A stretch of DNA of 54,196 bases, from the NCBI GenBank assembly GCA_017526905.1, contig JAFXQT010000080.1, positions 1 through 54,196 of the forward strand, given 5' to 3'. The DNA is from Bacteroidaceae bacterium. Its GTDB lineage: Bacteria > Bacteroidota > Bacteroidia > Bacteroidales > Bacteroidaceae. Under the pieces are notes generated by a model. It made no database searches and had not been told where the DNA came from. It saw only the letters and a program-made list of their open reading frames with translations. The position numbers were made by a program, and so were the translations under genes. This document shows, piece after piece, positions 1-54,196 of the stretch (position 1 is the stretch's first letter; each line of letters begins with the position of its first letter).

Positions 1-58
1 GATGGTTGTTGATTTACGGTTGGGTGCTATGAATGAAGGGTGGGTTGATTTGTTGGGT

Positions 59-130
59 ACGGTTTTCCAAGTAGGTGGAAAACCGTCAAGACGTAGGCGT
101 ATATGGTTTTCCACGTAGTTGGAAAACCAT
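59..130. repeat. Pair of near-identical hairpins
   Basis: Two hairpins lie 44 bases apart. The first (59-86) has an 11-bp perfect stem with left arm ACGGTTTTCCA and a 6-base loop. The second (103-130) has an 11-bp perfect stem with left arm ATGGTTTTCCA and a 6-base loop. They differ in the second stem pair (C-G against T-A), a compensatory change. No ORF covers them. The role is unknown; they look like a dispersed palindromic repeat rather than a terminator, because no T-run follows. Confidence 0.75.
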
Positions 131-469
131 GAAGCCCTATGATTTATGGTGCATAAGATACGACATTTTACGCGGTATTCCAAATAACACGGCTGAAAAA
201 GAAGGGGTAGATCAGGAATAACTGCGTTAATTTTTATTAAATGAATCACTTTGTGATAGCATTTCCGAGCATAAATCACTTGTGTAAGCAGAACAGAATC
301 AACAGATAAGGGTACATTAGTGATTGAGTGATTTCATTTTGCGAGGAAAACTATAAGTGCGCGCGTGCGCGCGAGAGAGACATGTAGAGGGAGAGAGACA
401 TGTAGAGGCCACGGCGCGGCTGAAGGGTGCGCAGGGCTCGGCGACAGAGATAGTCAACACCATCCGCTA
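131..469. other. Gene-free left flank
   Basis: I see no credible coding region here. The stretch holds an alternating GC/GT run (358-373) followed by a perfect 18-bp tandem duplication built on GAGAGAGACATGTAGAGG (373-390 and 391-408). The rest is A/T-rich and without recognisable structure. Confidence 0.6.
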
Positions 470-505
470 ACACGAATGGCGGCCATGCGTGGCCGCCATT
501 CGTGT
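470..505. terminator. Strong hairpin 3' of the beta-helix lipoprotein
   Basis: The 16-bp perfect stem with left arm ACACGAATGGCGGCCA and a 4-base loop lies about 20 bases beyond the stop of the minus-strand lipoprotein gene. It is well placed to end that transcript, but no T-run follows on the minus strand. It could instead be an mRNA-stabilising hairpin or a dispersed palindrome. Confidence 0.5.
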
Positions 506-524
506 GTTAGGAGCTCTCCAGGGT

Positions 525-2039
525 TCACTCCTCTGGCTCTGGCTCGGCCTCATAACAGCCTGCATCCGGAGCGCCGTCGGCCAAGCGATTTCTGCCCATA
601 CGGTCCAAAAGCAAATCCTGGCCGTAGTTGGAATCGGCTATATTGCGCATCTTCGACGTGCGCAGGGGCGTGAAGTCATAGATGAAATTGTCGGTATCGA
701 CAAGCTTGAAGTTCTTCCACGAAGCCGTTTCCTCGTCATCGTCGTATGTGATCTCAACGAAGCGGGGTGAATCGGTGACCTTTTCCGTAGCCACGAAACA
801 GTTCTTGAAAAAATATTCGAAGCGGCAGTCGGCATTGGGCAGCGAGGAACCAATCAGTACATCCTCGGCATAGCCCGTGATGACGCTGTTGATGAAGTTG
901 AGCCGGTGCAGCGCATGGTAGTCATCGCCCTCATAGTTGGCAAAATACAGCGCCGCACCACGATCGGCACTGAGCGGGTAAAACTGTGCCAACGTGCAAT
1001 ACAGGAAATCGGACAAGCCACCCGTCACCGACACGCAATGCCCCTGCGTATTGCTCACCTCTGTGTTACGCACCACGGTGCGGCAGTCCTTCAGCCGAAG
1101 GCCATCGCCGCCGATATTGTGCAGCCGGCAGGATAGCAAGGTGAGCGTGGTCAGGCTGGCGGTATCAGTGACGGTGGTGTCGCACACAATGCCAAACCTG
1201 GCACTGTGCAAATCGGTGTAGGTGAACTGATTCTCTGCACTGGTTGGGGCAATAGTGACACCTTCCCAGCGAGATGGCAGGCGGTCGTAGGTGAGATAGT
1301 CGAAGATGTGGTCGGTACGGTCGCCACGCAACACCACAGGTGCCTCGAGGGTGCCATCAGCCACCACGCGTCCGCGCACCACAAGTCCGGCCCCTTCATG
1401 GAAAAGCAGTTGGGTGCCTGCAGCAAGCGTAAGCGTAGCTCCCTGTGCCACAACAAGGCTGTCATAGACCACGATGGGACGCCCCACAGCAAGTGTGGTG
1501 TCAGCCTGTATGGTCTGCCCGCGCATGAACCATGCGTCCTGCCCGCCAGCTGTGAGCACCACCCGCTGCGTAACACCGCTCTCCAATGTGAATAGGATGG
1601 CATCCTCCACGCCCACAGGTGCATCGGCATGCTGCTCAGGCACTGTCACCTCGCAACGGACAAAGATGCTGTCACGCCGACGCACCTCGAAGTCGGTTGC
1701 CCGGTTTCCGGCCGTTCGACTTAAGTCCTGACCATCCACATTGATGCGGAAGGGACTTCCAGCCCCGCCTTCCAACCGCACTTCCCTGATCCGCAGACCA
1801 GCCTCGCCTTGGTTGCGCACAATCAAGGTCTTTGTGGCCGACGGAATGGTTGTGATGAAGGTGTCAAAACGGATAGAGTCCACACTGAACGAGAGGGTCT
1901 GCGAACGGTCGGACGTGAAATCGTCGTAATGGTCGCAGGCTGCCAAGAGGAACGGCAGGATAAAGAAGAGCGGCAGAAGGCAGATGCCATCGCGGCGGAG
2001 CGCGATGCACAGCAGCTCTATGTAACTTCTTTTTTTCAC
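525..2039 (-). CDS. Right-handed beta-helix lipoprotein
   Basis: This 504-residue predicted lipoprotein begins with a basic, hydrophobic leader ending in the lipobox-like LLAAC, so Cys34 or nearby would be lipidated after signal peptidase II cleavage. The body carries short repeats of the kind seen in parallel beta-helix proteins, such as VVRNTEVSNTQGHCVSV and FINSVITGYAEDVLIG, and ends in GAPDAGCYE, a tail common in Bacteroidales beta-helix proteins. It is probably surface or periplasmic; no catalytic motif is evident, so a carbohydrate-active role is only a possibility. It stands alone, with a hairpin 3' and a threefold 74-bp repeat directly upstream. Confidence 0.8.
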   Translation of the reverse strand: MKKRSYIELLCIALRRDGICLLPLFFILPFLLAACDHYDDFTSDRSQTLSFSVDSIRFDTFITTIPSATKTLIVRNQGEAGLRIREVRLEGGAGSPFRINVDGQDLSRTAGNRATDFEVRRRDSIFVRCEVTVPEQHADAPVGVEDAILFTLESGVTQRVVLTAGGQDAWFMRGQTIQADTTLAVGRPIVVYDSLVVAQGATLTLAAGTQLLFHEGAGLVVRGRVVADGTLEAPVVLRGDRTDHIFDYLTYDRLPSRWEGVTIAPTSAENQFTYTDLHSARFGIVCDTTVTDTASLTTLTLLSCRLHNIGGDGLRLKDCRTVVRNTEVSNTQGHCVSVTGGLSDFLYCTLAQFYPLSADRGAALYFANYEGDDYHALHRLNFINSVITGYAEDVLIGSSLPNADCRFEYFFKNCFVATEKVTDSPRFVEITYDDDEETASWKNFKLVDTDNFIYDFTPLRTSKMRNIADSNYGQDLLLDRMGRNRLADGAPDAGCYEAEPEPEE

Positions 2040-2048
2040 GATTCAGTT

Positions 2049-2290
2049 GCTTACCCGGCGGGGAACCGCCGGGCACGGTGGCTTTTCAGTTACTGTTATT
2101 GTTCAATTTTCACTTGCCACTTGCTTACCCGGCGGGGAACCGCCGGGCACGGTGGCTTTTCAGTTACTGTTATTGTTCAGTTTTCATTTGCCACTTGCTT
2201 ACCCGGCGGGGAACCGCCGGGCACGGTGGCTTTTCAGTTACTGTTATTTTTCACTTTTCACTTGCCACTCTTCACTTTTCACTTTTCACA
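2049..2290. repeat. Three tandem 74-bp repeats with GC-rich hairpin
   Basis: Units begin at 2049, 2123 and 2197, a period of exactly 74 bases. Each starts with a hairpin, CCCGGCGG then loop GGAA then CCGCCGGG, followed by CACGGTGGC and a T-rich tail. The last unit runs into a low-complexity CACTTTT track ending at the pepD stop. Related hairpins with other stem sequences occur at 12094-12113 and 46930-46950. The array sits between the 3' end of pepD and the 5' end of the beta-helix lipoprotein, both on the minus strand. Confidence 0.9.
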
Positions 2291-3731
2291 CGTTCTCCAG
2301 AATAGCCAGCAGGTGGCGCCATACCATATCAACGGTGGCAATCTCCAGCTTTTCGTCGGGCGAGTGAACGCCACGCAGCGTGGGACCGAAGCTGACCATG
2401 TCCAAGCCAGGATACTTCTCAGAGAAGAGGCCGCACTCCAAACCGGCATGAATGCCACGCACTATTGGCTCTTTGCCGAACAGCTTGCGGTATTGCTCTA
2501 CCGCCACCTTGAGCAACTGGCTGTTGGGATTGGGCTTCCAACCAGGATATCCCTCGCCTATCTCCACCTCGGCACCGGCCAATTCGAAGGCGGCAGCCAC
2601 CGTGTGGGCCATGTTCAGACGATTACTCATTAAGCTGCTGCGCTGCGATGAATTGATGCAAACCAAGCCAGGCTCTGTCTGGCGAATGCTGGCCAGGTTG
2701 CTCGATGTCTCGACCAGTTCGATATCCTGGCTCATTGCATATACGCCGTTATCCACGGCCTGTAGGGCAGTTATGATACGTCGCGAAGCCTCTTCCGGGA
2801 ACACAGTGGGCAGGGCATCGGTGCTCTCCAGCAGGAACTGCATGGAAGGCTCTGTTACATAGAACTCCTCCTGCACATCGGCAGCGAAGAGGTTCCAATC
2901 CACACGCGCCTGTTCCTTATATTCATTTGGTATAGCAACGATGGCTTCCGCCTCGCGGGGAATGGCATTGTGCAGACCTCCTGCTTGGATATCGGCCAGA
3001 CGGAGTCCATACTTCTTCATGCCATCGTAGAGGAAACGGGCCAGCAGTTTGTTGGCATTGGCACGCTTCTTGTCAATATCATCGCCGCTGTGTCCGCCCA
3101 CCAGCGCCTTGACCGTCAGTTTCAGGAAGAAGAGACCTGCAGGTGTGGTTTCAGGGGTGAAACGGAACTTGGCTTCGGTGCGGCAACCGCCGGCACAGCT
3201 CACAAAAATCTGTCCCTCGTCCTCCGAGTCGAGGTTGATGAGCATCTGGCCGGACATGAATCCGGGCTTCATGCCTTCGGCACCCGTCAGCCCCGTTTCT
3301 TCATCGCGGGTGAATACACATTCGATGGGACCATGCTTCACGGTGTCGTCCACCAGCAAAGCCATCTCCATAGCACACCCGATGCCGTCGTCGGCACCCA
3401 GCGTGGTTCCGCGTGCATGCAACCAACCGTCCTGCACATAGGTCTGGATGGGGTCCTTCAGGAAATCATGCTGCACATCGTTATTTTTCTCGCAAACCAT
3501 ATCCATGTGCGACTGCAGGATTATGGTAGGACGGTTCTCCATGCCTGGCGTTGCAGGCTTGCTGATGAGCACGTTACCCGTCTCATCCACCTTGTAGTCC
3601 AGGTGGTTCTCCTCGGCAAAGCGGCAGAGGAAAGCAATCATCTGCTCCTCATGCTTGGAGGGGCGGGGCACTTGGTTAATGCGGGCAAACATCTCGAACA
3701 CGGAGGCCGGAGTCATTTCTGTTTGATTCAT
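2286..3731 (-). CDS. pepD: Aminoacyl-histidine dipeptidase (PepD, M20)
   Basis: This 481-residue cytosolic zinc dipeptidase cleaves Xaa-His and other dipeptides. Metal-site motifs of the M20 family are visible: QSHMDMV near residue 74, GADDGIG near 112, RDEETGLTGAEG near 140 and NLDSEDEG near 165. The length matches bacterial PepD (about 485). The start at 3731 is preferred because the first residues align with the family's usual N-terminus. The gene is divergent from the small membrane protein and OmpH-type pair. Its 3' end abuts the 74-bp repeat array. Confidence 0.95.
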   Translation of the reverse strand: MNQTEMTPASVFEMFARINQVPRPSKHEEQMIAFLCRFAEENHLDYKVDETGNVLISKPATPGMENRPTIILQSHMDMVCEKNNDVQHDFLKDPIQTYVQDGWLHARGTTLGADDGIGCAMEMALLVDDTVKHGPIECVFTRDEETGLTGAEGMKPGFMSGQMLINLDSEDEGQIFVSCAGGCRTEAKFRFTPETTPAGLFFLKLTVKALVGGHSGDDIDKKRANANKLLARFLYDGMKKYGLRLADIQAGGLHNAIPREAEAIVAIPNEYKEQARVDWNLFAADVQEEFYVTEPSMQFLLESTDALPTVFPEEASRRIITALQAVDNGVYAMSQDIELVETSSNLASIRQTEPGLVCINSSQRSSLMSNRLNMAHTVAAAFELAGAEVEIGEGYPGWKPNPNSQLLKVAVEQYRKLFGKEPIVRGIHAGLECGLFSEKYPGLDMVSFGPTLRGVHSPDEKLEIATVDMVWRHLLAILENV

Positions 3732-3792
3732 AGTGGTATGCTAATTTTGGTTAAATCGTCGGGTAAAAGACGGGCTTGTACAAATGTTGGTG

Positions 3793-3800
3793 TATCTTTG
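3793..3800 (+). promoter_or_regulatory. Bacteroidetes -7 box TATCTTTG
   Basis: TATCTTTG fits the TAnnTTTG consensus and lies about 80 bases upstream of the small membrane protein at 3877. No good TTTG is found 19-21 bases upstream, so the -33 element is weak or absent. Confidence 0.5.
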
Positions 3801-3876
3801 TGCCCGTAAAAAGGCAAGGCTGCCTGCTTAATAGCGCCTGCAAAGATAAATACAAGTTATTAAACTAACGAACGAA

Positions 3877-4107
3877 ATGGCGAAATTATTGCTCATCACC
3901 CTCGCATTTGTGGCCATTGCTGTGGCATTGCTGGCCCTGAAGCTGCTGCTGAAAGGCGATTCACGCGGTCCGATGACGCACATCGGAGCCTCAAAGGCTA
4001 TGCGGCAGCGCGGCATTCATTGCGTGGAAAGCATGGATGCAACCGAACGGTTCACTTTGCAGAACAGACCGCATGCAGCAGAGCGCATCCAAACTACGAA
4101 CTGTTAA
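3877..4107 (+). CDS. Small single-span membrane protein
   Basis: This 76-residue protein has one N-terminal transmembrane helix (about residues 3-24) followed by a polar tail containing HIGASKAMRQRGIHCVES. From memory, short proteins with a similar pattern (GxxKAxRxRGIxC) occur in other Bacteroidetes, annotated only as membrane or secreted proteins. The conserved Cys and His might bind metal or form a disulfide, but this is speculation. It lies 22 bases upstream of the OmpH-type lipoprotein on the same strand, so the two are probably cotranscribed. Function unknown. Confidence 0.7.
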   Translation: MAKLLLITLAFVAIAVALLALKLLLKGDSRGPMTHIGASKAMRQRGIHCVESMDATERFTLQNRPHAAERIQTTNC

Positions 4108-4129
4108 CAAAACAATCATACACCAAAAA

Positions 4130-4750
4130 ATGAAGAAAATGCTCTTTCTGGCACTCGGTGCCGCCATGGCACTGACCGCCTGCAACAACCAAGAAGAACA
4201 ACAAACGGCAAAGGCCACCGATGCCGAGGAAGCCAACACCGGACTGCGTATCGCCTATGTAGAAGTGGATACGCTCATGAATCAGTATCAGTTCTGCCGT
4301 GACTACAACCTCGTGCTCAACAAGAAAGCCGAGAACATACAGAACACACTGGCCGAGAAGCAGCGCGCACTGCAACAGCACTACGCCGCCATGCAGAAGA
4401 AGTACGAGAGCAACGGTTTCACCACGCGTGACGAACTGGAACGTGCACAGAATTCGCTGCAAAAGGAGCAGCAGAACCTGGCCGAACTGGAACAACGTCT
4501 GGGCAACGAACTGGCTGCTGAGAATGCCAAGCTGACCGAAGAGATGCGCGACAGCATTCAGATGTTCCTAAAAACCTACAACAAGAGCAAGAAATACGAC
4601 TTTATCCTGACCAAGCAGGGCGACAATATCCTGCTGGCCAATGCCAAATACGACATCACGAATCAGGTGGTGGCTGGGCTGAACAAGCGCTACAAAGCCA
4701 AGCCCGACGTGAAGAAAGCAACGGAAAAGAAAACAGAGAAGAAAGACTGA
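4130..4750 (+). CDS. OmpH/Skp-family lipoprotein
   Basis: This 206-residue envelope protein has a lipoprotein signal (MKKMLFLALGAAMALTAC) and a long coiled coil from about residue 60 to 150, with the start IAYVEVDTL typical of OmpH/Skp chaperones. A Skp-like role in escorting outer-membrane proteins is inferred; in Bacteroidetes several paralogues exist and not all are proven chaperones. The C-terminus is lysine-rich. The ATG at 4130 is chosen over an upstream in-frame ATG at 4037 because it begins the signal peptide and because 4037 lies inside the preceding gene. prmA follows 10 bases later. Confidence 0.85.
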   Translation: MKKMLFLALGAAMALTACNNQEEQQTAKATDAEEANTGLRIAYVEVDTLMNQYQFCRDYNLVLNKKAENIQNTLAEKQRALQQHYAAMQKKYESNGFTTRDELERAQNSLQKEQQNLAELEQRLGNELAAENAKLTEEMRDSIQMFLKTYNKSKKYDFILTKQGDNILLANAKYDITNQVVAGLNKRYKAKPDVKKATEKKTEKKD

Positions 4751-4760
4751 GGGCAGCGAA

Positions 4761-5588
4761 GTGAACTATCTGGAATACCACTTCAAGATTGACCCTGCTA
4801 CCGAGGCGGCCTCCGATGTGTTGGCCGCCTTGTTGGCAGATGCCGGTTTTGAAACGTTCGAGCCCGAAGCACAAGGGCTGAAGGCCTACGTCCAAACCGG
4901 ACTGCTGAGCCAGGACACGCTGGACCGCGTGGTAGAGGACTTCCCCCTGCCAGGTGTTGCCATAAGCTACACCAAGGCTCAAGCTCCCAACGAGAACTGG
5001 AACGCCGTCTGGGAAAGTGAGACTGGGTTTGAGCCCATTACCATAGGTCGCCGCTTCGTGGTGTTTGACGACCGCTACACCTGCCCCATCCGCATCAGGC
5101 CCCAACAGGCTTTCGGAAGTGGGAGCCACGCCACCACGCAGACTATCCTGCAATGGTTGGCCACGAAGGACCTGACTGGCCGCAGGGTGATTGATGCCGG
5201 ATGCGGGACCGGCATCCTCGGCATCGCTGCAAAGTTGTGCGGGGCTGAGCATGTCTGCGGGTACGACATAGACGAGTGGTCCGTGCGCAACGCACAGGAA
5301 AACGCAGCGCTGAACGGCGTGCAGATGGATGTGCTGCTGGGCGATGCCAGCGTGCTGCAACAAGTGGCCCCCGCACACCTGCTGCTGGCCAACATCAACC
5401 GCAACATTCTGCTGGCCGACCTGCCTGCATTCTCGGCACATGTGCTGCCGGGCGGACAGATGGTGCTGTCGGGCTTCCTTGCAGCCGATGTTCCGCTGCT
5501 CGTCGAAGCGGCACACGCAGTAGGCATGAACACCGAAGAACAACGTGCCAACGGCGATTGGCAGATGCTTGTATTCACCAAGAAATGA
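4761..5588 (+). CDS. prmA: Ribosomal protein L11 methyltransferase (PrmA)
   Basis: This 275-residue cytosolic enzyme transfers methyl groups from SAM to ribosomal protein L11. The SAM-binding loop DAGCGTGILGIAAKLCGA starts near residue 145, and LLANINRNIL near 208-217 matches the family's N-[IV]-x motif. The start is GTG at 4761, which gives the N-terminus MNYLEYHF expected for Bacteroidales PrmA. The stop is followed after 7 bases by the class III fbp start, so the two are probably translated from one mRNA. Confidence 0.93.
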   Translation: MNYLEYHFKIDPATEAASDVLAALLADAGFETFEPEAQGLKAYVQTGLLSQDTLDRVVEDFPLPGVAISYTKAQAPNENWNAVWESETGFEPITIGRRFVVFDDRYTCPIRIRPQQAFGSGSHATTQTILQWLATKDLTGRRVIDAGCGTGILGIAAKLCGAEHVCGYDIDEWSVRNAQENAALNGVQMDVLLGDASVLQQVAPAHLLLANINRNILLADLPAFSAHVLPGGQMVLSGFLAADVPLLVEAAHAVGMNTEEQRANGDWQMLVFTKK

Positions 5589-5595
5589 GCCAGAC

Positions 5596-7611
5596 ATGAA
5601 AAACGTTTCCAACTATTCTGATGTCGATCTGCGCGTGCTGCAACTCTTGTCGCAGACCTTCCCAACCATTGCAGCAGCCTCCACCGAGATTATCAACCTG
5701 CAAGCCATACTGAACCTGCCCAAAGGAACGGAGCACTTTATGGCCGACATACACGGCGAGTACGAGGCGTTTCTGCATATACTGAGAAATGCGTCGGGCA
5801 GCATTAAGCGCAAAGTGAAAGAACTCTATGCCGATACGCTGAGCAAGGAGGAACTGCGCGAATTGTGCACACTCATCTATTACCCCGAACAGAAACTGGA
5901 ACTGCGCCACGCCGCACAGGACACGGCCGACCAAGCGGACAATACGTTCTATGCCAGGACACTGGAACAGCTCATTGCTGTGTGTCAGAGTGTGTCCAGC
6001 AAATACACACGATCCAAAGTGCGCAAAGCGCTGCCGGCCGAATTTGCCTATATCATCGAGGAATTGCTGCACGAATCGCCCAGCGACCACGACAAGAAGG
6101 CGTATTTCAATGGCATCATCGAGAGTATCATACAAACAGGACGGGCCGATGCCTTCATCATTGCACTGGCCAACGTGATCCAACGGCTGGCAGTGGACCA
6201 GATGCACATCCTGGGCGACATCTACGACCGCGGCCCAGGCGCACATATCATCATGGACAACCTGTGCCAACTGCACAACGTGGATATCCAATGGGGCAAC
6301 CACGACGCGCTGTGGATGGGGGCTGCAGCAGGCAACGACTGCTGCATAGCCAACGTGCTGCGCCTCTCACTGCGCTATGGCAACTTGGCCACGCTTGAGG
6401 ACGGCTACGGCATCAACCTTGTGCCGCTGGCCACCTTTGCCATGGACACTTACAACACCGATCCGTGCGACCTCTTCGGCCCCCGCTTGGACAAGGACGA
6501 CACCACACACAACGAGAAGACACGGCGGCTCATTGCACAGATGCACAAAGCCATCAGTATCATTCAGTTCAAGCTGGAGTCGCAAATGATCCTGCGCCGC
6601 CCCGAGTGGCACATGGAGGACCGCCTGGTGCTGCAGTACATCGACAAGGAACGCGGCCTGTTTGTGCGCGATGGGCATGAGTACGAGATGACCGACACCT
6701 TCTTCCCCACCATCGACCCGGCCCACCCGTTCGATCTCACCCAAGAGGAGGCCGAGCTGGTGCGCCAACTGCACCACTCCTTCCGCGTGTCGGACAAACT
6801 GCAGAAACATATCAAGTACCTCTTCACACACGGCTGCATGTATGCCATCTGCAACGGCAACCTACTCTTTCACGCCTCCGTGCCCCTGCATCCAGACGGC
6901 ACGCTCAAGGAGGTGGAACTGAATGGGCAGCGCTACAGCGGCCGACAACTGATGCACCACATAGGCATGGTGATGCGGGCAGCCTTCAACCAGGACACAC
7001 CACACGACGAGAAACGCTTTGCCCGCGACTTCTTCTGGTATCTGTGGTGCGGCCAGGACTCGCCCCTCTTTGACAAGGCACGAATGGCCACTTTCGAACG
7101 CTACTTCCTGCGCGACAAATCCACCCACGAAGAGGCTAAGGGCAACTACTACCTGCTGCGCAACGACCCCACGGTGTGCGACCGCATCCTGGATGCCTTT
7201 GGCGTGGAGGGGCCCAACCGCCACATCATCAACGGCCATGTGCCTGTGCATGCCAGTCGCGGCGAAAGTCCCATCAAGGCCGACGGACGGCTGATGGTGA
7301 TCGACGGCGGCCTGTCCAAAGCCTATCACGGCGAAACCGGCATCGCGGGCTACACGCTGGTGTATCACAGCCGTGGGTTCGAACTGATTCAGCACGAGCC
7401 ATTCACCAGCACGGCCGTGGCCATCAGCGAGGGCACAGACATTCGCTCATCCAAGCAAATAGTGGAGCTGTCCGGACGTCGGCTCCTGGTGCGCGACACT
7501 GACAAAGGGCGCGAGCTGCAGGCACAGATAGCCGAACTGCAGCAACTGCTCTATGCCTACCGCCACGGCATCATCAAAGAGCAGTCGCAGCGCATGGGCA
7601 CCAACGCATAG
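5596..7611 (+). CDS. fbp: Fructose-1,6-bisphosphatase class III
   Basis: This 671-residue enzyme hydrolyses fructose 1,6-bisphosphate in gluconeogenesis. Metallophosphatase motifs are clear: ADIHGEYEAFLHIL near residue 50, LGDIYDRGPGAH near 205, WGNHDALWMG near 228 and GHVPVHAS near 540. The length matches class III enzymes of Firmicutes and Bacteroidetes. An upstream in-frame ATG at 5545 is rejected because it lies within prmA; the ATG at 5596 gives MKNVSNYSDVDLR, the usual start. rpiB follows, so sugar-phosphate enzymes are clustered. Confidence 0.95.
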   Translation: MKNVSNYSDVDLRVLQLLSQTFPTIAAASTEIINLQAILNLPKGTEHFMADIHGEYEAFLHILRNASGSIKRKVKELYADTLSKEELRELCTLIYYPEQKLELRHAAQDTADQADNTFYARTLEQLIAVCQSVSSKYTRSKVRKALPAEFAYIIEELLHESPSDHDKKAYFNGIIESIIQTGRADAFIIALANVIQRLAVDQMHILGDIYDRGPGAHIIMDNLCQLHNVDIQWGNHDALWMGAAAGNDCCIANVLRLSLRYGNLATLEDGYGINLVPLATFAMDTYNTDPCDLFGPRLDKDDTTHNEKTRRLIAQMHKAISIIQFKLESQMILRRPEWHMEDRLVLQYIDKERGLFVRDGHEYEMTDTFFPTIDPAHPFDLTQEEAELVRQLHHSFRVSDKLQKHIKYLFTHGCMYAICNGNLLFHASVPLHPDGTLKEVELNGQRYSGRQLMHHIGMVMRAAFNQDTPHDEKRFARDFFWYLWCGQDSPLFDKARMATFERYFLRDKSTHEEAKGNYYLLRNDPTVCDRILDAFGVEGPNRHIINGHVPVHASRGESPIKADGRLMVIDGGLSKAYHGETGIAGYTLVYHSRGFELIQHEPFTSTAVAISEGTDIRSSKQIVELSGRRLLVRDTDKGRELQAQIAELQQLLYAYRHGIIKEQSQRMGTNA

Positions 7612-7683
7612 CGCCCCCCAGCCTGCCAACCATTCAACAAGAACTACAATCAAAAAACCTTCATCATAACTCACATCACCACC

Positions 7684-8124
7684 ATGGACATCAAGACAAT
7701 CGGATTGGCCAGCGACCACGCCGGCTTCCAGCTGAAACAATTCGTGAAACAGTATCTTGAACAACACGGCTATGCCTATAAGGACTACGGCACCTACACC
7801 GAGGAGTCGTGCGACTACTCGGACTTCGGCCATGCGCTGGCACGCGGCATAGAAGCCGGCGAGGTCTATCCAGGCATCGCCATCTGCGGCTCTGGCGAAG
7901 GCATCAACATGACACTCAACAAGCACCAGAGCATCCGTGCAGGCCTCTGCTGGATTCCGGAGATTGCCCACCTGATTCGCCAGCACAACAATGCCAACGT
8001 ATTGGTCATGCCCGGCCGCTTCATCGACAACGACATGGCCGCCAAAATCATGGACGAGTTCTTCGCCACCGAATTTGAGGGTGGCCGCCACCAAAAGCGT
8101 ATCGACAAGATTCCCGTTTGCTAA
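7684..8124 (+). CDS. rpiB: Ribose-5-phosphate isomerase B
   Basis: This 146-residue enzyme interconverts ribose 5-phosphate and ribulose 5-phosphate. Family signatures are ASDHAGFQLK near residue 9, ICGSGEGINMTLNKH near 65 (containing the catalytic Cys) and HNNANVLVMPGRFI near 100. The length is normal. It lies 72 bases after fbp with an A/C-rich spacer and is probably the last gene of the run, since hairpins and a convergent gene follow. Confidence 0.95.
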   Translation: MDIKTIGLASDHAGFQLKQFVKQYLEQHGYAYKDYGTYTEESCDYSDFGHALARGIEAGEVYPGIAICGSGEGINMTLNKHQSIRAGLCWIPEIAHLIRQHNNANVLVMPGRFIDNDMAAKIMDEFFATEFEGGRHQKRIDKIPVC

Positions 8125-8140
8125 GTGGCCCCACCACCAG

Positions 8141-8176
8141 GAACAGCTGTGCCAGCCATCGCTGACACAGCTGTTC
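8141..8176 (+). terminator. Hairpin after rpiB
   Basis: GAACAGCTGTG (8141-8151) pairs with CACAGCTGTTC (8166-8176); four further pairs (CAGC/GCTG) form inside after one mismatch. Flanking C-rich and G-rich stretches can extend the stem. It lies 17 bases after the rpiB stop. No strong T-run follows, so it may act as a processing or stability hairpin. Confidence 0.6.
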
Positions 8177-8202
8177 ACGTTTCTGGGTGGGAACACAAAA
8201 AA

Positions 8203-8237
8203 AGGAGGTGAACACCTCTGATTGATGTTCACCTCCT
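8203..8237 (-). terminator. Intrinsic terminator of the TPR protein gene
   Basis: The 12-bp stem AGGAGGTGAACA/TGTTCACCTCCT has an 11-base loop. Read on the minus strand it is followed directly by a run of seven T. It lies 15 bases beyond the stop of the minus-strand TPR gene and is a textbook rho-independent terminator. Confidence 0.88.
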
Positions 8238-8252
8238 ACATGATATCGGTCA

Positions 8253-9653
8253 TTACTTCGTCTGCTTCCAGAAGTCCTCTTCGGCCTTAATCTCAGCCTG
8301 CTGCTTGTCATAGGCAGCCTTCTGGCGTGCATATTCGGCATTGTGAGCCTGGACTGTCTGAATGTTCTGCTTCAGGCGGTTGGCCGAACCGCTCACGGTG
8401 ATGTCGGCAGCGGCAGCCTTATTGCAGTAGGCAATGGCTGAATTGTAATCCTTCTGCTTCACAGCCATATTGGCACGCTGCATAAACACCTTGCCAGCCA
8501 AATCGCTGTTGTAGGACACAGCCTTGTCCAGGTAGCTGGAGGCATTCTTGAAGTCGCCGCTCTTCTGCATGGCATTGGCAATGCGGATGCAGATATTGCC
8601 CTTCTGGTTGTCGCTCTTGCACAGTTCAAGTGCCTCGTTGTAGTACTTCACGCTCTGCACGTTGTCCTTGTCCTTGGCATACTTCTGTGCCAAAGCGATG
8701 GCCGACTCATAAGAGGGTTCCAGCTTGAAAGCATATTCGGCAGCCGTGTAATAGACGGGAGCATCGTCGCAATCGTTGGCAGCCATCAGTGTCAATGCGC
8801 TCTTCAGGTAGGCAAGGTTGTCCTTGTTGGCCTCCACCTTCGGGGTGAAGATGGCGATGATCTGGTCGCGGTCGGCAGCCTTGGACTGTGCAAAGAGGCC
8901 TTCGATGGTGTTCAGCGGCGAGTCATACTCATCCACGATCTTCTGCGCAGCAACGCTGTCGTCCTCTTGCTTGGCCAGCTGCAGCATCTTGTCGCACACC
9001 TCCTTGGATTCGAGGTAGTCCTGAAGGAACTGCTCGCGGAAACCGTTGTTATCCTTTTGGTACATAGCGTAGGAGGTGCGGAAGTAGCTGTCCAGCACAA
9101 AACCCTTCACCTCGCGGCCGCCGTGCTCGTTGATCTTCTTGATACCGTCGGAGAACAAAGCATAGCTCTTCTCCAGGGTGAACTCAGGATCGGCCTGCGG
9201 ACCGAGGAACGCATAGTCGTAAGCCTTGCGGGCGATGATGTCGCCATCGGTGGCCTGTTTTGAAGGCGAAGTGAACGAGTTCAGGCCGGCCAGGTTCTTC
9301 ACACGGAGGTCATACAGCCCCATCAGTTCCTTGAAGAGCTCTTGCTTCTTGGCCTTGTCCTGTTCGTTCTGCACCATCATGAACAGCATGTATGCGCCAT
9401 TGGTATAGATACCCACCTGTGCATAGGGAGCCTTCTCGATGAGATACTTCCAGCTGATATATGCATCGTTGAAATCGTTGTTGTTGATGTCCATCTGGAA
9501 GGTGGTGACGTGTTGCAGTGCGGTGGTAGCCTCAGCCTCGTCGGGCAGCATCATGGCGATGCGCTGACGTGTATCGGTACCCTCGTATTGTGCCATAGCA
9601 GGCATTGCCATGATGGTCAGGCCTGCGGCAATGATGAATTTCTGAAGTTTCAT
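8253..9653 (-). CDS. Secreted tetratricopeptide-repeat protein
   Basis: This 466-residue protein has a Sec signal peptide ending AMPAMAQ (about residue 22). The C-terminal part is built of TPR-like helix pairs, for example SVKYYNEALELCKS, DFKNASSYLDKAVSY and DYNSAIAYCNKAAA (about residues 330-425), and ends in a charged KAAYDKQQAEIKAEEDFW tail. It is probably a periplasmic scaffold. Similar proteins are common in Bacteroidales without known function. It is followed by an intrinsic terminator and preceded, on the same strand, by the hypothetical gene at 9728. Confidence 0.75.
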   Translation of the reverse strand: MKLQKFIIAAGLTIMAMPAMAQYEGTDTRQRIAMMLPDEAEATTALQHVTTFQMDINNNDFNDAYISWKYLIEKAPYAQVGIYTNGAYMLFMMVQNEQDKAKKQELFKELMGLYDLRVKNLAGLNSFTSPSKQATDGDIIARKAYDYAFLGPQADPEFTLEKSYALFSDGIKKINEHGGREVKGFVLDSYFRTSYAMYQKDNNGFREQFLQDYLESKEVCDKMLQLAKQEDDSVAAQKIVDEYDSPLNTIEGLFAQSKAADRDQIIAIFTPKVEANKDNLAYLKSALTLMAANDCDDAPVYYTAAEYAFKLEPSYESAIALAQKYAKDKDNVQSVKYYNEALELCKSDNQKGNICIRIANAMQKSGDFKNASSYLDKAVSYNSDLAGKVFMQRANMAVKQKDYNSAIAYCNKAAAADITVSGSANRLKQNIQTVQAHNAEYARQKAAYDKQQAEIKAEEDFWKQTK

Positions 9654-9727
9654 AGTTCTTTCTTTAGTTGAATAATTCTACAATTACTGCTATACCTTAT
9701 AATATATATAGGGGTTCTTCTGTTTAT

Positions 9728-10312
9728 TTAGACTGCTACTTCGGCGTAGGGTTTAATGCCGAGGAAGGTGTAGCGGAAGTTCTTTCCCTTGACGGAGGGG
9801 AACTGGCTGCGGTGATCGATATCGGCGCGTGTGCGCAAGTGGTCGATGATGCGGTTGTAGCAGTCCTGGCCGCTATGGGCCTTGACGCGTGCCACGAAAA
9901 GCGTGTCCACATATTCAAACTTGCCTGTCTGAGCGGACTGGACCACACGCTTGAAGTTCAGCGTTGCCTCGTACCAACCCGGCTGTTCGTCGGTCAGATG
10001 TCGCAGCATCCCGTACCGCTCCTTATTGCCTTCGTGCATCGGCGCGGCCTGTGTGCCATCGGCATTTTCGCCCTTGCCATTGGCCTTGAACTCCTCCAGT
10101 GTCGAAGCATTGGTCTTGATCACGATAAAGTAGAGGCGCGGACGTACCTTATAGCGCTTGGGGTAAGGCACGGGTCCCTCGGCATACTCGCAGAAATCCC
10201 GCTCAAACTGAGGTGTCATGACGAAGCCTGGAATGGTTGCAATGAAGCGGAGTGCATCATCGACACTGGTCACCACGCACTCATCGTCAAAGTAGCGGAT
10301 GTATAAATTCAT
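9728..10312 (-). CDS. Conserved hypothetical protein
   Basis: This 194-residue protein has no signal peptide or membrane span that I can see. It starts MNLYIRYFDDECVV and has an alternating basic/aromatic pattern (RYKVRPRLYFIVIKTNAS). I do not recognise the family. Start at 10312 is preferred over an ATG two codons upstream; either is possible. A -7 box lies at 10348-10355. It is cytosolic by appearance and stands alone between the TPR gene and the trp leader region. Confidence 0.6.
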   Translation of the reverse strand: MNLYIRYFDDECVVTSVDDALRFIATIPGFVMTPQFERDFCEYAEGPVPYPKRYKVRPRLYFIVIKTNASTLEEFKANGKGENADGTQAAPMHEGNKERYGMLRHLTDEQPGWYEATLNFKRVVQSAQTGKFEYVDTLFVARVKAHSGQDCYNRIIDHLRTRADIDHRSQFPSVKGKNFRYTFLGIKPYAEVAV

Positions 10313-10347
10313 TTGCATTGTGCTATTGTTACGTGTTAAAACGGCTG

Positions 10348-10355
10348 CAAATATA
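10348..10355 (-). promoter_or_regulatory. -7 box TATATTTG (minus strand)
   Basis: Read on the minus strand this is TATATTTG, matching TAnnTTTG, about 36 bases upstream of the ATG at 10312. The -33 element is not clear. Confidence 0.55.
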
Positions 10356-10602
10356 CTGCATTTTCTGTCAAGAAACCCAATTTTATCTTTTTTTAAGTGT
10401 CATTCCATCGCTTTTTTCACACTTTTGCGCAAAGAATGCAACCAAGAGGGCGCTTTGCGTTAAACAATGTACTCGGATTGGCCACCTGCACGAAGAAGAG
10501 TGCCACCAACCGCAACTTCTTTTTCCAGCCGTCCAAACTGGGCAGACGAGCCTTCAATTTGCGTAAAAAAAGAGGGACAAAACAACATTTCCCTTCAATT
10601 TG
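10356..10602. other. Gene-free stretch upstream of the trp promoter
   Basis: I see no convincing gene. Short overlapping ORFs occur on both strands but none has a start context or recognisable composition. The stretch separates the minus-strand promoter of the hypothetical gene from the trp promoter. Confidence 0.5.
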
Positions 10603-10634
10603 TTTGGCTGATACACGGAATTGCTTTACATTTG
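10603..10634 (+). promoter_or_regulatory. trp operon promoter
   Basis: TTTG at 10603-10606 and TACATTTG at 10627-10634 are separated by 20 bases, an excellent match to the Bacteroidetes -33/-7 consensus. Transcription should start near 10639, about 20 bases before the leader-peptide ATG. Confidence 0.85.
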
Positions 10635-10658
10635 CAGCGCAAAACAACAACAAACGCA

Positions 10659-10718
10659 ATGATTCGTAACTTCAATACATTTTGGTGGTGGCGTAGCTCA
10701 AGGTTCCATAAATCGTGA
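10659..10718 (+). CDS. trpL: trp leader peptide with WWW
   Basis: The 19-residue ORF MIRNFNTFWWWRSSRFHKS has three consecutive Trp codons (10683-10691) and ends with TGA at 10716-10718. Tandem Trp codons in a short ORF between a strong promoter and an intrinsic terminator, ahead of trp genes, are the mark of a leader peptide for ribosome-mediated attenuation. When charged Trp-tRNA is scarce the ribosome would stall on the WWW run. Gene identity is by position and composition; it was too short for routine gene calling. Confidence 0.88.
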   Translation: MIRNFNTFWWWRSSRFHKS

Positions 10719-10788
10719 GTCGCATTGCCATATATATATGTATAAAGAATAACATACAAAACAGAAAGGCTTGTCGGGAATCTCACGG
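10713..10788 (+). promoter_or_regulatory. Candidate trp antiterminator pairing
   Basis: Bases 10713-10719 (TCGTGAG) can pair with 10782-10788 (CTCACGG): six Watson-Crick pairs and one wobble. The left strand overlaps the leader stop codon. The right strand lies in the loop and inner right arm of the downstream terminator, so the two structures exclude each other. A weaker alternative pairs TTGCC at 10725-10729 with GGCAA at 10787-10791. This is inference from complementarity, not a computed fold. Confidence 0.6.
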
Positions 10789-10803
10789 CAAGCCTTTTTA
10801 TTT
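10765..10803 (+). terminator. trp attenuator terminator
   Basis: AAAGGCTTGTCG (10765-10776) pairs with CGGCAAGCCTTT (10786-10797), a 12-bp stem with one wobble and a 9-base loop, followed by a T-rich tract (TTATTT). It lies between the leader peptide and trpB, where a terminator only makes sense as an attenuator. Confidence 0.88.
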
Positions 10804-10863
10804 GGCAACACAACAAACAAAACACAGCCATACAACACACAAACCAACACGAAAAGCAACAAT

Positions 10864-12048
10864 ATGCACAGCCACAACATTAACACAAACGGATTCTACG
10901 GCCAATTCGGCGGAGCCTACGTCCCAGAAATCCTTTACCACACCGTGGAGACACTCAGGGAACAGTACCTGCCCATCATCCAGAGCGAGGCGTTCCAACA
11001 GGAGTACATGCAGCTACTGCGCGACTACGTAGGGCGCCCAAGCCCCTTGTATCTGGCCCATCGCATGAGTGCCAAGTACGGATGCCGACTCTACCTGAAA
11101 CGCGAGGACCTGAACCACACGGGAGCACACAAAATAAACAATGCCATCGGCCAGATTCTGTTGGCACGGCGCATGGGCAAGAAGCGCATCATAGCCGAGA
11201 CGGGTGCCGGTCAGCACGGCGTTGCCACCGCCACGGTGTGCGCCCTGATGGATATGCCCTGCCGCATTTACATGGGTGCCACCGACGTGGCTCGCCAGCA
11301 TGTGAATGTAGAGCGCATGAAGATGCTTGGCGCCGAGGTGTTTCCGGTGGAGAGCGGCAACAAGACACTGAAGGACGCCACCAACGAGGCCATACGCGAC
11401 TGGTGTTGCCACCCGTCCGACACGTTCTACATCATCGGCTCCACGGTGGGGCCACACCCCTACCCCGACATGGTGGCACGCCTGCAGAGCATCATCAGCC
11501 AGGAAATCAAACAGCAACTCTTTGAGAAGGAAGGGCGCGACTATCCCGACTACCTCATGGCCTGCGTAGGCGGAGGCTCCAATGCCGCCGGCACCATCTA
11601 CCACTACATCGACGACGAACGCGTGCGCATCTGTCTTGGCGAGGCTGGCGGCAAGGGCATCGACAGCGGGCTGACGGCTGCCACCATCCACTGCGGTACA
11701 CTGGGTATCATCCATGGCTCGCGAACGCTGGTGATGCAGACTGCCGACGGACAGATTATCGAACCTTACAGTATTTCAGCGGGGCTTGATTATCCCGGCA
11801 TCGGCCCCATGCACGCCCATTTGGCACAAGTACACAGGGCCACGGTCATGGCCATCACTGACGACGAAGCGCTCAAGGCTGCCTATGAGCTGACACGCCT
11901 GGAAGGAATCATACCTGCATTGGAGAGCGCGCATGCCTTGGCCATGCTGCCCAAAATGTCGTTCCGCCCCACCGACATCGTCGTGCTTACGGTGAGCGGC
12001 CGCGGCGACAAGGACCTGGACACTTACCTGAAGCACCAACAGGCGTAA
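10864..12048 (+). CDS. trpB: Tryptophan synthase beta subunit (TrpB1)
   Basis: This 394-residue PLP enzyme condenses indole with serine. The PLP lysine is K90 in HTGAHKINN, the substrate loop ETGAGQHGVATA follows near 113, and the phosphate-binding loop GGGSNAAG lies near 239. The start at 10864 gives MHSHNINTNGFYGQFGGAYVPE, the standard N-terminus; an upstream in-frame ATG at 10771 lies within the attenuator hairpin and is rejected. It is the first structural gene of the operon, apart from its partner trpA at the other end. Confidence 0.96.
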   Translation: MHSHNINTNGFYGQFGGAYVPEILYHTVETLREQYLPIIQSEAFQQEYMQLLRDYVGRPSPLYLAHRMSAKYGCRLYLKREDLNHTGAHKINNAIGQILLARRMGKKRIIAETGAGQHGVATATVCALMDMPCRIYMGATDVARQHVNVERMKMLGAEVFPVESGNKTLKDATNEAIRDWCCHPSDTFYIIGSTVGPHPYPDMVARLQSIISQEIKQQLFEKEGRDYPDYLMACVGGGSNAAGTIYHYIDDERVRICLGEAGGKGIDSGLTAATIHCGTLGIIHGSRTLVMQTADGQIIEPYSISAGLDYPGIGPMHAHLAQVHRATVMAITDDEALKAAYELTRLEGIIPALESAHALAMLPKMSFRPTDIVVLTVSGRGDKDLDTYLKHQQA

Positions 12049-12093
12049 ATCAGCTTTCAGCATGGCGAAGCGCCTGAGGGCGGAAGAAAGACA

Positions 12094-12160
12094 CCGAGCG
12101 GGGAACCGCTCGGCACAGTGGCCTCAGTCGGCATTCATCATTCGTCATTCGTCATTCATC
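12094..12160. repeat. Hairpin plus low-complexity track inside the trp operon
   Basis: CCGAGCGG, loop GGAA, CCGCTCGG (12094-12113), followed by CACAGTGGC, is a relative of the triple repeat at 2049. It is followed at 12131-12160 by a reiterated ATTCATCATTCGTC track that runs into the trpE start codon. The pair fills the 112-base gap between trpB and trpE and looks like inserted dispersed-repeat material. Confidence 0.75.
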
Positions 12161-13552
12161 ATGTTTTCCTACCACACCGCTACGCGCCATATCCTTGGCG
12201 ACATACACACCCCCGTCAGCACCTACTTGAAGGTGCGCGACCTCTATCCTCAAAGCGCGCTGCTGGAGAGTTCGGACTATCACGGCAACGACAACGCCCG
12301 CTCATTCATCGCCCTGTGCCCTATAGCTTCCGTTGAGATCAGCCATGGCGTTGGCATCGGGCACCTGCCCGACGGCACTGGCATGCGTCGCTCCATCCAC
12401 GGCTCAGACACGGCTGCGTTCCTCCAGTCGTTCCTCGATCAGTTTCAAATCGAAGGCGACAGCAGCAACTATTGCGGCCTATACGGCTATACGTCGTTCA
12501 ATGCCGTGCGCTATTTCGAACAGATTCCGGTCAAGGACGAAACACAGGAGAAGAACGATGCACCCGACCTCCTGTACATCCTGTACAAATACCTCATTGT
12601 GTTCGACCACTTCAGCAACAGCCTTACGCTTGTCGAGCTGCTGACGGAGCATGAGTCATCACACCTGAACGAACTGGAGCAGCGGCTCGGGCGTCCGGCC
12701 CTCAGCACCTACGATTTCCGCCCGGAAGGCGAGATCAGCAGCACGCTCACCGACGACGAGCACCGTGCCAACATACGGCGGGGCATCAGCCACTGTCTGC
12801 GCGGCGATGTGTTCCAGATTGTGCTTTCCCGCCGTTTCTGCCAGCGTTACACGGGCGACGATTTCCAGCTCTACCGCACGCTTCGCAGCATCAACCCCTC
12901 GCCCTATCTGTTCTATTTCGACTTCGGCGGCTTCCGCATCTTTGGTTCTTCGCCCGAGACACACTGCCGCATAGACGGTAGCACGGCCTATATCGACCCC
13001 ATAGCCGGCACCACACGCCGAACGGGCAATACCGAGCAGGACCGACAGAACGCCCAGTATCTTCGCAACGACCCGAAGGAGAATGCCGAGCACGTGATGC
13101 TAGTGGACTTGGCACGCAACGACCTCTCACGCAACTGCCACGACGTGCACGTGGATTTCTTCAAGGACATGCAATACTACAGCCACGTGATCCATCTGGT
13201 GAGCCGCGTCAGCGGAACACTCAATGCCGATGCCTCGCCAATACGTACGTTCATCGACACCTTCCCCGCCGGCACCCTTTCCGGTGCGCCTAAAGTGCGC
13301 GCCATGCAGCTCATCACCGAAATCGAGCCGCACAACCGCGGCGCCTACGGCGGCTGCATCGGTTTCATCGGTCTGGACGGCTCGCTCAACCAAGCCATCA
13401 CCATCCGCACCTTCGTGAGCCGCAACAACGAGCTTTGGTTCCAGGCCGGCGGAGGCATCGTGGCCAAGAGCGACGTGGAATACGAATTACAAGAAGTTAA
13501 CAACAAGCTTGGTGCATTGCGTCACGCCATAGCCCAAGCAGCTCAAATGTAA
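12161..13552 (+). CDS. trpE: Anthranilate synthase component I
   Basis: This 463-residue chorismate-using subunit carries the family motifs IAGTTRRTG, DLARNDLSR and FPAGTLSGAPKVRAMQLI in the C-terminal half. The start at 12161 gives MFSYHTATRHILGD; an upstream in-frame ATG at 12062 would add 33 residues translated from repeat sequence and is rejected. Ammonia comes from TrpG, whose gene begins 4 bases after the stop. Confidence 0.95.
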   Translation: MFSYHTATRHILGDIHTPVSTYLKVRDLYPQSALLESSDYHGNDNARSFIALCPIASVEISHGVGIGHLPDGTGMRRSIHGSDTAAFLQSFLDQFQIEGDSSNYCGLYGYTSFNAVRYFEQIPVKDETQEKNDAPDLLYILYKYLIVFDHFSNSLTLVELLTEHESSHLNELEQRLGRPALSTYDFRPEGEISSTLTDDEHRANIRRGISHCLRGDVFQIVLSRRFCQRYTGDDFQLYRTLRSINPSPYLFYFDFGGFRIFGSSPETHCRIDGSTAYIDPIAGTTRRTGNTEQDRQNAQYLRNDPKENAEHVMLVDLARNDLSRNCHDVHVDFFKDMQYYSHVIHLVSRVSGTLNADASPIRTFIDTFPAGTLSGAPKVRAMQLITEIEPHNRGAYGGCIGFIGLDGSLNQAITIRTFVSRNNELWFQAGGGIVAKSDVEYELQEVNNKLGALRHAIAQAAQM

Positions 13553-13556
13553 TGCC

Positions 13557-14120
13557 ATGAACATCATCATCATCGACAACTACGACTCCTTCACCTACAA
13601 CCTCTCGCACCTGGTGAAACAGCTCGGAGCCACATGCACCACGGTGCGCAACGACCAGTTTGAACTGCCCAGCCTGGATGCCTTCGACAAGATTATACTC
13701 TCGCCAGGCCCAGGCATCCCAAGCGAGGCGGGTTTGCTCTTAGACGTAATCCGCACCTATGCCGGGCGCAAGCCAATCCTGGGCGTATGCCTGGGGCACC
13801 AGGCCATAGGCGAGGCTTTCGGAGCGCAGCTGGAAAACCTGACCGAGGTGTTCCACGGCGTGCAGACCCCCATAACCATCACCACCCCCGACTACCTGTT
13901 CAGCGGCCTGGACACGCCGGTCGATGTGGGACGCTACCACTCCTGGGTCGTCTCCAAGGCCGGTTTGCCAGCCTGCCTCGAAGTGACAGCCGAAAGCGCC
14001 GAAGGCCAAATCATGGCACTGCGGCACCGGCAGCTGGACATCCGCGGCATCCAGTTCCACCCCGAAAGCGTGCTCACCCCCTGCGGCGAAACGTTGCTCA
14101 GCAACTGGATCAACCACTAA
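13557..14120 (+). CDS. trpG: Anthranilate synthase component II (glutaminase)
   Basis: This 187-residue class I glutamine amidotransferase has the catalytic triad Cys78 (GVCLGHQAIG), His168 and Glu170 (FHPESVL), and the oxyanion motif SPGPGIP near 49. It supplies ammonia to TrpE. There is no fused PRT domain. It starts 4 bases after trpE, consistent with coupled translation. Confidence 0.95.
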   Translation: MNIIIIDNYDSFTYNLSHLVKQLGATCTTVRNDQFELPSLDAFDKIILSPGPGIPSEAGLLLDVIRTYAGRKPILGVCLGHQAIGEAFGAQLENLTEVFHGVQTPITITTPDYLFSGLDTPVDVGRYHSWVVSKAGLPACLEVTAESAEGQIMALRHRQLDIRGIQFHPESVLTPCGETLLSNWINH

Positions 14121-14175
14121 CACGACACCACGACACATGCCATAACACAACACGCCACAACACATTGCAACACAA

Positions 14176-15171
14176 ATGAAACACTATCTTTCTGCCCTCA
14201 TCGAGGGGCGCGACCTCACACGCGAGGAGACACGCGACATCATGCTCAACCTTACGCGCGAGCAATACAACGAACACCAGATAGCAGCCCTGCTCATGGC
14301 CATCCAGCTGCGCGGCGTCACCGTGGACGAACTGCTGGGCCTGCGCGACGGTCTGCTCGAAACCGGACTCTACATCGACCTGAGCGACTACAACACGCTC
14401 GATATCGTAGGAACCGGCGGCGACCAGAAGAACACGTTCAACATCTCCACTTGTGCCGCATTCGTCATTGCCGGCGCCGGCTACAAGGTGACCAAGCATG
14501 GCAACGGGGCCAGCACCTCAGTAAGCGGTGCCAGCAACGTTCTGCAGAACCACGGCGTGCGCTTCAGTTCCGATGCCGACCAACTGCGCCGCAGCCTCGA
14601 CGAAGCCGGTATCTGCTATTTCCACGCGCCCCTGTTTGCCTACGGCATGAAGTTCGTCGGGCCGGCACGCAAGGCGCTGGGAGTGCCCACCTGCTTCAAC
14701 CTGTTGGGACCGCTGGTCAACCCCTGCCACCCACACAACTCGTTGCACGGCACAGCCAACCAAAGCCAGCTCCGCCTCTACACAAGCATTCACCAGCGCA
14801 TCGGCGACAACTTTGGCGTGGTGACCAGCTACGACGGCTATGACGAGATATCACTTACCAGCGGATTCAAGCTCGTGACCAACAGCTTTGAGAAGGTTTA
14901 TACACCCAAGGAGATGGGACTGAACTACGTGGAACCGTCCGACATCTATGGCGGCGAGAGTGCCGAGGAGGCCATGCTCATATTCGACAACGTGTTGCAA
15001 GGCACCGCCACCACCGCCCAGCGGAATGTAGTGCTTGCCAATGCCGCCTGCGGCATCAGCGTGATGGACCGCAACCTCAGCATCGAGGAAAGCCTGGATC
15101 AGGCACGCGAGTCGCTGGACAGCGGCCGGGCGCTGAACGCCCTGAAGCGCTTCGTCGCCATCAACTCCTGA
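14176..15171 (+). CDS. trpD: Anthranilate phosphoribosyltransferase
   Basis: This 331-residue enzyme transfers the phosphoribosyl group of PRPP to anthranilate. Motifs GTGGDQKNTFNIST near residue 78 and KHGNGASTSVSGASN near 105 are conserved, as is FNLLGPLVNP near 172. The 55-base spacer from trpG is an ACAC-rich stretch without a Shine-Dalgarno sequence. Confidence 0.95.
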   Translation: MKHYLSALIEGRDLTREETRDIMLNLTREQYNEHQIAALLMAIQLRGVTVDELLGLRDGLLETGLYIDLSDYNTLDIVGTGGDQKNTFNISTCAAFVIAGAGYKVTKHGNGASTSVSGASNVLQNHGVRFSSDADQLRRSLDEAGICYFHAPLFAYGMKFVGPARKALGVPTCFNLLGPLVNPCHPHNSLHGTANQSQLRLYTSIHQRIGDNFGVVTSYDGYDEISLTSGFKLVTNSFEKVYTPKEMGLNYVEPSDIYGGESAEEAMLIFDNVLQGTATTAQRNVVLANAACGISVMDRNLSIEESLDQARESLDSGRALNALKRFVAINS

Positions 15172-15211
15172 GCATCGCCATCAACCACCAACACACAACA
15201 CACATACATCT

Positions 15212-16015
15212 ATGTCAGATATTCTGGAAGAAATCGTTGCCCGAAAGCGGCTGGACGTTGCACAGGCCAAGGAGCGACTGCCCGAGCAACAGCTGCACTG
15301 CCTGGTGGAACGCCAGCTGGAGGCCGAGAGCCATAGCCCTGCGCCACGCCGCAGCATGCAGCAGGCCCTGCTGCAATCCAGCACAGGCATCATAGCCGAG
15401 TTCAAGCGGCGGTCGCCCTCCAAGGGGTGGATCAAAGAAGAGGGGCGCCCGGACATCATCCCGCCCGCCTACGAACAGGCAGGGGCAAGTGCCCTGTCCA
15501 TCCTCACCGACGAGCCCTATTTCGGCGGCAGCCAATCCTTTATCCAAACGGCGCGCCCGCTGGTGCATATCCCCATCCTGCGCAAGGACTTCATCATCGA
15601 CGAGTATCAGCTGTTCGAAGCCCGCCACATCGGTGCCGATGCCGTGCTGCTCATTGCCGCATGCCTCACGCTGCAGCAATGTGCGACCTTCGTGCACACA
15701 GCCCACCAGTTGGGGCTGGAGGTTCTGTTGGAAACGCACAGCGAGGCCGAACTGGACTATGCCACCCTCGAGGCCGACATGGTGGGCGTGAACAACCGCA
15801 ACCTGGGCACCTTCGTCACCGATGTCCAGAACTCCTTCCGCATGGCAGAGTTGCTGCCTGCCGACCGCGTGCTGGTGAGCGAGAGCGGCATTGCCAGCCC
15901 CGACACCATAGGCCAGCTGCGCCAGGCAGGCTATCGCGGTTTCCTCATCGGCGAAACATTCATGCGGCAAGCCGACCCAGGCGCTGCCCTCCAAGCCTTT
16001 GTCCAAGCACTATGA
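15212..16015 (+). CDS. trpC: Indole-3-glycerol phosphate synthase
   Basis: This 267-residue TIM-barrel enzyme closes the indole ring. EFKRRSPSKGWI (near 56), LRKDFIIDEYQ (near 125), GVNNRNL (near 192) and SESGI (near 225) mark the active site. Its stop overlaps the trpF start (ATGA at 16012-16015). Confidence 0.95.
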   Translation: MSDILEEIVARKRLDVAQAKERLPEQQLHCLVERQLEAESHSPAPRRSMQQALLQSSTGIIAEFKRRSPSKGWIKEEGRPDIIPPAYEQAGASALSILTDEPYFGGSQSFIQTARPLVHIPILRKDFIIDEYQLFEARHIGADAVLLIAACLTLQQCATFVHTAHQLGLEVLLETHSEAELDYATLEADMVGVNNRNLGTFVTDVQNSFRMAELLPADRVLVSESGIASPDTIGQLRQAGYRGFLIGETFMRQADPGAALQAFVQAL

Positions 16016-16635
16016 TCATAAAGATTTGCGGCATGCGCGAGCCCGACAACATACGCGCCGTTGCCACACTGGTGCGCCCCGACTGGATGGGCTTCATCTG
16101 TTGGCCGGGCTCTAAGCGCTTTGTGGCCCAGGTGCCAGCCTATCTGCCCCAGCCGCCTGTGCAACGCGTGGGGGTGTTCGTTGATGCTCCCGTCCAATAC
16201 GTGCGCCAGCAGGCCGAAGCGCTTGGCCTGCACTTGATTCAGCTGCACGGCCACGAGGACGAGCAGTACTCCCACGCCATTAAAGAAATACTCCACCTGC
16301 CCATCATCAAGGCTTTTGGCATCAGCGACTTATCCGACATCGTTAAAGTCAACGCCTACGCCAGCCGTTCCAGTGCCGACTACCTGCTCTTCGACACCAG
16401 CACGCCGCTGGTGGGTGGCAGTGGCCGGCAGTTCGACTGGTCGCTCCTGAGCCACTACACAGGCCCCCTCCCCTTCCTGCTCAGCGGTGGCATCGGACCA
16501 GCCGATGCGACACAGATCCGGGCATTCAGCCACCCCCGTTGCATCGGCATCGACCTGAACTCGCGCTTCGAAGTGTCGGCCGCCCTGAAGGATGTGCATG
16601 CCCTGCAGGCTTTTGCCGAGGAACTCAGACAATAA
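16012..16635 (+). CDS. trpF: Phosphoribosylanthranilate isomerase
   Basis: This 207-residue TIM barrel starts MIIKICGMREPDNI; the KICGM motif carries the catalytic Cys, and the acid is the Asp of LLFDTS near 126. GGSGRQFDW and LSGGIGPAD form the phosphate site. The start is fixed by the ATGA overlap with trpC; a longer in-frame ORF from 15427 runs through trpC in another frame and is not real. Confidence 0.94.
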   Translation: MIIKICGMREPDNIRAVATLVRPDWMGFICWPGSKRFVAQVPAYLPQPPVQRVGVFVDAPVQYVRQQAEALGLHLIQLHGHEDEQYSHAIKEILHLPIIKAFGISDLSDIVKVNAYASRSSADYLLFDTSTPLVGGSGRQFDWSLLSHYTGPLPFLLSGGIGPADATQIRAFSHPRCIGIDLNSRFEVSAALKDVHALQAFAEELRQ

Positions 16636-16666
16636 CACACCAACCTCACACACATACAGCATCAAT

Positions 16667-17437
16667 ATGAACCGAATCAACACCCTCTTCCAGCAGAAAC
16701 CGTCCGGGCTGCTATCCTTATATTTCTGTGCCGGGCACCCCACGCCCGACAGCACAGCCACCATCGTCCGCACGCTGGCACACCGCGGCATCGACATGAT
16801 CGAGATTGGCATCCCCTTCAGCGACCCGATGGCCGACGGCCCCGTCATCCAGGATGCTGCCACCAAGGCGTTGCGCGGCGGCATGACGCTGCGCAAGCTG
16901 TTCGGCCAGCTGGACGGCATCCGCACGGACGTGTCCATCCCGCTCATCCTCATGGGCTATCTCAACCCCATCATGCAGTTCGGCTTCGAAGCCTTCTGCC
17001 AGCGGTGCGCCGAGGTGGGCATAGACGGATGCATCATCCCCGACCTGCCCTTTGCCGACTATCTGGAGCACTACAAGCCCATAGCCGACCGCTACGACCT
17101 GCGCATCATCATGCTCATCACTCCCGAGACGAGCCCCGAGCGCATCCGCTTCATCGACCACCACACCGACGGCTTCATCTACATGGTGTCGTCGGCAGCC
17201 GTCACCGGTGCCCAGAGCGAGTTCGACCGCCAAAAACAGGCCTACTTCCAGCGTATCGACGACATGCACCTGCGCAACCCGCGCATGATCGGCTTCGGCA
17301 TCTCCAACCGGCAGACGCTCGAGAGCGCACAGCAGAACGCCGCCGGAGCCATCATCGGCTCCAAATTCGTGTCGCTGCTCGACAGCACACAAAATGCCGA
17401 CCTGGCCCTTGACGCGCTGCTAAAGGCCCTAAGTTAG
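16667..17437 (+). CDS. trpA: Tryptophan synthase alpha subunit
   Basis: This 256-residue TIM barrel cleaves indoleglycerol phosphate. IEIGIPFSDPMADGP holds the two catalytic acids (Glu and Asp), and MVSSAAVTGAQ lines the phosphate site. The start at 16667 gives MNRINTLF; an earlier in-frame ATG at 16592 lies inside trpF. It is the last gene of the B-E-G-D-C-F-A order, so its partner trpB is seven genes away. Confidence 0.95.
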   Translation: MNRINTLFQQKPSGLLSLYFCAGHPTPDSTATIVRTLAHRGIDMIEIGIPFSDPMADGPVIQDAATKALRGGMTLRKLFGQLDGIRTDVSIPLILMGYLNPIMQFGFEAFCQRCAEVGIDGCIIPDLPFADYLEHYKPIADRYDLRIIMLITPETSPERIRFIDHHTDGFIYMVSSAAVTGAQSEFDRQKQAYFQRIDDMHLRNPRMIGFGISNRQTLESAQQNAAGAIIGSKFVSLLDSTQNADLALDALLKALS

Positions 17438-17485
17438 GTGCCGATTGGCAGAAATGCGGCCATTCATGCCTCCAATTCAAAAGAA

Positions 17486-17503
17486 AGTGCATATCTTTGC
17501 ACT
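17486..17503 (+). promoter_or_regulatory. -7 box of trpB2 inside a palindrome
   Basis: TATCTTTG (17492-17499) matches TAnnTTTG. It is embedded in a perfect inverted repeat AGTGCA-6 bases-TGCACT (17486-17503). No TTTG -33 element is seen at the proper distance. The palindrome could be an operator covering the promoter, but may be chance. Confidence 0.5.
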
Positions 17504-17536
17504 CAAAATGCAATAAACAACCAAAACACAACAGCC

Positions 17537-18904
17537 ATGAGCAACAGACAAAAGCGATTCTTCCTCCCCGAGAGCGAGATCCCCACACAGTGGTACAACA
17601 TTCAGGCAGACATGGTCAACAAGCCCCTGCCCCCACTCCACCCCGGCACCAAGCAGCCCCTCAAGGCCGAGGACCTCTACCCCATCTTTGCAGAGGAACT
17701 GGCCCGGCAGGAACTGAACCAGACCGATGCGTGGATCGACATACCCGAACCCGTGCGCGAGATGTACAAGTTCTACCGCAGCACACCGCTGGTGCGCGCC
17801 TACGGACTGGAGGAAGCGCTGGGCACGCCCGCACACATCTACTTCAAGAACGAGAGCGTGAGCCCCGTGGGCAGCCACAAACTGAACTCGGCCCTGGCAC
17901 AGGCCTATTATAACAAGGTGCAGGGCGTGACCAACATCACCACCGAGACCGGTGCCGGCCAATGGGGCGCCGCACTCTCTTATGCAGCCAAGGTGTTCGG
18001 TCTGGAATGCGCCGTCTATCAGGTAAAGATCAGCTACAACCAGAAGCCCTACCGCCGCAGCATCATGCAGACCTTCGGCGCCACCGTCGAGGCATCGCCA
18101 TCCATGAGCACCCGTGCCGGCAAGGACATCATCACACGCGACCCGATGAACCAGGGCTCGCTGGGCACCGCCATCTCCGAGGCCATCGAACTGGCCATGA
18201 ACACGCCCAACTGCAAATACACCCTCGGCTCGGTGCTGAACCACGTGGCCCTGCACCAGAGCGTCATCGGTCTGGAGGCCGAGAAGCAGATGCAGCTGGC
18301 CGGCGAGTACCCCGACATGGTCATCGCCTGCTTTGGCGGCGGCAGCAACTTCGGCGGCATAGCCTTCCCATTCATGCGTCACAACATCCTCGAGGGCAAG
18401 CAGACGCAGTTCATCGCTGCCGAACCGGCTTCGTGCCCCAAACTGACCCGCGGCCAGTTCCAGTACGACTTCGGCGACGAGGCCGGCTACACGCCCCTGC
18501 TGCCCATGTTCACGCTGGGCCACAACTTCATGCCCGCCAACATCCACGCCGGCGGCCTGCGCTACCACGGCGCCGGTGTCATCGTGAGCCAGCTGCTCAA
18601 GGACGGTCTGATGAGCGCTGTGGACATCCCGCAGCTGGAGACCTTCGAGGCCGGCACACTCTTTGCCCGCACCGAGGGCATCATTCCCGCCCCGGAGAGC
18701 AGCCACGCCATTGCAGCCACCATCCGCGAGGCACTGAAGTGCAAGGAGACAGGCGAGGAGAAGGTCATCCTCTTCAACCTCAGCGGCCACGGCCTCATCG
18801 ACATGAGCGCCTATGACCAGTACCTCAGCGGCAACCTGCAGAACTACGAGGTGACCGACGAGCAGGTCCAGGCCAACCTGGCCAAGCTGGAAAAGGTAAT
18901 CTAA
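17537..18904 (+). CDS. trpB: TrpB2-type tryptophan synthase beta-like protein
   Basis: This 455-residue PLP enzyme belongs to the longer TrpB2 group. The PLP lysine is K115 in SVSPVGSHKLNSA, followed by TETGAGQWG near 137 and the PLP phosphate loop FGGGSNFGG near 268. It has the N-terminal extension (LPESEIPTQWYNIQADM) typical of TrpB2. Known TrpB2 proteins use indole and serine, but often do not pair tightly with TrpA; its role could be indole salvage. The start at 17537 is preferred over 17438, which immediately follows the trpA stop. It is separated by 99 bases and has its own -7 box. Confidence 0.9.
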   Translation: MSNRQKRFFLPESEIPTQWYNIQADMVNKPLPPLHPGTKQPLKAEDLYPIFAEELARQELNQTDAWIDIPEPVREMYKFYRSTPLVRAYGLEEALGTPAHIYFKNESVSPVGSHKLNSALAQAYYNKVQGVTNITTETGAGQWGAALSYAAKVFGLECAVYQVKISYNQKPYRRSIMQTFGATVEASPSMSTRAGKDIITRDPMNQGSLGTAISEAIELAMNTPNCKYTLGSVLNHVALHQSVIGLEAEKQMQLAGEYPDMVIACFGGGSNFGGIAFPFMRHNILEGKQTQFIAAEPASCPKLTRGQFQYDFGDEAGYTPLLPMFTLGHNFMPANIHAGGLRYHGAGVIVSQLLKDGLMSAVDIPQLETFEAGTLFARTEGIIPAPESSHAIAATIREALKCKETGEEKVILFNLSGHGLIDMSAYDQYLSGNLQNYEVTDEQVQANLAKLEKVI

Positions 18905-18921
18905 CCCGCCCCTGACATACA

Positions 18922-19041
18922 GGGGAGATAGAGGAAGATAAAGGGAGCCGTGCGCTTGCCGGCGGCCGAGACAGCAGGGCGACATGCTGCAAGTTGGCCA
19001 GACAAGCGCCTTCTGCCCTTTCTATCTTCCTCTATCTCCCC
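18922..19041. repeat. Dispersed element with 24-26 bp inverted ends (copy 1)
   Basis: The left arm (18922-18945) and right arm (19016-19041) are near-perfect complements built on GGGGAGATAGAGGAAGATA. Between them lies a core containing GACATGCTGCAAGTTGGC. A second element with the same plan lies at 29326-29449. It starts 18 bases after the trpB2 stop, so it may also end that transcript. Confidence 0.75.
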
Positions 19042-19190
19042 TCTTCTATCCCATCTTCTATCCCCTCCTCTATCTCCCCTCACCATGGTGCAGACAGAGG
19101 AAACCATGCCGCTTGCCGGCAGCACAGACAGCGGGGCGGCTGCTTTGGCGGGTCAGGCCAAAACACGGGGCGGGCGAAGATGGAGGCCGC
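19042..19190. repeat. Pyrimidine-rich track and degenerate core copy
   Basis: Repeated CTATCCC/CTATCTCCCC segments (19042-19082) extend the right arm of the element before. Then 19108-19165 resembles the element core (CCGCTTGCCGGCAGCACAGA and following bases against 18952 onward). There is no credible ORF. It appears to be a decayed second copy. Confidence 0.5.
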
Positions 19191-19194
19191 AAAA

Positions 19195-19226
19195 TTTGGC
19201 GTTCTGACAGAAAAGCACTACTTTTG
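19195..19226 (+). promoter_or_regulatory. Promoter of the 184-residue membrane protein
   Basis: TTTG at 19195-19198 and TACTTTTG at 19219-19226 with a 20-base spacer match the Bacteroidetes consensus fully. The predicted start of transcription is near 19231, 18 bases before the ATG at 19249. Confidence 0.82.
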
Positions 19227-19248
19227 CGCCGCAAAAGAATGGAAGCCA

Positions 19249-19803
19249 ATGCCCCTGCATCGATTCATAGCCACACCCACTCCCGGAACACCCGCCACCG
19301 AAGCCCTGCTGAAACACATCGGCCAGGGCGCTGATTGTGCCGATGGCAACACCGATCGGGAGCCTGCAGTGCAACTGTCGTTTGAGCGCTACTATGGTAT
19401 TGGCACCTTTCCCGTTGAAACATCCGATGAGCTGTACCGCGACGACATCATAGGCAGTTGCCGGCAAAAGTACGGCTTCGACCTGACACCCTACTACTAC
19501 CCCCACCCTGCCGGCGCGAATGCCGAGGGCGAGAGCAACCTGTTTCGCGTGACCGACCTCACTGCCCGCCAACAGCACCAGCGCCGCCTGCGTTTCAAGC
19601 AGGACATGAACCAGCTGCACTATAACCGTCGGCATTCCCATTCGTCCTATTTCTACATCTTCATCCGCCCCATTCAGATCATGCTCATTGCCGGGCTGGT
19701 GGGCTATGCCCTCTACCTCTCCTACAAGAACGAGGCCCGAATGCTCGATGCCCAGGACGAGCCGATCGAGCAGCGCGACGAGAGGTACGACGAGCAGTAT
19801 TAG
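19249..19803 (+). CDS. Hypothetical single-span membrane protein
   Basis: This 184-residue protein has a polar N-terminal two-thirds rich in Tyr, His and Arg (PYYYPHP, RQQHQRRLRFKQDMNQL) and one transmembrane helix near residues 142-160 (IMLIAGLVGYALYLSY), then a short acidic and charged tail. There is no signal peptide, so the tail would be outside the cytosol if the N-terminus is inside. I do not recognise the family. The start is set by the promoter at 19195-19226, which rules out longer in-frame extensions to 18994. Confidence 0.65.
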   Translation: MPLHRFIATPTPGTPATEALLKHIGQGADCADGNTDREPAVQLSFERYYGIGTFPVETSDELYRDDIIGSCRQKYGFDLTPYYYPHPAGANAEGESNLFRVTDLTARQQHQRRLRFKQDMNQLHYNRRHSHSSYFYIFIRPIQIMLIAGLVGYALYLSYKNEARMLDAQDEPIEQRDERYDEQY

Positions 19804-20037
19804 CCGCGGCAGGCTGTACCCGTAACAGTCATCCGTGCCCTCATGCGCGCGCCACATTCTGTGGTCCACGCTGCCACGGCCAAGCGCGCGCCTCACTATG
19901 TGGGACACGTTGAGACTGTGGTGCTGACACTGTTTTGCGCCCACGTCGGGAGTTGGGTGCACAGGCCGCCAGCAACAGCGCCCTACCCGCGCGTAAAGAT
20001 TTCATAATCGGTTTCATCATAGTTGTAGAATTCTTAA
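19804..20037. other. Gene-free stretch
   Basis: I see no gene. Two loosely similar segments near 19840 and 19885 (GCGCGCGCC followed by a CAC and GTGG pattern) suggest a degenerate duplication. The stretch lies between the 3' ends of two convergent genes. Confidence 0.45.
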
Positions 20038-20065
20038 TTGAGTCCGGACTCGAGTCCGGACTCAA
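20038..20065. repeat. Perfect 28-bp palindrome
   Basis: The sequence reads TTGAGTCCGGACTC followed by its exact reverse complement. Each half contains the 12-bp palindrome GAGTCCGGACTC. It lies 35 bases beyond the stop of the minus-strand repeat-protein gene. It may be a terminator for that gene (A/T-rich sequence follows on the minus strand) or a protein-binding site. Confidence 0.8.
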
Positions 20066-20099
20066 GATTGAACATTGGTGAATGAACGATGAAGATTGG

Positions 20100-23000
20100 T
20101 TACTTGACAATGAGTTTGCGGCCGCCCACGACATAGACGCCCTTGTGCTGACGGCTAAGCGTACGACCAGCGTAGCGTCCGTCGAGCGTGTAGATATCGG
20201 CGTCGGCACCTGTGGCTGCGGTCTGGGTGGCCTTGATGCCGGTGAGGGTGATGGTGGAGGTCTGCGGCACGATGCGCTCGGTATTGCCCACGGCATCCAC
20301 GGCCAGCACGTAGGCGCTGTAGTTGCCGTCGGTGCCCACTGGATAGCTGATCTGACCGCTATTGAACTGACCCTCATAGGTGTATTCGCCGCCGTCCTTA
20401 GAGACGAACAGCAGGTAACCGTTGACGCCCGATGCCGCATCCGTACTCTCGCAGTTGAGCTGGAGGGCGCTGGCCTGATTGTCGAACTGGATGGAGCCGA
20501 CGAGCGTGGTGGGAGGAGTGAGGTCGAGCGTGTTGACGTACTCGTTGGTCTCAATGGGGAAGTTCTTGTCGAAGATGATGGTGGCTTTGTTCTTGATCTG
20601 CGCGCCGTCGGGCAGGCCGGGCTTCAGATCGACCGAGAATGTGACGTAGCCCTCGCCCTCGGGTGCATTCACGTTAGGTGGCAGTTCGATACCCTTGATG
20701 TCCCATGACAGGGTGTTGCCATCGCGCTTCATCTCCCAGTTGTAGCCCAGGCCGTCGTGGCTGGTCTCGCCGAAGCGGACGGTGGATACATCGAACACGT
20801 CGGGGTCGAGCGCGTCGCTGATACGCACGCGGTAGGCGGCATCGCCGGCCTCAGCCTTGTTCTCGAAGAGGATGCGGTAGTTCATGGTCTGTGTCTGACC
20901 GATATAGTGCGCATCGCCCACGCCCTGCGGGCCAACCATTTCGTTGGGATCCCATGAGGCCACCACGTCGGTGATGGCGGCCTTTCCGTCGATGATGTCC
21001 ATCTCGTCGCCATCGGGGAAGTCCTCCTCGCCAATCCAGTAGAGCACGTACCGACGGATATAGCTGTAGATGGGGCAGGTGGCATCGAGCAGGTTGATGC
21101 CGCACTCGCCGGAGGCACGCTTCAGCAGAGAGTACACGCTGTAGGCGGCCACACCCGACTCCTGCTTTTCGGCACCGAGACCCTGGATGATGTGTGTCAG
21201 TTTCAGCCGTTGTTCGCCAGTGAGGTCGTACACGTCGCCGATGCGGTGCACGATGAAGTCGTCCACGTTGATGTGCTTGCTGGCGCCCGTCACGTTGCCT
21301 AAGATGTTGACCAGGGCGTAGGTGCCGCTGTTCACGGAGATCTTGTCCTTGCGGTCGGTCAGGGTGCGCTGTGCAGGCACGTAGGCGATGTCGCCCTTGC
21401 CCTCGGAGATCATGGTGAAGGTGTAGCTCTCCCACGGGTCGAGGCTGGGCACGAGAAAGAGTACGGTGTGCTGGCAGTTGCCACCGTCGAGCACCGTGAC
21501 GCTGTCCACCGGTACGTACTGCGTGCCATGGCGGCCGGGCATGCGGAATCCGATGATGTCGATGTTGTCCGTGGCGGTGACGCTGACGAGGAATTTGCTG
21601 CTCTTGCGGTCGGAGGTGTTGGTCACAGTGATGGGGTTCTCGCAGGGCACGCCCTTGCGCACGGTGTTACGGCCCCCGGTCATCACGCTGACGTTGGTGT
21701 TGGCCAGTTCGATGGTGCCTTCTTCCGTCTGCTCCTTGCCGAAGATGATGGTGTAGCCGCCGTAGCTGCTGCCGCTGTAGTTAGGCACACGGAACACGTA
21801 GTGCTGGTCCTCCGTGTTCTTATCGATATAGCTGATGGTGCCCTGGCTGCGTTCGATGCGAGCCTGTGCCACTTCCTGCAAGATGGGCGAGCCGTTTGCG
21901 TTGTCACCTTTATATATATACAGGGCGGGCACGCCGATGACGAGCGTATGTGTGGTGTCCGGAGCGATGGTCACGTCGATCTGACGGCCGTGCATCAGCC
22001 CCAGGTCGTACCAGTCCTCGTTGTTCTGCTTGCGGTAGGCATAGCCCATCGTGGTGGAAACCAGCTGTCCCTCCGTGAGCGTGTATCGGTTGGCAAAGTC
22101 GTAGTTCTGCAGGTTGTCGCGGTCGTAAGGGTTGCGCTCATACTCGTACTTCAGTGCGTAGCCGCCGTAGCCGCTGTTGCGCCGTAGGCGTACATAGTAC
22201 TTGCCTGCACCGAGCCCGTTGATGGCGTAAATGATGGTGGTGTCCTTGCCCTCGCCGCTCACCCACTTGTCGGAGCGGAAGTCCACGCCCGTGCCGTTTT
22301 CCTTCGGCAGGTACAGGCCCAGATAGCTGAGACCGAGTGTGGTTTCGCTTTTCACGGAGAACGTTACGTTACCTACGTAAGGCACATCGATTACGTACCA
22401 GTCCTCGTTGTCGGCGTTGCCGTTGAAGTTATAGCCCAAGCGGCCCTGCTGCGTGACGCCTGTCTCGATGGTGGTTGCCCCTTGGATGGAGTCGTTGGCA
22501 GCCACGTCGGCACCATAGACATTGGGCGTGAAGGTGTAGTCGAGGTTGTAGCCGCCATAGCCGGTGTTGCGGCGCACACGTACGTAGTAGGTGCCGGGCT
22601 TGCAGTCGGGCACTTCATAGACCACGGTGGTGTCCTTGCCGTCGCCGCTCATCCACTTGTCGTTACGGAAATCCACGTTAGTGCCGTCGGCCTTCGGAGT
22701 GTACAAGCCCACATAGCTCAGCCGCAGGGTGGTCTCCGTCGTGGTGGCCAAGGTTACCTTGCCCTCGTCGGGCAGTTCAATCTTGAACCAGTCCTCGTTG
22801 TCGTAGTCGCCGTGGAAATGGTAGCCGAGTCGGCCCTGCTGGGCACTGTTGGTTTCAATCAGGGTGGCCTTGTCCCAGGTGTCGTTGTCCAGATTGTCCT
22901 GACCGAGCGAGTTGGGCGTGAAGGTGTAGTCAAGCTTGTAGCCGCCATAGCCGCTGTTGCGGCGCACACGGACGTAGTAGGTGCCGGGCTTGCAGTCGGG

Positions 23001-24869
23001 CACTTCATAGACCATGGTGGTGTCCTTGCCGTCGCCGCTCATCCACTTGTCGTTGCGGAATTCCACGTTAGTGCCGTCAGCCTTCGGAGTGTACAAGCCC
23101 ACATAGCTCAGCTGCAGGGTGGTCTCCGTCGTGGTGGCCAATGTTACCTTGCCCTCGTCGGGCAGTTCAATCTTGAACCAGTCCTCGTTGTCGTAGTCGC
23201 CGTGGAAATGGTAGCCCAGACAGCCTTGCTGCGTGGCCCCGCTTTCGATGAGGGTGGCCTGTGTCCATTCATTGTTCACCTCGGGGTCGTTCTTATGGAC
23301 GTTGGGATTGTGGATATATTGCAGGGTATAAGTGCCGTAGCCGCTGTTGCGACGCACCCAGACGTAATAGGTGCCTGGGGCTACATCGGGCACGGTATAG
23401 ACGATGGTAGTGTCCTTGCCATCGCCGCTCATCCACTTGTCGTTGCGGAAGTCCACGCCCGTGCCGTCGGCCTTTACGGTGTACATGCCCACGTAGCTCA
23501 GCCGTAGCGTGGTTTCTGTCCTGGTGCTGAATACCACAGAACCCTCTTTCGGCACCTCAATCTTGTACCAGTCGGCATTGTCGGTATCGCCATTGAAGGT
23601 ATAGCCTAACTGTCCAGTAACGGCGGGGCCGCTCTTCAGCGGCATGGCCTCTTGCCAAGTGTCGTTGGGCTCGGGATCGGCTTCGGCTGCATGGCTGGTG
23701 AAGTAGCAGGTGAGACGGTAGCCGCCGTAGCCGCTGTTGCGGCGCACACGTACATAATAGGTACCGATGGACACGTCCGGCACCTCATAGACCACGGTTG
23801 AGTCCTTGCCGTCGCCGTTCATCCACCGGTCATTGCGGAAGTCCACACCGGTGCCGTCAGCCTTCTTGGTGTACATGCCCACATAGCTCAGTCCCAGTGT
23901 GGGGTCGGTCTTGGTGGTGAAGGTCAGCTTGCCCTCTTCTGGCACCACGATCTTGTACCAGTCCTCGTTGTCGTAGTCGCCATTGAAGTGGTAGCCCAGA
24001 CGGCCGTCGTTGGGCGTGTCCAGGGCCAAGTCCTTGCCCTTGTCCCAGGTGTCGTTATCCCTGTCGTCAGCGCCATAGCCGTTGGCCACAAAGGTATATT
24101 TCATCTTGTAGCTGCCATAGCCGCTGTTACGGCGCAGACGCACGTAGTAGGTGCCGGGAGCCACGTTGGGCACGCTATATACGATGGTGGTATCCTTGCC
24201 ATCGCCGCTCATCCACTTGTCATTGCGGAAATCCACGCCCGAGCCGTCGTCCTTCTTGGTGTACATGCCTAAATAGCTTAATTCCAGCTTGGTGCTGGAG
24301 TGGGTGGTGAAGGTGACTGTCCCCTCGTCAGGCACCACAATCTGGAACCAGTCCTCATCGTCGGCTTTTCCCAAACGCTTATATCCTAAGTGTCCGTGCT
24401 GAAGGTTGCCGCTCTCAATCTGGTAGGCGCGTTCCCAGGTGTTGTTAGGTTCGGGGTCGTTGACGTAGTCTGCGGGGGTAAGCACGTAGCCCACCTGAAA
24501 GGTGCCGCCCTGTCCGGCCTTGTCGGTGGGCTGTCCGCTGACCCTCACCTCATAGAGCCCTGCGGCCACGTCCTCCACGCTGAGTGTCTGGAACCCGTTG
24601 GCCACATAGAGCCGGTCTTCGCCGTCCACGGCATAGAGGGCCACACCAGTGATGCGCACGTTGCCGAGGGACTGCGTGTAGAATTCCATCTTGCCATCCT
24701 GTTCGGAGTTGATGAGATAGGCCACCTCAGTCCTGGCGTAGGTATTGTCGCCCGATTTGTAATTGTAGAACGAATGGGTCTTGACCGTTCCACTCTCGAA
24801 GTGCTGCGCCACTGCCCACAGCGACGTGAGCAGCATCAGTAATGTTGTAAGTAAAGGTTTCATACTCAT
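20100..24869 (-). CDS. Large secreted protein with PPC-like tandem repeats
   Basis: This 1589-residue protein has a signal peptide (MSMKPLLTTLLMLLTSLWAVAQ), an N-terminal domain to about residue 136, then six repeats of about 130 residues (about 137-915) and one degenerate repeat (to about 1050). Repeats contain D-NEDWYKI, GVDFRNDKWMSGDGKDTT, PGTYYVRVRRNSGYGGY and resemble bacterial pre-peptidase C-terminal (PPC) domains. Repeats 4 and 5 are almost identical. A further domain (about 1330-1450, ATIIFDKNFPIETNEY) resembles one found in secreted Bacteroidetes proteins. The end GVYVVGGRKLIVK looks like a Prevotella C-terminal sorting tail, suggesting type IX secretion. No protease domain is seen. 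It is divergent from a sensor kinase. Confidence 0.8.
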   Translation of the reverse strand: MSMKPLLTTLLMLLTSLWAVAQHFESGTVKTHSFYNYKSGDNTYARTEVAYLINSEQDGKMEFYTQSLGNVRITGVALYAVDGEDRLYVANGFQTLSVEDVAAGLYEVRVSGQPTDKAGQGGTFQVGYVLTPADYVNDPEPNNTWERAYQIESGNLQHGHLGYKRLGKADDEDWFQIVVPDEGTVTFTTHSSTKLELSYLGMYTKKDDGSGVDFRNDKWMSGDGKDTTIVYSVPNVAPGTYYVRLRRNSGYGSYKMKYTFVANGYGADDRDNDTWDKGKDLALDTPNDGRLGYHFNGDYDNEDWYKIVVPEEGKLTFTTKTDPTLGLSYVGMYTKKADGTGVDFRNDRWMNGDGKDSTVVYEVPDVSIGTYYVRVRRNSGYGGYRLTCYFTSHAAEADPEPNDTWQEAMPLKSGPAVTGQLGYTFNGDTDNADWYKIEVPKEGSVVFSTRTETTLRLSYVGMYTVKADGTGVDFRNDKWMSGDGKDTTIVYTVPDVAPGTYYVWVRRNSGYGTYTLQYIHNPNVHKNDPEVNNEWTQATLIESGATQQGCLGYHFHGDYDNEDWFKIELPDEGKVTLATTTETTLQLSYVGLYTPKADGTNVEFRNDKWMSGDGKDTTMVYEVPDCKPGTYYVRVRRNSGYGGYKLDYTFTPNSLGQDNLDNDTWDKATLIETNSAQQGRLGYHFHGDYDNEDWFKIELPDEGKVTLATTTETTLRLSYVGLYTPKADGTNVDFRNDKWMSGDGKDTTVVYEVPDCKPGTYYVRVRRNTGYGGYNLDYTFTPNVYGADVAANDSIQGATTIETGVTQQGRLGYNFNGNADNEDWYVIDVPYVGNVTFSVKSETTLGLSYLGLYLPKENGTGVDFRSDKWVSGEGKDTTIIYAINGLGAGKYYVRLRRNSGYGGYALKYEYERNPYDRDNLQNYDFANRYTLTEGQLVSTTMGYAYRKQNNEDWYDLGLMHGRQIDVTIAPDTTHTLVIGVPALYIYKGDNANGSPILQEVAQARIERSQGTISYIDKNTEDQHYVFRVPNYSGSSYGGYTIIFGKEQTEEGTIELANTNVSVMTGGRNTVRKGVPCENPITVTNTSDRKSSKFLVSVTATDNIDIIGFRMPGRHGTQYVPVDSVTVLDGGNCQHTVLFLVPSLDPWESYTFTMISEGKGDIAYVPAQRTLTDRKDKISVNSGTYALVNILGNVTGASKHINVDDFIVHRIGDVYDLTGEQRLKLTHIIQGLGAEKQESGVAAYSVYSLLKRASGECGINLLDATCPIYSYIRRYVLYWIGEEDFPDGDEMDIIDGKAAITDVVASWDPNEMVGPQGVGDAHYIGQTQTMNYRILFENKAEAGDAAYRVRISDALDPDVFDVSTVRFGETSHDGLGYNWEMKRDGNTLSWDIKGIELPPNVNAPEGEGYVTFSVDLKPGLPDGAQIKNKATIIFDKNFPIETNEYVNTLDLTPPTTLVGSIQFDNQASALQLNCESTDAASGVNGYLLFVSKDGGEYTYEGQFNSGQISYPVGTDGNYSAYVLAVDAVGNTERIVPQTSTITLTGIKATQTAATGADADIYTLDGRYAGRTLSRQHKGVYVVGGRKLIVK

Positions 24870-24922
24870 TTGTGTAGTTTGCTAAGTTTATGATTGTCTT
24901 GTCTCACACTTATCTTCAGCCT

Positions 24923-24930
24923 CAAAATTA
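24923..24930 (-). promoter_or_regulatory. -7 box TAATTTTG (minus strand)
   Basis: Read on the minus strand this is TAATTTTG, about 54 bases upstream of the large repeat protein start. No convincing -33 TTTG is found. Confidence 0.5.
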
Positions 24931-25076
24931 GTACTTATCTATAAAGTGCCCGACATAGTGAGTTTGTTTTTTGACGAAACCAGGGCTGGGAGTGACGAAA
25001 GGGGCACGTGGCTGGACGAAGGAAAAAAAGTAAAAAGGAAAAGACGGAATGTGGTGGTTGTATGGAGGATAATGTG

Positions 25077-25084
25077 TACATTTG
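25077..25084 (+). promoter_or_regulatory. -7 box TACATTTG touching the kinase start
   Basis: TACATTTG ends 5 bases before the kinase ATG at 25090, so transcription would start at or within a few bases of the start codon. A TTG lies at 25058-25060, a short 16-base spacing. Either the mRNA is leaderless or the box is fortuitous. Confidence 0.45.
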
Positions 25085-25089
25085 CGGCG

Positions 25090-27711
25090 ATGAACAAGAA
25101 GTTTTATTCCTTCATTTTGCTGCTGTGCACAGCTGTGTTCGCATGTCATGCCGACGATGCGTTGCTGACGCACAACCTGAGCTTCCGCCGCTTCACCACA
25201 CTCGATGGTCTGCCACAGATGCAGACCGAGACGGTGTGGCAGGACTCGCAGGGCTATATCTATATAGGTACGCTGTCGGGCTTCGTTCGCTATGACGGAC
25301 GTACGCTGACACCCTTTCTGCGCGGTCGGCGTGAGAACATCGTGGGCTTCCAGGAAACGGGCGGAGAGGTACGTGCCATGGGGTTCGTGCGGCAGTGGGT
25401 CATCCATTCTTCGGCTGGGGCACGAAACCATGAGGGAGTGACAAAAGCGCCCATCGACCCGGAAGGCCACTTCCTGCTGAACAATTTCAACGCTGCCGAC
25501 TTGCCCGAAGGCTATGTGTTGCTGGAGGACAGGCAGGAGCAGAACCGCCGCCTGTGCCGACTGACGCCCACGGAGATGAAGCCGGTGATGGCTGCACCGC
25601 TGATGGACCAAATGACACCCGACCGCAAGATGTACATGGACTCGACGCGCATCTATGTACCTACGCCGCAGGGGGTGTACCGCCTGCAGGAGGGACAGCT
25701 GGCTGTGAAAATCAGCGACAAGGACGATGTGTTCTCGTTCGTCCGCACGGCCGACGGACTCTTCGCCCTTGCCGCCGACGGCCTTTACCGTGTAGGGCAC
25801 GACAGCCTCCGCTGTCAGAGCCGCCACCACTTCGAAGCCCCCGACTACGGACTGTTTGTACGCCAGAACCATCAGGGGCAGCTCTTCGTGGCCGACTCGC
25901 ACACTATCTGGCGCTACGACAACGGACAGTGGCAACAGCTGGCTACGGGTTTCAATATGATTAAGGGCCTCTTCATCGACAAGTGGAACCGCCTGTGGGC
26001 CGCCACCTATCAAGGAGCTTACTGCTTTTTCCACTGTAACTTCGTGAACCACTGGCTAACGGACGAGAACGATATTGTGAGAGCGATGGCCTTCGCAGGC
26101 GGGCGAATGGTGATGGGCACACTCAACGGCAAGGTGATTGCCGACGGACGGCTGCTCACGAAGAACGCCGACAACTACTTCGCTCCCAGTGCCACCGTCA
26201 TCGGCCGCAAAGTGTATATGGCTGGTAATGGCGATATAGCCGTCGTGACGGCCGACAGCGTGGGCTGGCTGGGGCTGTCTGACGACAAGTATCAGTTCGT
26301 GAGCCGCTATCGTGACCGCCTCATCATCGGTACACGCAGCTGTGTGCTGTCCTGCGATACCAAAACCGGACGTATAGACACGCTGACCACCGAGACGGTG
26401 CGCCCGTGGTGTGCCGCCGACGACGGACAAGGTCACCTGTGGGTGAGCTGCAATCCGGGGCTGTACCGGCTGACAGGCATCGGCGAGGAACGGGTGGGAC
26501 TGCAACAGGTGAAGAGCACCCCGAGTGCACTCGTCATCACTGCGATGGCCACCGACGGCCAAGGACACGTCTGCTTCGCCCTGGGCGACTCGCTCTTTGC
26601 CATAAACGGCGGAGAAGTGCGGGCAATGAAAGAAGCGTTGCCTGCACTCAGAGGGCACGAGATTCGCTCCCTACACATATCTCGGCGAGGATTCCTCGTG
26701 GCAGCCACCATCGACGGGCTGTTGGTGGCACGCCTCGACGACAGTTGCCGCGCATCGGACATACACTGGTTCGATGCACAGAGCGGCTTCACGATGATAG
26801 AGCCGCTGATGGCTACGATGGCCGAGGACGAGGACGGCACGGTGTGGGTGGCGGGCCTGGAGGAGATGATGTCCTTCCGCCCCGACCTGCTGCTCGACGA
26901 CAACCAAGAGCCCACCATCGTGGTGGCACCCCGACCGTGGTGGCAGCGCTGGTGGGCATGGCTCGGCGGAGTGCTGCTGCTGGCCCTGGCTGTGTGGTGG
27001 ATGACACGCCGCTTTGAAAAACGACGCACCCGCCTGGAGATGAAGCGACTGGAGGAGGAAAAGGCCAAGAAGGAGTTGCAGCTGAACGCCGTGCGCCTCA
27101 AGGCCATCCCACATTTTCACTCCAATGTGATGGCCAGCATCGAATATTTCGTGTCGAACCACTCCACCGAGGAGGCTACGCACTACCTGAAACTCTACTC
27201 CGACTTCACCAACCAGACACTGGCCGACATCGACCGCCCGTCGCGACCTGTTACTGACGAGATTGATTATGTCCGCACCTACCTGGAGTTGGAGAAGCTT
27301 CGCTATGGCGAGCACCTGCAATACAACATCAGCGTGGCACCCGACGTTGACCAAACCTTGCAGCTTCCCACCATGCTGCTGCACACCTACTGCCAGAATG
27401 CCGTGAAACACGGCATAGCCGGCAAGACGGGTGTGGGACATGTGGCAGTGACCATCAGCAATGAAAGGCGCAAAGGGGCCGACGGCGTGCTGGTCAGCGT
27501 GAGCGACGACGGCATAGGCCGCTCTGAGGCGGCACATACCGGAGGCCCATCGACCAAGCAGGGACTGAAGATACTCAGACAGCAGACAGACCTGTACAAC
27601 CGCACTAACAGGCATCACATACAGCAGCAAGTGACCGACCTGACCGACGGCGAGGGACATCCTGCCGGCACCTGCTTCACGATATGGATTCCCTCCGACT
27701 ATAAGTATTGA
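25090..27711 (+). CDS. LytS-type sensor kinase with beta-propeller sensor
   Basis: This 873-residue membrane kinase has a signal peptide (MNKKFYSFILLLCTAVFACHA), a periplasmic beta-propeller sensor with repeats such as GLPQMQTETVWQDSQGYIYIG, one transmembrane helix near 616-640, a short coiled coil, and a His_kinase/HATPase region. The phospho-acceptor is probably H675 in IPHFHSN, an altered form of the usual NPHFLFN. The N box has N770 (QNAVKHGI) and the G1 box DDGIG lies near 806. The Y_Y_Y domain usual between propeller and membrane is not visible. An in-frame ORF from 24946 is rejected because the signal peptide begins at 25090. The LytTR regulator follows directly. Confidence 0.85.
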   Translation: MNKKFYSFILLLCTAVFACHADDALLTHNLSFRRFTTLDGLPQMQTETVWQDSQGYIYIGTLSGFVRYDGRTLTPFLRGRRENIVGFQETGGEVRAMGFVRQWVIHSSAGARNHEGVTKAPIDPEGHFLLNNFNAADLPEGYVLLEDRQEQNRRLCRLTPTEMKPVMAAPLMDQMTPDRKMYMDSTRIYVPTPQGVYRLQEGQLAVKISDKDDVFSFVRTADGLFALAADGLYRVGHDSLRCQSRHHFEAPDYGLFVRQNHQGQLFVADSHTIWRYDNGQWQQLATGFNMIKGLFIDKWNRLWAATYQGAYCFFHCNFVNHWLTDENDIVRAMAFAGGRMVMGTLNGKVIADGRLLTKNADNYFAPSATVIGRKVYMAGNGDIAVVTADSVGWLGLSDDKYQFVSRYRDRLIIGTRSCVLSCDTKTGRIDTLTTETVRPWCAADDGQGHLWVSCNPGLYRLTGIGEERVGLQQVKSTPSALVITAMATDGQGHVCFALGDSLFAINGGEVRAMKEALPALRGHEIRSLHISRRGFLVAATIDGLLVARLDDSCRASDIHWFDAQSGFTMIEPLMATMAEDEDGTVWVAGLEEMMSFRPDLLLDDNQEPTIVVAPRPWWQRWWAWLGGVLLLALAVWWMTRRFEKRRTRLEMKRLEEEKAKKELQLNAVRLKAIPHFHSNVMASIEYFVSNHSTEEATHYLKLYSDFTNQTLADIDRPSRPVTDEIDYVRTYLELEKLRYGEHLQYNISVAPDVDQTLQLPTMLLHTYCQNAVKHGIAGKTGVGHVAVTISNERRKGADGVLVSVSDDGIGRSEAAHTGGPSTKQGLKILRQQTDLYNRTNRHHIQQQVTDLTDGEGHPAGTCFTIWIPSDYKY

Positions 27712-27714
27712 TCC

Positions 27715-28512
27715 ATGAGCTATAAACAGATGACAAACGACATGAGTTACTCCGCGTCGCCCTTGGAACGAGGAAAAAGGACGACTCCTTTAAAAGCCAT
27801 TGTTGTTGAGGACGAGCGGCTGCCCCGCCTGTCATTGCTGGCCAAACTGGAGGACTTCCGACACACGGTAGAGGTGGTGGATGCCTGCGACAACTATGAC
27901 CTTGCGCTCCTGAGTATTCTGCGCCACCGCCCGGACTTGCTCTTTCTCGACATACAGCTGCAGGGGCGCGACTCCATCGCCTTGCTCCATGAACTGCAGC
28001 AGACGATACCGCTGCCCTACGTGGTGTTCACCACAGCCTACAACGACCGCAAGTATCTGATGAGTGCCATTAAACTGTCGGCTGTGGACTATCTGCTGAA
28101 GCCCATCGACAAAGGCGAACTGGCCCACGCCATTGCCAAGGCCGCCGACAGGGCGGCTATCGGGACACATGCAGCCCCACCACAGCCCGAAAAGCTGAGT
28201 TTCAAATCGGTGAACGGTCGGATTTTCGTGTCGGCAGATGATATTGCCTACATCAAAGCCGACGGCAACTATGCCAGCGTATGCACCTTTCATGGCCGCG
28301 ACCTGGTGCTGGAGAACCTGCTGGCGCTGGAGCAGCGACTGCCCGCCGACGCTTTTGTAAGGGTTGACCGCAGCACCATCGTCAATCTGCCAAGGGTGTA
28401 TCGCCTGAACCACCAGCAGCACACCTGCATTCTGCTTTCTGCCGACGGGCGCGAGCTCAAACTGTCGATGACCCGAAGCGGGCTGAATAAACTGCTGGAG
28501 GTGATGGAGTAA
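27715..28512 (+). CDS. LytTR-family response regulator
   Basis: This 265-residue regulator has a CheY-like receiver from about residue 25, phospho-acceptor D79 (LLFLDIQLQG) and conserved K129 (YLLKPID), and a LytTR DNA-binding domain from about 165 (FVSADDIAYIKADGNYASV; FVRVDRSTIVNL). It lies 3 bases after the kinase stop, a clear cognate pair. The first 25 residues are unusual and a start at 27742 is possible. The target is unknown; the divergent repeat-protein gene is a candidate only by position. Confidence 0.9.
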   Translation: MSYKQMTNDMSYSASPLERGKRTTPLKAIVVEDERLPRLSLLAKLEDFRHTVEVVDACDNYDLALLSILRHRPDLLFLDIQLQGRDSIALLHELQQTIPLPYVVFTTAYNDRKYLMSAIKLSAVDYLLKPIDKGELAHAIAKAADRAAIGTHAAPPQPEKLSFKSVNGRIFVSADDIAYIKADGNYASVCTFHGRDLVLENLLALEQRLPADAFVRVDRSTIVNLPRVYRLNHQQHTCILLSADGRELKLSMTRSGLNKLLEVME

Positions 28513-28659
28513 TTGTCTCATTGCAATGTCACAAAGGAAGTGCCTCCACGACGTTTGAGAACACTCTTTGCTTTTTGTATTTCAAAGATGAAATAATTCA
28601 TTCAAACTCCGGAAGTGACGAAATGTAGCGCAGCAAAGACCCAGAGGGCTTGACAATGG
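28513..28659. other. Gene-free spacer 3' of the LytTR gene
   Basis: A/T-rich sequence without ORF or clear terminator. It leads into a cluster of hairpins. Confidence 0.4.
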
Positions 28660-28755
28660 TAGCCAGCCAGGCTAGTATGCGATGCTGTAGGCATCAGATA
28701 TTGGTGGCCAGCCATTCCTATGGCTGGCCACCAATATTAAGCCCCGCTGGGGCTT
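28660..28755. repeat. Cluster of four hairpins (REP-like)
   Basis: In order: TAGCC-5-GGCTA (28660-28674), GATGC-5-GCATC (28681-28695), an 18-bp perfect stem ATATTGGTGGCCAGCCAT with loop TCCT (28698-28737), and AAGCCCC-GCT-GGGGCTT (28739-28755). The dense series of small stems resembles repetitive extragenic palindromes. No transposase is near. Confidence 0.75.
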
Positions 28756-28835
28756 TGGTTCACAACGAATCTTGAGTGAAATAAAAAGTATTGCTCCCCA
28801 TAAACGCTACCAAATAGCCCCTTTGTTTTAAAATG

Positions 28836-28919
28836 TATCTATCATCTATCACTAAACGCTACAACAAACTGCAATACAAGTATTTGCAAGTGATAGATAG
28901 TAGTGATAGATGATAGATA
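28836..28919. repeat. 19-bp inverted repeat, TAGTGATAGATGATAGATA
   Basis: The left arm (28836-28854) is the exact reverse complement of the right arm TAGTGATAGATGATAGATA (28901-28919), with 46 bases between. A third exact copy in direct orientation to the right arm lies at 29275-29293. Shorter related CTATCAC motifs occur at 29211-29238. Confidence 0.85.
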
Positions 28920-29017
28920 AACCTGTCATTTCACCACCTTTTCCATGCAAAAAGAGGTTGTCGAGTTGGACGTCCCAGCGTCTGAACAGAGCGGTTGTAG
29001 CTTATTGATGAAAGTGC

Positions 29018-29118
29018 TTGAACTTAAAGCCTGAAGTGCATGGACCTACAGCCTGAAGTGCATGGACTTGTTTACGGAAGCCGTACGCTTGGCAGGCGGA
29101 AGCCGTACGCTTGTGAGC
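29018..29118. repeat. Short direct repeats
   Basis: GCCTGAAGTGCATGGAC occurs twice in tandem around 29029-29069, and GGAAGCCGTACGCTTG twice around 29077-29114. There is no credible ORF. The pattern suggests a decayed tandem array. Confidence 0.6.
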
Positions 29119-29274
29119 GGAGGTGGTTTGCGTGAGCAAAGTTCTCCTTCCCTAAAAGGCTCTGCAAAGATTAAAACAAGCTCGGGAAAACATGAAAACA
29201 GCCGAAAAATCTATCACCTATCACAACTATCTATCACTTACCTTCCGATTGAAAATGAAGGCGTTAAGTGCTGT

Positions 29275-29293
29275 TAGTGATAGATGATAGATA
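29275..29293. repeat. Third copy of the 19-bp repeat
   Basis: An exact copy of TAGTGATAGATGATAGATA. It stands opposite CTATCAC-type motifs at 29211-29238, giving a second, imperfect inverted pair similar to 28836-28919. Confidence 0.8.
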
Positions 29294-29325
29294 TATTTTG
29301 AAAACTTGTACAAAAAGTGTAAACG

Positions 29326-29449
29326 AAAGGAAGTTAAAGGAAGATAGACCGCTGGTCGGCGGCGGAGATAAGGGACGCCACGCTGCAAGTTAGCATGTCG
29401 CCGAACGAACGTCCTTTTTATCTCCCTCAATCTTCCTCTAACTTCCTTT
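29326..29449. repeat. Dispersed element with inverted ends (copy 2)
   Basis: The left arm (from 29326, AAAGGAAGTTAAAGGAAGA) and right arm (29431-29449) are near-perfect complements; inner arms GGAGATAAGGGACG and CGTCCTTTTTATCTCC also pair. The core holds CACGCTGCAAGTTAGCATG, matching the core at 18922-19041. It lies 45 bases 3' of glyA. Confidence 0.75.
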
Positions 29450-29494
29450 GTCTATCGGTGAAGCTTCATTTGCGAAGCACGCTGCCCCCCGCCC

Positions 29495-30775
29495 TTAGTA
29501 GGCAAACAGGGGGTAGGCTTTCATGGTCTCGTTCACCTGAGCACGCACGGCAGCAATCACGGCCTCGTCCTCGGGAGCGTCGAGCACACGTTCGATCAGC
29601 TCGGCAATGAGCACCATCAGGTCCTCCTTGGCGCCGCGTGTGGTGATGGCCGGAGTGCCCAGACGGATGCCGCTGGTCTGGAAAGCGCTGCGCGAGTCGA
29701 ACGGAACCATATTCTTGTTCACGGTGATGTCGGCTGCCACCAGTGCGCGCTCGGCCACCTTGCCGGTGAGGTCGGGGTACTTGGAGCGCAGGTCCACCAG
29801 CATGGAGTGGTTGTCGGTGCCGCCGCTGACGATGTCGAAGCCGCGACGGATCAGCTCGTCGGCCAGCACGGCAGCGTTCTTCTTGACCTGTGCTGCCCAC
29901 TCGCGGAAGGCTGGTGTCAGCGCCTCGCCGAAGGCCACAGCCTTGGCGGCGATGACATGTTCCAGCGGACCGCCCTGGATGCCGGGGAACACGGCCGAGT
30001 TGAGCAGGGCGCTCATCTTCTTCACCTCGCCCTTGGGCGTGGTCTTGCCCCATGGGTTGTCAAAGTCCTTGCCCATGAGGATGATGCCGCCACGCGGCCC
30101 GCGCAGGGTCTTGTGGGTGGTGGAGGTGACGATGTGGGCGTACTTGAGCGGGTTGTCCAACAGGCCGGCTGCAATGAGGCCGGCAGGGTGTGCCATATCG
30201 ACCATGAAGATGGCGCCTACCTTGTCGGCAATCTGACGCATGCGGGCGTAGTCCCACTCGCGGCTATAGGCCGAACCGCCGCCGATGATCATCTTGGGCT
30301 TGTGCTCGAGGGCCAGGCGTTCCATCTCATCGTAGTCCACGCGGCCCGTCTCCTTGTTCAGGTTGTAGCCCACGGGGCGATAGATGATGCCGCTGGTGTT
30401 GACCAGCGAGCCGTGGCTGAGGTGACCGCCGTGGTCCAGGTTCAGACCCATGAAGGTGTCGCCGGGATTGAGGCAGGCCAGGAACACGGCTGCGTTGGCC
30501 TGTGCGCCCGAGTGAGGCTGCACGTTGGCATACTCGGCCCCAAAGAGCTGGCACACGCGGTCGATGGCCAGCTGCTCCACCTGGTCCACCACCTGGCAGC
30601 CGCCGTAGTAACGCTTGCCGGGATAGCCCTCGGCATATTTGTTGGTGAGTGGCGAGCCCATGGCTTCCATTACCTGCGGGCTTACGAAGTTTTCAGACGC
30701 GATGAGCTCGATGCCGCGCTCCTGGCGGGCACGCTCCTGATCGATCAGATCGAAGATGACTGTGTCTCTTTGCAT
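29495..30775 (-). CDS. glyA: Serine hydroxymethyltransferase
   Basis: This 426-residue PLP enzyme converts serine and tetrahydrofolate to glycine and methylene-tetrahydrofolate. The PLP lysine lies in [14 protein letters not shown] near residue 225; the N-terminal [14 protein letters not shown] is diagnostic. Length is normal. It lies 36 bases after pyrI and is probably cotranscribed with pyrB-pyrI. Confidence 0.96.
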
Positions 30776-30811
30776 TTGTGAAATATAAGTGATTGGTGGG
30801 TATTGTTCTTA

Positions 30812-31270
30812 TCAGTGTTCGATAACAGCCTCGGCAGTGGCTATCTCGGTGTTGCAGTAGTGGCAGCGCAGCCTGCCGCTGGGCCGTTCCAGGTGGAACA
30901 CGGTGCGCATGGGCTCGTTGTTGCAGATGCACTTTGGGTTGGGACAGTGCACGATGCCGGTGAGGGTGTCGGGCATTTGCACCTCCTTCTTCTCGACCAC
31001 CTCGAAATCGCGGATGGTGATGAGGGTGACGTTGGGGGTGATGACCGAAAGCTGGTTCAGTTCCTCGTCGGTGAAGAACTTGTTGGCCACCTTGACAATG
31101 CCTTTCAGCCCGATGCGCTCGCTTTTCAGGTTCAGGCCGATGGTGATGGCGTCGCGGTCGTTCTGGTCCAGGTGCAGCAGGCTGACCACCTGGAACACCT
31201 TGTCGCATGGGATATGGTCTATGACGGTGCCGTTCTCCAGGGCGGCAACCAGTAGTTGTTGCTGTTTCAT
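30812..31270 (-). CDS. pyrI: Aspartate carbamoyltransferase regulatory subunit
   Basis: This 152-residue subunit binds nucleotide effectors in its N-terminal domain and zinc in its C-terminal domain, with four Cys in CPNPKC and CHYC. Its start overlaps the pyrB stop (ATGA at 31267-31270), consistent with coupled translation. Confidence 0.95.
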
Positions 31271-32214
31271 GACAAAATGGTGGTATCGTTTTCAATTTGT
31301 TCGAGCGTGATGCCCAGCGCATCGCAGATGAGGGCCTGGCGGGCAAAGAGGCCGTTGCGCGCCTGCTGGAAGTAGTAGGCATGCGGATCGTCGTCGATGG
31401 CGTATTCGATCTCGTTCACGCGGGGCAGCGGGTGCAGGATCTTCATGGTGGGCTTGGCCTGAGCCAGCATGGGCAGCTTGAGCAGGTAGCGGTCCTTGAC
31501 GCGCTCATACTCCATCAGGTCGGTGAAGCGCTCGCGCTGCACGCGGGTCATGTAGAGAATGTCGGCACCGCTGATCACCTCGGCATCGAACTCCTGGTGC
31601 TCCACATAGCGGATGCCGTGCTGGCGGCAATAGTCCTTGTAGTGGGCCGGCATGGCCAGTTCCTCAGGGGCGATGAAGTGGAAGGTGGGGTTGAAGTGGC
31701 GCATGGCCATGAGCAGGCTGTGAACGGTGCGCCCGTACTTCAGGTCGCCCACCAGGTAAATGTGCAGGTTGTCCAGCGTGCCCTGTGTCTGGTAGATGGT
31801 GTACAGGTCGAGCATGGTTTGCGACGGATGCTGGTTGGCGCCGTCGCCGGCGTTGATGATGGGCACGGGTGCGATCTCGGAAGCGTAGCGTGCCGCCCCC
31901 TCCAGGTAGTGGCGCATGACGATGATATCGGCATAGTTGGACACCATCATGATGGTGTCCTTCAGTGTCTCGCCCTTTGTGCCCGATGTCACCTTGGGGT
32001 CGGCAAAGCCGATGACGCGGGCGCCCAAGCGGTTGGCCGCTGTCTCGAAGCTGAGGCGTGTGCGGGTGGAGGGTTCAAAAAAAAGAGTTGCCACCACACG
32101 CCCCTGCAAGAGCAGGCGGTTGGGGTGCAACTCGAACTGTCTGGCCATTTGCAACAGATATTCAATCTTCTGGCGCGAATGGTCGGCAATGGTTACCAAA
32201 CTTCTATTTTCCAT
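31267..32214 (-). CDS. pyrB: Aspartate carbamoyltransferase catalytic subunit
   Basis: This 315-residue enzyme makes carbamoyl aspartate for pyrimidine synthesis. [12 protein letters not shown] (near 53) binds carbamoyl phosphate and [12 protein letters not shown] lies near 135. The start at 32214 gives [13 protein letters not shown]; upstream in-frame ATGs to 32301 would place the start beyond the -7 box at 32249-32256 and are rejected. Confidence 0.96.
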
Positions 32215-32248
32215 GAGTCGGGGTTGGGGTTTGTATGCTTTGCAAGGG

Positions 32249-32256
32249 CAAAGGTA
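32249..32256 (-). promoter_or_regulatory. -7 box TACCTTTG for pyrB-pyrI-glyA
   Basis: Read on the minus strand this is TACCTTTG, 34 bases upstream of the pyrB ATG. No TTTG is seen at the -33 position. Confidence 0.6.
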
Positions 32257-32361
32257 CATTTTTTCTGCTTTCCGATGCCTATATGGAGTAAAAGAATGCA
32301 CCAGGAAGCAGTTTTTTTTAACTTTTCGGCCTCAGCGCCTTTCGGTGTGGAGAAAATAGTG

Positions 32362-32369
32362 TATATTTG
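32362..32369 (+). promoter_or_regulatory. -7 box TATATTTG for pbp1A
   Basis: TATATTTG lies 29 bases upstream of the ATG at 32399. A TTTC at 32340-32343 is a partial -33 match with an 18-base spacer. Confidence 0.65.
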
Positions 32370-32398
32370 CAGCCCATTGTCCAACCGACAAGACACTC

Positions 32399-34768
32399 AT
32401 GAGAAAGAAGATCATCACCCTGCTATGGGCCTTACTGGCCCTCGTCATCATAGGCAGTGCCTTGGCTTTCACGGCCATTGCCGAAGGCCTGATAGGCTAC
32501 ATGCCCGACCTGCACCAACTTGAAAACCCCGTGAACAAATATGCCTCGCAGGTGTTTTCGGCCGATGGCCAGCTGCTGGGCACCTGGAGCTACCAGCGCA
32601 GCAACCGCGTGTTCGTGGGCTACAAGGACATCGCCCCATCCACGGTCAAGGCCCTGGTGGCCACGGAGGACGTCCGTTTCTACGAGCACAGCGGCATCGA
32701 CTTCAAGGCGCTGGCACGCGCCATCGTGAAACGCGGCCTGCTGCACCAGAAAAGTGCCGGCGGCGGCTCAACGCTGACACAGCAGTTGGCCAAGCAGCTC
32801 TACTCCGAACACGCGCAGAGCGTGTGGGAACGACTGCTGCAGAAACCCATCGAGTGGGTCATCGCCGTGAAGCTGGAGCGGTTCTACACCAAGGACGAGA
32901 TCCTGACCATGTACCTGAACTACTTCGACTTCCTGCACAATGCCGTAGGCATCAAGACCGCCGCCAAGACCTACTTCGGCAAGGAACCGCGCAACCTCAG
33001 CATCGACGAGAGCGCCCTGCTGGTGGGCCTGTGCAAGAACCCCTCCTACTTCAACCCGCGCAGATACCCCGAGCGGGCGCTGGAACGGCGCAACGTGGTG
33101 CTGGACCAGATGCTCAAGGCAGGCTACCTGACCACCGCCGAGGCCGACTCGTGCAAGGCATTGCCCATTGAACTGGACTTCCACCCAGTGGACCACAAGG
33201 TGGGCGATGGCACCTATGTGCGCGAATACCTGCGCACCATGCTCATGGCCAAGAAGCCCAAACGCGCCGACTATGCCTCGTGGCAGCACCAGAAGTTCTA
33301 CGAGGACAGCCTGGCCTGGGAGACCAACCCTGTGTACGGGTGGTGCAACAAACACAAGAAGAAGGACGGCACACATTATAATATATATACCGACGGGCTG
33401 AAGATATTCACCACCATCGACACACGCATGCAACGCTATGCCGAGGAGGCCATGCACGAACATGTGGTGGGCTACCTGCAGCCGGCCTTCGACAAAGAAC
33501 GGCGCGGCAAGGCCAACGCCCCCTATGGCGCGGGCATTTCGGTAGAGAAAGCTAAAGCCAACCTGAACCGTGCCATGCGCCAGAGCGGACGCTACATCAT
33601 GATGCAGCAGGAGGGCGCTACCGACGAGGAGATACAGAAAGCATTCAACACACCCGTCGAGATGACCATCTACACGCCCAAAGGCGACGTTGACACGCTG
33701 ATGTCGCCCATGGACAGCATCCGATACTACAAGCGTTTCCTGCGTTCGGGCTTCGTATGCATGGACACGCGCACTGGTGCTGTCAAGGCCTACGTGGGCG
33801 GCCTGAACTACACCCACTTCCAATACGACATGGCCGGCGTGGGGCGCCGTCAGGTGGGTTCGACCATCAAACCATACCTCTATGCACTGGCCATGGAGAA
33901 CGGCTGGACGCCCTGCGACGTGGCCCCCAACGTGCAGCGCACATACACCGTGGGCGGTTCCAGCTGGACGCCACGCAACGGAAGCCGCTCGCACTACGGC
34001 GAGATGGTCACGCTGAAATGGGGCCTGGCACAATCCAACAACTGGATATCGGCCTACCTGATGAGCCAGCTCTCGCCAGCTGCACTGGTCCGCCTGATCC
34101 ACGAGTTCGGCGTACTGAACCAAGACATACACCCCTCGCTGTCGCTCTGTCTGGGGCCTTGCGACATCTCGGTGATGGAGATGGTGTCGGCCTACACCGC
34201 CTTTGCCAACCATGGCATCCGCACGGCGCCGATGTTCATCACCCGCATCGAGGACAGCGAGGGCAATGTGCTGAGCAGCGAGTCGGACTTCGTGCCGCGC
34301 ATGAACGAGGTGATCAGCGAGGAGAGTGCAGCCAAGATGATCGTGCTGATGCGTGGCGTGGTCGATGGCGGCACGGGCTCGCGCATGCGCAACCGCTACG
34401 GCATAAAGGCGCCCATGGGCGGCAAGACCGGTACCACCAACGACAACTCCGACGGCTGGTTTGTGGGCTACACCCCATCGTTGGCATTCGGCGCATGGGT
34501 GGGTGGCGACGAGCGCGACATACACTTCAACTCCATGAGCTACGGACAGGGCGCAGCGGCCTCACTGCCCATCTGTGCCTACTTCCTCAAGAAAGTATTT
34601 GCCGACAAGCAACTGGGCTACTCGCCCACCGAGGATTTTGAGATGCCGCCGGGATTCAACCCCTGCCACACAGCTCTGGACGACGAAGTGACCGACAATA
34701 TTGACGAGCTGGTGGGCGTTGACGAGCTGGAAGGCTCTGACTTAGGGGTGGACAAACTGGACGAATAG
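32399..34768 (+). CDS. Bifunctional penicillin-binding protein 1A
   Basis: This 789-residue class A PBP polymerises and cross-links peptidoglycan. An N-terminal membrane anchor (about 5-28) is followed by the GT51 glycosyltransferase with E90 (EDVRFYEHSGID), GGSTLTQQLAKQLY near 121 and ILTMYLN. The transpeptidase has Ser488 (STIK), SNN at 546 and KTGT at 676, all intact. The acidic C-terminal tail is short. It ends 9 bases from the convergent folK stop. Confidence 0.93.
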   Translation: MRKKIITLLWALLALVIIGSALAFTAIAEGLIGYMPDLHQLENPVNKYASQVFSADGQLLGTWSYQRSNRVFVGYKDIAPSTVKALVATEDVRFYEHSGIDFKALARAIVKRGLLHQKSAGGGSTLTQQLAKQLYSEHAQSVWERLLQKPIEWVIAVKLERFYTKDEILTMYLNYFDFLHNAVGIKTAAKTYFGKEPRNLSIDESALLVGLCKNPSYFNPRRYPERALERRNVVLDQMLKAGYLTTAEADSCKALPIELDFHPVDHKVGDGTYVREYLRTMLMAKKPKRADYASWQHQKFYEDSLAWETNPVYGWCNKHKKKDGTHYNIYTDGLKIFTTIDTRMQRYAEEAMHEHVVGYLQPAFDKERRGKANAPYGAGISVEKAKANLNRAMRQSGRYIMMQQEGATDEEIQKAFNTPVEMTIYTPKGDVDTLMSPMDSIRYYKRFLRSGFVCMDTRTGAVKAYVGGLNYTHFQYDMAGVGRRQVGSTIKPYLYALAMENGWTPCDVAPNVQRTYTVGGSSWTPRNGSRSHYGEMVTLKWGLAQSNNWISAYLMSQLSPAALVRLIHEFGVLNQDIHPSLSLCLGPCDISVMEMVSAYTAFANHGIRTAPMFITRIEDSEGNVLSSESDFVPRMNEVISEESAAKMIVLMRGVVDGGTGSRMRNRYGIKAPMGGKTGTTNDNSDGWFVGYTPSLAFGAWVGGDERDIHFNSMSYGQGAAASLPICAYFLKKVFADKQLGYSPTEDFEMPPGFNPCHTALDDEVTDNIDELVGVDELEGSDLGVDKLDE

Positions 34769-34777
34769 CTGCCTGAG

Positions 34778-35170
34778 CTATGCGCCGAGAGCTGCCAGAC
34801 ACTGCACCGCCTCGACCACATCGGCCCGCTCCCAGTCAGCAGGGCGCAGCACCTGCCCATCGGTACAGAGAAGATCCAGATCTATCCGAACCACGCCCTG
34901 CTGCTTTTGCTCAGCCCTACGCCCCAACAGGTGCTCAATGCGCTTGAGCCTGCCACAAAGCGTTGCCTGGTCCAGAGAGGACACGACCAAAGCCACCTGA
35001 TTGGTGAATAATGCAGGCCAAGGATAATCCACCGGCTCTGTCTGCACGGGAGGGCTGAAACGGACGCTGCTGCCCTGCAAGCGGCGCAACAACAGGCGCG
35101 CGCATGCCAACAGCTCCGAGGCTTCGGCCACGTTGGAACCCATACCTATATAATACGTGTGTGTGCTCAT
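34778..35170 (-). CDS. folK: HPPK, dihydropterin pyrophosphokinase
   Basis: This 130-residue folate-pathway enzyme transfers pyrophosphate from ATP to 6-hydroxymethyl-dihydropterin. YYIGMGSNV at the N-terminus and RIDLDLL near residue 99 are the family signatures. It is a little short for the family (about 130-160). The start at 35170 begins MSTHTYYIGMGSN; extension to 35311 would cross the promoter. The promoter sits so close that the transcript would be nearly leaderless. Confidence 0.9.
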   Translation of the reverse strand: MSTHTYYIGMGSNVAEASELLACARLLLRRLQGSSVRFSPPVQTEPVDYPWPALFTNQVALVVSSLDQATLCGRLKRIEHLLGRRAEQKQQGVVRIDLDLLCTDGQVLRPADWERADVVEAVQCLAALGA

Positions 35171-35178
35171 CCAGGAGG

Positions 35179-35209
35179 CAAAGGTAGTGCAAAGTGCCGG
35201 TATGGCAAA
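35179..35209 (-). promoter_or_regulatory. folK promoter
   Basis: On the minus strand TTTG (35209-35206) and TACCTTTG (35186-35179) are 19 bases apart, a full consensus match. The ATG lies only 8 bases after the -7 box. Confidence 0.75.
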
Positions 35210-35334
35210 AGGAAAACCGCCTTTTCTGCCGAATTGAGCCTTTCTGCCAGCCGCCACAGGCTCGGCACAAGCCCATCGCCTCCTAACAAACCACAGCATC
35301 ATAAACAACAAGCTATAAAATCAAACCTACAAAA

Positions 35335-36096
35335 ATGACGTTCATCGGAATCATACCCGCACGCTACGCCTCCACCCGCTTCCCGGCCAAACCGCTGGCC
35401 ATGTTGGGCGGCAAGACGGTGATTGAGCGGGTTTATTCGCAAGTAAAGGATGTGCTGGACGATGCCATCGTTGCCACCGACGACCAACGTATCTTCGACG
35501 CGGTGACAGCCTTCGGCGGAAAAGCCGTGATGACCAGCGTGCACCACAAGAGCGGAACCGACCGCGTAAGAGAAGCCTATGAGAAGCTGGACCGGCAGTA
35601 CGACGTTGTGGTCAACATCCAAGGCGACGAGCCTTTCATCCAGCCCGAACAGCTGCACGCGCTGCAACAATGCTTCCGCGACGAGCACACGCAGATAGCC
35701 ACCCTGGTCAAGCCCTTCACGCCTCAGGACGGATGGGAGGCTCTGGCCAACCCGAACTCGCCCAAGGTGGTGCTGGACGATGCTCATAACGCACTCTATT
35801 TCAGCCGTTCCGTGGTGCCCTACCTGCGTGGCATAGAACAGTCCGAGTGGCTGTCGGTGCACACGTTCTACAAGCATATCGGCCTGTATGCCTACCGTGC
35901 CGAAGTGCTGGAGGAGATTACCACCCTGCCGCAATCGCCGCTGGAAATGGCCGAAAGCCTGGAGCAACTGAGATGGCTGCAGGCTGGCTATCGCATCAAG
36001 GTGGGAGTCAGCCAAATTGAAACCATCGGCATAGACACTCCCGAGGATTTGGAACGCGCCGAAGCCTTCCTTGCCAGGAAAGGAAAAAGTGAATAA
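35335..36096 (+). CDS. kdsB: CMP-Kdo synthetase
   Basis: This 253-residue 3-deoxy-manno-octulosonate cytidylyltransferase activates Kdo for lipid A/LPS assembly. IIPARYASTRFPAKPL at the N-terminus binds CTP, and NIQGDEPFI near 98 is the metal site. The family length is matched. A spacer of A/C-rich sequence precedes the start. Confidence 0.95.
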   Translation: MTFIGIIPARYASTRFPAKPLAMLGGKTVIERVYSQVKDVLDDAIVATDDQRIFDAVTAFGGKAVMTSVHHKSGTDRVREAYEKLDRQYDVVVNIQGDEPFIQPEQLHALQQCFRDEHTQIATLVKPFTPQDGWEALANPNSPKVVLDDAHNALYFSRSVVPYLRGIEQSEWLSVHTFYKHIGLYAYRAEVLEEITTLPQSPLEMAESLEQLRWLQAGYRIKVGVSQIETIGIDTPEDLERAEAFLARKGKSE

Positions 36097-36332
36097 TAAG
36101 GCCCCCTATAATCCCACAGAGAGGGATGGGGAAAGCCTAAAGAGTGAAAAGTGCGCTCGGCCCTCAGGGACGCTTCTATGAGCGAAGCGAGTCTGAAGAA
36201 AAGTGAATGATATGAGTTACTTTCCTCTTTTGCGCTGCGCATGAAAAGGTGCCCAGTGGCATCCTGACCGGCCGAAAGCCAAGCGACGAAACTTCGCCCT
36301 GCAAAGAAACCTTTAATCTTCAAACTATAATA
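36097..36332. other. Spacer with low-complexity repeats
   Basis: No gene is seen. The stretch contains GTGAAAAGTG-type low-complexity sequence (near 36145 and 36198) and a small stem CGCTTC/GAAGCG near 36170. Similar AAAAGTG tracks, in reverse complement, occur at 2260-2290. Confidence 0.45.
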
Positions 36333-37901
36333 ATGCCCGCAAACAACAATACACCCAAACGTCCTTCGCGACGCACCCAAGCCTCCGTCCCGCAGGAAGA
36401 CGCCTACGGACGCCAACAGCCGCAGAACCTGGAGATGGAGCAAGCCGTGATTGGCGCACTGATGATCGAACAGGATGCCTACTCGCTGGTCAGCGAGATT
36501 TTGCGTCCGGAAAGTTTCTACGACCATCGGCACCAGCTGATCTACGATGCCATCCGCAGCCTGAACTCCCAGCAAAGCCCTATCGACCTGCTCACCGTGA
36601 CCGAGTACCTGGACCGGCAGAGCCAGCTTGAGGAAGTGGGCGGACCGGCCTATATCGCACAGCTCACCTCAAGCGTCACGTCGTCGGCACACATCGAGTA
36701 CCACGCCCGCATCATAGCACAGAAGGCGTTGGCCCGCGAACTGATCACCTTCTCCAGCAACATACAGAAGCAAGCGTTTGACAGCACCGTCGATGTGAAC
36801 GACCTGATGCAGGAGGCCGAAGGCAGCCTCTTTGCCATATCGCAGCAGAACCTGAAAAAGGACTACACACAAATCAACCCCGTCATCAAGGAAGCCCTGG
36901 ATCAACTGAGCAAGGCCGCCGCCAGGGAGAATGGCCTGTCGGGGTTGGCCAGCGGCTTCGACAAACTGGATCATATCACATCTGGATGGCAGAACAGCGA
37001 CCTCGTCATCATCGCCGCCCGACCGGCCATGGGTAAAACGGCATTCGTCCTGTCCATGGCCAAGAAGATGACCGTTGACATGAAGATTCCCGTGGCCATG
37101 TTCTCGCTGGAAATGTCCAACGTGCAGCTGGTGAACCGTATGATTGTGAACGTGTGCGAAATACCCGGCGAGAAGATCAAGAGCGGCCAGCTGCGCCCCG
37201 ACGAGTGGCAGCAGCTGGACAGCCGCATCCGCAACCTGTACGATGCCCCGTTCTACATCGACGACACGCCGCAGCTCTCCGTTTTCGAACTGCGCACCAA
37301 GGCACGCCGCCTGGTGCGTGAGCATGGCGTCAAGTGCATCCTGATAGACTACCTCCAGCTGATGAATGCCAGCGGCATGAAGTTCGGTTCGCGCCAGGAA
37401 GAGGTGTCCAATATCAGCCGGTCGCTCAAAGGTCTGGCCAAGGAACTGAACATACCCATCATCGCACTGTCGCAGCTAAACCGTAGCGTCGAGAGCCGCG
37501 AGGGCAACGAAGGCAAACGCCCGCAGCTGAGCGACCTGCGCGAATCCGGAGCCATCGAGCAGGATGCCGACATGGTATGCTTCATCCATCGCCCGGAGTA
37601 CTACAAGATATACAACGACGAGAAAGGACGCGACCTGCGCGGCATGGCCGAGTTCATCATTGCCAAGCACCGTAACGGTGCCGTCGATACCGTGCTGATG
37701 CGTTTCCGCAGCGAATTTGCCCGCTTTCAGGACACCAGCGAGGAGGAGTACAGCCCGCTGCCCGGCGAGAGTGTCAAATTCGGCTCGCAGATAGGCAACG
37801 AGCAGCCCGCGCCCGACCTTCCGCCTGCCCCCATGACGCCCCCATCCAACGATCAATCGCCCTTTGGCCCGCCTCCAAGCACTAATTCCATGCCCTTTTA
37901 G
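36333..37901 (+). CDS. dnaB: Replicative DNA helicase
   Basis: This 522-residue hexameric helicase unwinds DNA at the replication fork. The N-terminal DnaB domain starts at about residue 30 (NLEMEQAVIGALM), and the RecA-like ATPase has Walker A ARPAMGKTAF near 230, Walker B ILIDYLQLM near 345 and SQLNRSVE. No intein interrupts it. The C-terminal tail is Pro/Ser-rich. The ATG at 36333 is chosen over 36249 because MPANNNTPKR begins the usual basic leader. Confidence 0.95.
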   Translation: MPANNNTPKRPSRRTQASVPQEDAYGRQQPQNLEMEQAVIGALMIEQDAYSLVSEILRPESFYDHRHQLIYDAIRSLNSQQSPIDLLTVTEYLDRQSQLEEVGGPAYIAQLTSSVTSSAHIEYHARIIAQKALARELITFSSNIQKQAFDSTVDVNDLMQEAEGSLFAISQQNLKKDYTQINPVIKEALDQLSKAAARENGLSGLASGFDKLDHITSGWQNSDLVIIAARPAMGKTAFVLSMAKKMTVDMKIPVAMFSLEMSNVQLVNRMIVNVCEIPGEKIKSGQLRPDEWQQLDSRIRNLYDAPFYIDDTPQLSVFELRTKARRLVREHGVKCILIDYLQLMNASGMKFGSRQEEVSNISRSLKGLAKELNIPIIALSQLNRSVESREGNEGKRPQLSDLRESGAIEQDADMVCFIHRPEYYKIYNDEKGRDLRGMAEFIIAKHRNGAVDTVLMRFRSEFARFQDTSEEEYSPLPGESVKFGSQIGNEQPAPDLPPAPMTPPSNDQSPFGPPPSTNSMPF

Positions 37902-37910
37902 GCGCATTTG

Positions 37911-37942
37911 TTTGGCATTTTAAGCGGAAAATACTACTTTTG
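37911..37942 (+). promoter_or_regulatory. pheT promoter
   Basis: TTTG at 37911-37914 and TACTTTTG at 37935-37942, 20 bases apart, are a full consensus match. They lie 27 bases before the pheT ATG. Confidence 0.82.
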
Positions 37943-37969
37943 CGCGCGAATTACGAATCACATCCAACT

Positions 37970-40477
37970 ATGAATATCAGTTATCAGTGGCTAAAAGAGT
38001 ACGTCGACACCGATCTGACGGCTCAAGAAATAGCAGATGCACTTACCTCCGCAGGCCTGGAAGTGGATGGCGTTGAGGAAGTGCAAACCATCAAAGGTGG
38101 CCTGGAAGGACTTGTGGTGGCTGAAGTGCTCACCTGCGAGCCCCACCCCAACAGCGACCACATGCACGTGTGCACAGTAAACATCGGTACCGACGAAGTC
38201 CAGCAGATTGTGTGCGGAGCGCCCAACGTGGCAGCCGGGCAGAAAGTCATCGTGGCTACCCTCGGCACAAAGCTCTACGACGGCGACAAGGAGTTTGTCA
38301 TCAAAAAGAGCAAGCTGCGCGGCATCGAGAGCAATGGCATGATCTGTGCCGAGGACGAGATTGGCATCGGCACCGACCATGCCGGCATCATCGTGCTGCC
38401 ACAGGACGCCGTGGTGGGCACCAAGGCGGCCGACTACTACAACATACACAGCGACTACGTGATCGAAGTGGACATCACGGCCAACCGCGCCGATGCCTGC
38501 TCGCACTATGGCGTGGCACGCGACCTCTATGCCTGGCTCAAGCAGAACGGCTACCCCACAGCGCTGCACCGACCCGGCAACGAAGCCTTCAAGGTAGATA
38601 ACCACGACCTGGAAATCAGCATCAAGGTGGAGAACACCGAGGCTTGCCCCCGCTACGCCGCCGTGACCATCACGGGCTGCGAGGTGAAGGAAAGCCCCCA
38701 GTGGCTCAAGGACCACCTCACCGCCATCGGCCTGCGCCCCATCAACAACATCGTTGACATCACCAACTATATCATGATGGCCTACGGACAGCCCTTGCAC
38801 TGCTTCGATGCCGACATGATTGCCGGCAAGCAAGTCATCGTCAAGACCCTGCCCGACGGCACGCCCTTTGAAACACTCGACGGCGTAGAACGCAAGCTCA
38901 GCGACCACGACCTGATGATCTGCAATGCCGAGGCACCCATGTGCATCGGTGGCGTGTATGGCGGCAAGGGCAGCGGTACTTACGACACCACACGGAACGT
39001 GCTGCTGGAAAGCGCCTACTTTAACCCCACATGGATCCGCAAAAGTTCGCGCCGCCACGGTTTGCAGACCGATGCCTCCTTCCGCTTTGAACGCGGCATC
39101 GACCCCGCCGGACAGATCTACGCCCTCAAGCAGGCCGCACTGCTGTGCCAGCAACTGGCCGGAGGCAAGGTGAGCATGGACATTGTCGATGTCTATCCGC
39201 AGCCCATGAACGACTTCCCCGTCGACCTCAAATATGCCTATGTGGACAACCTCATCGGCAAGCATATCCCCGCAGAAACGGTGAAGAGCATCGTCACATC
39301 GCTCGAGATGCAGATCCAGGAGGAGAGTGCCGAAGGGCTCAAGCTCATGGTGCCCGCCTACCGCGTCGATGTGCAGCGCCCCTGCGATGTGGTGGAGGAT
39401 ATCCTGCGCATCTATGGCTATAACAATGTCGAGATTCCGTCGTCCATCAACTCCAGCCTCTCCGTTAAAGGCGACGTGGACAAGAGCCACAAGCTGCAGA
39501 ACCTGATTGGCGAACAGCTGGTTGGCGCCGGATTCAACGAAATACTGAACAACTCGCTGCAACGTGGTGCCTACTACGACGGCATTGAAGCCTACAAGGC
39601 CGAGAACTGCGTGCGCCTGCTCAACCCCCTCAGCCAGGACCTGAACGTGCTGCGCCAGACGCTGCTGTTCGGCGGTCTGGAAAGCATCAGCCGCAACGTG
39701 AACCGCCGCCGGCCCGACCTGCAGCTGTTTGAGTATGGCAACTGCTACTACTTCCATGCCGAGAAGAAAAGCGACGTCATCATTCCCGGCGTGAGCAGCA
39801 GTCGCGACCCCGAAGTCATCAAGCACGTGCTCGACGCCTACAGCGAGGACTACCACCTGGGCCTGTGGCTCACCGGCAAGCACATCAACGGCAACTGGGC
39901 CCATGCCGACGAGCCGCAGAGCTTCCACGTGCTGAAGGCCCATGTCATGAACATCTTCCAGCGTCTGGGCGTACCCTTTGGCGCCATCGTGTTCAAGGAA
40001 GGCAGCAACGACATCTTCTCCAAGAGCATCTGCATCGAGAACCGCGGCGGCAAGGTGCTGGCACAGCTGGGCATCGTGGCCAAGCGCCTGCAGGTGGCAT
40101 TCGACATCCCCACCGAGGTCTATTTTGCCGACATAGCCTGGCAGCAAGTGATGCGACTCATCCGCAAGGAAAAGGTCAGCTACACCGACCTGCCCAAATA
40201 TCCCGCCGTGAGCCGCGACCTGGCACTGCTGGTGGACAAGAGCGTTGAGTTCGCACAGATAGAGTCCATAGCCTATCAAACCGAACGCAAGCTGCTGAAA
40301 GAGGTGAGCCTGTTTGATGTGTACGAAGGCAAGAACCTGCCCGCCGGCAAGAAGAGCTATGCCGTGAACTTCATCCTGCAGGACGAGCAAAAGACCATGG
40401 GCGACAAGCAGATCGACGCCATCATGCAAAAGCTCATCCAAAACCTGACCAAGCAGTTAGGAGCCGAACTTAGATAA
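37970..40477 (+). CDS. pheT: Phenylalanine-tRNA ligase beta subunit
   Basis: This 835-residue subunit has an N-terminal tRNA-binding domain (about 40-150), B3/B4 editing and B5 domains in the middle (FNPTWIRKSSRRHGLQTDASFRF would lie near 345-367), and a C-terminal anticodon-binding domain ending near 835 (YTDLPKYPAVSRDLALLVDK). Start at 37970 gives MNISYQWLKEYV. pheS is not in the window; separate location is common in Bacteroidetes. Confidence 0.95.
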   Translation: MNISYQWLKEYVDTDLTAQEIADALTSAGLEVDGVEEVQTIKGGLEGLVVAEVLTCEPHPNSDHMHVCTVNIGTDEVQQIVCGAPNVAAGQKVIVATLGTKLYDGDKEFVIKKSKLRGIESNGMICAEDEIGIGTDHAGIIVLPQDAVVGTKAADYYNIHSDYVIEVDITANRADACSHYGVARDLYAWLKQNGYPTALHRPGNEAFKVDNHDLEISIKVENTEACPRYAAVTITGCEVKESPQWLKDHLTAIGLRPINNIVDITNYIMMAYGQPLHCFDADMIAGKQVIVKTLPDGTPFETLDGVERKLSDHDLMICNAEAPMCIGGVYGGKGSGTYDTTRNVLLESAYFNPTWIRKSSRRHGLQTDASFRFERGIDPAGQIYALKQAALLCQQLAGGKVSMDIVDVYPQPMNDFPVDLKYAYVDNLIGKHIPAETVKSIVTSLEMQIQEESAEGLKLMVPAYRVDVQRPCDVVEDILRIYGYNNVEIPSSINSSLSVKGDVDKSHKLQNLIGEQLVGAGFNEILNNSLQRGAYYDGIEAYKAENCVRLLNPLSQDLNVLRQTLLFGGLESISRNVNRRRPDLQLFEYGNCYYFHAEKKSDVIIPGVSSSRDPEVIKHVLDAYSEDYHLGLWLTGKHINGNWAHADEPQSFHVLKAHVMNIFQRLGVPFGAIVFKEGSNDIFSKSICIENRGGKVLAQLGIVAKRLQVAFDIPTEVYFADIAWQQVMRLIRKEKVSYTDLPKYPAVSRDLALLVDKSVEFAQIESIAYQTERKLLKEVSLFDVYEGKNLPAGKKSYAVNFILQDEQKTMGDKQIDAIMQKLIQNLTKQLGAELR

Positions 40478-40496
40478 GACAGACACCCACGCCCCC

Positions 40497-40620
40497 ACCC
40501 TCCCTTGTAGGGAGGGGGCGGTCATCTTCATGAACTTACATACAGACAATAAACATCGTAGTAATTATTCCTAATCATGAAAGGATGCTGCTCCTCCCCC
40601 TACAAGGGAGGGCGGGGAGC
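40497..40620. repeat. Two inverted copies of a CCCTCCCTTGTAGGG element
   Basis: CCCTCCCTTGTAGGGAGGG near 40498-40517 is itself a hairpin. A second copy in reverse orientation (CCCTACAAGGGAGGG) lies at 40600-40614, so the two can pair across about 85 bases. Flanks (GGGGGCGG, CATCTTCATG) are also partly shared in inverted form. The pair occupies most of the gap between pheT and yebC. Confidence 0.7.
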
Positions 40621-40639
40621 GGGTCCGACGTTTATACCC

Positions 40640-41365
40640 ATGGGAAGAGCATTTGAATACCGCAAGGCCGCCAAACTGAAGCGTTGGGGCCACATGGCAA
40701 AGACTTTCACGAAACTGGGCAAGCAGATTGCCATTGCCGTTAAGGCCGGTGGCCCAGACCCCGACATGAATCCCACCCTGCGTGGTATCATCGCCACCTG
40801 CAAGCGCGAGAACATGCCCAAGGACAACATCGACCGTGCCATCAAGAACGCAATGGGCAAGGACCAGAGCGACTACAAGGGCATGACCTACGAGGGCTAC
40901 GGCCCCCACGGCGTGGCCATCTTTGTGGACACTCTGACCGACAACCCCACCCGCACCGTGGCCGACGTGCGCTCCATCTTCAACAAGTTCGGCGGCAACC
41001 TCGGCACGATGGGCAGTCTCGCCTTCCTGTTCGACCACAAGTGTGTGTTCACCTTCAAAAAGAAGGACGACATCGACATGGACGAACTGATCCTGGACCT
41101 GATCGACTATGGCGTGGAGGACGAGTTTGATGAGGACGAAGAGGCCGGCACACTCACCATCTATGGCGACCCCAAGAGCTATGGCGCCATCCAGAAGCAC
41201 CTGGAGGAACAGGGCTTCGAAGAGGTGGGCGGCGAATTCACCTACATCCCCAACGACCTGAAGGATGTCACGCCCGAACAGCGCGAAAGCATCGACAAGA
41301 TGGTGGAGAAGCTGGAGGAGTTCGACGACGTGCAGACCGTTTATACCAACATGAAGCCGGAATAA
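40640..41365 (+). CDS. YebC/TACO1-family protein
   Basis: This 241-residue protein starts MGRAFEYRKAAKLKRW and contains NMPKDNIDRAIKNA near 57 and EGYGPHGVAIFV near 84, the family signatures. YebC proteins are described as transcriptional regulators and, more recently, as ribosome-associated factors easing translation of difficult (proline-rich) stretches. Upstream in-frame ATG at 40577 lies within a dispersed repeat and is rejected. Confidence 0.93.
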   Translation: MGRAFEYRKAAKLKRWGHMAKTFTKLGKQIAIAVKAGGPDPDMNPTLRGIIATCKRENMPKDNIDRAIKNAMGKDQSDYKGMTYEGYGPHGVAIFVDTLTDNPTRTVADVRSIFNKFGGNLGTMGSLAFLFDHKCVFTFKKKDDIDMDELILDLIDYGVEDEFDEDEEAGTLTIYGDPKSYGAIQKHLEEQGFEEVGGEFTYIPNDLKDVTPEQRESIDKMVEKLEEFDDVQTVYTNMKPE

Positions 41366-41408
41366 AGGTCTGCCCCGTTCACACCCACAACACATCCGAT
41401 AAGAAAAT

Positions 41409-41447
41409 GACCTACGCCCGCATCTTACAACGGGCGTAGGTCTTTTT
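41409..41447 (+). terminator. Intrinsic terminator, yebC
   Basis: GACCTACGCCCG (41409-41420) pairs with CGGGCGTAGGTC (41431-41442), a perfect 12-bp stem with 10-base loop, followed by five T. It lies 44 bases after yebC and could also serve the convergent minus-strand gene ending at 41503. Confidence 0.92.
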
Positions 41448-41502
41448 AATCCCAGTTCGGGATATTACGTTGGGCACTCAGTAGGCCCAGTCGGAGCGGC
41501 AA

Positions 41503-42423
41503 TCAGTCATCGGCCAGCAGCGCCTTGCCGTCGGCACTCAGCAACTCCCGTATTTGCTCGTAGGGAATCACCACCGAAGGCAGACCGGCTGCATACGGAG
41601 CAATCTCGTACTGCTGGTAGATGAACTCCACGCCATCGGCTGTGAAGAAAGGTGGTGTGGCAGGCAGGGGCAACTGCTTGGACTCATCCTCGGGGGTACT
41701 TTCATCGTCCATCAGTTGCAGCATGTCTTCAATCTTGTCATCCGGGCCGACCTCGAAATAAGGCTTCAGACCATTGTAAATCAAGTCTATGAGCTGTGCT
41801 TTCTTGCTCATATCCACCAGGTCCCAGCCCATCACATGCCCATCGGCATTTTTGAACGTGGCACCACTTAGCATATAGCCGCCGTGGGCTCCGCCCAGAT
41901 ATACGTCGTAGGAAGTGAGCATCGTGGTGTAGCGTTCGTTTTGACATAGGCACTCCACCTTGAGCCCGTTGTTCATGCCGGGCATTACGTAGCCCTCGGT
42001 CTCAGACTCCTTCACTTCGGCCTTCATGCGTTCCATGCCTTGCTTGGCATAGAAGTTCACCAGTGCCTGTCCGTCGCGCACATCGCCCGAGAAGCGGGCC
42101 ACGTCATCGCCATCCTCGTAGGAGGGATAGCAGCTGTGAGCCACCGTCTGCGCCAACCAGGCGCGCACGCTGTCGGCCAGCACGGAACGGTCCGACGGCA
42201 TTGGCCACACCGTTTTAATAGCCTGCGACAGGTAGGCTCCGGAATCCGTTTGCAACGAGTCTTCGTACGACACCGTCCGCAACTTCATAACCGACCAAGC
42301 TGTCTGTCCGCTATCGGCCACGCTGAGCGAGTCGGCCTGTGAGCCGATGGCCGTGCGACCGCCACAGCTGGCCAGGGCTGTACCCAACAGCAGCACAACC
42401 CCCAAAGCAGTAGTATGCCTCAT
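41503..42423 (-). CDS. RsiV/DUF3298-like lipoprotein
   Basis: This 306-residue lipoprotein has the lipobox LASC (Cys20). The C-terminal half carries YLGGAHGGYMLSGATF near 174 and FFTADGVEFIYQQYEIAPYA near 254, motifs of the DUF3298/RsiV fold, which in RsiV binds lysozyme. No transmembrane anti-sigma part is present, so a sigma-factor role is unlikely. Its start overlaps the preceding gene's stop by ATGA (42420-42423), so the two lipoproteins are coexpressed. Confidence 0.8.
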   Translation of the reverse strand: MRHTTALGVVLLLGTALASCGGRTAIGSQADSLSVADSGQTAWSVMKLRTVSYEDSLQTDSGAYLSQAIKTVWPMPSDRSVLADSVRAWLAQTVAHSCYPSYEDGDDVARFSGDVRDGQALVNFYAKQGMERMKAEVKESETEGYVMPGMNNGLKVECLCQNERYTTMLTSYDVYLGGAHGGYMLSGATFKNADGHVMGWDLVDMSKKAQLIDLIYNGLKPYFEVGPDDKIEDMLQLMDDESTPEDESKQLPLPATPPFFTADGVEFIYQQYEIAPYAAGLPSVVIPYEQIRELLSADGKALLADD

Positions 42424-42845
42424 TGTTCCTGATCTTTAAGTTTCTCCACAAAAGGCTTGAGCAGATCCTTCCAGCTCTCCACCGCCCCACTTTTATGCTC
42501 CATCTGCTCAAAGATGGTGGACAGCGTCGAGGTGATCTCGCCCACATGCCCCTTGGCCTGTGTGGCTATGCCGGTGGCCATGCCGGAGAGCATCTGCCCG
42601 CGCAGGGTGCCGATCTCCTGCAGCTGAGCGGCTGTGTAGTCCGCCCGGTGCTTGGAAATCCGCTTCTCCACCTTGCTGTACTTGTGCGCCACATCCTTCC
42701 AGTCGTTGATGGTGTAGCTTGCGCCATTGTTCTGCACATCGGTGGTCAAGGCGCGCAACTGGTCGATAGCGGCGGTTTGGCTGACACACGACGAGCACAT
42801 CAGTGCCACGCCCACGGCCAGCATTATAAATAGGTGCTTCTTCAT
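42420..42845 (-). CDS. Small helical lipoprotein (DUF6565-like)
   Basis: This 141-residue predicted lipoprotein has the signal MKKHLFIMLAVGVALMCSSC (Cys20) and a helical body rich in Lys and Glu (WKDVAHKYSKVEKRISKHRA). It resembles small Bacteroidales lipoproteins annotated DUF6565, but this assignment is from memory of the pattern. It is translationally coupled to the DUF3298-like gene. Confidence 0.65.
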   Translation of the reverse strand: MKKHLFIMLAVGVALMCSSCVSQTAAIDQLRALTTDVQNNGASYTINDWKDVAHKYSKVEKRISKHRADYTAAQLQEIGTLRGQMLSGMATGIATQAKGHVGEITSTLSTIFEQMEHKSGAVESWKDLLKPFVEKLKDQEQ

Positions 42846-42866
42846 GCGTTGTTGTGTTAGTAATGT

Positions 42867-43538
42867 TTATGCCTTGCGTGCTTCGCTGATATAGCCCAGC
42901 GCCTCGCGACACTTGTCGGTTACATACTGCCAGTCCTCGGCAGCCACCTTGTCCTTGGGGAAGAGCTTAGAGCCCATGCCCACGCAGAACACGCCGGCCT
43001 TGAACCAAGCCTGCAGGTTCTCCTTCTCTGGAGCCACGCCGCCCGTAACCATAATCTTGGACCAGGGCATCGGGGCCATCAGCCCCTTCACCATGTTGGG
43101 TCCGTACACATCGCCGGGGAAGAGCTTTGTCAGGTCGCAGCCCAGTTCCTGTGCCTTGCCAATCTCGCTCACGCTGCCACAGCCGGGGCAATAAGGCACC
43201 AACCGGCGGTTGCACACCGGAGCCACCTCGGCATTGAACAGCGGGCCCACCACGAAGCAGGCACCCAGCTGGATGTACATGGCCGCCGTGGGCGCATCCA
43301 CCACCGAGCCGATACCCAGTGCCAGCTCGGGGCACTCCTTGGCAGCAAACTTCACACACTCGGCAAACACTTCCTGGGCAAAGTCGCCGCGGTTGGTAAA
43401 CTCAAAAGCGCGGACGCCGCCTTCGTAGCAGGCCTTGATTACCTTCTTGGCCACTTCGGCATCCTTGTGGTAGAACACGGGCACCATGGGTGCCTCCTTT
43501 ATTTTGGCCAGCACGGCCATCTTATCGAATCTTGCCAT
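42867..43538 (-). CDS. eda: KDPG/KHG aldolase
   Basis: This 223-residue aldolase splits 2-keto-3-deoxy-6-phosphogluconate to pyruvate and glyceraldehyde 3-phosphate. The Schiff-base Lys is probably that of LTKLFPGD near 140; EFTNRGDF near 46 and IMVTGGV near 170 form the active site. An upstream ATG at 43601 overlaps kdgK and is rejected; [13 protein letters not shown] is the usual start. It follows kdgK by 49 bases, together handling uronate-derived KDG. Confidence 0.93.
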
Positions 43539-43587
43539 TGTCTTGTTTAGGATATATGTTTTGTGAATAAGCGTATGATTCGTGTTC

Positions 43588-44610
43588 CTATCTCTGCACA
43601 CGCCCGTTGGCGTTGCCGCCAGCCAGGGCTTCCACTTCGTCGGCCGACACGAGGTTAAAGTCGCCGTTGATGGTGTGCTTCAATGCGCTGGCAGCCACAG
43701 CGAACTCCAGTGCCTCGCCTTGGGTGCTCTTGGTGAGCAGCCCATGAATCAGGCCGCCTGAGAAGCTGTCGCCTCCGCCCACACGATCGATGATGGGGTC
43801 GATGTCGTAGCGCTTGCTTTGGTAGAACTCCTTGCCATCGAAGATAAGTGCCTTCCAGCCGTTGTGCGTGGCCGAGAAACTCTCGCGCAGGGTCGAAACC
43901 ACATACTTGAAGCCGAACTGTTCGCGCATCTGGCGGAAGATGCCCTCGTAGCCGGCGGCATCGGTCTTGCCACCCTCCACATCGGCATCGGGCTTGAAAC
44001 CGAGACAGAGTTCGGCATCCTCCTCGTTGCCGATGCACACATCCACATACTGCATCAGCGGGCGCATCACGCTGATGGCCTTGGCGCTGGTCCACAGTTT
44101 CTTGCGGAAGTTCAGGTCCACGCTCACCGTCACGCCGTGGCGCTTGGCAGCCTCGCAGGCCAGGCGTGTCAGCTCGGCGGCCTTGTCGCTGATGGCCGGT
44201 GTGATGCCGCTCCAGTGGAACCATTGAGCCCCTTGCATGATGGCATCGAAGTCGAAGTCGGCGGGATCGGCCTCGGCAATGCTGGAATGTGCGCGGTCAT
44301 AGATAACCTTCGAGGGGCGCATCGAGGCTCCCGTCTCGGCATAGTACAGCCCCACGCGGTCGCCGCCACGGGCCACGAAACGGGTGTCCACGCCATAGCG
44401 GCGCAGCGCATTCACAGCAATCTGTCCGATCTCATGGGTGGGCAGCTTGGACACGAAATAAGCCTCATGGCCATAGTTGGCCAGGGATATAGCTACATTG
44501 GCTTCGCCACCGCCTGGAATGATGCGGAACACGTCTGTCTGGATAAAGCGGTCGTTGCCTTGGGGGGAGAGGCGAAGCATAATCTCGCCTAACGTTACAA
44601 TCTTTGCCAT
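43588..44610 (-). CDS. kdgK: 2-keto-3-deoxygluconate kinase
   Basis: This 340-residue PfkB-family kinase phosphorylates KDG to KDPG, the substrate of Eda. The N-terminal [12 protein letters not shown] (near 33) and C-terminal [16 protein letters not shown] (near 275; the Asp of GGGDS is catalytic) are clear. No upstream uronate isomerase or dehydrogenase genes lie here. Confidence 0.93.
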
Positions 44611-44645
44611 TGTGATGTTTGTTTAGGGTTTGATGTTTGCAGGTG

Positions 44646-44653
44646 CAAATATA
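44646..44653 (-). promoter_or_regulatory. -7 box TATATTTG for kdgK-eda
   Basis: TATATTTG on the minus strand, 35 bases upstream of the kdgK start. The -33 element is not clear. Confidence 0.65.
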
Positions 44654-44783
44654 GACCTTTTCTTTGTAAACGGCACTATGCGCGGCCGCTTTTTCGCTGG
44701 GCGGCCTGCTTTTTTTGTCCCAAAGCCGGAAAGCGTCGGGAGGCGGGTGCGTGTCTGGCGCGTGTCCTATGTGTTTCCAAAAA

Positions 44784-44922
44784 ATAAATATCACAAATAT
44801 CACAAACGCCCGCAACACATCTGCTAATCAGCGCCTTGTCGAGTGATATTTGAGTGATATTTGAGTGATATTTGGGTTATGCTTAGGTGATATTTAGGTG
44901 ATATTTGTGTGATGTTTGAGTG
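44784..44922. repeat. 12-bp tandem repeat GAGTGATATTTG and inverted flank
   Basis: GAGTGATATTTG is repeated three times from 44840 and then in degenerate form to about 44920. An opposite-strand version (AATATCACAAATATCACAAA) lies at 44787-44806, giving an inverted arrangement. No gene overlaps. Confidence 0.7.
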
Positions 44923-45301
44923 GCGCAGACAAGCCCTGCCTGTCGCAAGTGGCCCGACTTGCGGTGGGCGGGGGCCCGCCTTGCGCCAGCACAGCGCCCG
45001 CCTTGCGGAGGGCTGGCACGTTGCGACACTGGGGGGCGAAATTACCCATGAGGAAATTGCGTTTGAGGTTGGGCCCACCCCAACCCCTCCCCAGGGAGGG
45101 GCGTCCTTTCAAGCAACGGGCAAGCAAGATTGAGCTCCCCTCCCCTGGGAGGGGTTGGGAGTGGGCTTCTCCCCTCCCCTGGGAGGGGCTGAGGGTGGGC
45201 TATTCCCCAGGAATGGGCTGGTGGGCTATTCCCCAGGGAGGGGCTGAGGGTGGGCTATTCCCCAGGGAGGGAATTTTGGGCTGCAAAGCGTGCGGCCGAT
45301 T
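44923..45301. repeat. CCCCTCCC palindromes and GGGCTATTCCCCAG tandem copies
   Basis: Hairpins CCCCTCCC-2-GGGAGGGG occur at 45084-45101, 45137-45154 and 45171-45188. Then GTGGGCTATTCCCCAG repeats at 45195, 45221 and 45250. Similar CCCTCCC stems lie at 40498. The stretch 44923-45060 is GC-rich with repeated CGCCTTGCG. There is no gene. Confidence 0.75.
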
Positions 45302-46900
45302 CTACTGCGCAGCCGGGAGGAGTTGGTGGATGTGCTGCTCGCGGTGGGTCACACTGACTTCGATTCCGTATTTCTGATGCAGATGCTCGGCCAAATGCTG
45401 GGCGGAATAGACGCTGCGGTGCTGGCCACCCGTACAGCCGAAACTGAACATCAGATCGGTGAAGCCACGCTGGAGATAACGCTCCACATGGGCATCGGCC
45501 AGCCGATAGACACTGTCCAGGAAGGTGAGGATCTCGCCATCGTCCTCAAGGAAACGGATGACGGGCTCGTCCAACCCTGTCAGGGCCTTGTAGGGTTCGT
45601 AACGGCCAGGGTTATGGGTGCTGCGGCAATCGAACACATAACCGCCACCGTTGCCACTCTCGTCGGCAGGGATGCCTTTGCGAAAACTGAAACTGAACAC
45701 GCGCACGCGGAGCGGTCCTTTGCCATCGTACTTGGAATAAGTGGCAGGACCATCGGCAGGGTTCACCTTAAAGGGGCCTGCAGGACCTGTCTTGAAGCCA
45801 TCGGTGCGCTGCACTTCGGGTTGCGGGGCGGGTTGGAACTGAGGCAGTTGGACCAGTTCGGTGAGCAACTGGCGCAGGTAAGGGGGGATGGGCACCGGGC
45901 CAAGGTCGGCCGATTGCTGGCGCTGATGGGGCGCTGTAGGCGCTGCCGCCGGCTCGGCCAGCAGCTGTCGCAGGTTCTCGATGGCGGGCGGGATGCTTTC
46001 CAGGAAGTGTTTCTTGCGCTCGAAATAGCCGCGGAAGCCGTAGGCGCCCAGCACCTGCAACAGGCGGAACAGCACGAACAGACGCAGGCGCTGGCGGAAG
46101 CGGGCCTCGTCCACCTCGATGTATTGCTTCAGGGCATCGATATAGACATTGATGAGCTCGGCCCTGAGGGTGGCGGGATAGCGGGCAGATGCCTGCCAGA
46201 GGAAGCTGGCCAGGTCATACTGCAAGGGGCCGCGGCGGCCGCCCTGGAAGTCGATGAAATGCGGCTGACCTTCGCGGTCGATCATCACGTTGCGCGCCTG
46301 GAAATCGCGATAGAGGAAGGTGCCCCCCGTGCCGGCGGGCTCGTCGAGCAGTTCCTTGGCCAGGAGCTTGAACGAGGCCTCCAGCTTCAGCTCGTGGAAA
46401 TCCAAGCCTGTGGCTTTGAGGAAGCAGTACTTGAAGTAGTTCAGGTCGAAGAGGACGCTGGTCTGGTCCATGTCCGACTGCGGGTAGCACTGGGTGAAGT
46501 CCAGCCCTATGGCGCCACGCACCTGCAGGTTGGGCAGTTGCTGGATGGTGCGCCGCAGCAGCTGTTTCTCGGCCTCGTTGTAGCGGCCGCCTGCATCGCG
46601 CCCGCCCTTGATGGCATCGAACAGCGAGCGGGTGCCAAGGTCCTCCTGCAGATAATGCAGGCCATCGGCCCCCACGGCCACCACCTTGGGCACGGGCAGC
46701 CTGCGGCGTGTGAAGTGTTCGGACAGGTAGATAAAGGCGTGATTCTCATCGCGCGAGGTGCCAATGACGCCCACCAGCGAACGCCCGTCGGGGCCTGTGA
46801 GGCGCACGTACTGGCGGTTGGAACCCGAGCCGGTAATGGGCTCGATGGTTTGAGGCGCGGCACCCGTGTGCTGCATGAAAAGTTCCTTTAGTATTTGCAT
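45302..46900 (-). CDS. Aminoglycoside-kinase-like/RapZ C-domain fusion
   Basis: This 532-residue fusion has an N-terminal APH-type sugar kinase (about 1-320) with catalytic loop YRDFQARNVM near 197 and metal Asp in FIDFQGGRRG, similar to AmgK-type N-acetylmuramate kinases. After a Pro/Gln-rich linker, the C-terminal part from about 395 is a RapZ C-terminal domain (FSFSFRKGIP; TGLDEPVIRF; GCTGGQHRSVY). The RapZ P-loop domain is absent. A role in amino-sugar or cell-wall recycling and GlcN6P sensing is inferred. Confidence 0.85.
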   Translation of the reverse strand: MQILKELFMQHTGAAPQTIEPITGSGSNRQYVRLTGPDGRSLVGVIGTSRDENHAFIYLSEHFTRRRLPVPKVVAVGADGLHYLQEDLGTRSLFDAIKGGRDAGGRYNEAEKQLLRRTIQQLPNLQVRGAIGLDFTQCYPQSDMDQTSVLFDLNYFKYCFLKATGLDFHELKLEASFKLLAKELLDEPAGTGGTFLYRDFQARNVMIDREGQPHFIDFQGGRRGPLQYDLASFLWQASARYPATLRAELINVYIDALKQYIEVDEARFRQRLRLFVLFRLLQVLGAYGFRGYFERKKHFLESIPPAIENLRQLLAEPAAAPTAPHQRQQSADLGPVPIPPYLRQLLTELVQLPQFQPAPQPEVQRTDGFKTGPAGPFKVNPADGPATYSKYDGKGPLRVRVFSFSFRKGIPADESGNGGGYVFDCRSTHNPGRYEPYKALTGLDEPVIRFLEDDGEILTFLDSVYRLADAHVERYLQRGFTDLMFSFGCTGGQHRSVYSAQHLAEHLHQKYGIEVSVTHREQHIHQLLPAAQ

Positions 46901-46929
46901 GGTTCTGTTTCCTTTTTTGACGGTTTTGA

Positions 46930-46950
46930 CATCGCGGGAAAACCGCGATG
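46930..46950. repeat. Third member of the GGAA hairpin family
   Basis: CATCGCGG, loop GAAAA, CCGCGATG, followed by CACACGGCT. The stem sequence differs from 2049 and 12094 but base pairing, the position of the A-rich loop and the CAC-G tail are kept. It lies 30 bases upstream of the kinase-RapZ start. Confidence 0.65.
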
Positions 46951-47001
46951 CACACGGCTGAAGAGGGGGCTGCTTAGGCCGGACTATGGGAAGGGCGGCA
47001 T

Positions 47002-47180
47002 TTCAGCATGGGGTGCTGAAGAGCGGCATTTCAGCATGGGGGCTGAAGGGCGGCAATTCAGCGTGGGGGCTGAAGGGCAACATTTCAGCGTGGTGGGCTG
47101 AAGGGCACCATTTCAGCATGGGGGCTGAAGGGCGGCAATTCAGCATGGGGGCTGAAGGGCAACATTTCAGCATGGTGGAG
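47002..47180. repeat. Seven 27/28-bp hairpin repeats
   Basis: TTCAGC begins units at 47002, 47030, 47057, 47084, 47112, 47139 and 47166 (periods 28, 27, 27, 28, 27, 27). Each full unit is a small hairpin, TTCAGC pairing with GCTGAA. Units 2 and 5 are identical and the pattern repeats every 82 bases. The array abuts the permease stop codon. Confidence 0.9.
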
Positions 47181-48377
47181 TTAGTCCTTCCGCTTCCAGA
47201 TGGATTGCACCTTGCGGCGGATGGCAATCATGTTGAGCAGCGACACCACGATGCACAGCCCGATGCCCACCAGCAGCGCCATGATGAGGGTGCCCTCGTT
47301 CATCTGCGGGAACATGGCCCAGAGCATGTGCAGGTAGTAGTGGCGAATCCACAGCAGCAGCACAAAGGCCAGCACCAGGACCAACACGTTCAGGCCCGTG
47401 GTGAGCAACTGATAGGGCAGGCTGACACGTGCCGGCGAGTAGCCGATGAGCAGGAGGTTCTCCAGCTTGGTGGTGTTTTTCTGCACCAGCAGATAGATGC
47501 TGAGCATGAGGATGTAGAAGGAGAGGATGCTGATGAGCAGGCCCACGGCCATGACCACACCGGCCACCACCTTGAGGAAATAGGTCATGCGGCCGGCATC
47601 CAGCTGATCGTCCTCCAGTTCGTAGCCTTTGTCCTGAATGAAGGTGGCGATGGCGTCGTCGGTCGGGTTGGTCACCTCCACGATCAGACGCGTAGGTGCC
47701 ACGTTGGCTTCGGGAGCGAACTGCTGGTTGCTCCACTGCATGAAGTCCTCGGGCACAAGGATGGTGTTGAGACGCGAGGAGAAGCCGATGACGCGCCCCT
47801 TGATGCGCTCCTGACGGCCGTTGCCACGCAGGATGATGTCCATGGGAATCATCGACACCACACCCTCGGAGAGCTTGGGCAGCGACTGGCTCTGTGCAAA
47901 GCCGAAGTTATAGATGGCCAGGTAGGAGCGCGGCAGGATGATAGGCACCTCGGTGTGCGAGGCATCAAAATGCCACTGGCTCTGGTCGGTATCGACAAAC
48001 GATGAGGGCACGCTCTCGAAGAACATGTCCGTGCCGAAGTTGGCTCCGCCCATGCCCAATGAGGCATACACCTTGTACTGGCTGGCGGTGAAGGCTCCCA
48101 CGGCCTTGCAGAAGCGCTGCTGGCGCAGCTCGTCCTGCTCGGAGGGGGTGAAGGCCGTTGTCTCGCCGGCAAAAGTTGATACAGCCGATATGCGCTTGGA
48201 CACGATGAGATAGGTGTTCTTGATGAAGCCGTCCTCGGCTGTGAAGACGGGAATCACGTCCTGATAGAACTGCACGCTGAGCAGGACGATGAGCATGCCC
48301 AACAGGTTGGCCACGAAGAAGCCTGCAAACTGGCCTATGCTGATGTGCTGACGCAGGAGTTTCCAAACAAGTTTCAT
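47181..48377 (-). CDS. FtsX/MacB-like ABC transporter permease
   Basis: This 398-residue membrane protein has one N-terminal helix (about 17-40), a large extracytoplasmic domain, and three C-terminal helices (about 270-300, 325-345, 360-385), the MacB/FtsX topology. Its start overlaps the stop of the ATPase gene (ATGA at 48374-48377), so the two make one transporter. Substrate unknown; lipoprotein or cell-wall-related functions are typical for the family. Confidence 0.85.
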   Translation of the reverse strand: MKLVWKLLRQHISIGQFAGFFVANLLGMLIVLLSVQFYQDVIPVFTAEDGFIKNTYLIVSKRISAVSTFAGETTAFTPSEQDELRQQRFCKAVGAFTASQYKVYASLGMGGANFGTDMFFESVPSSFVDTDQSQWHFDASHTEVPIILPRSYLAIYNFGFAQSQSLPKLSEGVVSMIPMDIILRGNGRQERIKGRVIGFSSRLNTILVPEDFMQWSNQQFAPEANVAPTRLIVEVTNPTDDAIATFIQDKGYELEDDQLDAGRMTYFLKVVAGVVMAVGLLISILSFYILMLSIYLLVQKNTTKLENLLLIGYSPARVSLPYQLLTTGLNVLVLVLAFVLLLWIRHYYLHMLWAMFPQMNEGTLIMALLVGIGLCIVVSLLNMIAIRRKVQSIWKRKD

Positions 48378-49018
48378 AGGTGTAAAGTCTTTTCGTAGTT
48401 CAACGCCATGTGCTTGCCAATGCTTGTCACCACCACACCGGCGCCTTGCCGGCGTGCCTCGTCCATCATGAGCTGGCCCATGATGCGCCCGTTCTCGTCG
48501 TCCAGGTGGCTGATGGGTTCATCGGCCAGGATGAAGTCGAAGGGTTGCACCAGTGCGCGCATCATGGCCACACGCTGCTGCTGACCGAAGCTCATGCGGC
48601 CGATGCGGACATCCTTCTTATCGGCGATGCCCAGCATGTCGAACCAGGTGTCAATTTCAGCACGGCTCTTGAAGCCGGTGAGCTGGTTCTTGATGAGCAC
48701 GTTCTCCATAGCCGTGAGTTCGGGAAAGAGGCGCAGCTCCTGAAACAGGTGGCTGAGCGAATGCTGGCGCAGCTGCACCCACTCGGCAGTGGAATAGGTG
48801 CGGATGTCGCGGTTGTCGAAGAGGAAACGCCCCTGGTAGTCGTGGCGGTAGCCGATAAGATAGCTGCACAGCGACGATTTGCCTGTGCCGCTGGTGGCCT
48901 CGATCAGGTACACGTGGCCGCGTTCCAGCCGCACCACTTGGTTCCACACATCGGACACCACATCGGTGCGCTGGCGGAACACGTTGGGCAGCGTGTTTTC
49001 TATTATGATTGTATTCAT
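48374..49018 (-). CDS. ABC transporter ATPase, atypical motifs
   Basis: This 214-residue ATPase powers the overlapping permease. Walker A is SGTGKSS (43-49), the Q-loop has Q93, the signature is MSFGQQQ (142-148) in place of LSGGQ, Walker B is FILADE (162-167), and the H-loop region VVTSIGKHM lacks the usual His-Asp. It may be a functional but divergent LolD-like ATPase. The start at 49018 is chosen because MNTIIIENTL begins the domain. Confidence 0.83.
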   Translation of the reverse strand: MNTIIIENTLPNVFRQRTDVVSDVWNQVVRLERGHVYLIEATSGTGKSSLCSYLIGYRHDYQGRFLFDNRDIRTYSTAEWVQLRQHSLSHLFQELRLFPELTAMENVLIKNQLTGFKSRAEIDTWFDMLGIADKKDVRIGRMSFGQQQRVAMMRALVQPFDFILADEPISHLDDENGRIMGQLMMDEARRQGAGVVVTSIGKHMALNYEKTLHL

Positions 49019-49114
49019 CTGAAATAAAGGTGTGTCGTTTTGCATCCGCCCCCCTGTTGGAAGCACCGGTGCGAAGGCGTGAAGCCCTCAGCAGGAAGGA
49101 ACCGGATGGGGTTG

Positions 49115-50548
49115 TTATTGCAGCAGGTTGAGCAGCAGGTTGCCGTCGGCGGTTCCCAGCAGATCCAGTTGGAACTGCCCCATTTGCTTCATGCTGAGGT
49201 TGACGCGCTGGATATGGCGGGCGGCAGTGGCCAACGCCGGCTCGGTGGCGGCCAGCTGCTGCATGTCGGCCGTGGCGTAGAAGCGCAAGCCGCGTATGTC
49301 GCTCTTATGCTGTTGCAGATAGGCGTTGCCCGCGCATTGGCGCATGGCGTTGTTGGTGGTTACATACAGGCATTTGTCAGCCACGCCGAAGGTGAACTGC
49401 TGGCCGGCCGCCTTGATGGCGAAGGAGGTGGGCGAAAGGGCAGTGATCTGGCTGTGGCCGGACTTGAGCCAGTAGTCGGTGTTTTTGAGGAAGTCCGTGT
49501 TGTCCAACTCTGCCGTCAGCTGCAGGGGCTTGTCCGTGCGCGAAAGCGCACCGCTCATGCCGGCCAGCTCCACAGCCACATCGCCGTCGATGGCCTTGAG
49601 CATCTGGTCGGCATCGAACACGAAGTTGAGCGCCATGAGCACCGTGCGGATGGCGGGCACCTTGCGCAGCATCTTCAGCACCTCATCGCCCTCGATATTG
49701 GCACACAGCCAAAGCGCCGTGTTGTCCTGTGTCTGTGCCAAGAGCGAGCCGTCGATGGTGTTGAACACCTCCTCGAACTGCTCCATATATTGTTTGGCTT
49801 CCTTGTTGTCGGCGAAGAGTTCGGTGCGCAGATGGGCAGCATGCGGCTCCACCTGGGCGGTGAGCGCCAGCACGGCATCCTTCGTGGCCGATGCGGGAAT
49901 GTAGCCGCTCATGACCTTGCCCACGGCCTCGGGCAGAATGCCCATGGTAAGCACGGCAGCAAGGGCATCGTCCATGCCGCGCAGCCGTTCGTAGAGGGCG
50001 GACGCTACCCCACTCTCTTTCTTGTCCTGCTCCAGGTAGCGGTACATCTCATTGCGCAGCTGGTCCTGGGCGGCACCCACGGCAGGCCCCATGCCCAGAA
50101 GCTTGCCGTCGCCGAAAGCCACCAGGTAATTGCCATCGATAACAGCCCACGAATAGCCGCGCTGCTGCTGAATGGCGGTGATGGTGTGGCCGTTGCGCGA
50201 GGTGGCAAGGAACTGCCTGAGGTCGTCCTCCTGGCTCACCTTGCACAGCATGCCGAAATAGCCGCTCGGACTGACGAAGCCGTAGGCTGGCTTGGCAAGG
50301 TCGATGCCCATGGAGGACATCTGGCTGGGCGTGGTTCCGAGTTGTTCGGTGAGTGTGTTGATTTCCTCGGCAGAGAGGTCGGCATCCTTGAGCAGTTGCC
50401 TTACATCCATGCGGGCCAAGGCTGTGGCCTGCTTGGGCAGGGCGTTCAGATAGGCATCCGAGCCCTTTTGCTTGACGAAATAAATGCCGACGCCGGCCAC
50501 TACAGCGGCTAACAGCGCTATGAGGATGTATTTGATTCCTTTGTTCAT
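49115..50548 (-). CDS. DUF4836-like membrane-anchored protein
   Basis: This 477-residue protein has one N-terminal transmembrane helix (about 5-25, YILIALLAAVVAGVGIYFV) and a long soluble region; DAYLNALPKQATALARMDV just after the helix resembles DUF4836 proteins of Bacteroidales, probably facing the periplasm. It lies between rsmE and the ABC genes on the same strand. The function is unknown. Confidence 0.7.
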   Translation of the reverse strand: MNKGIKYILIALLAAVVAGVGIYFVKQKGSDAYLNALPKQATALARMDVRQLLKDADLSAEEINTLTEQLGTTPSQMSSMGIDLAKPAYGFVSPSGYFGMLCKVSQEDDLRQFLATSRNGHTITAIQQQRGYSWAVIDGNYLVAFGDGKLLGMGPAVGAAQDQLRNEMYRYLEQDKKESGVASALYERLRGMDDALAAVLTMGILPEAVGKVMSGYIPASATKDAVLALTAQVEPHAAHLRTELFADNKEAKQYMEQFEEVFNTIDGSLLAQTQDNTALWLCANIEGDEVLKMLRKVPAIRTVLMALNFVFDADQMLKAIDGDVAVELAGMSGALSRTDKPLQLTAELDNTDFLKNTDYWLKSGHSQITALSPTSFAIKAAGQQFTFGVADKCLYVTTNNAMRQCAGNAYLQQHKSDIRGLRFYATADMQQLAATEPALATAARHIQRVNLSMKQMGQFQLDLLGTADGNLLLNLLQ

Positions 50549-50635
50549 GGGAATATGTGTTTGTTTTTGGAACGTGGGGATGTTGGGAACGACGGGGATA
50601 TGAGTAATGAGCGTGTTGACGGGGTGTGACTGGTG

Positions 50636-51385
50636 TTAATGGGATTGGGAGGCGGCGATGCGCATGAGATGCACCGCCACGAGGGCTGCGGTCTCGGTGC
50701 GCAGGCGACTGGTGCCAAGGCTGACCGAGCGGAAACCGGCTTGATGTGCCAGGCGCACCTCATCGACGCTGAAGTCGCCTTCGGGCCCCACAAGCACAAG
50801 CAGCGAAGACGCGGCTTGAGCGGGAAGCGCCATTAAGGCATCCAAGAGATAGGGCTTGGCGCCGCCGCCCACATCGGCCATGTCATAACAATGGGCGATG
50901 AAGCGCTGCGGGGGCAAGTCCGCACGCCCGACGAAGTGCTTGAAGGCCTGCACGTCGTGCAGCACCGGCTTCCATGCCTTGTGACTCTGCTTCATGGCCG
51001 CGACGAGGATCTTGTCAATACGGTCGGTCTTGACCGAACGGCGTTCGCTGAAGCGGCAATCCAACAGGGTCAGCTCGTCGAGCCCTATCTCGGTAGCCTT
51101 CTCGGCCATCCACTCCGTGCGGTCCATGTTCTTGGTGGGTGCCATGGCCAGGTGTATGTGTCCGCGCCATTCCGGTTGCTGCTGCAGCGTCTCCTCGATG
51201 CTGAACAGGCACCGGTGACCGGTGGCCACGGTGATGACAGCCCTGGAAAAATGTCCGCAGCCATCCATCAGCCACAATTCGTCGCCCACGGTCATGCGCA
51301 ACACACGCAAAGCGTGGCGTGCCTCCTCCTCGGGAAGTTCGCCACGCAAGGGCTCTGGGCAATAAAAGAAGCGCTGTTCCTTCAT
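50636..51385 (-). CDS. rsmE: 16S rRNA m3U1498 methyltransferase
   Basis: This 249-residue SPOUT methyltransferase modifies U1498 of 16S rRNA. HALRVLRM near 25, ATEIGLDELTLLDCRFSE near 97 and LVGPEGDFS near 197 are the family motifs; RLRTETAAL near 228 forms the SAM knot. It follows the nuclease gene by 25 bases. Confidence 0.95.
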   Translation of the reverse strand: MKEQRFFYCPEPLRGELPEEEARHALRVLRMTVGDELWLMDGCGHFSRAVITVATGHRCLFSIEETLQQQPEWRGHIHLAMAPTKNMDRTEWMAEKATEIGLDELTLLDCRFSERRSVKTDRIDKILVAAMKQSHKAWKPVLHDVQAFKHFVGRADLPPQRFIAHCYDMADVGGGAKPYLLDALMALPAQAASSLLVLVGPEGDFSVDEVRLAHQAGFRSVSLGTSRLRTETAALVAVHLMRIAASQSH

Positions 51386-51410
51386 ACTCTCGGTTGCGGG
51401 GTTGCGGGTG

Positions 51411-51980
51411 CTAATCTGTTTCGGCAGCGCCCTTGCGCTTGTCCAGTTCGGCCTTCAGTTTGGACGCCACTTCGTAGTTCTCGGCATCGACGGCGTGCCG
51501 GAGCGCATCCTCCAGCATGGAACGGCTCACGCTGTTTATGTTCATGGCATAGGCATTCTCGCCCACCTTGCGCATGTACTGTGCCTCGAGGAGTTCCTCG
51601 TTAATGCAGAGGCGGCATCCGAACGTGGTGGCAATGACCAGCCCATCGGCGGCAAGGCACGTTTCGCCTTCGAACTCCTGCCCGTTCTGCTCGGCATAGA
51701 TCTTGGCGAAGAACTGCCCGTCCATGACGGCCACCATTTCCACCCGCACCATGCGGATGTTCATCTTGCGCATCAGCAAGTGCAAGGCATCGGTCGCCGT
51801 GAGCGCCACAGGCACCCGCACCGGCAGCATCTTGCGCATGAGCAGCTGCGTGGCGCGCTTGGTCGATGTCAGGATGGGCAGGATGCGCTCGCCTCCTTTC
51901 TCCTTGAGGATGAGCAGCGTCTGATCATCGCCAGCGGCAGCAGCAGCCGACCCGTGTATTTCCAAATCAATCAGGCTCAT
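51411..51980 (-). CDS. Bifunctional nuclease (BFN/DUF151) family
   Basis: This 189-residue protein has a BFN domain (about 1-130; ILPILTSTKRATQLL) followed by a UVR-like helical hairpin (MLEDALRHAVDAENYEVASK, about 160-180). Plant and bacterial BFN proteins act on RNA and DNA, but the true role here is untested. Its start overlaps the MFS gene stop (ATGA at 51977-51980). Confidence 0.85.
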   Translation of the reverse strand: MSLIDLEIHGSAAAAAGDDQTLLILKEKGGERILPILTSTKRATQLLMRKMLPVRVPVALTATDALHLLMRKMNIRMVRVEMVAVMDGQFFAKIYAEQNGQEFEGETCLAADGLVIATTFGCRLCINEELLEAQYMRKVGENAYAMNINSVSRSMLEDALRHAVDAENYEVASKLKAELDKRKGAAETD

Positions 51981-53233
51981 GCTTTTTTAGGGTTTTTGAA
52001 GAGTACGGCAAAGAGGATTGCCACAACCAGCGCGTAGCCGGCAAAGATGTACCAGCAGGTCTGCCAGCCAGGCAGCACGTCGGCTCCGGCAGGCAGGTTG
52101 AACACATAGTGGTTCACCACCACCTGTGCGGCCAGCATGCCGATGGTGGCACCGAAGCCGTTGGTCATCATCATGAACAGGCCCTGGGCAGAGTTGCGCA
52201 TGCTCATCTCGGTTTCCTTATCGACAAAGAGCGAGCCGCTGATATTGAAGAAATCAAAGGCTACGCCATAGACGATCATGGAAAGAATGATGAACACAAA
52301 GCCACTGCCCGGATTGCCGATGGCGAAGAAGCCGAAGCGGAACACCCATGCCAGCAGCGAGATGAGCATGACGTTCTTGATGCCAAAACGGCTCAGGCAG
52401 AAGGGGATGAGCAGGATGCAGAGCGTCTCGCTGATTTGCGAGAGCGAGGTGACGATGACCGAGTACTTCACCATGAGCGAGTCGGCATACTGCGGCAACG
52501 AGCCCCATGCCTCCAGGTAGGAAGTGGCATAGCCATTGGTGATTTGCAGGCAGGAGCCGAGCAGCATGCTGAAGATGAAGAACAGCGCCATGCGGTAGTT
52601 CTTGAAGAGGGCGAAGGCACGCAGCCCGAGCGCATCGACCAGCGAGCGCTTCTCGCCGTGCTGGTTGGTGGGACAGGCGGGCATGGTGAGCGCATAGGCA
52701 GCCATGACGAGGCTCAGTCCGCCCGACAGGGCAAACTGATAGGGGGTGGACTTGATGCCCAGCAGGTTGACTGCCCACATGGAACAGATGAAGCCGATGG
52801 TGCCCCACACACGGATGGGCGGGAAGGCCTTGACGGTGTCCAGCCCCTCCTTCTCCAGCGCGTTGTAGGCCACGGAATTGGTCAGGGCAATGGTGGGCAT
52901 GAAGAAAGCCACGCTCAGCGTGTAGAGTGTGAAGAGGATGCCGAAGCTGACATGACCGGCGGCTGAGACGCCATAGGCACAGGCGGCCAACATGAAGGCA
53001 CCCGCCAGCGCGTGGCAAAGGCTGAGCAAGCGCTGTGCCTGAATCCACTTGTCGGCCACAATGCCCATCAAGGCAGGCATGCACAGCGACACAAAGCCCT
53101 GCACGGAATAGAACCAACCTATATTGGCACCCATGCCTTCGCTGCCAAGGTAAAGACCCATTGAAATGAGGTAGGCTCCCCACACGGCAAACTCAATGAA
53201 ATTGAGTATGGTCAGTCGTAGTTTCAAACTCAT
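51977..53233 (-). CDS. Nucleoside:H+ symporter-like MFS transporter
   Basis: This 418-residue inner-membrane protein has about 12 hydrophobic helices. The N-terminus LTILNFIEFAVWGAYLIS and ALMGIVADKWI resemble NupG/XapB-type nucleoside permeases. It probably imports nucleosides with protons. It is the first gene of the minus-strand run, with its own -7 box upstream. Confidence 0.85.
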   Translation of the reverse strand: MSLKLRLTILNFIEFAVWGAYLISMGLYLGSEGMGANIGWFYSVQGFVSLCMPALMGIVADKWIQAQRLLSLCHALAGAFMLAACAYGVSAAGHVSFGILFTLYTLSVAFFMPTIALTNSVAYNALEKEGLDTVKAFPPIRVWGTIGFICSMWAVNLLGIKSTPYQFALSGGLSLVMAAYALTMPACPTNQHGEKRSLVDALGLRAFALFKNYRMALFFIFSMLLGSCLQITNGYATSYLEAWGSLPQYADSLMVKYSVIVTSLSQISETLCILLIPFCLSRFGIKNVMLISLLAWVFRFGFFAIGNPGSGFVFIILSMIVYGVAFDFFNISGSLFVDKETEMSMRNSAQGLFMMMTNGFGATIGMLAAQVVVNHYVFNLPAGADVLPGWQTCWYIFAGYALVVAILFAVLFKNPKKA

Positions 53234-53261
53234 GATGATTTCTGTTTATGTTTTGCGCCTG

Positions 53262-53269
53262 CAAAAGTA
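53262..53269 (-). promoter_or_regulatory. -7 box TACTTTTG for the MFS gene
   Basis: TACTTTTG on the minus strand, 28 bases upstream of the start. No TTTG is found 19-21 bases further. Confidence 0.6.
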
Positions 53270-53383
53270 GGGAATTCTGCCTTGAATCAGAAATCTTTCT
53301 TCAAAAATCTTCGCGCGAGTGCACATTTAAGGCTTTCTGTCGTTTTTTTACCACATTTCGTTCACCCATTCCGCTTTTTTGCC

Positions 53384-53391
53384 TACTTTTG
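53384..53391 (+). promoter_or_regulatory. -7 box TACTTTTG for the nitroreductase
   Basis: TACTTTTG lies 38 bases upstream of the ATG at 53430; the -33 element is weak (TTTC at 53356). Confidence 0.6.
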
Positions 53392-53429
53392 CAGCCGTTA
53401 TTAAAAAATGCACATCAACACTGCCCATC

Positions 53430-54196
53430 ATGTTCGACATTAAGACACGACGCACCATCCGCAAATATGCCGACCGCGACATTCCCACCGACCTACTGAA
53501 CCGCTTGCTTGCCGAGGCTGGGCGCACGCCCACAATGGGCAACCTGCAGCTGTACTCGGTTGTGGTGACGCGCGACCCTTTGCGCAAGCAGGCACTGGCC
53601 CCTGCACATTTCAACCAACCCATGGTCACGTCGGCACCCGTGGTGCTGACCATCTGCGCCGACTTCCACCGCACCAGCGCCTGGGCACGTTGCCGCGCGG
53701 CAGAACCGGGCTATGACAACTTGCTCAGTTTCCTGAACGCTGCCACGGATGCACTACTCTACACACAGACGTTCACGTTGCTGGCCGAGGCCGAAGGGCT
53801 GGGACTGTGTTTTCTGGGCACCACCGTGTATCAGCCCATGGCCATTATCGAGGCCTTGCAGCTGCCACGGCTGGTCATGCCTGTGGCTACGCTCACTGTG
53901 GGGTGGCCTGCCGAAACGCCCGCTCTTGCCGACCGCCTGCCACTGGAAAGCTTCGTGCACGAAGAATGCTACCACTCGCCCACCCCGGCAGACATCGACC
54001 GCTTTTACGCCGCCAAAGAGGCACTGCCCGAGAACCAGGAATTTGTGCGCATCAACAATAAGCAGACGCTTGCCCAGATTTTCACCGACATCCGCTACAC
54101 CAAGCACGACAACGAGGCCATGAGTCAGGGCATGCTCGAAGCACTGCGCCACCAGGGATTCTTGGGAGGAGAGTGGAGAGTGGAGAGTAGAGAGTA
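53430..54196 (+). CDS. Nitroreductase-family flavoprotein (runs to window edge)
   Basis: This gene is open to the right edge: 255 complete codons are visible and the last two bases are TA, which could begin a stop codon. The product starts MFDIKTRRTIRKYADRDI, the classic nitroreductase N-terminus, with SAPVVLTICAD near 70 and GLGLCFLGT near 126 forming the FMN site. It probably reduces small aromatic or quinone-like compounds with NAD(P)H. The coding end passes through a GAGAGTGGAGAGTGGA low-complexity track, so the true C-terminus is uncertain. Confidence 0.88.
   Translation, partial: MFDIKTRRTIRKYADRDIPTDLLNRLLAEAGRTPTMGNLQLYSVVVTRDPLRKQALAPAHFNQPMVTSAPVVLTICADFHRTSAWARCRAAEPGYDNLLSFLNAATDALLYTQTFTLLAEAEGLGLCFLGTTVYQPMAIIEALQLPRLVMPVATLTVGWPAETPALADRLPLESFVHEECYHSPTPADIDRFYAAKEALPENQEFVRINNKQTLAQIFTDIRYTKHDNEAMSQGMLEALRHQGFLGGEWRVESRE

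Follow-up and report, generated by a model that had tools for sequence, protein, structure and literature searches.

A candidate ribosome-mediated trp attenuator in Bacteroidia, in which the antiterminator strand is predicted to pair with the loop and 3' half of the terminator

In Escherichia coli, transcription of the trp operon is attenuated through the trpL leader, in which the regions 1:2, 2:3 and 3:4 pair alternatively and the antiterminator is formed with the terminator's 5' arm. Such ribosome-mediated attenuation needs coupling between transcription and translation. The 2010 survey of Lopatovskaya et al. is said to have predicted ribosome-mediated control by comparison of genomes. A 2010 survey stated that, as far as its authors knew, no case outside Proteobacteria and Actinobacteria preceded the Firmicutes one that it presented. 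For Actinobacteria, ribosome-mediated attenuators are reported to have been predicted by comparison (PMC1262725). In the Bacteroidota, two papers offer hints of such attenuation in print: leader-peptide attenuation was suggested in Flavobacterium psychrophilum, with the architecture not given and the words trp and tryptophan absent from the main text (PMC9723704), and leader-like small ORFs in 5' UTRs, with a mention of leader-peptide-like attenuation, were described in Bacteroides thetaiotaomicron, of the same order as the DNA studied here, again in a main text without trp or tryptophan (PMC7366714). No paper on a Bacteroidota trp attenuator was among the literature matches listed, which comprised titles and abstract openings and mostly lacked subscription papers and supplements.

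We analysed a stretch of 54,196 nucleotides from a Prevotella-like Bacteroidaceae bacterium, called the window below, in which the trp operon is preceded by what is very probably, on comparative and folding grounds, a ribosome-mediated transcription attenuator built on three short competing sequences. It has in common with E. coli trpL a leader peptide with tandem Trp codons, an alternative hairpin that hides the antiterminator strand and a terminator before the first gene. Unlike trpL, the leader of the window lacks a Shine-Dalgarno-like site and is preceded by a Bacteroidota promoter.

The leader and the operon in the window

The layout of the leader, on the forward strand throughout, agrees with the original prediction, which had been made from the letters alone. 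A consensus promoter of Bacteroidota type occupies 10603..10634 (TTTG at 10603-10606, 20 bases, TACATTTG at 10627-10634), and the transcript would start near 10640. It is followed by a leader ORF of 19 codons, MIRNFNTFWWWRSSRFHKS*, at 10659..10718 (stop codon UGA at 10716-10718), with three consecutive, putatively regulatory Trp codons at 10683..10691. Between this ORF and the first structural gene, as befits an attenuator, lies an intrinsic terminator hairpin at 10763..10799 with 14 pairs, a loop at 10777-10785 and a T-rich tail; leaving out the two foot pairs (A-U and G-U) gives the 12 pairs originally counted. Tandem codons for the operon's own amino acid in a short ORF are what ribosome-mediated attenuators, broadly defined, possess. 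The hairpin has a folding energy of -20.4 kcal/mol (z -6.5) and the whole leader, 10641-10803, one of -41 kcal/mol (z -4.1). A generic promoter and terminator scan of the window listed neither the trp promoter nor the terminator, whose loop of 9 exceeds the limit of 8 in that scan.

The promoter pattern TTTG-N18-22-TAnnTTTG matched four times in the window against 0.20 expected, a number reached by none of 100 shuffles; the other exact matches to the consensus lie at 19195-19226, 35179-35209 (reverse strand) and 37911-37942. Among the 78 aligned leaders of the family described below, 64 have TAnnTTTG no more than 80 nt before the leader ATG, compared with 3 of 78 for a control stretch, and a Shine-Dalgarno-like motif upstream of the leader ORF was found in one. 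The motif TGGTGGTGG alone is not rare (2 in the window vs 0.7 expected), and its weight comes from its location in the leader ORF and from conservation.

Downstream of the leader the gene order is trpB-E-G-D-C-F-A-trpB2, all on the forward strand: trpB, the first gene of the operon, at 10864..12048, trpE at 12161..13552, trpG at 13557..14120, trpD at 14176..15171, trpC at 15212..16015, trpF at 16012..16635, trpA at 16667..17437 and a second, trpB2-type tryptophan-synthase beta-like gene at 17537..18904, with putative start codons for trpE, trpF, trpA and trpB2. Pfam gives PALP for both beta-type genes, and the naming of trpB as against trpB2 is our assignment. The genome of the window is a 2.8-Mb draft of 104 contigs, and the closest named TrpB records come from an uncultured Prevotellaceae bacterium and a Bacteroidaceae bacterium (88% and 86% identity).

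Recurrence of the element within the Bacteroidia

In a sample of 151 genomes of the family, 103 trpB matches were found, and the upstream DNA of 99 was taken, four at contig ends being left out. On manual reading, a short leader ORF with WW, WWW or WRW precedes 88 of these 99, commonly in the form NTYWWWR-x-LQL-xx-S*. A script paired the Trp run with a terminator in 81; exclusion of three that were anchored on a wrong TGG run (L025, L078, L080) left a family alignment of 78 leaders from 25 genera. In this alignment the terminator has two-sided changes at all 14 pairs, with 93.9% of cells paired. Loss from close relatives, which the original prediction had named as evidence against it, may apply to two of the nine sampled genomes of the window's own genus: seven retain the element, and it is not clearly present in G010 and G060.

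A named set consisted of 80 loci chosen by TrpB similarity, of which 57 passed the script, including two records of Bacteroides fragilis, Prevotella communis, Phocaeicola coprocola and Phocaeicola plebeius. Four of these 57 leaders are identical to family leaders, so the two sets overlap. By eye, the element is also present in L164, L190 (short terminator) and L199; the last, a possible decay intermediate, has one Trp codon remaining (NACLWR) and a still matching A/A' pair (the elements A and A' are described below). One locus (L227) was cut by a contig end, in six (L207, L217, L218, L221, L229, L233) trpB stands behind a putative trpA, and in the remaining 13 no leader was seen in the 270 bases before trpB. 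A record titled Clostridium sp. (L163) carries a Bacteroidales-type trp operon with a leader identical to a family one, and its title looks wrong.

Among 295 genomes of the order, model R1 matched 198 at E ≤ 0.01, a figure that overstates the true number because the weak matches are partly false. Twenty further weak places were read: seven (L296, L301, L302, L307-L310; E 2.5e-5 to 8.2e-4) proved to be plain terminators, and the other 13 had an amino-acid leader on manual reading. We examined 69 order loci (L105-L133, L250-L289), each with a best E ≤ 6.3e-8; the script accepts 66, and a leader is visible by eye in the other three (L125, L286, L289). L105 and L111 are loci of the window's own family, and L276 coincides with class locus L138. 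Among 295 genomes of the class, 70 matched at E ≤ 1e-4, and 24 of 25 loci taken from the class search (L135-L159) pass the script; the other, L150 (E 1.6e-8), has no leader and is a false match. A phylum search matched 36 of 247 genomes at E ≤ 1e-6. Every one of them falls in this class, and so do the listed genomes that gave no match, so that nothing follows for other classes.

Of 158 leader rows, a number in which tandem, overlapping and stray leaders are included, 155 are followed by a match to trpB, trpE, trpD or trpB2 no more than 700 nt further on (the exceptions being L102, L151 and L255). As the downstream gene varies among the trp genes, it is the operon's start, and not trpB as such, with which the element is associated. 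The element is widespread in Bacteroidales, and the locus is not an isolated example.

Two Trp leaders with terminators stand in tandem upstream of trpE in L250 and L251 (genomes G346 and G156) and upstream of trpB in L252 (G334), and L253 (G332) is possibly of the same kind. Twenty family genomes have no trpE match, 16 of which have trpB2 (G095 also has a trpB start at a contig end). Five of the 16 (L291-L295, in G019, G030, G046, G024 and G020) carry a WW(W) leader and a terminator directly upstream of trpB2, and a sixth, G053, has a weak model match at this place; the trpB2 of G046 contains one internal stop codon. Leaders at lone trpB2 genes suggest attenuation of indole salvage.

Three covarying elements and the geometry of their pairing

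Three short elements can be recognised in the leader of the window. S1 (GCUCA, 10696..10700), just behind the Trp codons, is predicted to pair with 10716-10720 (UGAGU) and thereby to sequester A. Element A (UCGUGAG, 10713..10719), the putative antiterminator strand, overlaps the leader stop codon, and its candidate target A' (CUCACGG, 10782..10788) consists of four loop bases together with the three that open the terminator's 3' arm. Judged by its letters, A is complementary to both S1 and A'. The pairing of A with A', seven pairs of which one is U-G, had been noticed originally, together with the overlap of the stop codon; that account holds as far as it goes and is incomplete, S1, which would hide A when no ribosome is present, having been missed. 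In the minimum-energy fold of the free RNA, 10685-10691 in the Trp codons pairs with 10725-10731.

Across the 78 leaders and 25 genera of the family alignment, S1, A and A' change letters together. The covariation score of A:A' is 0.293 against 0.231 when shuffled, a value reached by none of 500 shuffles, with two-sided changes in 8 of 9 pairs; sliding the alignment out of register brings the score to only 0.04-0.13. For S1:A the score is 0.322 against 0.213 (0/500), with two-sided changes in 6 of 6 pairs and 80.3% of cells paired. Weaker measures are the share of paired A:A' cells (83.4% vs 80.2% shuffled) and the number of further pair types, where the real value was reached by 11 of 500 shuffles for A:A' and S1:A alike. 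A central change runs through all three elements, column 41 (S1) being U/C, column 60 (A) A/G and column 168 (A') U/C. With one sequence per genus (25 genera, 2000 permutations), a leader's own A:A' pairing scored 17.5 against 15.2 permuted (0/2000) and its own S1:A pairing 11.9 against 9.9 (4/2000), while the negative control S1:A' was equalled by 817 of 2000; relatedness is only partly removed by these covariation and permutation controls. The own A:A' pairing also beat all 2000 permutations in the named (57), order (66) and class (24) sets alike. Of these the named set, chosen by TrpB only, is the cleanest, because the model used to pick the order and class sets contains the consensus of A. 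The 152 leader-bearing loci of these later sets show, for 3'-half targets, 78 distinct letter pairs of A and A', for example GACGTTGTG/CACAACGTC, GTTGCCGCTA/TAGCGGCGAC and CCGGGG/CCCCGG. Genus g3 of the family set has an A:A' of only 5-8 pairs.

The stop codon had been proposed as the switch. It overlaps A in 56 of 78 family leaders (before A in 1, after it in 21), 43 of 57 named leaders (before 5, after 9), 36 of 66 order leaders (before 4, after 26) and 9 of 24 class leaders (before 9, after 6), and in genera g23 and g29 the reading frame runs through A with the letters of A kept. This partial overlap, together with the retention of A in read-through frames, makes the stop codon a frequent partner of A and not the switch: it often positions the ribosome on A, yet it is not the conserved element itself.

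A resembles the 5' arm of the terminator, and its predicted target is the loop and the 3' half. The centre of A' falls in the hairpin's 3' half in 54 of 57 named, 62 of 66 order and 15 of 24 class loci. In the 3'-half loci of the family, named, order and class sets it overlaps at least one stem pair in 73/73, 54/54, 61/62 and 15/15, and at least three in 70, 54, 55 and 13. Herein lies the difference from E. coli trpL, where the antiterminator takes the 5' arm; this geometry, with A directed to the loop and 3' half, looks new. Trp leaders of Bacteroidetes may already be among those in the survey of Lopatovskaya et al. (2010). An ordinary attenuator of the E. coli type, in which the antiterminator would use the 5' arm and the 3'-half match of A would be incidental, shares the same leader and logic. 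Pairing with the 5' half is indeed found in the remaining 9 of 24 class loci, with classical pairing to the 5' arm in L144, L154 and L157, and in 4 of the 5 His leaders that the script returned; in both B. fragilis records a match on the 5' side (16.0) outscores the best one in the 3' half (13.5). We nonetheless consider this explanation highly improbable, because the best complement of A lies in the 3' half in the window as well as in the named and order majorities counted above, and covaries there.

A leader with at least four His codons was found at 5 of 25 hisG loci and at L297, and all six (L297, L315, L316, L319, L322, L335) have a His-codon run and a terminator upstream of hisG. Five of the six were returned by the script, with pairing to the 5' half in L315, L319, L335 and L297 and to the 3' half in L316; L322, which it did not return, pairs with the 5' arm by eye. 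That related attenuators use both geometries suggests that the 3'-half design of the Trp leaders is not an artefact of the method. The hisG locus of the window's own genome (L318) has no leader with at least four His codons, and a His-run search in this genome gave 89 and 54 matches and was not informative. Leaders with a run of Cys codons lie upstream of sulfite-reductase-like and cysteine-synthase-like ORFs, named by manual reading of the ORF starts, in L304 and L306 (G465 and G278).

Masked folding and a proposed kinetic mode of antitermination

We folded the leaders with a ribosome footprint masking a chosen codon and the RNA available up to the end of A'. The probability of A:A' pairing, P(A:A'), exceeded 0.5 in 68 of 78 family leaders with the ribosome on the first Trp codon, in 74 with it on the last, in 1 with it on the real stop codon and in 8 with no ribosome. 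In the window P(A:A') was 0.61, 0.91, 0.00 and 0.00 in these states. These values support the original proposal that a ribosome at the Trp codons frees A and one at the stop codon covers it. Another run favoured A:A' in 70 of 78 with the ribosome on the first Trp codon, and its 0 of 78 in the stop state arose by construction, A itself having been masked. In family leaders with the stop codon outside A, P(A:A') with the real stop masked was at most 0.5 in 20 of 21. When no ribosome is present, upstream sequence ties up A in 66 of 78 leaders. Comparison and masked folding together thus point to an alternative pairing that depends on the position of the ribosome.

In full-length RNA, the terminator dominates in all three states in 78 of 78 leaders. 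In the window, P(A:A') reaches at most 0.61 when the ribosome occupies the first Trp codon, and drops to 0 once the RNA up to 10794 is free. Since the full terminator wins at equilibrium in every state, the choice between A:A' and the terminator must be kinetic; we infer that the antitermination step itself is of this nature, as equilibrium folds alone would always terminate. The trp leader of E. coli behaves similarly under like masks: its antiterminator was seen only at 120-126 nt, after which the terminator overtakes it (folds read manually), so that transience in such models is common to a proven attenuator.

On this basis the following sequence of events is conceivable. With no ribosome on the leader, S1:A would hold A and the terminator would form, giving basal termination. 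When tryptophan is plentiful, the ribosome would run on to the stop codon, which mostly lies on or close to A, and again the terminator would form. When Trp-tRNA is scarce, the ribosome would stall on the Trp codons and disrupt the S1:A hairpin, while A, which starts about 20 nt past the last Trp codon (median 20 nt in the named, 19 in the order and 17 in the class set), would lie outside its footprint. The freed A could then capture A' as this emerges from RNA polymerase, occupying the apex at which nucleation of the hairpin would begin. The hairpin would thereby be held back until the U-tract had passed, with read-through into trpB as the outcome.

How far A:A' disturbs the terminator bears on this scheme. 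In the family set the terminator loses a median of 5 stem pairs to A:A' and keeps 10. In the window, A' covers four loop bases and the top three stem pairs, 10 of the 13 folded pairs stay, and the original term 'mutually exclusive' was too strong: the exclusivity would be kinetic, not structural. With a median of 10 lower-stem pairs left, A:A' might coexist with a shortened terminator in a pseudoknot. This coexistence is what speaks for a pro-termination pseudoknot, in which A would bind the terminator loop and strengthen termination, the sign of control being opposite. We regard that as highly improbable, given that A' overlaps stem pairs, which a loop-stabilising partner does not need, and that A, concealed in free RNA until a ribosome on the Trp codons lays it open, would then shut the operon when tryptophan is short. 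The favoured explanation is that A:A' would prevent termination through capture of the nucleation site of the hairpin.

In a TnaC-like arrest the leader peptide senses free tryptophan within the ribosome, and the RNA pairing would here be secondary. Similar NTYWWWR..LQL..S leaders in many genera fit this idea, which we nevertheless hold to be extremely unlikely: the amino acids that follow the Trp codons vary along with the RNA letters (SSRF, LQLQ, LGFK, NSRP), the frame sometimes runs through A, and conservation follows base pairing. Regulation by a Trp repressor, TRAP or a T-box, with the hairpin a plain terminator, has next to no probability, as no point in its support was found in the analysis, Trp_repressor (PF01371) and TrpBP (PF02081) have no match in the window's genome (79% complete, so that their absence is not proven) and none of the Rfam 15 families, which include the trp leader and T-box families, matched the window at gathering score.

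For the attenuator preferred here, we lean slightly towards a distinct, class-wide architecture, in which a leader decoy that resembles the upper 5' arm of the terminator would capture the nascent apex and 3' half, denying nucleation in a short kinetic window rather than forming a stabler antiterminator. The targeting of 3' or 5' half would have flipped within the Bacteroidia with the three-way logic kept, and the device would have been carried to lone trpB2 genes after loss of the pathway. The 3'-half target poses a physical question, namely how a pairing that spares about 10 terminator pairs could prevent termination, and the many letter variants ease the design of compensatory tests. A class-wide trp attenuator would offer a direct test of transcription-translation coupling in Bacteroidia, in leaders mostly without Shine-Dalgarno-like sites, and control of tryptophan and indole in gut bacteria may bear on host biology.
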